A stretch of DNA of 64,000 bases from Siniperca chuatsi. Lineage: Eukaryota > Chordata > Actinopteri > Centrarchiformes > Sinipercidae. The stretch lies in contig NC_058057.1 of assembly GCF_020085105.1 (NCBI RefSeq), forward strand, positions 22,975,082 through 23,039,081, in the 5' to 3' direction. Position numbers and translations under genes: made by a program. Below, piece by piece: positions 1 through 64,000 of the stretch. Every line of letters begins with the position of its first letter. Positions within the stretch are counted from its first letter, which is position 1. The notes beneath the pieces are model-generated. The model worked only from the letters and a program-made list of their open reading frames with translations, ran no database searches and was not told the DNA's origin.

Positions 1-2829
1 TTCCTTTTTCTAGTTAAAATTAACTGCATGAGGTTTTCTTACTCTCACAAGCACCTCTCTGGAAATCATAACACACCACTACCTACTCACTTTTAAATCT
101 GAAAACTTGTCCCGTTAATATCCATAATGCAAGTTTCTAAATAGAACCAGAAGCCTAAAAAGTTTTCAATAGAATACGACTCCATCATCTAATAAGTTGG
201 ATTGAATGTTTGCTCTCTGTTATTTGCTACAAACCTTTTGTCTGTACAGTAAACCTGCATCTGAATGCTACTAATCAGTTAAAAACACCTATTTTATCAC
301 TGCAACCTATCGCTAATCCGAAGCTAATCAAAGCACATACGATCAAACAATATAATTGATTCAGTTTAAAACGTTTGAGTAAAAACCTGACCCCAGACGT
401 TTTATTGGATGTCTACACAATTAGTGCCTTTTGTAAACCTGCAGGTTTCAGACCTGTGGCTTGCTGTTCAAGATGGGGATGAGAATATACCATAAACTGT
501 TAATCATTTGACTCGCTTGACATGCACTTGCTTCTTAAAGCTGCTACGTGTAGAATTTGAAACTTGATGCCTTTTACAACCTCCTAAATCCCTTAATGGT
601 AGAGTATTATCAGTGTCTGGGTAAACAAATGTTACCAGTCATTGTGCTCCAACTAGAAATCCAGAAAATCCCAGAAGAGCTGCTTAAAAGGTGTGCTTAG
701 AGATTTGGAGGTTTGCTCTGGCCTTTTCCAGGCTCTGCCATTTATTGTTTTCTTTTTTTACTCCTGTCAAAGGCTCCTTTTTCATTTTATTGACGAGGAT
801 GCAGCTGTTGGGAGTGGTGTATTTCAGATGCTTCCTCTATGAAATGTGAGTTGCTTCACACACTTGAAGCAGTTCTCATCCTGTCTTGGTTGATGCTTTC
901 CAGAAATTGTACACATCAAACGTGGGCTGCAACATATACATAGAATAACTCAGTCATGGCATCGGTTTCCTACATTTATTCTGTCAAAATCAAAATTTTA
1001 AGTCTTCTACATGTAGCAGCTTTAACTTCTAAAACTTGTAGCAGCCTTAAAATCAGTCATGTCATTTGCAAAATATGGTGCACTCCTCATTTGTTCAAAC
1101 ATTTCAAGTGTTCAACTATAATTTTGCACTTGTTTGTGGTTGTTCTGTGCGAAATCCTGCAAAACTACAACTACCTGATCCTCTTTGAGTTGGTCTTTAT
1201 TACACAGGAACACAGTGCTCCTTGTACACTAACTCTACTGTAACTAAATCCAGCACAAGAGAGTTAGAAAGGAGTTTTAAATTGAACACCAGCAAATTGT
1301 ACCCAATATCGTACCATTAGCAGTTATAGAGCAGAATAGAGTGTGATTTCCTGCTTTTACACCCCCTTTCATGTGATTATTGGATGTGTAATGTGATGCC
1401 ATCTCAGGGTAAACGTGTGGCTCCTGATAAGAAATTTTCAACATGTCTTCACCCTGGAGGGACAAAAAATTCTTAAAACATTTGAACACGATTGTAATGT
1501 GACACGCTTTGTTATTTGGTGGTGTTTTTTCCGTTCATGTGAAGCCTCGTAACTACAACGGATTTATTTCTATTTACATACAAATAAATCAGCAAGGGCT
1601 TCTTTCTAAAGCCGCCATTTTGCACCAACTTTGAACAATCACATGAAGAAATCAATTGTTAGAAGAGGCGGAAAGACCAATTTTTCTACTTGAAGTGGCC
1701 TCAATAGACCAGAATGCAATGCAACCACAAAGATTGCATGTTTTGACTAAAGTGAGGGGTATTACTGTAATGACAGTCACGCCTCAGTGTTCACTTCACA
1801 CCCCTTTACTTTAGTGGTTGTTAAGAGGCACTCTGGGAATTATAGGAAGGATGTTGAAGTGGGTACATGAAATAACTTAATCAGAGATTGATGATATTTA
1901 ATGAGAGAGTGTCAGAGAGGAGATGTATTAATGAAACATGTTGCTTTATATCGAGATGAGCTGTCAAAAGCCCATGTTTCGGTCACCTAAAAATGTTGTG
2001 CTTCTAACTTTTGCTTGGCCCCCTGAAAAAAGCCCCAAAATGCATAAAAACACAGGTTTTTCACAAGAACAAGTAATTATTCTCTTGTAGCTGACCTGTG
2101 TTGAGATCTATGTTTCATCAGTTGAATTTTAGCATGTGAATCAGGCAAGAAAAACACTTAGAGGCATTTTTACAGCCCATTGTTAGCGTCGGCATACTGA
2201 GCATTCAGATTATTATCCACCTTTTCTAATTACTGGCTGCGGCTGTTAAATTGGTTTGAATCTGTCATTGGAAAGTGAAATGTCTTCATATTTATACTGT
2301 ATATCATTCATCATAATCATTCATTAAACCACTATAGTGGAAAAAAAGGTTTTAATGTATTTTGTGTTGTGTAAGCAAAAGTTGTTTAGAGAACGTGATG
2401 CCTGTGTTGTTACCATCCATCATTACTCCTGTTCTTTAATCCATGAATGACCATACTACTGTTTCTTTGGACAATTAGTCTCAATCTTATCATAGTTATT
2501 ATACTGATATGAATTTAATAAATTTGTTCCATACTTCTCAGGTTTGGAGTGAGCTTTTTTTAATTCTTCTACATGAACACTTTGCAGAATAGAAACTGAA
2601 CCATTGTAAAATGGCCCTAAATCAACCTAAAGTGTGTGCTTGACCAGAAGACAGAGAACACAAGAAGCTTGTAGAAAGTTTGTTTTCTTTGCACATTTCT
2701 CCCTCCATTGAATATCTGTCACCTTGTCTTAAAAACCTGGAACCTCACATTAAAAATACATCATTTGAGAGTCTTAATGCCCCATGTTGGTCTAAATGTT
2801 TTTCAGAGGCTTTTACAACCTGATATGGA
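1..2829. other. Intergenic, no gene recognised
   Basis: AT-rich sequence with only short open frames and no protein similarity I recognise on either strand. A YY1-like core (GCCGCCATTTT) is visible near 1611, but nothing around it supports a promoter. Distal 3' UTR of a gene to the left cannot be excluded. Confidence 0.5.
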
Positions 2830-3380
2830 TACAATTTCATAGCCATGCTAGCAGCTATGTGGTGCAGTGGTGCTTTAGCTAAATGCTAATGTCAACATGC
2901 TAACATGCTGTTTAACATGTTTAGCAGGTATAATATTTACCTTATTCACCATCTTAGTTTAGCATGTTAGCATGCTAACATTTGCTAATTTGCACTAAAC
3001 GCAACAGTTGAGCCTGATGGGAATTTCATTAGTTTTGGAAGTATTTCGTCATAAACCAAAGTATCAGACACAACTGAATGGGATCACCAATGTTATTACA
3101 GTTCACCCTAAGGGAAATATAAATGTCTGTATCAAATTTCATGGCAAGTCATCCGATAGTTGTCAAGACATTTCATTCCTGACCACAAATGTGAACCTCA
3201 TGCTGATGCTAGTCAGGGAAAGTCTGGATCACCAAAATCATTAGGCTTCATCCTCTGGGGAACATGAAAGTCTGTACAAAAAATCATGGCAATCCAACCA
3301 ATAGTTGTTGAGATATTTCGGTCTGGGCCAACATTGCCGTCCATACACCCACTAACATTGCTAAAAAGTAATAAAAAATA
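2830..3380 (+). repeat. Dispersed teleost repeat, family A, copy 1
   Basis: Starts with a stretch rich in ATGCTAACATGCTA-type words and runs into phrases such as ATTTCATGGCAA, CCAATAGTTGTTGAGATATT and the closing CACTAACATTGCTAAAAA. The same phrases recur at 10770-11220 (same strand) and, reverse complemented, at 24060-24610. The small plus-strand frame at 3008-3244 lies inside the repeat and is not a gene. The family looks like a non-autonomous DNA element common in percomorph genomes; ends and target duplication were not resolved. Confidence 0.75.
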
Positions 3381-3986
3381 ACAAGACAGAAAATATCAAA
3401 TATCATCTTCATTCCCAAAACCCCTACCAACCCCAGTAAAACTCTACAAGACACAGCTCTCTCAGACCCAACTGCAGTCTTCTTCCTCTCTCTGCTGCTC
3501 TACTTCTTTCTTTTTCCTGAATGCATCTCACTCTGACCTGCATTTAAATGCACCGATCTGCATTTTGGTCTTGAGCAGCTGCCATGCTGGTGCAGTTCCG
3601 CTTTAATTGATCATTACTGCAGCAGGATGTGACGGCTTTGATGTAGCAGCTTCTCATGCTGGGAGGTTCAGATGAATTGCTGATGATGATAACACTGTTT
3701 ATATTTTCATACTCCGAGACTCTGTTTAAATTTCTCATAAACCTCCCTTTGAGACTGAAGAAATGGGTCATGCAACATTTCAACTCCATATATGCAGCAT
3801 GTTTTCTGGTGGTTTGGTATCACTGCTTTGTGAATTTTGTCTTCTGTGACAATCAGCTTTGAAATCTCCATCTGGCAGAGTCTGCAATAGTCAGAAAGGC
3901 GTTTCTTGAAGCGTAGTTTTACAGCCATTTGGCTGATAAAGGAAAACAACTCTGTTTTTTACTGAGCATTTCCACAGCCTGTTGTA

Positions 3987-4400
3987 ATTAACGAGTGGTG
4001 TACTCAAGTTACATGTACTTACAGGTAGATATTGTACTTTTTACTCCACTTCAATTATGTGACAGCTATAGTAACTAATTACTTTGCAGATTAAGATAAA
4101 AAAAACTATGAAGAGCATGTAAAATATGAAGTATTGTTGTACAGTAAATTAAACCACTCAACAGTATATAAAATAACTCCACCACAAAAATGCTGCTTAC
4201 ATGTTAATGCAGCAGTAATGATAATCCAATTGTATAATGTATAATAATGTAACACTAACAGACCATTTTGAATACATAATGAATGCTTTTTACTTTTGTA
4301 CTTTAAGTACATTTTGCTATTAATATTTATTAATATACTTTTACTCAAGTAAACTTTTACTAGGACTTTTACTTGTAATGGAGTATTTTTCAGAATGTCG
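3987..4400 (+). mobile_element. Degenerate hAT-type MITE, family B, copy 1
   Basis: Contains the diagnostic words of the element at 6492-7002: GTGGTGTACTCAAG at the left, TTTTTACTCCACTTCAATTA, TTTACTTTTGTACTTTAAGTA and GGACTTTTACTTGTAATGGAG. Both ends have decayed, so no inverted repeats or target duplication can be read. Confidence 0.65.
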
Positions 4401-6483
4401 TGGTGCTTTGTAATTTTATTTATTTAGTTTCTTTTTTTTACTCTAATGTAAACAGTTTTTTTCTTACTCTACTGTTGTTTTTTTGTTTCTGGCCCTGCAA
4501 TGCCAAGCAATATATTTTTGACTGAAGCTGTCTGAAGCCAGTGCTTTTTTCTAACTCTATATTCATTCATGTTTAAATTTAAGCATTTTAATACCCAAAC
4601 AAAATTGCATGTATTCAATGTTTCTCCCTCAAATCTCCTTGTCAGTTCGGGGGAGCCCCAAAACAGCATTTAGATCTTTAAATAGACATTAAAGCTTTTC
4701 ACTCAAATTCAGGACCAGTACTGAAAAGCGAATCAGTCAAACTGCACTGGAGCTGGACTACAGCAGACCTGACGTCAAATGAAAGGATTAAATATAACCC
4801 TTCTGTATATATCAGAAAACAAGTATTCATTTAAAAGCTTTATAAAAGCGCTTTAATATTTTCTTTGTATAAAGGCCCTCTACACACGCAGTTGTGCAGT
4901 ATGCATCATTTGAAGCCCATGTTGTCGTTCTCTCTCTGCTCTGCTCTGGTCTTGTGCTGTCTGTCTGAGCGTCTGTTAGGAGATTAGAGCAGATTAACAT
5001 AATCTTGATTGAGAGAGCAAATCCAAGGTGCACATCACTCTCGCCATCAGGGAGGGATGGGACAGATCAGCCACATCAGAGCTGGAGTGTGCGGGGACCA
5101 GCAGATGGCACGTCTATCACAATAACACATGAACTGAAGTCGCCAATTGCTGATTTTGCTCCTAATTCTTGTAAAATATTGTCAGAGAGTGTCTTCTCTC
5201 TGCAAAACTGAAGCCCTCCAGAGTTCATTCCTCTTATATTGTACTCTTGTTTCCTTTGTGTTGTTGTTTTCACTCCATTGATCCCAGTGAGGCCAGTTCA
5301 TGACAGACCTGTTTGTGTTTCAGGTCTGGACCTGCTGTCTCTTTGACTAAAAGACAAATGACCACTGGTTAGTGCGCAACATATTTCCTGGTAATTTAAT
5401 TGTTCATTATTATTAAATTTCACAGAGCTTATAGTATAGCTGAATAAGACTCTTAGTAATATTGTTTTATTTTATGTTCATTCATTACATTCTGTCACAC
5501 TAAATACCAACCAAAACCTTCGTCTTTAAAAAATACTTCACTGTTCGGCTCAGATTATGCTATTTGATCAACACAATGCCTACTGGTCAACTTTACTTTA
5601 CATTTTGGAATAGATAATGACGGATTATTAGATAAAAAGTTGCATCGACTATGACCTCCCGTCTGCACTTATTAGGTAAAATAACTCCTCAATATGAACA
5701 CGAATCAGATACATTTTCAGCAAAGGTAAAGGGTTTTATATCAGCCAATTGTATCAGGAGGGTGAACTGACTTCAGGTTGGATTTTCCCTCCAGCTCTGG
5801 TTCTTGGCTTACACTCTGGTCCAGACCTGGTAAATGGCTGTGAGGTGACTGCTGTTACAGTAATCTGATTAGTCAGACTCAGATTAAACCACTGCATGCC
5901 ACAGTAATTGACCAACACTTTCCGGACTCCACATTTAGAAACTCCCTCAGGCAGATTTTGTCCAGGAGAATCAAACACTGTGTCAACAAGTTATACAGGC
6001 ATAACGGGTTGATTCCTATGCTTATTTCCACATTTGTGCATCAATTAAAGAAATGTAAGATTGAAATAAAAACAGGTAGGCAAGACATCTGAAAACTTGG
6101 TATCTGTGCTTATAGACTTCAGAAAAGAGTCTCCCATAACTTAATTTAACAGACAAATGATGCATTTTGTACAGGATGTTTTTAATGGTAGAACACATAT
6201 TTTGAGTACAAATTGTACAACTGAGCTCCAAACTGGACCAAATGCTTTCAACATTCTGCTGCGTGGATCCATGAAAACACCAGTTCATCTCTGGCAGAAT
6301 AAGATGTTGGTATGTTTTGGTCATAAACTGATTTTCACATGTCTGTGTTATTAAACTCAAACTGATCCAGATTGTGTTACTCTCCACAGAGACTGGAGCA
6401 CAGATCCACCAAGGGTGAGGACACCTAACAAAACATTCCACATTCGTGTGCTGTCTCCTCAACTGTTCACAGGCCTGTAATAA
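4401..6483. other. Intergenic, nothing recognised
   Basis: No coding exon or known repeat end recognised. Open frames of 60-154 codons on both strands, the largest at 6022-6486 on the minus strand, have biased composition, no flanking splice logic and no similarity I know. Confidence 0.45.
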
Positions 6484-7010
6484 CATGTAGCCAGTGGTGG
6501 AATGTAACTAAGTACATTTACTCAAGTACTTAAGTACAATGTTGATGTACTTGTACTTCACTTGAGTATTTCCATTTTATGCTACTTTATAACTCTACTC
6601 CACTACATTTTTGAAGGAAATATAGTTCCTTTTACTGCATTAGTTACTAGTTATTTTTGCAGATTCAGATTATTAAAACAAAATATAAATCAACTAATGA
6701 TGTATGATGTATTATTATGGCTTAAGCCACCTGGCAGTATATAACGTAACTGAAATTAGCCCCACCTTTACGAGCTGCAACATTACTATTACTACATTAC
6801 ACATTAATGCATCAATAATCATAATCCAGTGATATAATATAGATTTTTCTGCATAATGACTACTTTTACTTTTGGTATATTTTGATGCCAATACTTTTGT
6901 ACTTTTACAAAATGTACAAGATGCAGGACTTTTACTTGTAACTGAGAATTTTCACACTGTGGTATTGCTACTTTTACTTTGGTAAAAGATCTTCCACCAC
7001 TGCATGTAGC
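6484..7010 (+). mobile_element. hAT-type MITE with perfect 8-bp target duplication, family B, copy 2
   Basis: The element spans 6492-7002 (511 bp). It begins CAGTGGTGGAA and ends TTCCACCACTG, an 11-bp perfect terminal inverted repeat. The flanks 6484-6491 and 7003-7010 both read CATGTAGC, an 8-bp target-site duplication as expected for hAT transposases. The interior is AT-rich and has no transposase frame, so it is non-autonomous. Degenerate relatives lie at 3987-4400 and 14177-14590. Confidence 0.93.
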
Positions 7011-7023
7011 CATGTGCAGAGGC

Positions 7024-7073
<50 letters not shown>
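7024..7073. repeat. (CA)n microsatellite
   Basis: About 25 uninterrupted AC units, starting 14 bases after the target duplication of the adjacent MITE. The minus-strand frame over it encodes an artefactual Cys-Val run. Confidence 0.97.
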
Positions 7074-7075
<2 letters not shown>

Positions 7076-8265
7076 TCTAATCATAACATACAAATCTGAG
7101 TAACTGTGTTAAAATACAAATATTTTATTTTCTCTTGTCATACTTTTATATAACAGAAAGTTCAGAGTGCACATTTTGCAACATTTATCTACAGTGTGAC
7201 AGAGTGTTTCTATGCAGCTCATGACAAACTCACTCTACAAGTTCCTTTTATATAATCTAGCACAGAGGAATAAGTCCCAGTCAAATTTCAGGGCTTGTCT
7301 ATAACCGAAAGCCACAAATATTAAAAGATTATTTCTTTTTCAACATTTACAACAAAAGTAGAAAGTACAGAAGTACAAATAATACACTAAAAGTTAAGAT
7401 CTGCTTTGAATATCACAGAATATTTAGGATATTTTCTTTGATATGTAACTTCATTTTTAACATAGGACTTCTGTGCAACAACCCAATAACACATTTTCAG
7501 GAGGCCCAGTGAGAAAACCTTTGCTCCGTGAGTAAAATGGCAGCTTCGGGTCGTTTGTCTGTCATTTAGAGTATTTAATTTAAACCTAGAATTTTAACAT
7601 TAATATATAAATATTTTTGAGAAATCTACATACATAACTGCTCTTAACACCATCATCAAAAAGATTGGCAGTCTTAACTGGATTTTACAGTGTATTTTTT
7701 GTTAATTTAGTGTAACTGGAGAGAGAGGGCGCTATTCTTACAGCACAAAGTTCAGACTTGATTCTCTTCTTTTTATCTCTTCAGTAAAGACAAAAAGAAG
7801 GGACATGGAGGAGACACAATGTTAAGAAATAAACAAAAAACAGGAACAATTGTAGTGATATCAGATAGAACAGATCATTTGTTTATGGTAAATATAACAC
7901 GGTGTGACTTTTCATTTGATGATAAATTGATGCTACATGCAGCAGTTTTGAAACTATAGCCCCAAAAGCACTGAATGTGAATCACATTATCTGTGATCTT
8001 GTTTGAGAGAATATCAATGGATCTGGTAGGGTGAGTCCTCTGTCAGCAGAGCTCCCACAGGTGGTTTTGTTCAGAAAGAATTCTGCCTCGCCTCTCGACA
8101 CATGTTCATAACAACGATACGACTCCTGCAAAGACTCCTGGGGGCCGAGGCAGGTTCAGCTGTCCCTTTATACTGTAGGTAAGTGCACAGAATAAATTCC
8201 CTTCATTCCTCAGACACTTGGTCTGCTTTGGAGGTTTGTTTTACTGATTGAACATTGCTCTGTTT

Positions 8266-8296
<31 letters not shown>

Positions 8297-9439
8297 TTCC
8301 AGAATCAGCAAGTGGAGGTTTTGTAAAGTTTATCTGCTGCAGCTAGTTTCATAATGATTATTGTGTCTGTAGAGATACTTTCTGCAGTTTGGTGGATTTT
8401 ACTCAACATTCAGTAAAACCTGCAACAAATAAAGGGCTGACCCTGCCTTAATTTGCGATGAACATTAAAGAATTTCATTAGTTTCAGTTTTGGTTTGTCA
8501 TGAGAATCTGCAAATTTAATAATGTCTAGAGCTGAAACGATTAGTGGATTAATCTATTAGTTAATCAGTAACAGTTTTGATAATCAAATAATCGTTTAAG
8601 TCAGTTATCAAACAAAAACAAACACATTTCATTTTCAAAACATTTTCATCTTCATATCATTCTAAATTACATATTTTGGTTTTTTTTTTACATTTTATAG
8701 ACTAAACAATGAATCGATTAATCGATCAAAGTCAAACCAGTACTTTAAGATTAGCAGCCCCTCTCTTTTATCTCATTATTACTACCTTTGCAGTAAATAA
8801 TAGGAAAGTCAATTATGTCTGCTTTATTTAGTTACCCTGTGTGTTTCTGTATTTGTGTGTGTGTGTGTGTGTGTGTGGGTTAAAGTAAGTATTTCACCAA
8901 TGAGCCAAAGAATGTGAAGAGTGTTGGCTGGGTCCTGTCCAAACAGAGAAGTAGTTATTGTCTAAATTACACCCTCAGGGTCTGTGTTTGTGTCATTCTT
9001 AGAGAGTGGCCCTGGGAGTTAGAGCATGTTTGACCGTCATTTAGATCAGGGGACGTTCCCATGATGTAGCGCCTCTCTGGGGCTTTCTTTATAAAGTAAT
9101 CAAATCAAATAAAACTGGAATCTTGAATTGGGAGCTCATTGTCCACTTTAAAACCAAAATGAAAAACAAGAGGAGGGCCACTGCCACCTCCTCGATATCC
9201 CTTCAAAATAAAGAGACAGAAAAAAAAAACAAACAACATACCTCTTCTGCTGCTCTCTGGCTGGTTGGCATGAGCAGCAAACAAAAAACAAAACAATAAA
9301 AAAGGAACTTGAAAAACACCACTTCAAAAAATGTCCCTTTTGTTCTGTAGAAGTTTCATTAAAAAAAAGATCTCTCTCTGGCACAGGTTGGCATCCACGA
9401 TCACTTGTTCATCCCTGAGATAACTGACATTTGTCTCAT
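7074..9439 (-). other. arv1 downstream region, probable 3' UTR
   Basis: Lies 3' of the arv1 stop codon on the minus strand. No other gene is seen. Minus-strand AATAAA signals (TTTATT on the plus strand) occur, for example near 8825 and 7120, but I cannot tell which is used. Also holds a (CA)n tract at 8267-8290, a (TG)n tract at about 8855-8878 and one family C repeat. Confidence 0.5.
8525..8760 (+). repeat. Dispersed repeat family C, copy 1
   Basis: Opens with AGAGCTGAAACGATTAGTGG, is dense in ATTAATCGATTAA-type words, and closes with AGACTAAACAATGAATCGAT followed by AGCAGCCC. The same framework (ATCGATTAA start, CCAGCTTCTCAAATGTGA middle, TTGCAGCCC end) recurs at 12062-12350, 31150-31405, 36355-36790, 54381-54744 and 63218-63442, all in plus orientation. 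Confidence 0.75.
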
Positions 9440-12400
9440 TCATTCAAATGTCAACATGTCCTGGTTGCTCCATGGAAGCTTTTTACAGGCCTGAGCCACG
9501 CAGGTCTCGGACAGCAGGCCTAAACACACTGCCATCAATGACAGACGTCTACTGCTGTTCAGGATCACTGGGGAAGAGGTGGAGGGCAGAGAAAAGGATA
9601 AGAAAATTATGAATACACACACTTCTTCCATGGACAGTTTTTGTTTTCATGTTAGTTAAAGTATGTCTGCAAAATCTGGAATCATACAAACCAAAAAAGT
9701 CTCAACATATCTTGTGAGAAGTTCAGATTTTAACCCACTACTGTTATTAAGAAACTACAGTTGGAAAAAAACAAGTGCAACAACACATTAAGTGGCAATA
9801 TGATATTAAAGAGTCACTTTTTAATACAAACTTATACAAAATGATTCAAAATAAAGCAGTGAAAAGACTAAATTCATTACTTTGGTGCACTTGGCATCAG
9901 ACAGTGTAATTTGTTCTTTATTAATATTACAATCTCTCTTCATCAGACTCTTCATCAGAGCAGCAGACCATAAATCACTCAACAACATCTCATTGTTTGC
10001 TGCTCACAGGCTAGCTGTCAAATACAATGAGCACATTTATGTTTCCAGAGCCGCTGCTGAAGAAATAATCATACAACGCAAGAAATGTGAACTAAAACCT
10101 TTCTGTTATGTAATGTATTTATTTTCAATGTCTGGGGTCTATGAAGTCAAGGCCACACAAGCAGGGGGGAGAGTTAGCTGCCACCTGCTGGTGCTTTAAA
10201 ATGTTGTTTAAAGAATGAACTACCAGAACTTTCCTGACATCTCACAAGGTATAAGCTTCTACCTTGGGACAAAGTAAGTCTTCTAATTGAAAAGTTACTC
10301 CTAATATCTCTCAAAATGATGGCATGTTCTTGGTCAGTATTGGGTGTATTAGAAAATGTCTTAATCCTAAAAATAAGGATGAGATTGACATAACATCCAA
10401 AATAACAGTAATGTGTTTTTTTATTCACAGATGTTGGCCTTTTTAAACAAATGTGAGCATCATTGGTCACTCGGTTTTGTCCATTAATATTAGAAATTAT
10501 TGCAATGTGGTGTGGAGGGAGGCCGATGTTGCTAAAACGTTGCTAGAACCCTTGTTAAATTTTCATGTGAGCTGTTTCAAAGACTTCTCCACAATAATAA
10601 GAAAAACATTTTTGGAAAAGCACTAATAAACAGTAAGTTTAATGTACTGAATATTGGTACAACATATATAATCTTTAACATAAACTATTATTTGTTTCCT
10701 TTAAAGGCTCTTATTTCAGTTCAATTATTATCTTGGTGTCAAATTCATATTTAAACAAGACTGAGCATCTATAGTCATGCTAGCAGCTCTATGAGGCACA
10801 CTGGTGATTTGAGCTACATGCTAATGCTCACAGTGTTAATGCTAACATGTTGATGTTTAGCAGGTATAATGTTTACCATCTTACTTTAGCTTAGCATTGA
10901 GTCACACACCAAAGTATTGGATCAACAGAAATTTTGATCAGATGATGGCGCTAGGGGGGGAAGTTTTTACAATTCATCATCTGGGGACCATGAATGTCAG
11001 CGCCACATTTCATGGCAATACATCCAATAGTTCTCAAGGTATTTCAGTAAAAACAAAAAAGTCAACCTCATGGTGGTGGTAGAGGAAAAGTCAGGAGATC
11101 ACCTAAGACAGCAGGATTCATCATGTGGAAAACATGAATATCTGTAACAAATTTCATGACAATCCATCTAATATACAGACCAACAGACTGACATTGCCAT
11201 CTCTAAAGACATGGCTAAAAACTCAACAGCAACTTTTGTTTCCAGAAACAATGTCACTGTTTAATCTACTGAACTCGCTGTCAGCAGTTTTCATAGGGAC
11301 TATTTTCTCAAAGTAGTTCCATAGACACTTATTCACAGTGAGTCTGGATTATCCAGAGTAACGGGACGTTTGTTATTTTTTCAATGCTGTGAGCCGCACA
11401 AACTAAATCCCATTCACGTCCACTGTATTGACGTGAAGGCAGAAACCTCAGAAGTGGGTATCTCAAAACCTGGGTAAGTAAAAGCAAAACTATCGGCATG
11501 GCTAGATAACACTAGACGTAAGTGAAAGAATATGTTTTTTTTGTCATTTGGGTGAATCAACCCTTCAAACAGATATGTTCTCCTACCTCTGATAGCCTGC
11601 GAGTTTGAGGTGAGCACAAACAGTTTGATGAGGCCCAGACAGAGCGGGGAGTAGTCATGCTCCCAGATGACAGCAGGGATGAGGAGGACCTTGCCGTAGC
11701 AGGACAGCAGCAGGGCTCTGAGGAGCAGGCTGAGCTCGAGGGTCCCACCCTGCAGACGACCCACCACCCAAAGGAACCACAGCACACCGCCGCAGAACGC
11801 TGACAGCTCTACACGACCAACAGAAAGACATGTCAGACAGAGATAGATGTATTTAATAACAAATGTAAATTACTTTTTAGTACAAAAGGCTTAAATACTG
11901 ATGAAACTGTAGCTTCCTGTATGCATGAGTATCAGCCTGTATCAATATGTTAACCCTGTAATACCAACAAGAGCAACATGTAGGGGATTTGTCCTTTCTA
12001 CTCTTTATCCCATAAGGCACTTGACTCCAGGGAAACAATTAGTTTACTGACAGTTAAATTTTTAAATTGATTAAGTTATCTATGAAGTAAAAATGTCAAT
12101 CATTGTCTGGTTCCAGCTTCTCAAATGTGAGGATTTGCTGCTTTTCACTGTTTTATATAATTGTAAATTAAATATCTGGGACTTGGACTGTTGGTTTGTA
12201 AAAACAAGTGACTTACAGACAATGCTTTGGGCACTGGGAACTTGTGAGGGGCATTTTTTTTATGACATTTTACAGACTAAACGATTGGTTAATCAAATAA
12301 GAAAAATAATAAACTGAATAATCAATAAAAAATAATCTAATTGCAGCCCCCCTTCAAAGTAAACAGCCTGGTTCCAGACCTCTGAACTGCTGCCTGCATC

Positions 12401-13869
12401 TCCGATTTGTTCAGCAATTCAAGTAGACAAAAAATAAAATTGATGAATTATAATGATGATATTGATGATTAACAGCAACTGTTTAAAAGCTTTTTATCTG
12501 AGAGGCAGTACTAATTAAATTAAAGGAATGCATCAATGTTTCGATAGTCTGCTTCCTCGTTCGATGATGAGAATATTGACACCGTTGCCAGTAGATAGGC
12601 AGCTCTGGTGCTCCGTGTTAACACTCTAGCACGCACAATGGCAGTGATACGATCAGTATGTATAATGGAGCTCTGGTTTTATCATCTTACCAAGGGCGGC
12701 CAATCCAAACATGCCGTAGAACTCCCATTCCTTGGTGTACCTGATGATGTCAGCGGGGTCACTGCTCTGCTCAGAGCCATGGAGCAGAGACCACCTGAGG
12801 TACGCCTCACACAGCAGGCAGAACACACACAACTTCCAGTGGATCTGTAGAGGTGGAGGACAACATGTAGAAACAGACGCGTGAAGTATAGCTGAACACA
12901 CACACACATCACAGCATCTGTATGAACAAAACCATGCATGAAGAGAGCGATCGATGTAAGCCTGTAGCTCAGTTAATTGAGCATCACACCTTAACTGTTG
13001 CAAGTGCTTTTGATAACTTATGTGTCCACCAAAGGGCCTGTTATGATCACAAAACATGCACGCATCCACACACAAGTTGCAATATCTAGTTTAGATAGAT
13101 CTATCATTGTTTGTGCACATGTGCAAGGAAGTTCATTTGACGTTACTTACATTCAAGCTTGTGTTGAACAAAATGTGTCTGAAAGCCTGCGTCTTGCACA
13201 AAATGGCATCAATCAAGATGATAACTGGGTCATATTCAATGTACTTGTCCACTGGCTTCTGGCACGACTCCTGGAGATAACATTACAGACACACAGACAT
13301 TGGCAACGTCAACTCCAGCTATTAAGGCTACTGACGAATATAATATCTCCATGCTGCTGCTTAGGGATGGCACGATAATATTAAGGAGATGATCCTAACA
13401 GTTTATAGAAGAGAGTTAAGGCATGTTGTCCAAGTTGTGTTTGTTTGTTTGTAATGCATGATCAGTTCACAGTTAGTTCAACTCTGTTACCGCATTCGCC
13501 ATACAGAACCAGTCCTGAGGCAACACACAGGTGACACCTGTAAGGAATGTCTGCAACATGACAAAAGGTCCAAATTACGCGGACATTTACCTTCGTCGTT
13601 TGATTCATTAAGCTGCTATATATAGCTACATAAACAACTTAGTTTTAGAAAGGAGTAATAAGAAATCTAGGCACGTTACATCTTTGAGGCAAAACATGTT
13701 AGCTAGCATGTTCATCATAAACAGTATCGTTAAACCAAACAAGTCAAATCCAAGATGTTAATAGTTAACGCACACATATAGTTATCTTCAGGATCCCGTT
13801 ACTGTAATCCCTGTGTAACTCCGTTGATTTTTCGTTACACTCAACACACCTAAATTCATCTTTCCCCAT
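9440..13869 (-). CDS. arv1: ARV1 homologue, ER lipid and sterol homeostasis membrane protein (5 exons, 239 aa)
   Basis: Coding exons on the minus strand are 13774-13869, 13151-13270, 12691-12844, 11587-11808 and 9440-9567. They join in frame (720 nt, 239 aa) with GT donors and AG acceptors throughout. The start [11 protein letters not shown] leads into the N-terminal ARV1 zinc-binding region, with two Cys-x2-Cys pairs (FRCVEC at residues 6-11 and ICESC at 31-35, the second split by the first intron). The conserved [10 protein letters not shown] and [14 protein letters not shown] blocks follow, then hydrophobic membrane segments and [14 protein letters not shown]. Human ARV1 matches almost residue for residue through the core. 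Known family role: an ER membrane protein needed for sterol distribution and GPI-anchor synthesis. It is divergently oriented to ttc13, as in human. The C-terminal exon is the least conserved part. Confidence 0.96.
10770..11220 (+). repeat. Dispersed repeat family A, copy 2 (arv1 intron 4)
   Basis: Shares with 2830-3380 the CATGCTAGCAGCT start, the TTTAGCAGGTATAAT block, CATGAATGTC, ATTTCATGGCAAT and CATCCAATAGTT words, and a GACATTGCCATC..CATGGCTAAAAA end. Confidence 0.75.
11300..11570 (+). repeat. Dispersed repeat family D, copy 1, beside the arv1 exon 4 donor
   Basis: Contains GGATTATCCAGAGTAAC, CACAAACTAAATCCCATTCA, GTATTGACGTGAAGGCAGAA, GGTATCTCAAAACCTGGGTA and a closing GTCATTTGGGTGAATCAACC. 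A shorter relative is at 30990-31130. The right end stops about 12 bases short of the arv1 intron 4 donor dinucleotide (11585-11586). Confidence 0.7.
12062..12350 (+). repeat. Dispersed repeat family C, copy 2 (arv1 intron 3)
   Basis: Carries GGTTCCAGCTTCTCAAATGT, GGATTTGCTGCTTTTC, GACATTTTACAGACTAAACG and the closing ATTGCAGCCCC shared with the other family C copies. Confidence 0.8.
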
Positions 13870-13920
13870 TCTTCGCCCTGTGAACTGCTACGAAAAGCCG
13901 CTAGCATGTGAGACAACCAA

Positions 13921-13930
13921 AGCGGAAGTA
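13921..13930 (+). promoter_or_regulatory. ETS/GABP-like site near the arv1 start
   Basis: AGCGGAAGTA contains the CGGAAG core of ETS-family sites, common close to housekeeping-gene transcription starts. The position just upstream of arv1 supports the call; binding is inferred. Confidence 0.5.
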
Positions 13931-14176
13931 AGACGGTTCCACACAGTTCCGCCTTCAAAATAAAAGCGCAGATTTGACAGCATCAGAAGGGTTGAAGTTC
14001 AGTCCACAAATTCCTTCAGGTTGTATGTTTTGTGATTGATTTTATGCATTTCTTGCGATCATCTGACATTAAATGCTGTGAGATTCCCCATTTATATGCA
14101 ATCTATTTTTCATTGTGGAGCTTTATTACTATATTATTTATTTTACTACAGTACAATGTTATACTATGCTATACTG

Positions 14177-14590
14177 TACTCAGTGGTGGAATGTAGATAA
14201 GTACATTTACTCAAGCACTGTACTTAGATACAATTTTGAGCTACTTGTACTTTACTTTAGTGTTTGCATTTACAACTTTATACTTGTACTTCACTACATG
14301 TTGTTACTCATTACTTTGCAGATAACGTTTGTATATCCAAATATCATGAGATTAAAAATTACAAGGTATTGCTGTTAACCTACCAAACAGTACATAGGCT
14401 AATTAAAAATTACCTCTACCCATTAGCTCTAACTATAGCTGCAAAATAAAATTCTGCTTACATATTAGTGCATCACTAAGTACATTTTACCGCTAATACT
14501 TCTGTACATTGTGAGTGCAGGATTTTTACTTGTAATGCAGTATTTTACATTGTTGTACTATTTTTTTTTTTACTTTAGTAATGGATCTGA
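14177..14590 (+). mobile_element. hAT-type MITE, family B, copy 3, inside the divergent promoter
   Basis: Starts CAGTGGTGGAATGTAGATAA, nearly the same as the left end at 6492, and continues with AAGTACATTTACTCAAGCAC and GGATTTTTACTTGTAATGCA. The right inverted repeat has decayed, so the exact end and target duplication are lost. Confidence 0.8.
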
Positions 14591-14901
14591 ATACTCCCTT
14601 AAGCACTAACCATACTGTACATATATATAATATAATAATATTAGTGGTAAATGAAAAGGTTAGTAAAAGATGGACTTCAGTATGTGATCGTTATAACACC
14701 AGAGGCTAATAAGACAAATATCATTTGGATTTCCAATAGAGCAGTGATTCGTTTGATATCCCTGGCTAACGTATCTAATTAACTGCATTTAATTATTAAA
14801 GCTGAAAGTTGTGTCGCTTGGTTTTAATTTGAAAGTTATAACGGAAAACGTTTTTGTTTGTTCTGACTTTACACTGGAGGGACCTGTTTGGCAGCCGCAG
14901 A

Positions 14902-14920
14902 GCATGTTGGGGAATGTAGT
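14902..14920 (-). promoter_or_regulatory. ZNF143/THAP11-like promoter element
   Basis: On the minus strand the site reads ACTACATTCCCCAACATGC, close to the ACTACAATTCCCAGCATGC type of motif found at many vertebrate bidirectional promoters. It lies about 160 bases before the ttc13 ATG. Binding is inferred. Confidence 0.55.
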
Positions 14921-15079
14921 TCGATCATCCTCTCCGGCTGCGGTCCTCTTGTTCGCCACTCGCGCGTGAGCGGGGGGCGTGTCCGTTCGGTTTGGTCCAT
15001 AGACTGTTGTATGGTTTGTTCGAACTGCAGCAGCAGCAGCAGCAGCTTCCGCTCTCTGGCGTCACACATGTAGCACAAC

Positions 15080-16834
15080 ATGGCCCCTGCCAGCCGGGAT
15101 GTTGTTGTGGTAGCGCTTTCATTACTGTATCTGTGTCGGGCAATCTTCTCTTCCGAGTATTTCTCCACTCTCACTTTGTTCAACAATGAGCTCCACAAGC
15201 AGGGATGCAGCTCGCTGTCCGAGTGGGAAGAGTACGCGGCTGACTGCGGTAAAGTCTCTCTTTTTGCTGTTACTTTGCCACGTCCTCCCCGATTCATCTG
15301 TCACTGTGTAACCCGGTTAGCTTAACCGTTTGTAAGCTAACGTTAAGAAGCTAATAATAACAAGCGGTGACAGCCCAGAAGAGATTACTAAAATAATCTC
15401 TCGCTTTTACTGACGTAGAGGTTAGCTTAAATGGGATTTGAAACCAGAGATAAAAGAAAGAGAGTAGTAACGCAGGAGTTAGAGTATGTTGACAGCAAGG
15501 AAATAAAACTCATCGAAAAACTCACTTACAAACTGCATATTTTAGCTTACCCCAAGAAGTCAACACCAAACTCCAGTCAAAAAATACGTAATTTTGGTGT
15601 TGCCGTACTCGACAGAACATTTTTATATTTAACAGAGCATAACTGAAACATTTATTTGATGACAATTTTCTGGTGGATTCTGCATACAACTGATGCACCA
15701 ACCTATATAGTTATATCATATCTCAGCTTTTAGGACACACTGTTCCTTACAGTGTATTTCAGTGGAAAATGACTAAGAGAATGACAGCTGAACTTGTGCA
15801 AGTTGACATTCTTTGAGATGAGTGCTGCTTGGTTCAATGCATGTGTGCATATGGAAGGGATATTGTTAGTGATTTGTAAAATATTTTAAAGCACCATAAC
15901 AGAGTTCTTGCATGTTTTAGCCCAAGCGTAACATTAATTTTGACCTTTTTTATGTGTTTTTTATACCCTCAAGGCAATCAGCAGGTTCAGTTTAATCCAT
16001 CTCACTGAACACAGATTTAGGTTTTATAACTATCAAAGTTATGTTATCTTTGTGTGGTAATGCAGTGGAGACTTTATAAACCAGTCCATATCCATGCTTT
16101 ACACCATTTTACCACACATTATTAACATAAGTCTGGCGAAATCTCAAAGAGACAAGGTGTTCCATTATGGTGGCAGTGATTGCCAAGAAAAATACACCTA
16201 AAAAATCCACAAAGTTTGGTATATTGGGAAAATTGCATGTGCTTTGCAGTAAATTGACTAAAACGTGCAAAAATACTAGTATGGCCCTTTTAGGTAATTC
16301 ACTTTTTAAAATGAAAATGCATTTTTAAACTGCCAAGGTGTGAATGGAATTTGGTGTGTGGTTCTCTCTATAGGATGATCCATATGTTTATTTAAATGCT
16401 CAAACAGTGCAATGAAAAGCTGTCAAAGGATCCAACGTAATTTGAATTACATAATTTAGTTACTCCTTAGCAAATTGCCTTTTGGTCTGAAGAACTACGT
16501 GGAGTTATTCAAACCACATTGCTGACATACGTTGTTGGTTTGGAATCCACTATGAGTGCGGTCAGGTCTGAGACATTTTTTAATATATGACTGTTTAAAT
16601 GTAACTTGAAAGACTAATGGTTTGAAAAATGTATTCACATACAAATAATGGTCTGAAATACATACAAGTATGAACTATTGTGCTAAGTGCTTCCCATTAT
16701 AAATGCTCAGAATATTTGCCTTTTCAGAGTCCTCAATTTTACAGTTGGAAGACCCAGATTGTGAGGAGGGAAGCAACCCGCCCTGCGAGTCAGTCTTCTC
16801 ACTTAACGCAGAGAAGATCCTGGTGAGATCTCTT

Positions 16835-16887
<53 letters not shown>

Positions 16888-19800
16888 TCAGATGCCCAAC
16901 AGTCACGTCTGCAACTGTTTCCTTTAGACAAAAAACATGGTTTCTAGTCAAGTCTAAACACTAAACACTGCGCTATGTGCTAAATTTCTGTTTGACAAGC
17001 ACTCCACTCTTTCATTTTTGAATCAACTAAGAAACCCTGTCTAATTTCTCCCTATTGTTTATTAATGGTTTATTAATGTTTGATTTACTGTAATTTATGG
17101 ATGACACATTACACTTTGCTCATGTTTTAGTTTGATACACATTCCTCAGTTCTTGGTTTGATATTCTGATATTTTGAGCTAAAAGTCCTCTGGTTGACAG
17201 TTTCAGTTTAGGTGTGGTCAGAAGTGTGCTCCGTTGCACTTGTAACCACACCGAACAGTGATGTCAGAGCGTACTGACCACACCCTGATTACACCTCTGC
17301 ATCACTGCTGCAAGGTGAGAACCACTGGAGGTCATCAAAGTCAACACTTTGAACTTGCATTTCAAATTCAGAGCAGTTTCATCCTTAAAAAAAGCCTGAC
17401 AAGTAAAAAAAAACAACAACAACCCTGTAATTTACACATCTGAGCATTCAAGAAAATATCTTCCTTAAAAAGTAGGGAAAAGAGAAACAGGCCTCTAAAT
17501 TTTGACCATATGCCAGTGACTGAGTCTGTCATTTTGATGATGTTGCTACTTCTACTTGTTATGTAAGGCTTTCTGATAATATAAATGTGGCAAGTATTTG
17601 TCTCGTCAGTTGTCTTGTTGCTGTTTTGGAAACCCAAAATGCTGCCACAGCAACATTTGCATGCTGTCAAATTTGCATCCTGTAATGGTGCATTCATTAT
17701 GTCAGGCTGCCATTCTACATTTGGGATTACACAGTAAATACGATGTGACACTTTGAGAAGGAGAAAAAAACTAGCGTTTTGATGCAATACACAGAACATT
17801 TATTACTACACAAGAATTTGCTTGGCAGTAGTAAGCATCCTTGACTTTTGAAAGGATTTTTTCCTCTGTTCTGTGGGGCTTAATTGCTCTGTATAACCTT
17901 TAGAGATGCTGGAAAGCTTGTTTTTTAACTTATCAAAATGGCCTTGACCAAAGGTTTTAATTTACAGCATTTTTTCTGCTTCACATATCTGTTAAATATA
18001 CTTTTTTTAATATAGCAAAGTGTCACAAGATTCTAAATCTTTCAAAGAAACAGAAAACACAAGTTTTTAGCTTTTCCACCTGTGAGACTCAGTGTTTACA
18101 TTTTGGTGTTTCTCCTCCATTCGGTCGACTTGTCACTGGCTTCACACAGGAAACCTTTATTTAGTTTCCTTTGTGTCAGTGCTGTCTCTTCTATGTATGT
18201 CTCTTTTTTTTCACCTATATGTGTTGTTGTTTTTTTCCTGTCTCCGTCTCCCACAGAACCAGGCCAAATTGTTTATAGAACAGAAAAAAATCCCCTTCCC
18301 TGTAGATAACCACAACACAAACGAAGAACTTGGTAAGTTGGCATGTTGTTCTAAATACAAACCTTATTAATGCTAAACAGATTTATATGATTTTGCCATT
18401 TTTTCCCAGTTACTCATCATCATTTGTTCTGTCATTGCAGCTATAGGCTACGTTCTGATAGGCAACGGTCTTTATGATGAAGCCATCAAACACTTCTCAC
18501 TATTATTACAGGTGTGTTTGCGACTGGAGACGCAGATATTCCCTCTCAGTACATCTTTTAGGATTGCAGCACTTTGTTATTTTGTCACCTCCTCTCCATA
18601 CAACCAAGAATCAAAACACAACTTCCTTTCTTTATTGTTCAAGCCAAGAATATTTTCCTGTTATGTTTTGTGTTTGATAAAGGGCGACCCAGAGCTGGTC
18701 AGTGCCATCTACGGGAGAGGGATAGCTTATGGGAAGAAAAGTCTACAGGTGAGTGATAGAAGTGGAATACTACTGCACTGTTTGGCCTTTTTTAAATATT
18801 ATCCCTGAAATTCTTATTGTATTTTATGGTACTGTAATTTCTGTGCACCTTGTAACTCTGGCTTTGAAATGTGCAATAGAAATAAAGTTTACTTACTTAA
18901 TTACTTACTTACCAACCATTCAAATATAGTTGAAATGCGCCACATTAATTCTGAGCAGCCTTTCTTATTTTAGTCATTAAAGTGTCTTCAGGTCCATAAG
19001 AGCATTTACAATGTCATAAACCGAATAATTAAGTTATAGCCGTTCGATTGTTTCTGTTTCAGAAACACACACCATTCAGTACTGTGCTGTAGCTATAATC
19101 AAGATTATTCATAGCAGCTGACTCATACTTTACATTCCAAGTTACATATTGCTGTCTATGTTTTCTATATTGATGGATTGCCTTTATTTGCATTAAAAGT
19201 TGAGTGCTGATGAAAACCTGTCACACTGAAACTTAGTTTAATTAGTATGCTCCTATTCATGTTGACTTTTGTGCCAAAATGGTCTCAAAATTAGATTTTA
19301 AATAATACCACACATTTTCTGAAAGCCACACTGGTATCTGGCAGCACAGGGAGTTGTTGTCTATACGCATTTTTTGGATGCCTTTGGTTTTATTTGTCTC
19401 GAAAAGGCATCCTGAATTTTGGTGACAGCAGCAGTTTCAGGTAAACACAGAATGACGCAGTGTGTCATTCAATGAATGCAAATTCAATCTGCCAAGACTC
19501 TGCAGTTACGTGAACGTGCCCTCCACAAAAAGACTGGACAGCAGTTTTTGTGTTTTTAGTTGTTTGTGGTTCTGCTCCTAGTTTTGTTCACTATACATTA
19601 AGGTTTGTGTCAACAAAATGTAACTGCCTCCCCTTCCCGTGTCTCCATGCCAGGACATAAAGAATGCTGACTTGGCATTGTACGAGCTCAACCGAGTCAT
19701 CACCCTCGAGCCTAACTGGCCAGAGGTCTATGAACAGAGAGCAGAGGTGAGGCCCGACCCTGTACAGAGAGAAGTGCAAAGAGAGAGTAACTCAGTGCCA

Positions 19801-22800
19801 AAAGTAATTTATTATTGTTTGGCCTCTGAAGTATTCAAGTGCCACAACACACTTTTAGACTATTGCTCTACAGCAATGGATATCAACAGTTACATTTTTC
19901 TGTTGGGTAGCTAATTTCAATACTGTTCATTCATTTATCACCACTATATCTTATCTATTGTATGTTTAATTGTCTGATCGGCTAACTATCACGGGCTTCT
20001 TGATAACGTGATTTGCACAGTCTATTTCCGATGCAATCAGAAGTTGTAGTGTCGCAAAAAGTAACAAATACAGTATGTTCACCATATTTCTAGAGCAGTG
20101 TGCAGATGTGAAAGGAGAGGAGAAGGAGGCAGTCGTGTGTGAGATGTTCAATTACAATTTGGCAAATCAGTGCAGTTTTAAAATGGGGGAAACTTAACAT
20201 GGCATGACATTTTATCAGCATCAGTGTTGATTTAATCATGTGCACAGGAGCACAAGAAACAGAAGAGTAAACGGAAAAATACATGTATTGTTATAAAGTT
20301 GTAAATATTCAGAAATGTACGCTGTGTAGCTGTGTACAGCACTAGCCAGTAATATTTAGACACACAAACGATCGTGAAGTTGCTTGAATTTATAGTTCAT
20401 CAGAGTATGTTGCAGCAGCACTAAGAGGTTAAAGAATCGCACTGCCGGTTTAAAAGATAATTTCTGCCACAGGTTTCACTCTGAGGCTTTTTTATGGGCT
20501 GTTTCCTCTTTGGGACCCTTATGCTGCTTTAATACATCTCTGGTGTAATCAATCTGACATGCAAGTCACGCAAAAATAGTTACACAACTCTGTCTTTATT
20601 CTGACTGAGACTGAATGTCACTTTATGTAATTTAGTGTAGTTAGATTTTTTGTTAACTCATTAAGAACAATGCATCAGAAAGATTCGACAACATTGTGCA
20701 ACCCAAAGGCCAAGTCAATAATCTGATTGGATTTTGAGTCTTCCTTAAATCCTATTGTTCGAGATCCTACCTGTTGTAAACAAAAATGTTTAGGTTTACT
20801 TTGGAAATGCTCACTCCACCTTTTCCTGCAGAAGAATAGTCACCCTCTCTAAGAGGAAATACTGCACAGTTGAGTAGCAACCAGAAATAGTGGATCATAT
20901 GTTAAATTTCTGTACCTTTTCTGTCTCCTTCAGCTGTACATTAGTGTGATTTGCTAAAAAAAAAAAAAAAAAAAAAGACAATTTCAGAATGTTTTTTTTA
21001 ATTGAATATGTGCTCGGACTTCATCTTTGCATTTTGTTTTTGTGTGTATGCATCTTTAGATCCTGTCTCCTCTGGGTCGTATCAGTGAGGCTCTGGCTGA
21101 TCTGACCAAAGCCATCCAGCTGCAGCCCTCAGCCCGTCTCTACAGACACAGAGGAACACTGCTCTTCATTTCAGAGGTTTGATTATCAAATGTTCTGTAT
21201 GTGCATGTGTACATGCATGCCTTTGTGCTTCCATAAACTGATCCTGTGCTTTGCCTTCCCACCAGGATTATGTGGCAGCTATGGAAGACTTCCAGCAGTC
21301 TTTAGAGCTAAAGAAGAATCAGCCTATCGCCATGCTGTATAAAGGCCTAACCTTCTTCCACAGAGGCATGCTCAAGGTAAGTTGCTCACTGGCTCCTAAT
21401 CCTTTTGTCTTTTCTTTCCTGCAAAAATTAGGGAATTTGGCTATGTATGTTTTGATTATTTAAAAAAACAGGTGGAAATCAGACTTTTGAAATACCATTT
21501 GTAGCACAAACACTGCATTAATTGTTTTTTACTTACTTAGAGAGACTCTAGAGCATAATCAACTATCTATCCCCATTTATTACTTCACTTTCAATTACTG
21601 GAAGCTTTTTATGAACTTTAAGAGCTTCTGTGTGCTTAAATCTGGGTGAAAATCACTTTGAACCAATCCACTTCTTTTTGAAAATATGGTTATTTTATGG
21701 TAGAAATTGGTTAAAAACAAAAAAACAGGATTCTTATTTATATTATGTTTACAACATGCAGAATTAAGGCATAAGGGAAAGTTGAAATATCAATACAATA
21801 TCAATTAGGACATGGACCAGACTGAAGCTCATGGTGTTGCATGCCTATTGTATGTGCAAATTTCATTACTATTTTCAAATTTCAGTATGTTTTAATCATC
21901 TATGAGCAGCTGCAAAGTAGATAAAAAAGCTTTCTCTGGGGGAAATTCTGTGTTTGGGTTGATTCTTAAGTTTGAGCCACGTTTTGAGAGGTGACCACAT
22001 CACACTGAGTTTTTTAAGTGGACCTCTCAGTCGGAAGAGGTTGCTGTGTTTCACACCACAGTTTCTTGTATCTGTTTGTTGTGGAGGTAGTCTGCCTCTT
22101 CAGTAAACTGATGACAAAAGCAGAGAGGTCCCTGAGTGCTGGGCCTGCCAGCTAAATAGTTGACTGCTCATGTCTGTCTGGGCAGTTATTCCTTTGAAAA
22201 AGAATACTTTTTTATATACTGCAGCAACTCAAATAAATCAAAAGTCATTGCTCCATGCACGGTGAGAAAGTTAAAATTCTAGATGTCTTCAAGATAAAAT
22301 ATTGCTAAACCATTAATTATGTTGTAATTTTGTCATGTTGTCGGTCCAGGCCTTGTTCGACAGCACATTCACAGTGTTTGTCACACTTTGATGAGTTGAT
22401 GTAAGATGAAGTGGAGTGCAGATCAGTGTCTACAGCTGTTAAAGCTGCGGGTTGCAGTTGCTGTGTGTATTGGGGATTTTGGTTGTGTTTATCCCCTCTG
22501 CTAACCCTTGTCTAACCAGTTTCCTGGGGGAATCCCTGTACAGCACCTAGTTGACTACAAACAACAGCAACTCTCTGAATATACTGTAAAAAGAGCCAGT
22601 AGAGCATTTTATACTAGTTGTTACTCTGATCATAAGGAGTATTATGATGTACTCTGGGTGTGAGAGTTTAAGTGCTTTCATTTTATTTTTTTATTTGGAG
22701 GCAATATCACAGTGTACAAAACCTTTTCGATATATATATATATATTTTTTTTTTACATAAAACCCTTTTCCAGTTTTTTTATATACATGTATATATGCAT

Positions 22801-24986
22801 ATGCACAGAAAGAGGTATTTAAAAGCTGCAGTACTTGTGGGCCGTAACTCAGTCCTCAGGAAAACTTTAAGTCCTCCATCATCATATCCAGGAGTGTATA
22901 TCCTTGTATACAAATTGTCCATTCATAGTTGTATCTATCTTGAGGTTAACTTTCTGACTTTTTCTGCTGAGTCACCCGACAATGACACTCGACAACTGTT
23001 GGGAATGGTAGCTTGAACACTTTCACAAAAAGATAAAGAAACAAAGTGGCGCCCTGTGTCGCAAAGTATCACCCTGAAGGACACACAGTGCTCATGCATG
23101 AAACAACAAGATTTATAAGAAGAGATCAGTAAGCTATGAAATCATATGAGAGTACAATAAGCTTAAAGAATAAGAGTATAACATCATTTCCATTACAAAT
23201 ATCTTGTGTTCTCTCAATCCATGGAGTTAATTGAGGACCATTAAAAACTACAAATTTCCCCCCAAGCTTCCTCAGAAAGCCCCATTCCTGCTTCTTTTTC
23301 CCACTTTCCTACAAATGTACAAGGTGTTTTCATTTTTAGCATAAAAGAGAGCAACTCTACAATCTAGAGATGGACTTGGTATTAAACTGAAGGCTGATTT
23401 CAGGATTTTATAAAACTCAGATTCTGCTGTTGATGAGTCTGTAGGTCTGCACTTCTGATGTCGTACTTTGAGGTATCTGAAAAAATCATTCTGCTCTAGT
23501 CCATGTTTATCCTTCCGTGATTGTAAACTTTGTAGTGTACTTTTGTGGGTAAATGAGAGATAGGTTGTAAGTCCTTTCCTCGTCCAGGATTCAAATCTTT
23601 TATCTCCTCTGTTGGGAAGAAATTCTTTATCGTAGGCACACCATCTCAACATGTTGTAGATTCCACATGACTTAACCACCTTCTACCATATTTTTAATGT
23701 GAGATTCATTATCCAGGGTTTTTTTTTTATCTCTTCCTTAAGCAGTGTTTCATGATCGCGGAATCTGTTGCAGCTGGAAACAAAGTTGACATTGCACAAT
23801 CTGCTTTTTATCAGTACAAACTGTGACTGAAGCAAAGTCTTTTCTGTGAGAAAGGAAAATAGTGTGAAACCTGTATGCCCTTTGTCTGCTGATCCCAAGG
23901 ATCACATAGTCAACTTTTATTTTATTTACACTACACATTCTCTTATACTGCTATATAGGAAAAGTTTGCAGTATGTAAATAATTAAATACTGTAGTTTTT
24001 GTGCCAAGCAAAAGTGTGAACTGATTTGAAGTTGTTATTTGGTAGGTTTTTTTTTTTTGTCTGTGCTAGCAGCATGGCTCTATTGATGTCATGATATTAA
24101 TTGTCGGTCGGTCGGTCTGTCCGGTGGTTGGTCCTTCAGATCCCCTGACTTTTCCTCTAGCGCCACCATGAGGTTGACTTTTGTGGTTCAGAGTGAAATA
24201 TCTTGACAACTATTAGATGGATTGCCGTGAAATTTGTTAGGTATTCAAGGCCCGTTGAGGATAAATTCGAATGAAAATGCTGATCCTTTGACTTCTTCTA
24301 GCGCCACTAGCAGGTCCAGCAGGTCAAAGTATCTCCACTACTACTAGACGGATTTGCACCACATTTTGTACAGACATTCATGGTCCCAGGGTTATGTATT
24401 CTTGGTGATCCCTTGACTTTTCCACTAGCTCCACTATGAGTTTGACATTTTTGTTTTTTCTTAAAATATCTCGTCAACTATTGGATGGATTGCTGTGGAA
24501 TTTTGAAACACATTCATGGTCCTTAGAGGATGAATTGTAATAATAACTTGGATCCCTTAACTTTTCATGTAGCACCATCATCAGGTCAAAATTTTGCATC
24601 TAGCATCTCTGTAGACTCTTATTTCAATGTTCAGTTTTATCCCAGTACATAAAAAAATCTGCATATTTAAGCCCACAATTTTATGAGAGAGCTGCTATGA
24701 TATGCTTAAGGTTTAGGCACAAAAAAGTACAATAAGGAGCTGTCAAAAGTTTTTAACAGACTTTTGATCTATAAGACAAAGAGTAAAAAGTCAAAGCCGA
24801 TATAAAAACTTAGGAGAAAGTTGTGATACATATAACAAATAATTGACAGTGTCTGGAATCTCTCCAGTACTCAAGGACATCTGCTGCAGAGATGGAAATA
24901 TCCCAAACACAGTTTATTTGCATTTGCCAAACAAGTCAGGTTTTTGAAGTCTCTGCTCAAAGGGAGACACCAGATGGACTGTTATT

Positions 24987-25025
<39 letters not shown>

Positions 25026-28000
25026 CTTTTTTTATATAGCACCTTTCAAAAAACAGTTACAAAGTGCTTTACAATAAAAAGAGTACATTTAAAACAAAAC
25101 ACATTATATAACACAAAGAGAGTGAAATTAAATAAAATGTCAGAAAACATCAACAAAAACTATGAAAGCCATATTGAAAAAGTGGGTTTTTCAGAGTTTG
25201 CAGTCCTGATCTCCTCAGGCAGGTCATTCCACAATCACCTTTGAGTATCATTCTGGACCTAGGAACAACCAGAAATGACGCATCCAAGGATCTCGGTGCA
25301 GGAAGGGACAAAAGGCACTAACAGATCTGCTACATAACTTGGCGCAAGGCTTCTCAGGGCTTTGTACGTAATCAATAAAATCTTAAAATCAATTTTAAAA
25401 GCCACAGGTAGCCAGTGTAAGGAAGCCAGGATTGGTGTGATGTGATCATGTTTCTTAGTCCGAGTCAAAATCAAATTGTGATGCCGTTTGTGAACTACAG
25501 TTTGTAGATAAAATCTGGATATATCTGATACAAGGTCTGAACCATCTGCTGAGTCAGAATTTTAACCCTATCCACATGTTCCTTATTGCAATTTCCTGTT
25601 AACTCTGTGTGGTCACTGTGTGAAAGGTTGTTGTGTTTTCTCTCGCCAGGAAGCCATTGAGACATTCAAAGAGGCACTGAAGTTGAAGTCTGACTTCATA
25701 GATGCTTATAAGAGCCTTGGACAAGCCTACAGGTACAGCAACTCTGTGGTATTCACAGTTTTTCCCCCTTGGATAAACATATTATGTCCTTTGTTTTTAA
25801 GGAATTGAGAGTCCTACCTTTCCCCTTTGCCTGACTAACAAAATGTCCACTGATGCTCTGTTGGTTTCTCTTCTTCCTCTTTCCAGAGAGCTAGGTGATT
25901 TTGAGTCAGCAATGGAGAGCTTCCAGAAAGCCCTCATGTTGAACCAGAACCACATTCAGTCTCTCCAACTCCGAGGCATGATGCTGTACCATCACGGCTC
26001 ACTGCAGGAGGCCATAGGCAACTTCAAGGTAGAGGAATCCACATGATTGAATCCACAGTCGAATAAAATGGCATGGTCCTCTGCTCCTCTGTTAGGCTGT
26101 ATAATTTCATGCAATCCTATCTTGTTTCTTTTTTGCCCTAATATTCAAATTACATTTCAACATCAGATTTAAACTGCTTTGACACCTTGGGATAGCTAGT
26201 GACACAAAGACATTTTAGCAGCTACCAGTTCATCAACTAATATACTGTATAATACTTTAAACTGATGTCTGTTTTTGATCCCTTTGAATTTCTCTCACGT
26301 TTTCCTCTCCTCCTATTTGACCTCAAGAGGTGTCTTCAGTTGGAGCCCTACAATGAGGTGTGTCAGTACATGAAGGGGTTAAGTCATGTCGCGATGGGAC
26401 AGTTCTACGAGGGAATCAAAGCTCAGACTAAAGTCATGTTGAACGACCCTCTGCTGGGACAGAAGGCCAGCTCAGAATACCTCAAAGTGAAATACCTCAG
26501 AGGTTGGTGTTCCTGCATGTACACACATGCTCGTGTCGTCATGTTGCACCGCCATGTTTCTACAGTAGCCCAGAACGGACAAACCAGACACTGGCTCTAG
26601 ATTGATCCTTTCACGTTTTTCGTGAGTTTCGTGGCCACCGTAGTTTCTCCTACACCATTGGAAGGGGAGGGTGAGGCGAGCGGTATTCAAATAGTTGCAA
26701 AGTGCATTTTCACTACTAGATGCCACTAAATCCTACACACTGGACCTTTTAGGCATTTCATTTTTTAAGGTCAGATGAGCTAACCTTTCATATAACTTGA
26801 AAACATAAAAATAAATCATTACTGGTCATTTTATAGTCATTTATATCTAATGTTCTCTCCCTGCTTTGCAACACCTTGTTTTTCTACCAGAGTACTCTCG
26901 CTACCTGCATTCTCATCTTGACATCCCAGTAGCAGAGTACAATGTGGACCAGGACTTACCAGGAAACTTTAAGAATCACTGGGCCAAGAACCTGCCTTTT
27001 CTTATAGAGGACTATGAAGAACAGCCTGGCCTGCAGCCACATATCAAGTAGGTTTGATGGGTCTGTTACAGCTGATTTACTCCTGGAGCAATAACTTTGA
27101 CCATAACTGTAAGCTGTAATGATACATTGTTTTTTGTCCCTGCAAATACAGTATTGCTCTGAGATCAACCCAAAACTGTAGTTATTGTTATAGATGTGAA
27201 TAGGCTTTAATATAATGATATCTAACAGATAAGATTCATACATTTTCTTGGTTTTATTTGGATATAGGGTTTACCTCAAGTGTGTCATCATTAGGAAATC
27301 TGAGAAATCAGGCTCCATCACCACCGTCATTTTCTAAGCCACAGTTTGTAGCAATTTTCATGAGCTCAGAGCTGAGGCAAACAGTTTTTTGTGGTTGAAA
27401 GCTAACACCTGCCATCTTTTCCATATGACATGAAAGCTCCAGTGTTCTCCAAGCAGATTCTTTTATGCCTCTTTCAGCAGGCTGAAACTTGTTACTTCTG
27501 TTTTACAAAGACGTCTCAGAAGGTTGACAGGTACCCACGGTACGATCCAGAGAAAACAGAAACTGCTCACATCTTGAAAGCTCTGACGAAGTTCATCCTC
27601 TATGTCTTCCTGTATTTGTGGTTTGCAGGGACGTGCTGCCACAGAACTTTGACAGCTACAGTAGTGATGTTCAGAAGCTGATCTGCACAGCCGACCACCT
27701 AGGGGCGCTAATGCAATACGACACTCCTGGTTTCTTACCTAACAGGAGAATACACAGAGGTACCACTGACTAATGCTGCAGTTCATACTGATAATTCAAA
27801 TATTAATAATAGTAGTACAAATACATGTGGTCTGCACTTTTCAGCCATGGGGTTAGCAACCTTGGAGGTGATGCAGGCTATGCATCGAACATGGAGCAAC
27901 TCCAAAGTACGAGTCAACGGCAAGACCAGGCAAATGCAGTGGAGAGACATGTTCGACATAGCCGTTAAATGGAGGAGGTGAGGACATTTTTTTTACTTAG

Positions 28001-31000
28001 CTTGAATACGCCCCCTTCACAAATTCAAAAAATGAATTAAACCCCAGTTTTATATGTCAGGGGGTAAAAGTGACGTAATTCAAAGGCATGGTGTTCCAGG
28101 CAACGTTATAGATTTTTCACAGATTTTTTGGGGTGGTCTAGTGGACAGAATTCCTGGATTTTCTCTGGAAAAGGCAAAGAATCTCTGTCGTAATGTATTG
28201 ACCAGCATCAACTGGCAGTATAATACAGTGACTGTGTAGACATAATTTACTGACTGAAAAAGTGGATTTAGTGTTGAGTTACTTCTAAAGCAATCAAGTG
28301 TAGGTTTAGTTTGGCTAGATGAGAACGATGACCAAAACACCTAAAAATTTGTGTCTCCATCGTATTCCAAGAGAAATTAAGTGCAGCTCAGGAGCAACTA
28401 TGGAATCCTAATCATCTTCAGGAAATAACCATAAAACACAAGGGTGCAAAGGAATAAGAAGGTAGATGTCGATAAATAAATAAAGTCTTGACTGAAGCTC
28501 ATATTTAGCTATGTCCTTATGTGTCCTCATGTGGTCTTTCTGAGCACCAGAAAAGTAAAATTACAACACAGAGAACTGAGAAGTCAGTCACTAAAATCTC
28601 TAAACTGTTAGATTTCAATCACTTTGGTTTACACGTCATAGTTTGCTTATAGCAGAAAATTAAACAAAGCAAATATAGACATAGATCATAGTGAACTTTT
28701 CCCCTGTCCTTCAGACCAAAGAAGACAAATCACGTTCCACCAAAGAGTCTTTGGTCGTTAGCTGATTGGATTTCAGCGTTGACAGACTAAACAGGCTTTT
28801 CCCTGTGCTCGCAGGATCGCAGATCCAGACCAGCCAGTTCTGTGGTTAGACCAGATGCCTGCCAGGAGTCTCAGTCGAGGCTTCAACAATCATATCAATC
28901 TCATCAGGTAACAACTTTGCCCCGAAGACGGAGTCAGACATGAGTCCCTTGAGCGACTTGAATTTCCAAGCGGCCTTGCTTGGGGTTTTTCTCAACTCTG
29001 TAGTGCAAAAACATTTATTTAAATTCCTTGTAATACGACCCAGTTTCTTCAGTTTTTAATTTACTGTAGCCTTGGTTATGACAAGCTCACTGAAAGCACT
29101 TCTTCAGAGATACAAAAGCAGCTTTTTTTGACAGTGTGTTGAAATCCTTTTTTCTTTTTTTCTTCAGAGGACAGATTATCAACATCAGATACCTGGCCTA
29201 CTTTGACAACATCCTCGACTTCATCAAAGACAGAATACTGGTGTACCACGGGTAAATTACCCCAAAACTTCATCCGGTTTCTATCGTCTATGACTTAAAA
29301 AAAAAATCTTATCATAATATTCTGCACTGCCTGAGTTGCTGCAAAATCATCTATTGTTTCATTTCTTTCCATCACAAACTCTCTGCATTCATTGAAAAAC
29401 TCATTTGAATCAAAGAACTCCAAATTGCCCTAAATGCTAGCACAAATTAGCCTAGCCATAACCCAGTGATAGCTGCATATTTGTGTCTAGCATCAGCATG
29501 TCTCACCTAAATTATTTGACAGCAGTTATGTTAATATGCTACTGTATGCTGCATACAAAGCAGGATTATGTAAAAAATGTTTTCCTCCAGGCTTTATTCA
29601 TTTTGCATGAGCGTGTTGAGGAAGTGTCTTATGCAGATATAAATGAATATTTTTTCTTCATCAGTTTCCTCCCTCTTCTTTTTTTTCTTGCTGCTTCTTT
29701 AACTAACAAGTTCTTGTTTTCTGTCTCAGGGCATACAACCCCAGAGGACTCTTAGAGGTCCGCCAGGCTCTCGAAAATGTGAATAAAGTAGAAGATCTGC
29801 TTCCTATAATGAAGGTAAGGACAAAAAAAGCGGGACATTAGTTGAGAAGGAAGTAAATAGATAGACAGATAAGATAATGTGTGCATGTCTAAATTAACGA
29901 TTAAGATTGAGTTTGCTCATTTGCCATGGAAATAAGTAACTGTACGTTAAGTTTTGATTGTTTTGTCAATTGCTGTTTCCAAGTTCAAAAAGTGAATTGT
30001 CAAGATCGACATTTGGTTGGTTTATAATGTCAAATGTTTTACTGTAAAATCCTTTGAAGCAGCACAAGCTCTAGTTCTTTTTTTTTTGTGGTTGTTTTAT
30101 GTCTTATAGCTGTTCAGCAGTGAAAACCCAGTATGGTTGTTTGTGTGTTTATTTCCTGAAGCAGTTCAACAGTAAAACCAGAGATGGCTTTACGGTCAAC
30201 TCCAAGGTGCCGAGCATGAAGGATCTTGGGAAAGAGTACGACGGTTTTACCATCACCATCACTGGAGACAGGTACGGCGTCTGCCAAGTGAATGTAATAT
30301 AATGTAATGTACAGTCTGCCTTTTGTCTTTTTTCTGCAGTATATTTAAGGTTAAGTAATTTGAATAAAATGTGAAGATATAATAACACTCCAAGCTTGAA
30401 TAATATAAATTAGAAAAATATAAATATTTGAACATTATAGATAAGAAATGCATGGAGTTCCTAGAAGGTAAAAAAGTACAGGAGAGCTGGAGGACATTGA
30501 AGTATATAAATGTAGGCAGGTATGCACAATGGTTATTTATTTTTAAACTCATTATTACAGCAGGTAATGACAGTTTCACAGTTTATCCATGGAGCCCCTG
30601 GTGTCAGTTATGCAGGAAGTTTCCAGTTTGTTTGGACTACAATGATGATTAAGTGACTACTAATTCCCACTTCTGAACTGTTTTCTGTATTTTAGGGTGG
30701 GCAACATGTTATTCTCAGTAGAGACTCAGACAACAGAAGAGCGGACGCAGCAGTACCAGTCAGAGATAGAGTCCATCTACAAAGACCTCACCGTCAAAGG
30801 AAAGGCATTAATGCTGTCCACTGAACTGGGGGTAAGGCTGATCTCTACAATTATCTGGAAGCTTTGGCATTCCATACATAATAAAAAGCAGAATTATGTT
30901 CAATACAGTGATTTGTGAGATGACATGAAACATTAAATTTGTGGACATTTTTGACTATATGTAATCTTGATTAGAAAAAAGGGGTCTGTGGATTATCCAG

Positions 31001-34000
31001 AGTAACCAGGATGTTGTTTTCAATACTTTAAATAGCACAACCAAACTTCCATTCACCTCAGTTGTATTGGGGTGGAGGCAGAAGTGTCAGCGGAGGAGAT
31101 CTCGTAACCTCTGCAAATAAAATGTGATAGATGGTTGTAGAGCTGATGAAATGAGTGATTTAAGTAATTTATCAAGCAAAAATGACAAATGTTCTCTGGT
31201 TCCAGCTTCTCAAAAATGAGGATTTGCTTCTTTTCTCAGTTTTATATTACTGTAAAATTAAATCTTTGGGTTTTGGACTGTTGGTTATAGAAAACAAGAC
31301 ATTTGAATATGTCACCTTGGGCTTTTGGCAAACAAAATGGCCATGTTGCAGTATTTTATGACATTTTATAAACAATATATTGATTAATAGGGACCTCGTG
31401 TTGCAGTTGTATTTATCACAAACTTTTTTTTGGGGGGGGTGAACTGATCTATTAAATTACTCTGCTGGGGATTGGGTCATTGCAGCATTAGATGTTTAGA
31501 GTAAACATAAGAGAAACAGAATAATAGTGAACTGGGCTTAGCAGCCAACAGTTTTAACACGTTAAGTATTCATCTCATTTCAAGTCGTCAGTCAGCACAG
31601 CAGTTCCCCCTGAGCATCTGACAACAATCAACACATTTTGCAATTGAAATTCTCTCCTCTCCCCTTATTTCCCCTCCTTTCCTCTCTTCCCCTCTGCAAG
31701 AATGTCACAGATTTCAGTTTTCTAGACAGGCAAACTAGGGAGGGAATTGAATTAATGCTTTGGAGAGTATCACAATAACTTTAACAATAGATCACTTTAC
31801 AGGATTTAGCAGAATGTATTTTCCAGCTGTTTGCTGTAGAAGCCTTTCAGACTAACTGCAGTGAAAAAAATAGACTTTAGAGAAATATTATCAAACCACG
31901 AAAGAAGCATTTTGACTTAATAAAAAGTCTCTCTGTTCAACCTTGACTTTCTCTGACTTTCTCTTATTGTTCAGCTTTCTGTTATTGTTACTTGATTTGC
32001 ACTGATAGCTGTGAAGGCACCCAACAATGTCCTTGTTGTTGTAACACCAAGACAAGGGTATTGACTGATCTGAAACAGATACCTGGAACAATATCAATAT
32101 CCCTCTTGAGTTTTGATCACCCTGTCTTGATAAAGTGAAAACAAAGACAATACAGTGAAGACAGTTAAAAATGGTGGACATGTCTGTAGACACTCTTGCT
32201 TCAGGGCCAGTTTATGATGTTACAGTTGACTCTGTGATCACCTTTGTTCTTTCAGGATGGAGATGCAGTGTGTAATCTGATCCTCTCTTTGATTTATTAC
32301 TTCTGCAACCTCATGCCCCTCTCCAGAGGATCCAGGTAATTTCTAAGTCCAAACAGCCTTCAGGCGTAACGTTAAATATTTCCAATGTCTAATAACCCAT
32401 GGGAGAAAGTGACGTTGTGTTCCTCTGTGATGTGCTGGGACAGGTTTAACTATTGTGTGAGTAACTGTCTCTTTAGTTTACGTTTTGAGTCCGATCCTCT
32501 TTGATAAAAACATTTCAGGTCAAAGTATAAAAATTAAACATGTTTAATACTAATTAATTACTCCTCCACATGAAGTTTCTGGCAACTTTCTGGAGAGGAA
32601 ACCTGCCAGGCTGCAGGTCTTAGCGCGCTGAATGCCCTTGCTTGATTTATGCTCGAAGAATAGCATGTTCTACCTTTAGTGTGCTATAGAGCAGTCCCAA
32701 GTTTTAACTGTAACTATTATAGTGTGTAAGAGTGTTTTCCTGATCTGCTTCTCTCCAGTGTTGTGGCTTACTCAGTCGTGATGGGGGCACTGATGGCCAG
32801 TGGGAAAGAGGTCATCGGTAGGATCCCAAAAGGAAAGGTAAACGTGAGCCCCTTTCAGACATGCACCTCTTCACGTAAATATGATGGAATTTTGACATGC
32901 TGGTCTCATGTCTGAATAAGCTCCTGAATCAGACTTCAGTGTTTTACAAAACACTTTCAGCACGGCACAAGTCTCAATTAAATGCCGTCAGATTAAGGCA
33001 AAGAGAGATTAAACACAAGTCTTGTTTGCCCTGATCATGATCACTGTAATACATTTCTCACTGATCATCTGCCGTGCTCATAGAAATTAAAATCAGTCTA
33101 ATAAACTACAAAACACTGTGAATGAGATGATGTTATGCTGTTATGTAGATTCTTCTCATGTCATCAGTCTAAAAATATCTTCTTTTTTTTTACTTGTACA
33201 ACCACAGTAATAATGAAACCACTTGTCTCCCTCCTTATATTTCCATCTTTCATCCATGAAAATGAAAAACACTTTACATAAAGCATGTGAGAATGGGAGT
33301 TAAAGTCCCAACTTAATGTCTGATCAGAACAGAAAACACTCTTTATTTCTTTTAATTGTTTAACTTTTCAACTCTGCCACCCAGGTGCCAAATATCGCAC
33401 AAGCACATGGCTTTCTCCATAAAATGTGTCATATCTGAATAAAGCTGTTAGTAACATTTACGTAAAAGACACCTATGTCTGAATGACAAAAAGCTATCAC
33501 TTTAACAGCTTGATACAGCCAACAATGTTACATATTCCATGTATGAAAAGGGCTATAGTTTGTCTGAGCAAAGAAATCCAGTATATGAAAGACTAGTTGA
33601 GGATCAGTAACTCCTATTTTTGTTTTTGTGTCCAAATAAAAGGTGTACATTACATAAGAGCCTGTCATCAACCCCATTGATGGATTCAGAGCCTCTCCAA
33701 GCATTGTTTCTAACACATTTATTCAGACGTTTTGAAAAAGAACTGGGAAGCTTGGCTGAAATTTTCACCTATGTTGCACCTGCCAAGCAGACATATTGTT
33801 CCTGAAACAAAATCACATCGGACAGAAACAAGGCAGCGCAGAAATCTGATCAGGTGTTAGAAAGCTGAAGTCTGCGAAAAGTTCAGCTGAGGAAGCTCGA
33901 TGACTGTCCTCATAATGTTCTGTTTGCTCGACTAAAGAATTCCTTGTGATTTGTGGATCTTAACGAATGAATAAAACCTTTGACTGATGAAACGAGAGAA

Positions 34001-34839
34001 CACAGATTAAAAAAAACTGTTCATGTTAAAAGCCTAAGTGCAGACATATTGCTGCTAGTGTGCACATGAGTTCAAAAGAGAGATTTTCCTTTTCAATTTT
34101 GTTTATATTAATGATTTATAGAGGCCTGAAAACTCAATATTTCAGGCAATTTTGAAAGTGGTGGTCCTGAGGTGTCCCAATCTATGGGTTGGCTTACAAC
34201 CCTGAACCCCTTGGCTTGGTGTAAATGGCTTGTTTGTTTTTTTTTTGCCTTGCCAAAAATAAAATTTGAAAAAGGTAAAGGGAGCTTGCAGCAACAGAAA
34301 GTTGTCTTCTTAACATTTTTGCCACATAGCACCTAACTGTGTCTGTAAAGCTGTATGTCATTGTTATAGAAAGACTTTGTTTGTACCTGTCTGCACTGCA
34401 AAGCAAGAGCAGGATTGCTGGATGTATTCGTTCTGAAGAGTGGTCTGCCAAATCACCATGTTTTGGCGTGTAAAACGCTTGCTTAGTAGGAGGAGGGAGG
34501 TCAACATGAAGAGAACGGGTGTTTTGAATGTGCCCTCTAAACTGTGTTTGTTTAATATTGTTTCAGCTGGTGGATTTTGAAGCCATGACAACACCCAGTC
34601 CAGACAACTTCAGTAAAACAGCAAAGAGCTGGATGACTCTCAATAGGTAGGAAGACAAAACATGTTTGTTAGTTATTCCTCTTCTTGGCAGAGACCCTTA
34701 TTTAATACACTTCTTCCTCAACAGTTTGCCAACTTGGTACCAGAGTCTTCCATCTGTAGCAGACACCTTCCCGTCAACCAGAATGATGATCGAGGTTCTC
34801 AACACAGACTCGTCTTCACATTGTCCAAAGAAGTCCTAA
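15080..34839 (+). CDS. ttc13: TTC13, secretory-pathway tetratricopeptide repeat protein (23 exons, 826 aa)
   Basis: Coding exons: 15080-15248, 16728-16822, 18257-18332, 18441-18511, 18683-18748, 19654-19746, 21060-21176, 21266-21376, 25650-25732, 25887-26028, 26328-26502, 26891-27047, 27629-27759, 27845-27977, 28815-28907, 29168-29251, 29730-29814, 30162-30271, 30696-30831, 32256-32335, 32759-32837, 34567-34646, 34725-34839. All join in frame with GT-AG introns (2481 nt). The start MAPASRDVVVVALSLLYL is a signal peptide and matches the MAPA start of human TTC13. Seven TPR-like helix pairs lie at about residues 113-352, for example YKSLGQAYRELGDFESA and LRGMMLYHHGSLQEA. The long conserved C-terminal half includes HWAKNLPFLIEDYEEQPG, WRDMFDIAVKWRRIADPD and GKEYDGFTITITGD. 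Length is close to human (about 860 aa). Molecular function is poorly known; the signal peptide points to lumenal or secreted location. Intron 8 is the longest (4.3 kb) and holds LINE and family A sequence. Confidence 0.97.
16836..16884. repeat. (CA)n microsatellite 13 bases after the ttc13 exon 2 donor
   Basis: About 24 CA units. The donor GTGAGATC is at 16823-16830, so the tract sits directly at the 5' end of intron 2. Confidence 0.97.
18840..18915 (+). repeat. LINE 3'-tail-like fragment (ttc13 intron 5)
   Basis: GAAATGTGCAATAGAAATAA followed by AGTTTACTTACTTAATTACT resembles the 3' end of L2/CR1-like LINEs (gtgctatataaataaagtt plus a short tandem tail). Only the tail remains. Confidence 0.5.
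23272..23679 (-). mobile_element. L1-type LINE fragment, ORF2 C-terminal region (ttc13 intron 8)
   Basis: A 135-codon minus-strand frame contains phrases typical of the region after the reverse transcriptase in fish L1-like ORF2: DKRFESWTRKGLTTY, ENDFFRYL-type text (EQNDFFRYLKVRH), YKILKSAFSLIPS and ENTLYICRKVG. It has no start of its own, no splice context and no upstream RT domain, so it is a truncated dead copy lying opposite to ttc13. Confidence 0.75.
24060..24610 (-). repeat. Dispersed repeat family A, copy 3 (ttc13 intron 8)
   Basis: Reverse complement of the family A text, with two to three tandem internal modules. On the plus strand each reads TTGACTTTTCCTCTAGCGCC-like, then CAACTATTAGATGGATTGCC and ATTCATGGTCC. 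The modular repetition (at about 24140, 24290 and 24410) suggests internal duplication. Confidence 0.75.
24985..25490 (-). mobile_element. L2-like LINE 3' fragment with RT C-terminal relic (ttc13 intron 8)
   Basis: The minus-strand frame 25259-25474 contains HITPILASLHWLPVAFKIDF and KILLITYKALRSLAPSYVAD, the C-terminal signature of L2/Rex-type non-LTR reverse transcriptases. Further 3' on the same strand comes AAGCACTTTGTAACTG, GGTGCTATATAAAA and an (ATT)n tail at 24991-25022, the usual 3' end. The fragment is 5'-truncated. Confidence 0.85.
30990..31130 (+). repeat. Dispersed repeat family D, copy 2 (ttc13 intron 19)
   Basis: GTGGATTATCCAGAGTAACC, CTTCCATTCACCTCAGTTGT, GGGGTGGAGGCAGAAGTG and GAGATCTCGTAACCTCTG match the copy at 11300-11570. 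Confidence 0.7.
31150..31405 (+). repeat. Dispersed repeat family C, copy 3 (ttc13 intron 19)
   Basis: Holds GGTTCCAGCTTCTCAAAAAT, GGATTTGCTTCTTTTCTCAG, CACCTTGGGCTTTTGGCAAA and a TGTTGCAGTTG end. Confidence 0.75.
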
Positions 34840-36354
34840 CACGACTTCTACACAGGAGTGAAGTCTGTTTTTAATTTAAAGTCTTAATAATGAAGCTTCT
34901 ACACTGGGCAGAACAAAGGGACTGTCTTCTTCTGCAACCCAAACAAAACTGGACTGAGTTCTCCAAAAGCATCTTGGCTTTAATGGTAATTGTTTAAATT
35001 TTAAGACGGAAAATCAAAGTGTTACTTGACACATTTGGGAAGCAGATAGTGCCAGTCCTGGATAGAACTGATGTGATATTGAAGTGGTGACCATTATTTG
35101 GTTTGTGGAAAGCTACAATTAATCTTATTTTGGTATCAAATCGCCCCTCCAAATCCGGCTCTGTTCTCTGTCATCCTCCCTTAAAAACCCCCTCAGACAT
35201 GACTCTTAAAATCTCTAAAAGTTCTTATACCACTTATGCTGGATGCTTTTAAATGCATTGTAGGCCAATGTTGTCACAAAACCTGAATTTTGACTTTGCT
35301 AGCATAAAAAAATTGCCTCTATTTTAGCACCACAACAAACGACAGTCACAGACTGTTACTTGTGTTGACATGTTAATTGGACAACTGTGTATCAACTCTC
35401 TGCAGTAGTTTTAATATTCTTTGTAAGCGATAGATAGATAGCTGTATTTGGCTTCTGCCGCCAGTTTAACATTATATTATATTGACGTGAACTGGGAGCT
35501 GGTGGTCTGTTGAATGATTTCAGGTGTTTGACCTCCAACTGCAGCAGTCAACTGTCAACATCCAGGCTGACGTTTTTATTTTCCAGTTCTTAATTATTTT
35601 ATGATAGAATTTCAGCTCACAGAACACATTTGGTCAAATTATGTAATGTTTATAAAGTTCAATATTGATTCAGTCTTGTGTTCAGGGAGTTTTGTGACAA
35701 CACGACCTTGGATTAGTCCGTATTTCCACTCGCCAGCTGTTTGGGGGTCGATGATCGAGAACATTAGTGTCACAGTTTGGGATGCAGAAGTGATTCTGTC
35801 CACCCTCTCTTTTTCTCTGCTTTATAGGCCAAACGGTGAAACACCTAAAGCACAAAGTCCATCTCATGATACATCAGCATGAACAATCTTATGCTGCATA
35901 GTCAAGGTTCAATCCTAGCTATAGATTACATTGAACTTTGAATTGGATGTTAATTTGTTAACCGTTGTTTAAGTTTTGGATTGATGCTTTCTGGTATCTA
36001 AAGAGTTTTTCTTTAACATTCAAGATTGTATTTGGCACTTATTTTTCAACCACTGCTGTGCACACACACACAGTCCAGCCTATCAGCAGAGAAGGAGTTC
36101 TGGGATTTTAAAAATATGAAACAAAAACCTTCAGGGCTATTGAATTCCACTTGGGATACTTGAAGCAGTCTCTTTTTATTTAGTTTTCTGGACACTTGCA
36201 GGAAGTGTCACTTCTCTTATCAGGTGTTGAACTCCGCTTTCTATTAATGTGACCAATAAAGGCTTGGTATAAAGATGGATTGGCTCCTGAACTAATATGA
36301 GAGTAACAGTCAGAGATTTTAGAGAATTTTCAGAGAGCCAAATAAAGTCTCATG
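34840..36354 (+). other. ttc13 3' UTR and flank
   Basis: Follows the ttc13 stop codon. AATAAA signals stand at 36255-36260 and 36341-36346, and another at 36878-36883; any could end the transcript. No other exon is recognised. Confidence 0.5.
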
Positions 36355-36790
36355 TAGGGCTGAAAAGATATTACAGTTAATCGATAAGTCAATCGACAGA
36401 AAATTAAACAACAGCTACAAAAAAAGAGATTAATTATTTAAGTGACGTATCAAGCAAAAATGCCAAACATTTTCTGGTTCCAGCTTCTCAAATGTGAAAA
36501 TTTCCTGTTTCTCTGCGTTTTATGTCTGATGTTATGTTATGTTTTGAGGACAGAACTTGAAGACGTCATCTTGGACTTTTCTGAAATTAGTATTTAAGTA
36601 TTTTGACGTGTTTTCTTATAGTTTCTTTTACATTTACAACTTGACACAGCAGAGAAATCATGGCTTACAAGTCTATGAAAAGAGAAAAAGGAGCAGCCAA
36701 CACTTTTCTGATATTTTAGAGACTAATCATTTAATCTCTCCTTTTTTATATAGTTAATTTGTAATGAAAATAATAATTAGTTGCAGCCCT
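36355..36790 (+). repeat. Dispersed repeat family C, copy 4
   Basis: Starts AGGGCTGAAAAGATATTACA, has TTAATCGATAAGTCAATCGA, GGTTCCAGCTTCTCAAATGT and ends ATTAGTTGCAGCCCTGGC, giving the most complete outer ends of the family (AGGGCTG..CAGCCCT). Confidence 0.8.
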
Positions 36791-38339
36791 GGCTTCATGT
36801 CCTTCTGGCTATGCATTGTGGCGGAGGGAACTTTAAAGAGTAATAAGCTGCATTCAGTCATGTTTCATATCGGAATGAATAAAGGGTAAATGCATCCTGG
36901 TTATTACATAGTAGTGTGATTCGAAAAGCTGTGAAACAGTACATTTACATTTTAAAGTTAATTTATTTAATTTGATCTGACCTTTGTCATATAATAATTA
37001 AAAATCCAAACCGGAGCAACTAGAAGCTAAGAAGTAAAGACTCCTGAATGTTCTCCGACATCTCTGACTGTTGGGTCTTGTAGAGGATTAATTATAGACT
37101 GGGGAAAAGCACACCACATACTGTTATGTTCTTTGTTATCATTCCTTTAGCTTGCATTGGATGCCATCTGTGTCACTCACATTTATTTTCTTTGGATTTT
37201 CTTATGATCTCCTGGATACAATGTGCTTGTACGAGCCGTTCTTTAAGACACATTAGAGTAATATTTTGGGAGAAAAGAGCTCATATCCCTCCAAATGTCT
37301 TAACCATCAAATATTGTCAGTATATTTTTTCCTGGTTCCTACATATGTGTGTAGGTTAACTTTGCATAGCCAAATTTCCGTCATGTCATGTTCACAGATG
37401 TCCGGAGAAAACCTGGTCAGAATAAAACTGGATGAAGAGGAAATCCTCACAAAGACATTTAATTGTCTGTAAATTTGAAAATGTTTGAGGAAACATCACG
37501 TGTGTGGTTATCTGTTTGATGTTTTCTGTTGTGAAAGTTTATTAGTTTAAAAGTGAATCTGACCAAGTGTTGTCATTGGGTTTCTCCAGATCTCTTGGAG
37601 GTTGACAAGATTGAATTCTGGCTTTTCATAATTCGAGATGATATTGTTTTAATCTGGCAAATGGGGTAATCCTGCGTGGGAAGTTAATGCGATGTGATGT
37701 TTACATGCAGCAACCTTATGAAACAAAATACTTGAGTGAGTGATATTGAGGCTACATTAGTGTGTTTGCAACTGCTGCCTATGTTTTTTAATGACTCATC
37801 AATGTTGGTTTAAGCACAAGGAGGAAATGCTTACAAGCTCAGCAGGTAATTCACCTGGAATGATCTGAAAGTATTCAGTCTTTGGAACAAATGTCAGCAC
37901 TTTTCTTTCTCTTTAATCGCAACCTTAATGAATTAGAGGCCTTTAATGCTAAAGTATCATCACTGAAAGTCATGTCAATGCAGTAGTTCTTAATTGAATG
38001 TCCGGTTTCCTGATTTTGTCATTTTATTAGATCATTTCCACAAAGTAAGAACAAATTGACCTGTTCAATAGCATATCTAACTCATTTCTTGCATTACTGA
38101 CAGTCTTTCTTTGTGTCACTTTATTTTAATATCAGTAATTGTGCTGACTGGTTGTCATTTTATTTTTTGCACTTGGTGACCCAGTCATTAAGTGCTATGG
38201 TGGGCTTAAAGCTTAAAACTTGAAGGAGGGAATGTTTTATTGAGTGAATGAATGAATTTTCAGCAGTCAATAAAACTGGTTGACAATTTTAACAGACTCT
38301 GTTGTTCTTTTTTGGAAATCTTTCAAAAAACCTGATCTG
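36791..38339. other. Intergenic, nothing recognised
   Basis: AT-rich. A short frame following a possible AG acceptor at about 37400 (MSGENLVRIKLDEEEIL) has no similarity I recognise and no partner exon. Confidence 0.4.
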
Positions 38340-38957
38340 TGGAAGCCCACTTCCACTAAGATGAGAAAAAAACTACATGAAAAATGAGGTATGATACAGT
38401 AAAAATACTCATAGTATGTCAAAAGTCAAAATAAAGAGATATTACGTCAACTTTGGACTTTGTTAAATTTAGGAGATACTAAGTCAATATTTTGACTTAC
38501 TAAATTAAAATTATGAGATACTAAGTAAAAAGATTTAACTTATATAAATCAACATTTTGACTTACTATGTTGAAATTATGAGGTATTAAGTAAAGATTTT
38601 GACTTAAATTTATGAGATACCAAGTCAACATTTTGACTTACTAAGTTAAATCATTAGATACAAAATAAAACACTCTGACTTAGTTAGAATTATTATGCTA
38701 AGTCAACAGTTTGACTTACAAAATTTAAATTATGAGAAACTAAATTAAAATTTGTACTTATTAGGTTAAAATTTTGATATTCTAAGTCAACATTTCCTTT
38801 ATTCGGTTACATTTTTGAGATATTTAGTGATACTGACTGAGGAAGTCAAAATGTTGACGTAGTTTTTAGTAAGATGGATTTACCATGAGTATTTCTATTT
38901 TTATCATGCGTAACTTTTCATGTATTTTTTTCTTCTAAAGGTGGAAATGGGCTTCCA
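38340..38957. mobile_element. DNA element with about 75-bp inverted ends and internal minisatellite
   Basis: The left end TGGAAGCCCACTTCCAC and the reverse complement of the right end, TGGAAGCCCATTTCCAC, match. The match continues imperfectly for about 75 bases (ACATGAAAA, CATGATA, AATACTCAT). Between them lie about ten imperfect units built on ACTAAGTCAACATTTTGACT and TTAAAATTATGAGAT, themselves partly palindromic. No coding capacity. No target duplication could be fixed by eye. Confidence 0.85.
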
Positions 38958-39060
38958 TACAAAGTGGACTGACATTACGTGAGCTTTCTTAGACGACTTT
39001 ACGTTCTAATAATTTCTACTGGTAGTTTGATTTAACCATTCATATTTAAGATTGCTTAAT

Positions 39061-39125
39061 AATGATAATAATAATAAACCTTTATTTCTATAAAGATCCA
39101 ATGCAATGTGCTACAATGTGATCTA
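39061..39125 (-). repeat. LINE 3'-tail-like fragment
   Basis: TAATAATAATAAACCTTTAT and the following bases look like the reversed tail of an L2-like LINE, as at 24985. Only the tail remains. Confidence 0.4.
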
Positions 39126-39256
39126 CTTGACATTAGACTTAGTATAATATTCTGCAACTGCAGTATTTTATAATTAGATTTAGTGAGAATGACTTAAATC
39201 TACCTGCCATTGTGAAACAGCACAGATTCTGTTGTTTGTGCGTTGTGTATTAACAG

Positions 39257-39418
39257 TACAGTTTGAGACTGAGACACTTTGATCAATGTTAGAAACTCCT
39301 CTTGGATCTCATCAGACATTTTGGATGACTGCCATGACCAGGCCAAGCAGTGCGTGCTCACAGTGTTGTTCCAGAGAAAGAACCTCCGCAACTACATTTT
39401 GTGTTGATTAACAAAGCA
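39257..39418 (+). pseudogene. Relic of selenoprotein L exon 6 with both UxxU TGA codons kept
   Basis: Read in the frame of selL exon 6 (43761-43875), the text gives KLLLDLIRHFG at 39293-39325, then TGA at 39326-39328, Leu-Pro, and TGA at 39335-39337; the live exon reads KLLLVLIRHFG, TGA, Leu-Pro, TGA. Nucleotide match is strongest over CTCATCAGACATTTTGGATG. A TAG at 39290-39292 breaks the frame just upstream, and the 3' part is deleted. An 18-base match to selL intron 6 (39398-39415 against 43950-43967) shows that exon and intron were copied together, so this is a genomic, not an mRNA-derived, copy. No other selL relic exon was found nearby. Confidence 0.88.
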
Positions 39419-39439
39419 GGTTACAATTATTGATTGCAT

Positions 39440-39530
39440 TTACTTCTCCCCCAGTTTACCACATTGGTATCAGAGTCCTACATATAGCTGACCTTCCCGT
39501 CTACTAGAACTGTTATTGTGTGGATTTTTG
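39440..39530 (+). pseudogene. Relic of the last coding exon of ttc13
   Basis: A pyrimidine-rich acceptor ending CCCCCAG at 39454 leads into text that aligns with ttc13 exon 23 (34725 on): TTTACCACATTGGTATCAGA here against TTTGCCAACTTGGTACCAGA there, and CCTTCCCGTCTACTAGAA against CCTTCCCGTCAACCAGAA. In the ttc13 frame it gives LPHWYQSPTYS then a stop, against LPTWYQSLPSV. A small deletion and substitutions follow. Retention of the intron-exon border again indicates a genomic duplicate. Confidence 0.85.
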
Positions 39531-39970
39531 ATATAAACATACATTTTATCATTCAAAAGATCAGGTGTGTAAACTCTGTTTAAGTGGGATGTACACTCAT
39601 ATGTTCTGCTTATATTTAATGTATGATGTTTGATTGAAAAATTTAGTTACCTGTACTACCATACCAGGTGTTACTAGCCACTTTCCAGTTTAAGATTTTA
39701 CATAACATATGATCTACTATGCAGTGTTATGGATTATTACATTATTATTACATTATTATTACATTATATTGTTGCTTTATCTGTAAATATGAATCATATT
39801 TATATCTTATTTAAATATATTTGAGTAAAAACTTGAATTCAGGGGTTTTGACTTGTAATTATGAGTTTTTAAATGTTTTTTTTTTTCTTTTCTTAATTTC
39901 TTGCCAGTATTAATGCTCACCACTAGGTGTTGCCGAATCCCACACAAGGTTTTAGCACCACATGATTTTT

Positions 39971-39980
39971 GTCACGTGGT
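39971..39980 (+). promoter_or_regulatory. CACGTG E-box upstream of selenoprotein L
   Basis: GTCACGTGGT, about 70 bases before the ATG, matches E-box sites used by USF and MITF/TFE factors. Its use is inferred from position only. Confidence 0.45.
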
Positions 39981-40048
39981 CAGGATGCATTTAAGCTCCT
40001 GGGGCTGTGGGTTTACTGTCAGTGCAGGTGAGAGGAGAGCTGGTGGTC

Positions 40049-42521
40049 ATGGCTGAGGATGTGGCTGTATCAGAGGAGACTTTAACAAGTAGTCTGACTC
40101 TGTTGGTCAACTTGAGCAAAGTCCTTCTGCAGAAAGCCAAGCAGGAAGCAGAAGGTAGGACTGATCTAGAAGAGCACTCGTAGTGACAGACTTCATTGAA
40201 AATTTGAAAGTTTTAATGTGTTTTGTTGCCAAGAAAGGTAGACACCACGTAGAAAATGACTTACATGTTGAGTGAATTGTTTTGGTTTTATGAGTAATTC
40301 GGCATGCAGAAGATACAAATTAGCACTTAATTTTATGCTTTAATAATGCTGTAAAATACTGCTTTAATTGTGTAACGTTAAGGGGGCAGTTCACCCCCAA
40401 ATCAAAAATACATATTTTCCCTCTTACCTGTAGTGCTATTTATCCATCTAGATTGTTTTGGTGTGAGTTGTTGAGTTTTGGAGATATCGGCCATAGAGAT
40501 GGCAGCATTTTTTTTAATATAATGCGACTATATGGCACTCGGCTTGTGGAGCTCAAAGCGCCAAAAAATACATTTAGAAAAACTCAACATCAGTGTCTCT
40601 TTACAGAAATCATGACCCGGTTACTCAAGATAATCCACAGATTTGTTGTGAGCAGTTTCATGTGGAAACTATTTTCTTTCTACCGATAGTTCCTACATGA
40701 AACTGCTCACAACAAGGTCTGTGGATTATCTTGAGTAACCGGGTCATGATTTCTGGAAAGAGAGATTCCTGTTGAGTTTATCAAATGTATTTTTTTTTTT
40801 TTTTATTTTTTTTTTTTTTGTTGCTTTGAGCACCACAAGCTGAGTGCCATATAGTCCCATTATATTCAAGAAATCCAGATATCTCAACTCACACCAAAAC
40901 AATCCAGATGGACAAATAGCACTAAAGGTTAAGATTAAAAATATGAACTTTTTAAGTTTTTGAAACAGAAGACTGTAGGAAAAACACATGAAGCAATAAT
41001 TAAAGACAAAAATGCATTTCAATTCGTGTTCCTGAATAGATTATATGTACTCTGAATTGAAAAGGATTTCAGATTAATTCTGGTATAGTGTTTAACTTTG
41101 TTTTATAACCTACAGTGTATATATTGTTCCCAATAAGCACAACAGCATAAAAATGCAGGGAATTTAATGGCAGTCCATCCATTTTCACTATGTATGATAA
41201 AACCTATAATAACACATCGAATAACATACTTTTAAGCAGCTGCATATGTTATTACTCTACTCACCTATTTCATGAGGCTCGGTGTTAAGGTGAACCACGT
41301 TTGTCACAGTTACCATGTAATATGATTCTAATAAAAAGTCTCCTTTTTGAATATTTCACAAGTTGGCTACAACACATGCTCATAGTGAGTTGTTAAAGCA
41401 GACCAGTGTGATCGAGTCACTTTTAAAGGATTAAAGGGCCCCGCAGGCATGAAGGTGGTGCAATGTAATTCCTGTCATGCTTATTGCCAACACAATGATA
41501 TTGCACAAATCAGCCTGGCCAATAACTATGGCCCTTTGTTCTCATACAGAGTCCCTGGAGAAGTTTGTCCCATATAAGATCACCACTTTATTCGGCCTGA
41601 TCACAGCTGGAGCAGACTTCTACAAAAGGTGAGGGGCTCTCAACACCTGCAGAATCACACAATCATTTGGCCGTGTCATTGGCTGAAATATAATTAAGTC
41701 AATCCGCTGTTTTAAATTAAAATTGTACTGTATTTTTATACTGTAAAGTAAGTGTGTGTTTTGTTGCTGTTGATCAGGCTTGGAGTGAAGAAAAAGAGTG
41801 AAGCAGAGGCTGTTTGGCAGAAGTCTTATCAGTAAGTTTGGGTATATAATAATATAAAATGATGATAATAATAAATAAATTTCTATCTTATTGTTATATC
41901 GTGGGGAAATGTTCTTAATATATAGTTCAGCTGTGATAACATGACTGAAACATGTTGAGTGACAGTTAATTGACGTGGTTTACTATAATTCATTTAAGTG
42001 GTGGATAGTTTTCCGGGCCTGTCCTCATTCCCGCCAGCAATTTGATTAGTCTAAACTTTTATGTTTGTGATAAAAATAGTAGTGATGAATTACAAGTTTA
42101 TAAGTAACTTTGCTCAAACCTGCACTCGTATAACTTGATGTCACATCAGCATCCAATAGCTAAAGACATAACGTACACTGGGGTGAACCCTCATTATGAT
42201 AGCTGCTGATGGGTGTTGGATGTGTTCTTCACGCTGCAGTGAAGACGGTTACAGTTACTGTGGTTGATTACTGTCTTATTAGTTATTAATGGAAATGAAA
42301 GCTCAGTGTTGACACCTCTTTATCACACAACTTTTTGTATTTTTTCCAGCCATGCAGCAGTGAGAGAGCAGGTAGAGGAACTTCTGCAGCTGGAGGTCTG
42401 TATGTGTGAACATTTTTATTTAGTTTTTCATTTTGCATATTATGATTTAAATGCAGCTCTAGTGTTTTCACAGAGTAAACAATCAGATTCATAGACCTGT
42501 ATAGTAAAATGCAGTGTGTGT

Positions 42522-42560
<39 letters not shown>

Positions 42561-45500
42561 TCTTAGAGAGAATAGTTTTACATTTGAGTAATAAAAAATG
42601 TAATAAAAATAAGTGTGTCCACATAGATTCCTGCAATAAAATTGGGTCAAATGGCAGTACATATACCAGTATTGACGATAATCAGAATATTTAAAAATTA
42701 AATAGTGATATCATGTTAATAATACACATGAAAATATCTTGTAAATAATTCAGTGCCACTTTGTCATAATAGGTGGTAGTAATGCCCCTTAACGCTGGTT
42801 GCCACCCGACATATAATGAAGAAAAAAAAAAAACAAGACGATGCAGTAACTAGCTAGCTTTTAGCTATTTTTTAGCTAGCTAACTTTTCCCCAAAATTTT
42901 CTATAGATATCGCGGTACTATCGTTATCGTGAATTCTTTTGGCCATGATAATCGTGTAGTGAAGATCTGATATCGTGACAGCTCTAGTGTAGCATTAAAA
43001 CATTTAATAAAACTGACATAAAGCTGTAAGATCGATCTAGACTTTGATGCTTTGTGCTCTTGTTAGCTTAGAAACAAGAGTACAGGATTATGTCTAGTCC
43101 AGTTTTTGCCATTTTGTTATACACCAGTTTACTATTCCTTTAATTATTTCTAAATAATTACAGCAATCACAGCATGTTTTATTCTTGATTTTACATGATG
43201 TGTTGGTTGATGTTGTTTTGTTGTATTTAATTCTTTAAACCAGTCTATGATTGACTTGATATACTGGAATTATTTAGTTTCAACCCTCCTGTGTGTCTCT
43301 GTGTTTGTGTTGCAGAGTGAGTGGGACTCCTTCCTGGAGAGTGTGGACCGAGGTCTGCAGACAACAGATGGACAGCTGTCAGGAGGAAAGATAGCAGACA
43401 GCCTGAGCCCTAATACTCTGTTCACTGATGGACGGAGTGGGAAGTGAGTTCACACACTGCTGGTCACAAGCTGACCTTGAATGTTTGCATTGTTACACCG
43501 TTAATCAGCATGAGACCGTCCCTGTCTAACAGAACACTAGGTTGCAGATCAGACTATCAGCTAGTTTTAGGTTGTTTGTTGTGTTTTTATCAACCAGCCT
43601 TGGATGGGAATGTGTTTTATTGTTAATTATAAACCAAGATTTGGTTGCTCATCAGTACAAAGATCAAATTTTACCATGCAACAGATAAGTATTTCATTAA
43701 ATCAAGTTTTGTTGTGCCATTGTGGTTTCTGAGGCTGTTTCTACGTTGTGTGTTTTAAAGGAGCGTGACTCTGGGTCAGTACCTAGGTCAGGGTCAGAAG
43801 CTGCTGCTGGTTCTCATCAGACATTTCGGATGACTACCGTGACGAGACCACGTGGCCGAGCTGCAGGCCAGTCAGGTTGGTTTACCTTCATCCTGATGGT
43901 AATTATTTATTCTTAGGCGTCATCACATCGCTCTGCAAAACTCCTGTTTTTTGTGTTGATTAACAAAAGCAGTTTGCATCCCTTTAGGCTCTGGCCAAGG
44001 GAAACAAAACCTACCAGTACCACTAAAGCTCACTAGTTAGTAGAGGTGTACGCTTACACACTTACAGAAGTGTAAAAAAAAAAAAAAAAAAAAAAAGTTT
44101 TGGTTTTACACAGAGTTATGTGCCGGACCAATTCTTGGCCAAGAGCAGCGACTTCCTCAGCTAAGCTAACCGGCTGCTGGCTGTAAGCTTCATACTTTCC
44201 ATACAGACTTGCGAGTGGTATCTTCTCATCTAACTCATCTAAGAAAGCAAATAAACTTATTTCCCAAAATGTTAAACTATTCCTTTAACCATGTGGACTC
44301 CTACATCTTTTTTTCTCTGCTCTGGCTGCAAAGGGTTCCAACATTTTTTCCAAAGTGACTGTCTTCACTCAGCCTTGCAGCCACTACCCATTTAATTTTA
44401 TATGAATAAATTACTGGGAAAAATATGGAAAAGTGAGTAAAGAGAATTCTTAGGTTGCTTTTAATCACAGTGTATATTTTACATTTTCTTTCATTTTGTT
44501 TCTCTGTAGACTGTACTGGAGGCAAGGTCAGTGCGGGTCTTGGTAGTTTCTTTCGGCAGTGTGGAGGGAGCTCAGCTGTGGCTGGAGCAGACTGGATGTA
44601 CCTTCGACTTCCTGCTGGATCCACAGAGAAAGGTCAGGATGTGTGTTTTTACCCTAATCAACTGATTGAAACCCAGTAAATTTGACACAATAAGGAAATT
44701 AAGGGGGATTTTAAAAAAAAATGGCTTTGGCTTCGAATCAGATTATAGTAGATTCAATCTGTGTTTGAATTAAATTGTCTGTATATTTTATATTCAGTGC
44801 CGATGGGCAGGTGCATGAAAATTGAAGAGGAAATTGTTATTTATGGAAACTAGACATGGCTGTGACTCAGCACAAACAAGCTGAGGGAACCAAAGGATTT
44901 AGCAGCTGTTTGATGATGTGTCATAAAAGCCCAGTAAGGTGAGCCTGCAAACCATTCATTCTGAAAAGTCAACCACCAGATGTTAGCAGATGTGAGCTGG
45001 AAAAAATATGAAGACAGAACACTTTCCACATGCTACAGAAACAATCATCAATTATGATGTGTGTGTGTGTGTGTATGTGTGAAGAACCTGATTAGGTCGT
45101 TCTGCAAATTCTTTTCATATTGCTGAATCCAAAGCAGATGTTATGTTTTTCCTTGTGCCACAGATATACAGGAGTTTTGGCCTCGGCTCGTCCTATGCCA
45201 AGGTGATGAAGTTCGGCTGCCTGCTGCAGTACTCAGAGTACGGAGCTGTGGACAGAGACTTCCCTGACGTCCCCCCTCACCTGCTGGAAGATATCTACCA
45301 GGTAAAAATGGATGACACAGCTACCTCTTTGACATTGAGTAGGCGCTGATGTAATGGTCTGAATCAGTGACGTCAACCAAGGACATATGTGCCGAAAATG
45401 CAGAGCCGGATTTACGTGCATGAAGACTCAAGGGCAAAAATTAGCTGCTGATTGATTGATAACATCCAGCCACTAGATGACGCACTCCCCCTCCCATTAT

Positions 45501-46283
45501 ATTTCAGTGGTTGCCAGTTTGTTGCACAACCTGCATATTTCATGGTCTAGTGGAGTGAGACTCAGACTCAGTCACATCAAGTGATATATCTTTCATGATA
45601 TAGTAATGAATTCATTTTGCAACATGTAGCTATACATTAGCTAGAGATTTAGGTTACTTTGTGTGGTGGTGTTTAATGTAACGTTATCTATGGTAATCTT
45701 AGGATATGGCTAGCTAGCCAGGTAACCCTTTTTTCCCCATCATTTAATAATTGTAGGGGCCCTATATTGCAACACTTACTGTAAAATTACATTTCGATCA
45801 TCCTTACACTATAAGACATTAGGTAAATATTTAAATTTTAATCCAATCAAAGAGTGTAGTACATTGTTGGGATGCTATTAAAACCCACAGCGCTTGACAT
45901 TAGACAGACAGCTACAGTAAAAGTTGACGTTAGCTAGCGTTAGTGTGGTGTTGACCTAACAGTCAAAGTGTTTTCTTTCTGAAAACAAATCTCATAGCGG
46001 ATTATAAAAGTGATAGTCTTGTGGTGGATCTGTATTACTATCCTGCTAAAAATGTATCTTGTAGCTACAAAGATAAAATTCTGAGTGAATCATTTGATTC
46101 CATGCAAATATAAAAAGTATGGAATAATGCAGCTTTAATGTGTTTTTTTTATTTTTTCAGATGGGAGGTGACTTTTTGCTGGATGAAGCAGGGAAGGTCC
46201 TTCTTTCTCACCCGTCTAAAAACCCTCTGGACAGGCCGGCTATGAAAGACATCCTGCAGGCCGTGGACCCTGCAAAGCTGTGA
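40049..46283 (+). CDS. selenol: Selenoprotein L, Sec-x-x-Sec thioredoxin-fold protein (9 exons, 303 aa)
   Basis: Coding exons: 40049-40154, 41550-41628, 41778-41831, 42350-42395, 43316-43443, 43761-43875, 44510-44632, 45164-45301, 46161-46283. They join in frame (912 nt) if two TGA codons in exon 6, at 43831-43833 and 43840-43842, are read as selenocysteine (residues 162 and 165). The protein starts MAEDVAVSEETLTSSL with a helical N-terminal region. Next come LLLVLIRHFG, Sec, Leu-Pro, Sec, then VRVLVVSFGSVEGAQLWLEQ and TFDFLLDPQRKIYRSFGLG, the peroxiredoxin-like (PRXL2/AhpC-TSA_2) thioredoxin fold, and an end at AVDPAKL. Sec-Leu-Pro-Sec occupies the CxxC redox position. Described fish SelL has this UxxU motif and can form a diselenide. 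Strong downstream coding across three more exons argues against TGA as a stop. The gene is absent from mammals. Confidence 0.96.
40384..40965. repeat. Foldback (inverted repeat) in selenoprotein L intron 1
   Basis: Two arms of about 270 bases, roughly 40405-40680 and 40686-40965, are inverted copies. Left ATTGTTTTGGTGTGAGTTGT pairs with right CTCAACTCACACCAAAACAA, left CATGACCCGGTTACTCAAGA with right TTGAGTAACCGGGTCATGAT, and left GTGAGCAGTTTCATGTGG with right CTACATGAAACTGCTCAC. The centre is a spacer of only a few bases near 40683. A T-rich tract at 40788-40819 interrupts the right arm. Confidence 0.9.
42523..42560. repeat. (GATA)n microsatellite in selenoprotein L intron 4
   Basis: About nine GATA units. 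The intron also holds a repeat-like stretch near 42900-42985 with TATCGTTATCGTGAATT and GATATCGTGACAGCTCT. Confidence 0.95.
44120..44287 (+). repeat. Dispersed repeat family E, copy 1 (selenoprotein L intron 6)
   Basis: GCTAAGCTAACCGGCTGCTG, CATACAGACTTGCGAGTGGT, CTTCTCATCTAACTC and AAACTATTCCTTTAA match the right half of 55860-56460. Confidence 0.8.
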
Positions 46284-47030
46284 AAGATATGTGACCATTG
46301 GAGACACTGAGCCTGGGGTTGATCAGGGGTTTAAGTGGTCTCTTTTTTTAACACATCACTGACACCACAGAGAAAGAGCAGCTCTCTGTCTCACGTTTAT
46401 GACGTCACGTCTTGCTCTCATGACACCATGAAGAGGTGTGACCGATGCAGAAGTGTGAAGCAAAGACAACTGATCTTCTTAGTTGTGTCAGTGTTGTGAT
46501 GGGAGCATTTTTAAATGAATGGTACTACTGGATTACAATGTAATTCGATTTAATTCAATTTGATATAATATAAATGTTGTTTAACTTTAACACACTGATT
46601 TGCTCTAACAGTTTTACCCAGATCTGTAATGTTAGACAGTATGGAATTTCTTAAGGCTTTACTTTAAAGATGCATTAAGCAGCTTTGGTTTTGGCGGTGA
46701 GAGGTCATAATTTTAATTTTGGAAGGTACAAATTACTACATTACCCAGAAATCATGCAACATGATGTTACCACTGGCTACGTCATGAAACGTTTTATCTT
46801 CTATGTGCCTGGTCAGTGTAGAGATGAAGGCGAGAAAAATCTTTGCTGCTGCATCTTTTAATGCAGATACATTTTTAGATAAAACTGTACTTTAAGATTT
46901 AAATCTTAAATCTTGCTTACAGCCGAAAAAAAGATATAACTGCCGCTGTGCTACAGAGCTGATCTTTTTCATATCTATAAATAAAATAAGCACATCATTT
47001 GTCATGAACTGTGAGCAGTTTGAGGGATTT
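46284..47030 (+). other. selenoprotein L 3' UTR and flank
   Basis: Runs from the TGA stop to the downstream MITE. It holds the SECIS candidate and an AATAAA at 46980-46985 that would give a 3' UTR of about 0.7 kb. Confidence 0.6.
46391..46458 (+). promoter_or_regulatory. Candidate SECIS element for selenoprotein L
   Basis: Starts 108 bases after the stop. Lower stem TCACGTTT (46391-46398) pairs with AAGTGTGA (46451-46458), two G-U pairs included. Then come ATGAC (46399-46403) on the 5' side and CGAT (46443-46446) on the 3' side, which supply the UGA/GA non-Watson-Crick core. The upper stem GTCACGTCTT (46404-46413) pairs with GAGGTGTGAC (46433-46442). The 19-base top can form a small TCATG/CATGA hairpin. 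The usual unpaired AA on the 5' side of the apical loop is not seen; a CC occurs in the loop at 46426-46427. The core, spacing and position fit, the loop is atypical. Confidence 0.65.
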
Positions 47031-47414
47031 CTGATGAGTAGGGCTGGGTATCAAACCTTAATGCCTTTCTGTTACCGACTGAAATGTGTCCGTAGCACAG
47101 TATCAAAAAATGTCAAGTACCAAAAACAGAGGCATAGAATATCTGATCAGATTTGTAATCTTATTCTCTTTCTATTTGATCATTATTCATGATTTAAATC
47201 AAAAGTTTTATTCAGACAAAGTTCTTGGAAAGTTGCATATATTTAGACAACATTTAACATTTTAGAACTTTGGTTTCTTTTGTTAAATAAAAAAAAGGGT
47301 TCTGTAGAAAAATATATATATCAATATATCATTTTGGTATCGGCACTGAAACTCAGATACTGTATCTGCACCGTATTGAAACAAATTCAAAGAATACCCA
47401 GCCCTACTGATGAG
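47031..47414. mobile_element. hAT-type MITE with 8-bp target duplication, family F
   Basis: The element is 47039-47406 (368 bp), starting TAGGGCTGGGTATC and ending GAATACCCAGCCCTA. The flanks 47031-47038 and 47407-47414 are both CTGATGAG, a perfect 8-bp duplication. The interior is AT-rich and non-coding. Confidence 0.93.
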
Positions 47415-48357
47415 GTAAATCTTTCTTTTACCTGTGGACTAATCAGAAAATGATGCTGTAAACCATGTCAACCTTTAGTAAAGATTTATGAAAAACATTT
47501 ACATTCAGCGTTTTATGTACAACTTTCTTGTTTTACATACTGACTCTAACTCATGTTACATTTACATACAGTAATGGGGTGTTATTTTGTGGGTGAAAGG
47601 GGATTCAGATGTGAGACAACAGCTCTAAAAATGTTCTGGCCAGATATGCTCCGAATCAGCAGTTTAACAGGGCAGTCACACCGGTATCAGACACTGTTAA
47701 AATATGTTCAAAGATCAGTAAGTAACATTGGCTATTTCCTGCTAAGCCCAAGTACACATTGATTGTATATATATCTTCAAGAGGTTCAGTATGTGCTGAT
47801 TCTCAAGTGCCTTTTCATGTTTTCCCTTCTTTGGAAACTTTGAACAAATATTTAGAATTCCAGGTGTGAAATCACAGCAGAGTCCTGACTGGTTTACATT
47901 CAAATCCCTGCAGCTGCGTGAATAATATAATATTTATAATACTAACATAATATGTCTATAAGTCTTATTCAGTACTTTCAGAACTTAAATAGCAATACGT
48001 GAATTTGTGCACATTTGAGACATAAAAACCTAAAATACCGTGAAATATTTTCTCGGCAAATGTTTTTATCCTGTAAGATACTGACACTACTTAAACAATG
48101 CTACACTAATTGCATATAGAAATTAAATTAGACTGGGTATTTATGTTAAAACACACTAGGTTTCCTATGGAAAATTGAAGACTTCTTTACCTTTCTGAAT
48201 ACAACCAATCCAGGTACGATTTAAAGTGTCTTTTAAGGGGAAATAAGTTATTTGAAAATAACTTAATGGACTTTTATTTCTAATGATCACTGGAGATCAA
48301 AGATTAAGTTAGTAGTAAGGTGGTGAGAGATTAAAGCTATCTTGAAAAGAGTTAATT
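47415..48357. other. Convergent intergenic region, selenoprotein L to clec11a
   Basis: Both neighbours end here (tail to tail). AT-rich, with no exon or repeat recognised. Part is likely 3' UTR of the lectin gene. Confidence 0.45.
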
Positions 48358-51300
48358 TTAAAGTGCCACCCTGTCATCAAACTCGCAGAGATAGTTCATG
48401 GTCCGATCGCAGTAGTGGTCCCACCAGTCGCCATCATCTGACGACATCGCCACACAGTTCTCCCGCCTCCCTCCGTCCGGCTGGCTGGACAGGAAGTGTT
48501 TGCGCCACTGGAAGTATGAGACCCGCGTCCCATCATCGAAAAGGTACATGCCCTCAGATCGCAAGTCGCTGATGCCCAGCCAGACGGGCCAGTTCCCCGG
48601 GTGGAAGAATGACTTGACGTAGTCGGCGAGGGCCTCCTGCTCCCTGCGGTCGCGGGGCATCGCCATGCGGCCGCCACGTTCCAGGCACTTCCTGGATGCT
48701 CCGGCGTAGTCCTCATAGCTATTGTACACAAGATAACATTTGTATCCCAATCTGCGTCCCTTCTGGCAACCTAAGAAGCAAAGAAAAACAAGACAGATAT
48801 GCTTTATCACATGTTTAGAAATAGAAAATGATTGACTTCATCAACCCCAAGTGGTAGAGACAAAAAAGTATTTCATCCAGTCTTAAAACCTGCATTAACA
48901 GATTGTTTTTGGCCACTTGGGGGCAGCGCAACAAGCCGTTAACACAACATTGATCATTATCAACATTAACAACAACATTATCGTCTCATAAAGTTGTTAT
49001 GGTGAATGTAAGCAAACTTATTTTAAACAGCAGACCCAGAGCTAAATTTGCATTTATTTGGAGTCGTGTTTGTAAGTCCAATATTCATTCTACTTTTAGC
49101 TCTGTTTTGGGTCTCCACCAAATATCTGTCTCTTTAGCTGCTAAATGCTCCACTATGTTCACCAGCTAGTTGCTAACTTTGTCTGCTGTTTGGTGCATTT
49201 GGTGCAGCAGGAAGTGTACGGTGGGTGGAAACAGCTGCCTGCTACACCTGGGAAACGAGGTTGATGAGAGCAGCGAGACTGAACCAGAACAGAAAAGTTA
49301 AAAAAACAAAACAATGTGTACGAAGATGCTAAAATGCAACAAAGAACTGAGGGGAACTGCAGAGTCGGGTTATAATTATCTGGGAGTTTGTCACTATGAA
49401 CAACAACTTTCACATTACACACAGTCATCTGACCGATTGTTAAGATAAAAGTATTGATTAGTGGAGCTTTAAAAAAAAGTGGTTTCAGTTCCAGGCATCA
49501 GAGCAAATGATCAGTACAGTATAATTGATCTGTTTGAATGACTTCTCTATGGCAGCATTTTCTTCATTTCACTTTGCACAAACAATATCCAAACTTTTGC
49601 AAGAAGCTATCCTTCAAATAAGGAGCTCTACCAGTCACCGCTATTCGGATGATAAGTAGCTAGAAAGGGTTGAAGTAATAATTTTTTTCATTTTTAAATA
49701 TTTCAGCCTACATTACACACCAGGAGGACCAACAATTACTACTTTCCTTCATGCATTATTTAATTTGTAAAGATCTTTATAAGCTGAGCTGTGTCATATC
49801 ATTCCAACAAACTTCTTTGATTGATTCTTATACTACTGTACAATCATTCTTGCATAATAATGAACACGGATATTTCAACTCTTGCATGTTGCATCATGTG
49901 CTTGGTTTGCCACTCGTCCTGTTGTTCTGTGTACAAGCTTAAACTCACAGATCTCCCAGAAAAAATGATTTCCTTGTAAAATCTCGCCTGTAACACAACA
50001 TTTGCAACTCCACTGAAATCAAATACAAAGTGGAGAAGTGACTGATAACTGATCACATAATATTTGTTTAATATGATAAATTAGTACATGTTAAGTGACA
50101 AGAGCTAAAACTGTTACTTATCTTGAATACTATCCCGACTGGAGCATCAAGGTATGGTTTGCATGTATATGACATGCTGAGTGCCACACCTCACAATCCC
50201 TGATGCCTTTAATCTCAGGGGCTCTTACATGTTTTTGAAAATATAATACCAGAGATAGAGAAAGAGATCTCCTTTCAACATTGAGTCTCTATCATAATTT
50301 TTTAAGACAACTAAGCAGCAGATGGGGTGCAGCAAAGAGATTTAAGGGAAAATAATTCTGATACCTTCCAGTCTTCCCATCTCCTTGCGGTTGTCCTTGC
50401 TGTGCTGGTAGACCTCCCGGATGCTGTCCTCCAGCTCCCCGACTTTAGCTGCCATGTAAGTGATGGGGAACAACAAAAACAAGGAGACATGAAAATCAGT
50501 CCGCAGCATCATTCTTTTGAACTTTTTGAAGTTAAAGAACGATAGCTTAGCCGCAGGCGGCGGTCTAGGTCTTTGAGGGTTAAACTCCTGTCTCAAGTTG
50601 ATTGCACCATCACATCTTATTATGGGGGATTAAATGATATTAGTGGTCTATGGAGGGCGGCAGATATAGTTCATCCCTTTCTTTCATTTTCATTCATTGT
50701 TTTGTTTTCAATCATCTTGTTTCATTCATCCTGTGCAATATCAACACCATTTAGAAAACTGACAAATTTCTCACTGCTGATTTTTCACTTTTTAACAGAA
50801 GGGGGCTCCACATTTATCCTTCATTTGTCCATTTTACAATGAAATTGACTGACTTAGTGCTTAATGCTATAAATATAGATTTAAAAAAGTGTAAGAAAAG
50901 GTGTATGATTGGTGGAAAGGGAAAAAAGTCCACGAAGAAAGAGAAATGTGGACATCATCGGTAGATTTGTTGGGAGAAAGGGGTCATCTTACCATCGATC
51001 CTGGACAGACGATCCACCAACTGGCTGACTTTAACATCCAGGGTGTAGTGACCAACATTCAGCTTGTGGATCGCCTGGTCCATACTGGCTAGTCTGGACA
51101 CTGAGGGACAGAATACAATAGGGTATGATAGAGGATAAAGAGGAGAAGAAAAGGGAAGAGAATGCAGATGTATTGCATTAATGAAATATGAAATATTACT
51201 GTGCTACTTTAAAACAGAGAGACAAGGCTCATAGTTATTAGGTTTAAACCTTAAACCTGAACGGGATATGAATATGGAGACTCACAGACATAGTTGTATG

Positions 51301-52738
51301 AGTTTTCAAAATCTGACATTGGGCTGGTTGGCTCTGGTTCAGGCTCTGGAAGAATATCAGGAACGTCCCCTCTCGCCCTCTTCACCTCTGGCAGGGATGC
51401 CTGACACAGAAATCACAATGTCAACATTTCTCAGAAGCTGTTTCTACCACATTCAAGTTCTGTTAGCTTCTTTGATCCAAGTAGATGAAATGAAACCAAA
51501 CCCAGCTTCCCCACAAACAATCAAAAACAAGCATCAGATGCTCAAAACAAGCTCATTAGGGTTCTATCCAAAATCCAAATTACCTCCCTGTACATCTCTG
51601 GACCTGGCTCATTTTCAAAATCTTAATTTTCTTACAGCAGAAAGAAGAAATATTAAAATCAAGTTAGGTTACTTTGCCAACAATTTCAGTTTTATCATAA
51701 TTATGAAACAAGAGGGAGCTCAACTAATTTTTATTCATTTTCGATTTAGAAGCTCCACGGGTAAAAATATATTCTCATGTAATGCTGCTCGTCTGGAACA
51801 GTCGTCCCGGATCCTCGAAGCAGCAGCAAACAGTCTTGTTAATGAACTGGTTGTTAAATAACCAGTCTTATGTCAGTTTTGTATTTCGCCTGACTTAATC
51901 TTACTCTTCATAAACAAGAACTACAATGGAAATAAATGTTTAGCTTATTGTGTCTTTATCCTCAACAATCTTAATTGTAAACAGGATGGGGTGTTCTTGT
52001 ATGTACCTTTTAGTACTGTAAAAAAAAAAGTATCTATTAATCTTAGCTTAAAACCATGTATAATTTGATCAGTATCAGCCACACCATTATAATCATTTGT
52101 ATCAACATGTTGATACATGTTGATGGCTTATGGACTGACAGAGGGAGATGGGTGTTTTATTTTGAAGTCTGACACACACATAAAGTCTTAGTAGAGCCAA
52201 AACCTGCCAGATGGACCTGCTCCTCTGGGTGCATCATGATTAATACTAGTCATACCACTGCAATTACACCATTATTATCCTAATCATGTCTGATGTATGT
52301 CATCCGCCCATGATGTCATCACTTACCAACAAACACCATTCCCGTGATACTGTATCTTCCTTAAGCAGAATTATTTGCACTTCAGCCATCTCAGCGTAAT
52401 ATTTGCCAAACTTTATCTTAATGTTGATTATCTTTTTGCTTGATTTAGCTAGACCTGACTCCCTCCTACACTCATGCACGGTACATACACTGAGAACATT
52501 GTGAATGGATACAGTGTTTTACCCAGACAAACAGGCATACAACAGTAACAGCCACATCTCCTATGAAAATTTTAGTTTTAAGTTAATTGAGTACATGTTG
52601 CAGTAATAAAAAGAAAAAGAACACATTCACACGTACAGTCCTGACCTGTGTTGGTGTAGCGGCAGCTGTCCCTGTGGGAACACACAGACCCAGAGAACAT
52701 AAACACAGGAGAGCGAGTGAGGTGGCAGCCGGTCCCAT
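48358..52738 (-). CDS. clec11a: CLEC11A-like secreted C-type lectin (5 exons, 270 aa)
   Basis: Minus-strand coding exons are 52646-52738, 51286-51400, 50993-51100, 50365-50448 and 48358-48770; they join in frame (813 nt). A signal peptide starts MGPAATSLALLCLCSLGLCV. A Pro/Glu-rich stretch follows (LPEPEPEPTSP, about residues 48-58). Next is a heptad-like region that tracks human CLEC11A (YVLSRLASMDQAIHKL against YILGRLAGLDAGLHQL, then RKEMGRLEGCQKGRRLGYKC). The C-type lectin domain fills the last exon, with NWPVWLGISD, EGMYLFDDG, QPDGG, ENC and DWWDHYCDR and the usual cysteines. QPD and WWD mark the calcium/sugar site; the WND form is absent, as in human CLEC11A (WWD). Human CLEC11A (SCGF, osteolectin) is a secreted growth factor for blood and bone cells; this role is inferred here. 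A tetranectin-family paralogue is less likely. Confidence 0.9.
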
Positions 52739-54380
52739 TTTCTGCTTCCTAGTAACTCTGCTTTTACTTCAGCGGCAAAACTCCGTCTGCACCTCAGAGC
52801 CGCTCTCTCTCCACTGTCTGTCTCTCCCTTCTCTCTCTTTCACTCCTCTTTTCCCTCCTGATTCCCTCAGAGATGTGATCCAGGACTCAGTAAAGCAGGA
52901 ACATCAGCAGGAATCTCCCATTAGAAATGTGAATGAGAGCTGGTGTACATCTCCCCCCTTTAAAAAACCACAGAGAAGCTGAAATCCCAGGTGTTTTTAA
53001 AATAAATCTAAATCACATCCCAGTTGTCTGTCTGTTGTCTCTCCTTTGGCTGCCTTGTTTGGGACGTCTTGCCTTTCTTGCCAAACAGGAAAGCACTTTG
53101 TTTTTGTTCCCACCTCCCATTTCCACTCTTTGTGTGAACTTTGGAGTTTTACACAGGGGGACAACATCATAGGTCTTTGTCCTGTGGAAACCACATATCT
53201 GCAAAATGTCAACTTTCTATTTTAGCCTAACACAAAGAGGAAGTCTCTCAATCCATGAAGGAGGATTTCATCACTGGCCAAAGAAAACCATGTATCTCTA
53301 GAATGTCATAAGCTAAGAAAAACAGCCCTATTCTCAGCTTTGTGACAATGCATTTTTCACCTAATCCAATGTTTTATTTAATTATTAAATTAGCTTAAGA
53401 AGCAGGAGAGTTTTGTAAATGTAAAGTACGTGAAGTACACCTCATCCTTCAGTTCACCAAATTCAGAGATACAATGTTTTTCTGGAGCTTTCCTGTATGA
53501 TAGTCTTCATCAGCAGATGGAGTTTGTTCAGTTGTCATGGAGATGGACCTTTTGACATGTGAGCTCTGTCGCTGTTGTAAATGAATCTATAGCACTTTTA
53601 GGACTTCTTGTCTTTGTTGAATTAAATGTTAATCATGAAAGCTCATTCTTGAACTTGGAAATAGTTTGACAGTTGTTAGTTTTGTCAAACTACTATTGTC
53701 GATGTCAAGAATGAGCTTTCATGCCTAATGTACAACTTGTATGTTGTCTCAACCTCTTTAACATTTATCTCGTTGGTTGAATTTTGTTGCAAATAGAAAA
53801 CATTGCATGCCTGTACACATGAGCATACTGTGGTCATAAACTCTCTCACTCACACACACACACACACACACACAGCCCTTTTATTAATTTGGCTAAATAT
53901 CAGGCTTGCTTGCCAAGCTTCTCTAGTGTAATTAAATAAATCAGTGGTTATGGGGTTGTGAATCTATTCAGGGGAAATGATGACATAAAAAGAAATGAGA
54001 AAGACCTTGTGTGTGCGTGTGTGACTTTAACAGGAGGTATGCCAGTTAAAAGGCCACAAGAATCCAGCAGAGTTTCCAGGGAAAGCAACTGAGGCAGATC
54101 TGGAGACTGGGAGGAGCTCCGGCAGCGACCGAGACTGGGAGCTTTCACCAAAGAGGGACAGATGTGTTTGAGTCTGCAGGACGGTTGCACATACACAGCT
54201 GTTCCAGTATATGATGGATTCCAAAACTCCAAACCTTTTCCAGACTTCAGTTTGGATTCAAACAAGGGTGTGGAAAAAATTAATGACCCCTGAAAAAAAT
54301 GTTAATCCTTATTTTGACCTTGCTGGTTCTTGCTGATTTCCCACTGTGAACAATCAAGGCAACTCCATTCAAATCAAACT
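52739..54380. other. clec11a upstream region
   Basis: Holds the presumptive promoter of the lectin gene just right of 52738, with CT-rich sequence at 52800-52870, and a (CA)n tract at about 53852-53875. No exon recognised; antisense frames here have no similarity. Confidence 0.45.
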
Positions 54381-54744
54381 AAGGCCGAAGTGATTTGTCG
54401 ATTAATCATTTAGTTAATCAACAGAAAATGAATCTGAAACTTTTTTGGTAATCAATTAATCGTTTAAGTAATTTTTTAAGCAAAAATACCAAAAATGATC
54501 AAGTTTCAGCCCCTCAAATGTGACAATTTCCTGCTTTTCTTTTTTTTTATTAAATTCAGTATTTTTGGATTTTGGACAGTTCATCGAACAAAAAAAACCA
54601 AAACAATTTGAAGGGGTCACCTTGGGCTTTAGGGAATTGTAATTGTACCATTTCTCACATTTAATGAACCCAGCAATTCATCGAGAGAACAGTTGATTGA
54701 ACAATATTTGTATTGTATTGTAAATAATTGTATGTTGCAGCCCT
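54381..54744 (+). repeat. Dispersed repeat family C, copy 5
   Basis: TTGTCGATTAATCATTTAGT, CAGCCCCTCAAATGTGAC, CACCTTGGGCTTTAGG and TTGCAGCCCTAAATC match the family layout. Confidence 0.8.
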
Positions 54745-55859
54745 AAATCAACTGTTGCAATAGCAGAACTGTAATGTATGAGGAACATTATGGGTCTGCA
54801 TATAATGGGACTGAACTGCAGGTTTTTCCCATCCTTTGCTCACTTGCCATGGGGTATCCTGTCAGGACAAAAACATGTGGATGACTCAATAAAATTTCCA
54901 ACTAACTATCTGTCACTGTCAGATTAGTTCTGCTTGCTTTGTAAAGATGACCTATGGTTGTATTTTCAGTTTAATAATAAGCATCATGTCTGAGGAGCAG
55001 GCTGCCTTATTAGCCTGCTAGACATAAGGTAACACAGTTGCACAATAACAGTCCTGTTTCTGTTTCTGTTTTAAGTTCAATACGTGCAATCATTTTCATT
55101 TACCCAAACATTTGTTGTAAAAAATAGATGAGGGAGAACACAAAGCAGCCATTCAGAGTCTGGAGGCGTTGGGTGGTTCTGCAGGGAGGCGGCTGGACTG
55201 GACAGAGGTGCCTCAGTTCAGCTAGGGATTATGAACACAAACATACAGTACTTTAAAAGAGAAACACAGATAGATGATATTTTTGATTTAATCTGTTTAT
55301 GCCTATTTTGTTCTGATGCAAAATGTCTTCTCTGACCAGTTTAAAAAAACAGAATTAATCATATTTAGTGCTTCAGCTACACTGTAAAACATTGTAATCT
55401 AGTTCAACTTAAAGGGGATCTCCACTGCTTTATCACATCAGAGTATTTTTGTAGCTCCAGAGGGAGCTGCATGAAGTCTGATAAACTGCCTCAAGTGATG
55501 TCACTTGAGTCAGCACTGGTTGGGGCTAAAGACTACAAGTTTGAAGATGAAAAAAATCTGGGGGTGTGGAGTTAGAAAGAAGTGAGCTTACCGGACCTCT
55601 GTAGCCCGCTCCTCAGCCCTGCTTGAATCTAACAGCTGAAGGCTACATTAGCCACTGCTAGCATAACACAAGTGAATCTTGCATTGTGGGTAATGTAGGC
55701 ACCAGGTTTTAACAAGGAAGAAGAACGTGTGGAATAAAAAAAATGTTATAGTAGTGCAATGCTAAATTGGTGGCGCTAGGTTCTCCTGCTGCCTTAAAAA
55801 TGTGAGACTTGGGTAGTTAGTTCAAAGTCTTCCCATGACTTGTTGTGATATAAAACCAA
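54745..55859. other. Intergenic, nothing recognised
   Basis: No exon seen. Some repeat-like phrases (GCATTGTGGGTAATGTAGG near 55680) but no ends resolved. Confidence 0.4.
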
Positions 55860-56460
55860 ATAAGTTTAAAGAATATACATAGTTCGACATTTTAGGTAAT
55901 ACGCCAATTCTTTCTTGTTAAGATGTCTACATGGTAAATATGTAGCTACCTTAGCTATCTTAACTTAGCATAAAAAGTGGAAACAGGGGTAAAAAAACTA
56001 GCCTGGCTCTGTCCAAAGCACCACCTACCTGCACCTCTACAGCTAACTAATTAACACATTTTATCTTACTTGTTTAATTCGTACAACACCTAAATGTAAA
56101 AACGTCAATTCTCTGTTTTTTTTGTGGGGGGGATGTTATCTGTTGGACTATCGGGTGATGATTTATCTTGATCAGGTGCAGTAACTTCCTGGAATCTCCA
56201 CTGGTTGCCTAGCAACCTCACTGTGAAGTCAAGACCCCAGGGAGCTTTCGATGTGCTGGTTGGGTGAATTTTGTTACCTTTGGACAAAGCCAGGCTAGCC
56301 GTTCCCGTTTTCAGTCTTTATGCTAAGCTAGGCTAATGGGCCGCTGGCTCCTGCTATATATTTACTGTACGGATATATGAGTGGTATCGATCTTCTCATC
56401 TAACTCTCTGCAAGAAATCGAATAAGCATGTTTCTCAAAATGCTGAACAAATCCTTTAAA
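55860..56460 (+). repeat. Dispersed repeat family E, copy 2
   Basis: TTCGACATTTTAGGTAATAC at the left, AGCCTGGCTCTGTCCAAAG and its inverse GGACAAAGCCAGGCTAGC in the middle, then TATGCTAAGCTAGGCTAATG, GAGTGGTATCGATCTTCTCA and AATCCTTTAAAACC. The inverted CCTGGCT phrases show a palindromic build, as in foldback-type MITEs. Confidence 0.8.
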
Positions 56461-58401
56461 ACCATTGAACTTGAAAAAACAAGTTAAAAAAACTTTAGAT
56501 ATTGAGTTCAATAAACAACTGTTAGTTACATTTTCTCCATTTGAAGAATCAGCATTTCATTTGATGATTAGTCGACAGTTGATTTCACAAAATTTCTGCA
56601 TGTTTTACAGCGCAAAATTGATTTTGTTTTGGCATGGACAAGCATCTAAACTGGAAGTTAAGACAATCATGGGACATACAGTATGTATGAAACACAGTAA
56701 TGCTCTTCCTTCCTTAAATACACACTGTGGATCGGCTGCTTTGCGCCCAAAGGAGACGGTGGAACAAGGTCTGGTGATTCTAAACTGGGCCAATGTGTTG
56801 TTTAAGTGAACAGCACAAAGTTTCCTCTGAGCACCGGACATCCTTCCCTCCTCCTTTCCTAAAAGGCATTTTGGATCTGGTAGAAATTACAGCTGGAAGA
56901 ATTGATGTCATGGAGCTGAGAGGGAGGTCAACAAGAATGCAAACAAGCAGGAAAACAATATTGATGTTAAACATAAAAAAATCCTTGATTACTCTTCAGC
57001 AAAAACATTAACAGTACAAATTTTGACTTCAGTTTTTGTCAAAATGAAATCAAACCCATTATCGACTGATGTTGCATTTGTAACCGTAACAGACACTCCT
57101 GTCTCTTCTGTTTTAACGTGGTCTTTATTAAATTTGGAAAATTTAATTTGCGAGAACAAAAAAGCAAGGGAAAAAGCTGGACAACAGTACTCTGAGGTTT
57201 GGGAATTGGTTTGTGTCCAAAAACCTTTTTTGTTTTGCACAAAACAGAAAAAGACAAGAGACAGGTTTGACTTTTATGTATTTACTTCCTTCCAATCTGT
57301 CACTTAAAATGCATGAGTGCAATATACATGTATAGCATAAGATACAATCAGCAGATAAATATAAAATTCAGTAAAATAGTACTCTAGTCGTGTAAACTGG
57401 ATTTTAGATCTATGACACAAGTGGTACAAATCCCTACATGCCTGCCTGTTTACCTCAAACACAACGTTTGAGTGCATCTTATTTTCATTATAAATGCACA
57501 CTGGCTTTGCTCAGCACTAGTTTGAGGTCAAAGGTGACAGTTGGGAGGGGTGAGGTGGTGAGGAAATCCATACAGGACATCTGTCCTAAGTTTGAGCACT
57601 TCCATGGCTGTTCTTCCCTCCTTTAATTTTTGTTTTAAATGCCAGAGAGGACAACAGTCTGGTGCTGCTGTTGCTGAAAACCACTATCTAATTCAATGAA
57701 TGTGTGAAAGTTGGAAAATACATTCTGCTACACTCCTGTAAAGTGATGCAATGGTAAATTCCATGATATTCCAGGAATTCCATAACCAGTAGGAACATTG
57801 TCTGTAGTAATCGCACTATGTGGGTCAGGACTGCAGTACTGAGCGCTACTTTAACTCTAAAACTCTCAAGATTGATAGGAATATATAGATACGTATAAAT
57901 AAAAGCACATTGGAGAGCAAAATCTTCATAAGAAAAAATAAAACATAAAAACATGGACAAGTGTTTTGCACAGATGACAATTTGACATGCTTATGGCACA
58001 AAACAATTCCTTGTTTGCTAGATTAGTGTCTAAAAGTTAAATGTGATGGCAGCCAAGTCACACCATTACTGTGCATTCACATTACAATCAATGTGATCAA
58101 CGGTTTACCAGAGTTACCAGGGATATTTGGCTAATTTGTAGAACAGTTAACAAACTTGTCATATGAGAAAATGCTTGCAGATTTCCACACTACTTTATCC
58201 CCCTGCCAGTTAGAATGTGTTTTCATTTACCATAGCTGTTAATAGCAAGTGTAAAATGGGTTAGCACATTGTAACAGGCATTTAAACTTTCCCACTTCTT
58301 TATAAACTTATCTGAAAGACTAAAGGGTAAAAAAAAAATAAAAAATTACATCTATCCTTGGGGAGCAGTTGCATCCATAGCTATAGCTGTTGGTAAAGCT
58401 C
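56461..58401 (-). other. C1orf198 downstream region, possibly distal 3' UTR
   Basis: Minus-strand AATAAA (plus TTTATT) occurs near 57124. Several open frames on both strands at 56465-57307 overlap one another and lack recognisable domains or splice sites. No gene is supported. Confidence 0.4.
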
Positions 58402-58934
58402 TTAAAGGTGGGGAATGCGATTCTAATCATATGCATGTGTTTTTGTCAAATTTAGCGAATATCTCCTCACGGTCCGCTAGCTGTCCTTTCTGTGTGCACA
58501 ATGAAAAAAACCTCTGGTGTTTGTACTCAGGCCTGGCTCTGTAAATGCTAAACAAACAAAGTGGCTCAGACAGAGCCACATAACACTATTCCAGCCATGA
58601 TTTATGTGTCAGGTAACATTAAATGACTTGCCCACGGACATTCAGCTTACTTTCTAGTTTGCTAGATAAGCTGCTGTTGTGATGTTAGCTATAGTAGCAG
58701 GAGAGTTGTCAGTATCGCTGTCTGGAGCTGGTTTACTGGCTGGGAAACTGTCTCGTCCTCTCTGGCTGTTTGCTTCGCAGCAGCAACTGTAGGGACAGTT
58801 TGCTAACCCTCATCCTAGCTAAGCTAACCCACAACCTAGCATTAGTTATATTACTTGCTGTGTTGTTGTTGACTCTATATCATGGTATATATCATGGAAT
58901 TGGATTCCTCCAGAATCGCATACCCCACCTTTAA
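58402..58934. mobile_element. piggyBac-type MITE with TTAA duplications
   Basis: The element is 58406-58930 (525 bp). It begins AGGTGGGGAATGCGATTCT; the reverse complement of its end is AGGTGGGGTATGCGATTCT, a 19-bp inverted repeat with one mismatch. TTAA stands on both sides (58402-58405 and 58931-58934), the target site of piggyBac transposases. No coding capacity. Confidence 0.92.
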
Positions 58935-59900
58935 ATCATTTTGTTTGGTGTTTCCTGCTTTTTTTCAGTTTTTTTATTGTGGCTAGCTAGCTAGCCATAT
59001 TAACAAAACGTTGTACCATTATGAAAGGCAACACCAAAGCAGGGAAACTACATGATTTGCCAAAACAGGTCTAAAAAAGAAGACCGGCAACATATGACCC
59101 ATTTACACCTGTCACGTCAACTGTCTCATATCTGGACAAAATCCAGATGTGATGTAATACACTTATTTATACTGGACACGTATATGTGTCTCGGTTAGCC
59201 ACATCGCTAATCTGATTGCATCCGCCTTGGTTTTTCCAGACTACATGCCTATCAGTGTAAGTCCCACTCCAGCTCAGAAGTGTTAATGCAGCTGAAGCTG
59301 TTCATAAACTTCTGCACTTTAGCAGTTTAGTTATAACAATAACAGTTTAGCTAGCTAGCTAACAACTACTTAACATATAAATGGAATAATTTACACCTTT
59401 TTAACATTTGGCTATATGTATCTCAAACTGCAATTGCATTCCAATTTGATTTCAATCTGTCTCGAATATTTAATGGATACATTTAGCTTTTGTGATATTT
59501 GCTATCTATCTGTTACGCACACAGAGACTAAGTGTAATTGGGATCATTGATGCAGCCAGGATTGTGTAACCTTTCAACCTAGCTGATCGCAATGTGAATG
59601 CACAGTCTGTGAGGTTCAATCCCTGCTGGCAGGAGGTGTTTGGCAAGAAATCTAAGAGATTCAACCCTAGTCAGAGAATAGAGGGAGCTTTTCTAGAGGG
59701 GGAACACACCAGCACACAGGCAGTGAGATAATGTCTTAACAAGCCACAGAAGATAATTACAAGAACATAATGTGGTCATTTTAAAAGACTGGCGTTTGTT
59801 AAATCTAGATGTGGATGTCTGTAGTCATGGCAGTGTGGTCCTTCTTTAGAGTGATGATGAGAATGATTCATTCAGAGCAGTGACTAGTCTCTGCTGTGGT

Positions 59901-62900
59901 TTACCAGTTGTCCAAGAAGTCGAATCCAGTCTTCAGGATGTTGCTGCTTGTGTTGAACTGAGGGGTGGGAGCGAGGGGGCAGGAGGTTGGGAGAGACAGA
60001 GAGAATGTGTTAAGCACTGTCAAAGGCTGGAGAAACAGTTCAGTACATTACGACTGGCTATTAGAAACAACTAGTATTCATAGGTTTTTTTGATTATTGT
60101 ACTCCATATAATATGAAGGATTGATAGTGGACTAATTCAATGACGACTTGTTTTTACTAATTTTATTGGATTTATCTTTTTCGGACCTCCTACAATGGAT
60201 TTATTGTATCAGTATTGGCTGGATTTCTACTGTTTTGTTAAAATTTTATTCTCACTTCTGTATTTGCCTTCCTCCTACCTACGACCATTGAAAGTGATGA
60301 AATCTCTCTTTTAATTGCATTCCTTATCCCTCGTGAACGAAGGCTTTCTGTCAAGTTTTCACTTATCTTGTTAGGATGCTTTAACACCTAACTTGATTGG
60401 TTTGGCTTGTTTAGGCTGGTGTGAAAGCTGTGAATCAAACTCTGGTGCAGACTAAACAACCAGACAGATTCTGAGGGGGTTGGTTTGGTTTGGTTCCAGT
60501 TGGACTGTGGTGCGGTTAATTTGTGGTATAAAAGCGAAACAGACCAAACACAGGACTGTGTAAAAGTTGATATATGATTTTAGCAGGACTTCAAAAGCTA
60601 AACTACTATTAAATCCACCTTCTGATTGTGAAGAAATGTCAAATAATCTTTTTTTAGTGATTTATATCATTATGCAAGATCATTTGGTAACCATGGTATC
60701 ATGTTTGGCTGAGTGCTGAGAGTGAAGAGGTGTCCTACTCCAAGTGTTTTTACAGTTACTCAATAACAATTGAGAGAAATATAGCAGCAACTAATATCCA
60801 TCACTCTTAATATAACAGTACAAGATACAGTAAAGTGCTGCATGACTTGTTTTCTCTGAAGTTTGATTTAGCCACATGGGTCCATGTAGCACTGATGATA
60901 AAGGATCACCAAAACCCATTACATGTCAGTCCATATAACCTAATATTTACAGCTATTTGTATTCAGTCAGTGTGAACAAAATTTCAAATTTCACAGCAGG
61001 TATTTGCCTTTTATTTTCTCTGTAGACATAAGGAATGTGATTTTGTGGCTTTGAATCCATTACTGCTGCATTTCACAATATCCAAAGCAAACGTACTTAG
61101 AAACCGTGCTCGTGTCACTCTGAAATCTGTTTCAGAACTCACCTGGGCAAAGGTGGGGCTAGTGGGTGAACCTTCTTCCCCTTTCTCTCTCTCCACACTG
61201 GTGGGGTGGTTGGAGGGCTTGGACATGAGGCTGGAGGAAAACACTTCATTCAGGGTGTTGCTGACCGACGGCAGGGTGCTCTGAGATCGCTCCCAGCCTG
61301 CAACTGACGAGGACACGTTGACAGGTGGGGCTGGGTTTGGCGAAATGGAGATGGATGCTGGTGTTGCACTAACAGCGACGGCGACAGGGGGTTGTGGAGC
61401 AGGAGGTTTGGGTGCTCGCTGCTTGGTGGACTTTGTATGAGCTGGAGGGTGGACATCTGCTGCCTCAGGCTCCTTGGAGGTGACAGAGGTCTCCTGTAGA
61501 AAAATTAATTTACTGCTGGCACTTTCAGTATTACTGATACACTTAATATTAGATTTTAAAGGTTTTTTTTAACATTAAACACATGTTTAAGATAACTTAG
61601 TACAAAAAGAACAAATGTTGAGGTTTTGAAATTGTTAAGAAACTGAATGTCACAAAGAGGGGCTGCACATTTGTTGATATTTCCTTTAGGCTTCTTGTAT
61701 GAGCATGGCGAGCTATGTAGATGGTTGATGAGGCTTGTACAATGCCCAATCACAGCAACAACAAATGTACAGGAAAGTAGAAAAGGAAGAACAGCAGAGT
61801 AGAAACCATCTGGGCATCATTGTTGCTTTTATTTTACTGCAAATTGGCTGCATTCACCATCTGCTTCTCTGATATGTGTGGTGGCTTCACAGATGCCAGT
61901 TATCTCAGCTTCAGGCTAGATTATATTTCAGGATACACAGCTTGATATGACAAGTGACAAGTGTTGGGGTGGGAACTTGCTTTCAAGCTGTTTGTTAGAA
62001 ACTATACAGACCAGAAATGCAATGTGCGTGCCAAAATATATGAACAAAAATGTTTGGCAGCTGTTACTTGAATTGAAAATGCCACTAGATAGTGAGAAAC
62101 TCTGGTGCTTACCTGTCGGAGGTAGGAGGGGAGGGATTTCTCTCCTTTCTCGAGGGATTTGATCTGGCTGGGGGTTAGGGACTGGAATTCAGCTTGCTCT
62201 CCTTCGAGTCTGGACCTCTCAGCGCTGATCTTCCAGAAAGACGACTCTTCCTCTTGCCTCCGTCCCTCGCTGACAGACACCTTCACAATCACACAATAAC
62301 ACATATGATTTAAACTTTCCTAAGATTAGGCACTGTATTCATTAAACATACAATTGCTGGTATCAATTTTATCTAATAATTTCTGCTTAAAATATGATTA
62401 AAGGTAAGGTAAAGCTTAACCAAAGATCAATTCCTACTGGAGATATGTACCATTCAAACAAGCCAACAATGCACTATTTATGGATCTAGCAGACTGTTGT
62501 TATGGGACAAACACTGTGCTAACCAAACATAAACCACATTTTTACGTTGTCAAACTGTTAGCCTCTTTAACATAGAATTGAGAAATAACATTACCACATC
62601 CCCACACATAAATGTGTCATGTTAGGTTTGGTTATTTAAAACATTCTCTCTAACCTGCCATGTTGCTCTAAATGTTTTTGTTATAAGTAAACCATTGATA
62701 ACATCTTAAGAACTAAACTGGTATTATTAATCTTAGTGTGTGAAGAGGCATACTGAGATTTTCTTGATCACACACTAAGCAACCAGGTGAACCAAACGTC
62801 CTCACTGTCCATCCCAAAGGCTCAGAGATGCTTTGACAAATTGCCTATTTCAGTCCAAAGCTTGATTGATTAACTAGGCTTGATTACATTCTCCTCTCCT

Positions 62901-63561
62901 GTTATATATTGATTATACAAAACCAAGTCAAACATTAAACTATATCTCCAGTAACATATGATGAGTTAAGTGTTTATTTCCTTTCAAACCAAAATATAGA
63001 AATTAAAACAATCACAGCACACTCCTTATCATACCTTGGCTCCTGGTGTACTCTTGCCAAGCTGGCTGGAATGAGGAACCTTTACAGCCTTTGAGTCTGC
63101 CTGCAAGGCTGAGATCCCCTGGTCTGCAGAGCCTGATGTCAAGCTGAAATCCAACTGGCTCTGAAAGATGGGAGCAAAGTTTACAACAATATCTCACAAC
63201 TCCTGCTTGTAATTAGCAAGCAAAAATATTAAATATTGTCTGGTTCTTAAATTGGGGGATTTGATCTTTGATTCTGTATTATTATATAATACAGAATATG
63301 AAAAATAAATTGTTGGTCAGATGAAACAAACAATTTTAAGATGCCACATTGGCATTTGTCACTTTTTGACATTTTATAGACTACATGATCAGTTATTGAA
63401 AAAGTAATAAACACATTAATCTATAATAACAATAGCAGCCATACAATAATGTGCCAAATTTCTTCCCAGAGTCACTTGTCGGACTTAAACTTAACCTGAA
63501 TATTTTTTACCTTTGTTTCCCATGAGAAGGGGGCAGAATGCTCATCTTGCCAGGTAATATC
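59901..63561 (-). CDS. C1orf198: C1orf198 homologue, 3' part (5 exons in window, 250 codons)
   Basis: Minus-strand coding exons are 63511-63561, 63035-63160, 62113-62280, 61143-61493 and 59901-59957, all phase 0, ending in TAA. Conserved blocks against human C1orf198, in order: [17 protein letters not shown] (human [17 protein letters not shown]), [36 protein letters not shown], and the tail [15 protein letters not shown] (human [16 protein letters not shown]). The 117-codon penultimate exon is low-complexity Pro/Ser/Ala-rich and poorly conserved. The N-terminal exon or exons, up to the KVVRFGDE region in human, lie beyond 64000. Function is unknown; the protein appears soluble and mostly disordered. 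The acceptor of the 62280 exon is weak in pyrimidines but keeps the frame. Confidence 0.94.
63218..63442 (+). repeat. Dispersed repeat family C, partial copy 6 (C1orf198 intron)
   Basis: AGCAAGCAAAAATATTAAAT, ATTGTCTGGTTCTTAAAT, GACATTTTATAGACTACATG and an AATAGCAGCC end. The left end overlaps the intron just beyond the 63160 exon. Confidence 0.6.
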
Positions 63562-64000
63562 CTTAACAGAAACACAGTGTGAAGTTACAATTTCTTCTTA
63601 AGGGCTTTCCTTAAATCATAAACCAATGTAGCTTATACAAAGTCAAATTGTTTAAATGTTTTGCCTTTTTGTAAAAAAAACAAAACAAAAAAAACATAAA
63701 AATAATGGCAACCATAACCAATATTTTCTGAGACAGCATGTATTCAACAAATCATTATGTTCTACAAATGGGAGCCTGTTGTAAGTCTATCTAACATAAT
63801 GTAGTTTTGTTTCACTATTAGGCCTAATTTTTATCTATTTATCTAACGTTATAGGTTATCAATAATTTCTGGTTGTGACTAAAATTCACGTGTAGCTAGC
63901 TTACGTATCAGGCAGCCACTGTGACGTATACCAACATATTTCAACGGCTACGTGGCTAGTTAGCAACCATGACAACACAGGCTATTCCTCTAAAAATACT
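63562..64000 (-). other. C1orf198 upstream intron, truncated by the window edge
   Basis: No coding similarity to the C1orf198 N-terminus is seen here, so its first exon or exons must lie to the right of the window. Confidence 0.6.

Follow-up and report, generated by a model that had tools for sequence, protein, structure and literature searches.

A block of DNA lying between two working genes of Siniperca chuatsi, ttc13 and selL, is probably the seam that remains of an old tandem duplication, with a unit reaching from the last intron of ttc13 to intron 6 of selL. The block extends over about 39205-39517 of the window, i.e. of the whole stretch of 64,000 nucleotides analysed, and consists of a decayed selL exon 6 joined to the decayed start of the ttc13 last exon, both on the plus strand. 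The features of the locus are the following:

34566..34648, plus strand: penultimate exon of ttc13 (reading frame and splice context; tblastn segment of the ttc13 peptide, 93%)
34725..34839, plus strand: last exon of ttc13 with its stop codon, functional copy (frame SLPTWYQSLPSVADTFPSTRMMIEVLNTDSSSHCPKKS*; tblastn segment, 97%)
39205..39257, plus strand: relic of the 3′ end of selL intron 5 (anchored extension score 68, reached by 0/291 acceptor-like control sites)
39258..39345, plus strand: relic of selL exon 6, the Sec exon (BLAST, self-comparison, two-template alignment)
39397..39425, plus strand: relic patch of selL intron 6 (30 columns matching 43949-43978 at 90%, E 4.6e-4)
39422..39426, plus strand: seam between selL intron 6 and the ttc13 last intron (best single switch point of the two-template alignment)
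39453..39517, plus strand: relic of the first ~60 bp of the ttc13 last exon (BLAST, self-comparison, two-template alignment)
40049..46283, plus strand: selL, nine exons (912-nt frame, two in-frame TGA, AG/GT borders; Pfam AhpC-TSA_2 and AhpC-TSA)
40049-40154, 41550-41628, 41778-41831, 42350-42395 and 43316-43443, plus strand: selL exons 1-5 (frame, AG/GT borders)
43761-43875 (UxxU), 44510-44632, 45164-45301 and 46161-46283, plus strand: selL exons 6-9 (frame, AG/GT borders)

The product of the upstream gene is a TPR protein according to Pfam, and we take this gene to be ttc13, while the nine-exon gene with two TGA codons is presumably selL. Its frame holds 303 codons, and the two TGA codons stand in an FGULPUR context. 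The block would leave the knowledge of ttc13 or SelL unchanged: selL has a complete frame at this locus, and those exons of ttc13 that were examined are open. The downstream gene agrees with the account of the two-Sec SelL family in PMC3473315, and it appears functional, judged from its intact frame alone. At the gathering score Rfam reported nothing in the whole window; in the first 1.5 kb past the selL stop (46284-47800) there were four Rfam matches at E<=5, none of them to a SECIS family, and a loose SECIS pattern scan gave five ambiguous folds. The SECIS of selL may have been missed by the model or may be situated further downstream. Intron 1 of this gene also holds nested inverted repeats of ~500 bp (40426-40929), with arms 82-93% complementary, resembling a long fold-back element.

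In regard to the arrangement, an earlier note made from the sequence had given the order as ttc13, selL exon relic, ttc13 exon relic and selL, all on the same strand, and a BLAST comparison of 30001-39450 against 39440-48000 bore this out, both relic pairs lying on the plus strand. The exon 6 relic (39288-39345) matches 43793-43850 with 81% over 58 bp and E 1.7e-9, and fuller alignments give about 64-65 identical bases among 87-89 aligned; none of 100 dinucleotide shuffles reaches its score. The ttc13 relic (39452-39509) matches 34722-34783 with 77% over 62 columns and E 3.1e-6, with 48 of the 63 aligned bases identical. The self-comparison of the full window, with 36 pairs at E<=1e-3, contains both of them. 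Chance similarity or an assembly error can be given practically no credence, since chance would have to produce both of these E values on the same strand and in order, together with the shuffle result for exon 6, and an identity of 73-76% is far too low for an assembly duplicate. With differences of 24-26%, the relics are old rather than near-identical recent copies, as the earlier note had held.

The relics had also been said to keep their intron borders, which proved true in part. Both retain the AG acceptor, and the selL relic retains adjoining intron 5 sequence, which stands out against 300 random windows at 60 bp (p 0.0) and 150 bp (p 0.003), with p 0.057 at 300 bp. On the other hand, the donor end of selL exon 6 finds no alignment in the relic (p 0.37-0.46), and the ttc13 relic ends half-way through the last exon. 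The intron 6 patch has a higher identity (90%) than the exon 6 relic itself; an off-diagonal pair in the same BLAST (30983/40716) has an equal E, so the patch alone would not convince, and the tile that covers it (39350) gave p 0.31, above the p<=0.05 threshold. The 27-30 bp 5′ of the ttc13 relic gave p 0.02 against random windows, and when the same stretch was set against acceptor contexts, 35/291 sites and 2/8 selL acceptors scored equally or better. Retroposition, which had been considered unlikely from the outset, is rejected because intron 5 and intron 6 sequences are kept around the exon and joined intronless exons were not seen. The block is an unprocessed pseudogene fragment, with intron sequence kept and the reading frame disabled. 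In its selL part both TGA codons are retained, 3 bp are missing and a premature TAG (39290-39292) stands where selL has an in-frame CAG, while the ttc13 part carries two 2-bp deletions that shift the frame.

Taken together, the two relics can be read as a single piece with a single seam. In the two-template alignment, which spans 39150-39560, the selL match stops about where the ttc13 match starts. The position of the seam is uncertain by up to ~25 bp; since the ttc13 intron part is short and weak, the absence of filler at the seam holds only to ~25 bp. Copying of both neighbouring genes into the block at the DNA level is supported by these sequence comparisons.

For a partial tandem duplication, the order and orientation (A-B′-A′-B) are those required, and the two matches abut at 39422-39426. 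According to the model that we favour, the unit would have run from the ttc13 last intron to selL intron 6, and because it would be bounded inside both genes, the seam would need no further event. The original ttc13, on the left, would have kept its complete last exon, and the right-hand selL copy would have stayed complete. In the left selL copy only exons 1-6 would have been present; exons 7-9 would have been lacking, as would the 3′UTR, the expected site of the SECIS, and across the seam the donor of its intron 6 would have been opposed to the splice acceptor of the duplicated ttc13 last exon. Such a copy would thus have been non-functional from the start. Deletions to the left and right would subsequently have taken away the redundant spacer and the promoter along with selL exons 1-5 and what remained of the ttc13 exon, so that ~300 bp across the seam were left.

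The state of the copy is consistent with such a beginning. Differences in the exon 6 relic fall on codon positions 1, 2 and 3 in 6/29, 5/29 and 12/29 cases, that is, 11/58 for positions 1 and 2 together and 12/29 for position 3. Such a pattern would be expected for one unconstrained branch (~0.2) together with silent change on the working gene, and it suggests, with small counts, that coding constraint probably never acted on the copy. The corresponding values in the ttc13 relic are 6/22, 3/20 and 6/21, counts too small to inform. Together with the stop codon and the frameshifts, the codon-position pattern makes the copy look dead from birth. The K2P distances are about 0.33 for the selL exon 6 relic and 0.29 for the ttc13 relic; with neutral substitution rates of fish they would correspond to an uncalibrated age of tens of millions of years.

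A tandem duplication should leave homology throughout its unit, on a single diagonal, and this was not found, although later deletions could explain its absence. Only two of 32 tiles reached p<=0.05, one at 34700 on the ttc13 last exon, the other at 39200 on the selL exon 6 relic; the remaining 30 were null, showing no interior homology between ttc13 and the block, with a simulated power of 0.74-1.0 over 30-40% divergence (0.98 at 33%, 0.74 at 40%). An exon scan with approximate borders and 40-bp flanks gave scores for selL exons 1-5 that were reached by 8, 83, 32, 15 and 43 of 100 shuffles, respectively. With exact borders, these exons scored at the null level in the left interval (34840-39150), the simulated power at 25% substitutions being 1.0, 1.0, 0.93, 0.85 and 1.0. 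The 3′ half of the ttc13 last exon found no counterpart in the sequence right of the block (p 0.51, with a power of 0.88 at 25%). There was likewise no match for the ttc13 3′UTR on that side (p 0.90), for the selL upstream region in the left interval (p 0.28) or, left of the block, for the remaining intron 5 sequence of selL (p 0.21); the power simulations covered the tiles, selL exons 1-5 and the ttc13 exon half. In the diagonal-band scan the expected diagonals show no excess, and the sole window above threshold (23/30 at 35570/39873, offset 4303) lies away from the expected offsets. Two exact 12-13-mers do lie on the expected diagonal (35322/39950 and 35496/40037), their host tiles scoring at the control level, and as a trace of duplication they are suggestive only. 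Finally, the 36 self-match pairs of the window (E<=1e-3) include no further pair of ttc13 or selL exons with the interval.

An intact tandem repeat of 4.6 kb, suggested at first sight by offsets that are alike in the two matches (4505-4552 and 4726-4730), was rejected, as tiles, exon scans and band scan found no interior homology despite good power. The similar offsets are not independent support for duplication, because the intervals also hold inserted repeats. One of these, at 36342-36527, is a high-copy interspersed repeat; with 34850-39150 as the query, 41 of 42 matches lie elsewhere, all of them aligning to this part of the query, with 40 of 2183 candidates scored. A degenerate AT-rich tandem array is found at 38429-38795, with periods of 21, 34 and 78 bp, with self-matches and with inverted ends at 38340-38416 and 38881-38957.

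Since no other homology was detected, a tandem origin needs at least two later deletions with complementary ends. Alternatively, the block could have arisen as a one-step insertion: during the repair of a break, template switching would have copied ~220-300 bp from the surroundings of selL exon 6 together with ~100 bp from those of the ttc13 last exon and placed the two next to each other in the spacer. A single event would then explain everything, including the confinement of the detected homology to one contiguous block. We regard this origin as possible though unlikely: order, orientation and place are what a tandem duplication demands and would be one of about eight arrangements open to an insertion, and the two templates lie 4.5-4.7 kb off, on opposite sides. 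The scenario of the earlier note, in which the whole ttc13-selL block was duplicated in tandem and the inner selL and inner ttc13 were subsequently lost, seems more doubtful still. Its tandem element stands, as it would produce the same order, orientation and seam as a partial duplication; its whole-block element finds no support, for it needs an extra deletion joining selL intron 6 to the ttc13 last intron, one step more than the partial unit. Furthermore, other traces of the supposed inner genes were missing among selL exons 1-5, the 3′ half of the ttc13 exon, the 3′UTR and the spacer despite the simulated power, nor did the self-match pairs at E<=1e-3 contain any.

The genome was searched for further copies over 719 Mb in 65 contigs. 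A 310-base DNA query across the block found this locus alone among the matches listed genome-wide, a search that did not list the working ttc13 exon and could miss short copies ~75% identical elsewhere. With selL exon 6 and its flanks as the query, the matches listed were the query exon, its relic and the intron 6 relic patch, and no others. Peptide searches, in which only part of the candidates was scored and the relics themselves were not listed, gave one close selL gene and one close ttc13 gene among the matches listed. Gene fragments are known to be captured by transposable elements, and the interval does hold repeats (36342-36527 and the palindrome at 40426-40929). Such a capture is nevertheless extremely unlikely as the origin of the block, as both fragments derive from immediate neighbours and no second copy was listed in the genome, at a low sensitivity for short diverged copies.

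A distant SelL-like gene is also present on contig C15 (50% over 44 aa). At 22395001-22404900 of that contig (local 2781-4851, weaker from about 1425), tblastn matches it exon-wise at 26-51% to much of selL. It has Cys at both Sec positions (FSCLLCRLHL) and stops within the matched stretches, and could represent an ancient paralogue or a gene in decay. As the source of the relic it was rejected, being far too diverged.

It could also be imagined that the seam survives because it is used, either as a fusion of selL exons 1-6 to the ttc13 last exon or as a regulatory segment of exon 6 and intron 6, and is under selection, which we consider very unlikely. If the tandem origin is true, the locus shows how a duplicated gene pair was trimmed down to its seam, and the block would be a shared-derived mark that is datable and usable in relatives.

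The block is real, but it is an ordinary kind of genomic fossil, as templated insertions, tandem duplications and partial copies in decay are familiar phenomena. No account of the ttc13-selL locus was found in the open-licence PMC literature. With partial tandem duplications that have a chimeric seam between neighbouring genes (tandem duplications were studied in Drosophila yakuba, PMC5460883) the block shares the direct repeat order, the apparent gene-to-gene seam and the truncated copy, whereas here the copy has decayed and ~300 bp across the seam are recognisable. Like an unprocessed selenoprotein pseudogene (mammalian selenoprotein pseudogenes are described in PMC3316567), it is a dead copy with a recognisable Sec region; as a difference, it comprises only one exon and bits of intron. 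In the passages of that article on duplicated selenoproteins of fish, SelL is not named. With templated insertions formed by template switching (MMBIR; PMC8421209, PMC7954356) it has in common that short nearby templates are joined in one insert, while its order, orientation and place match those of a tandem duplication.
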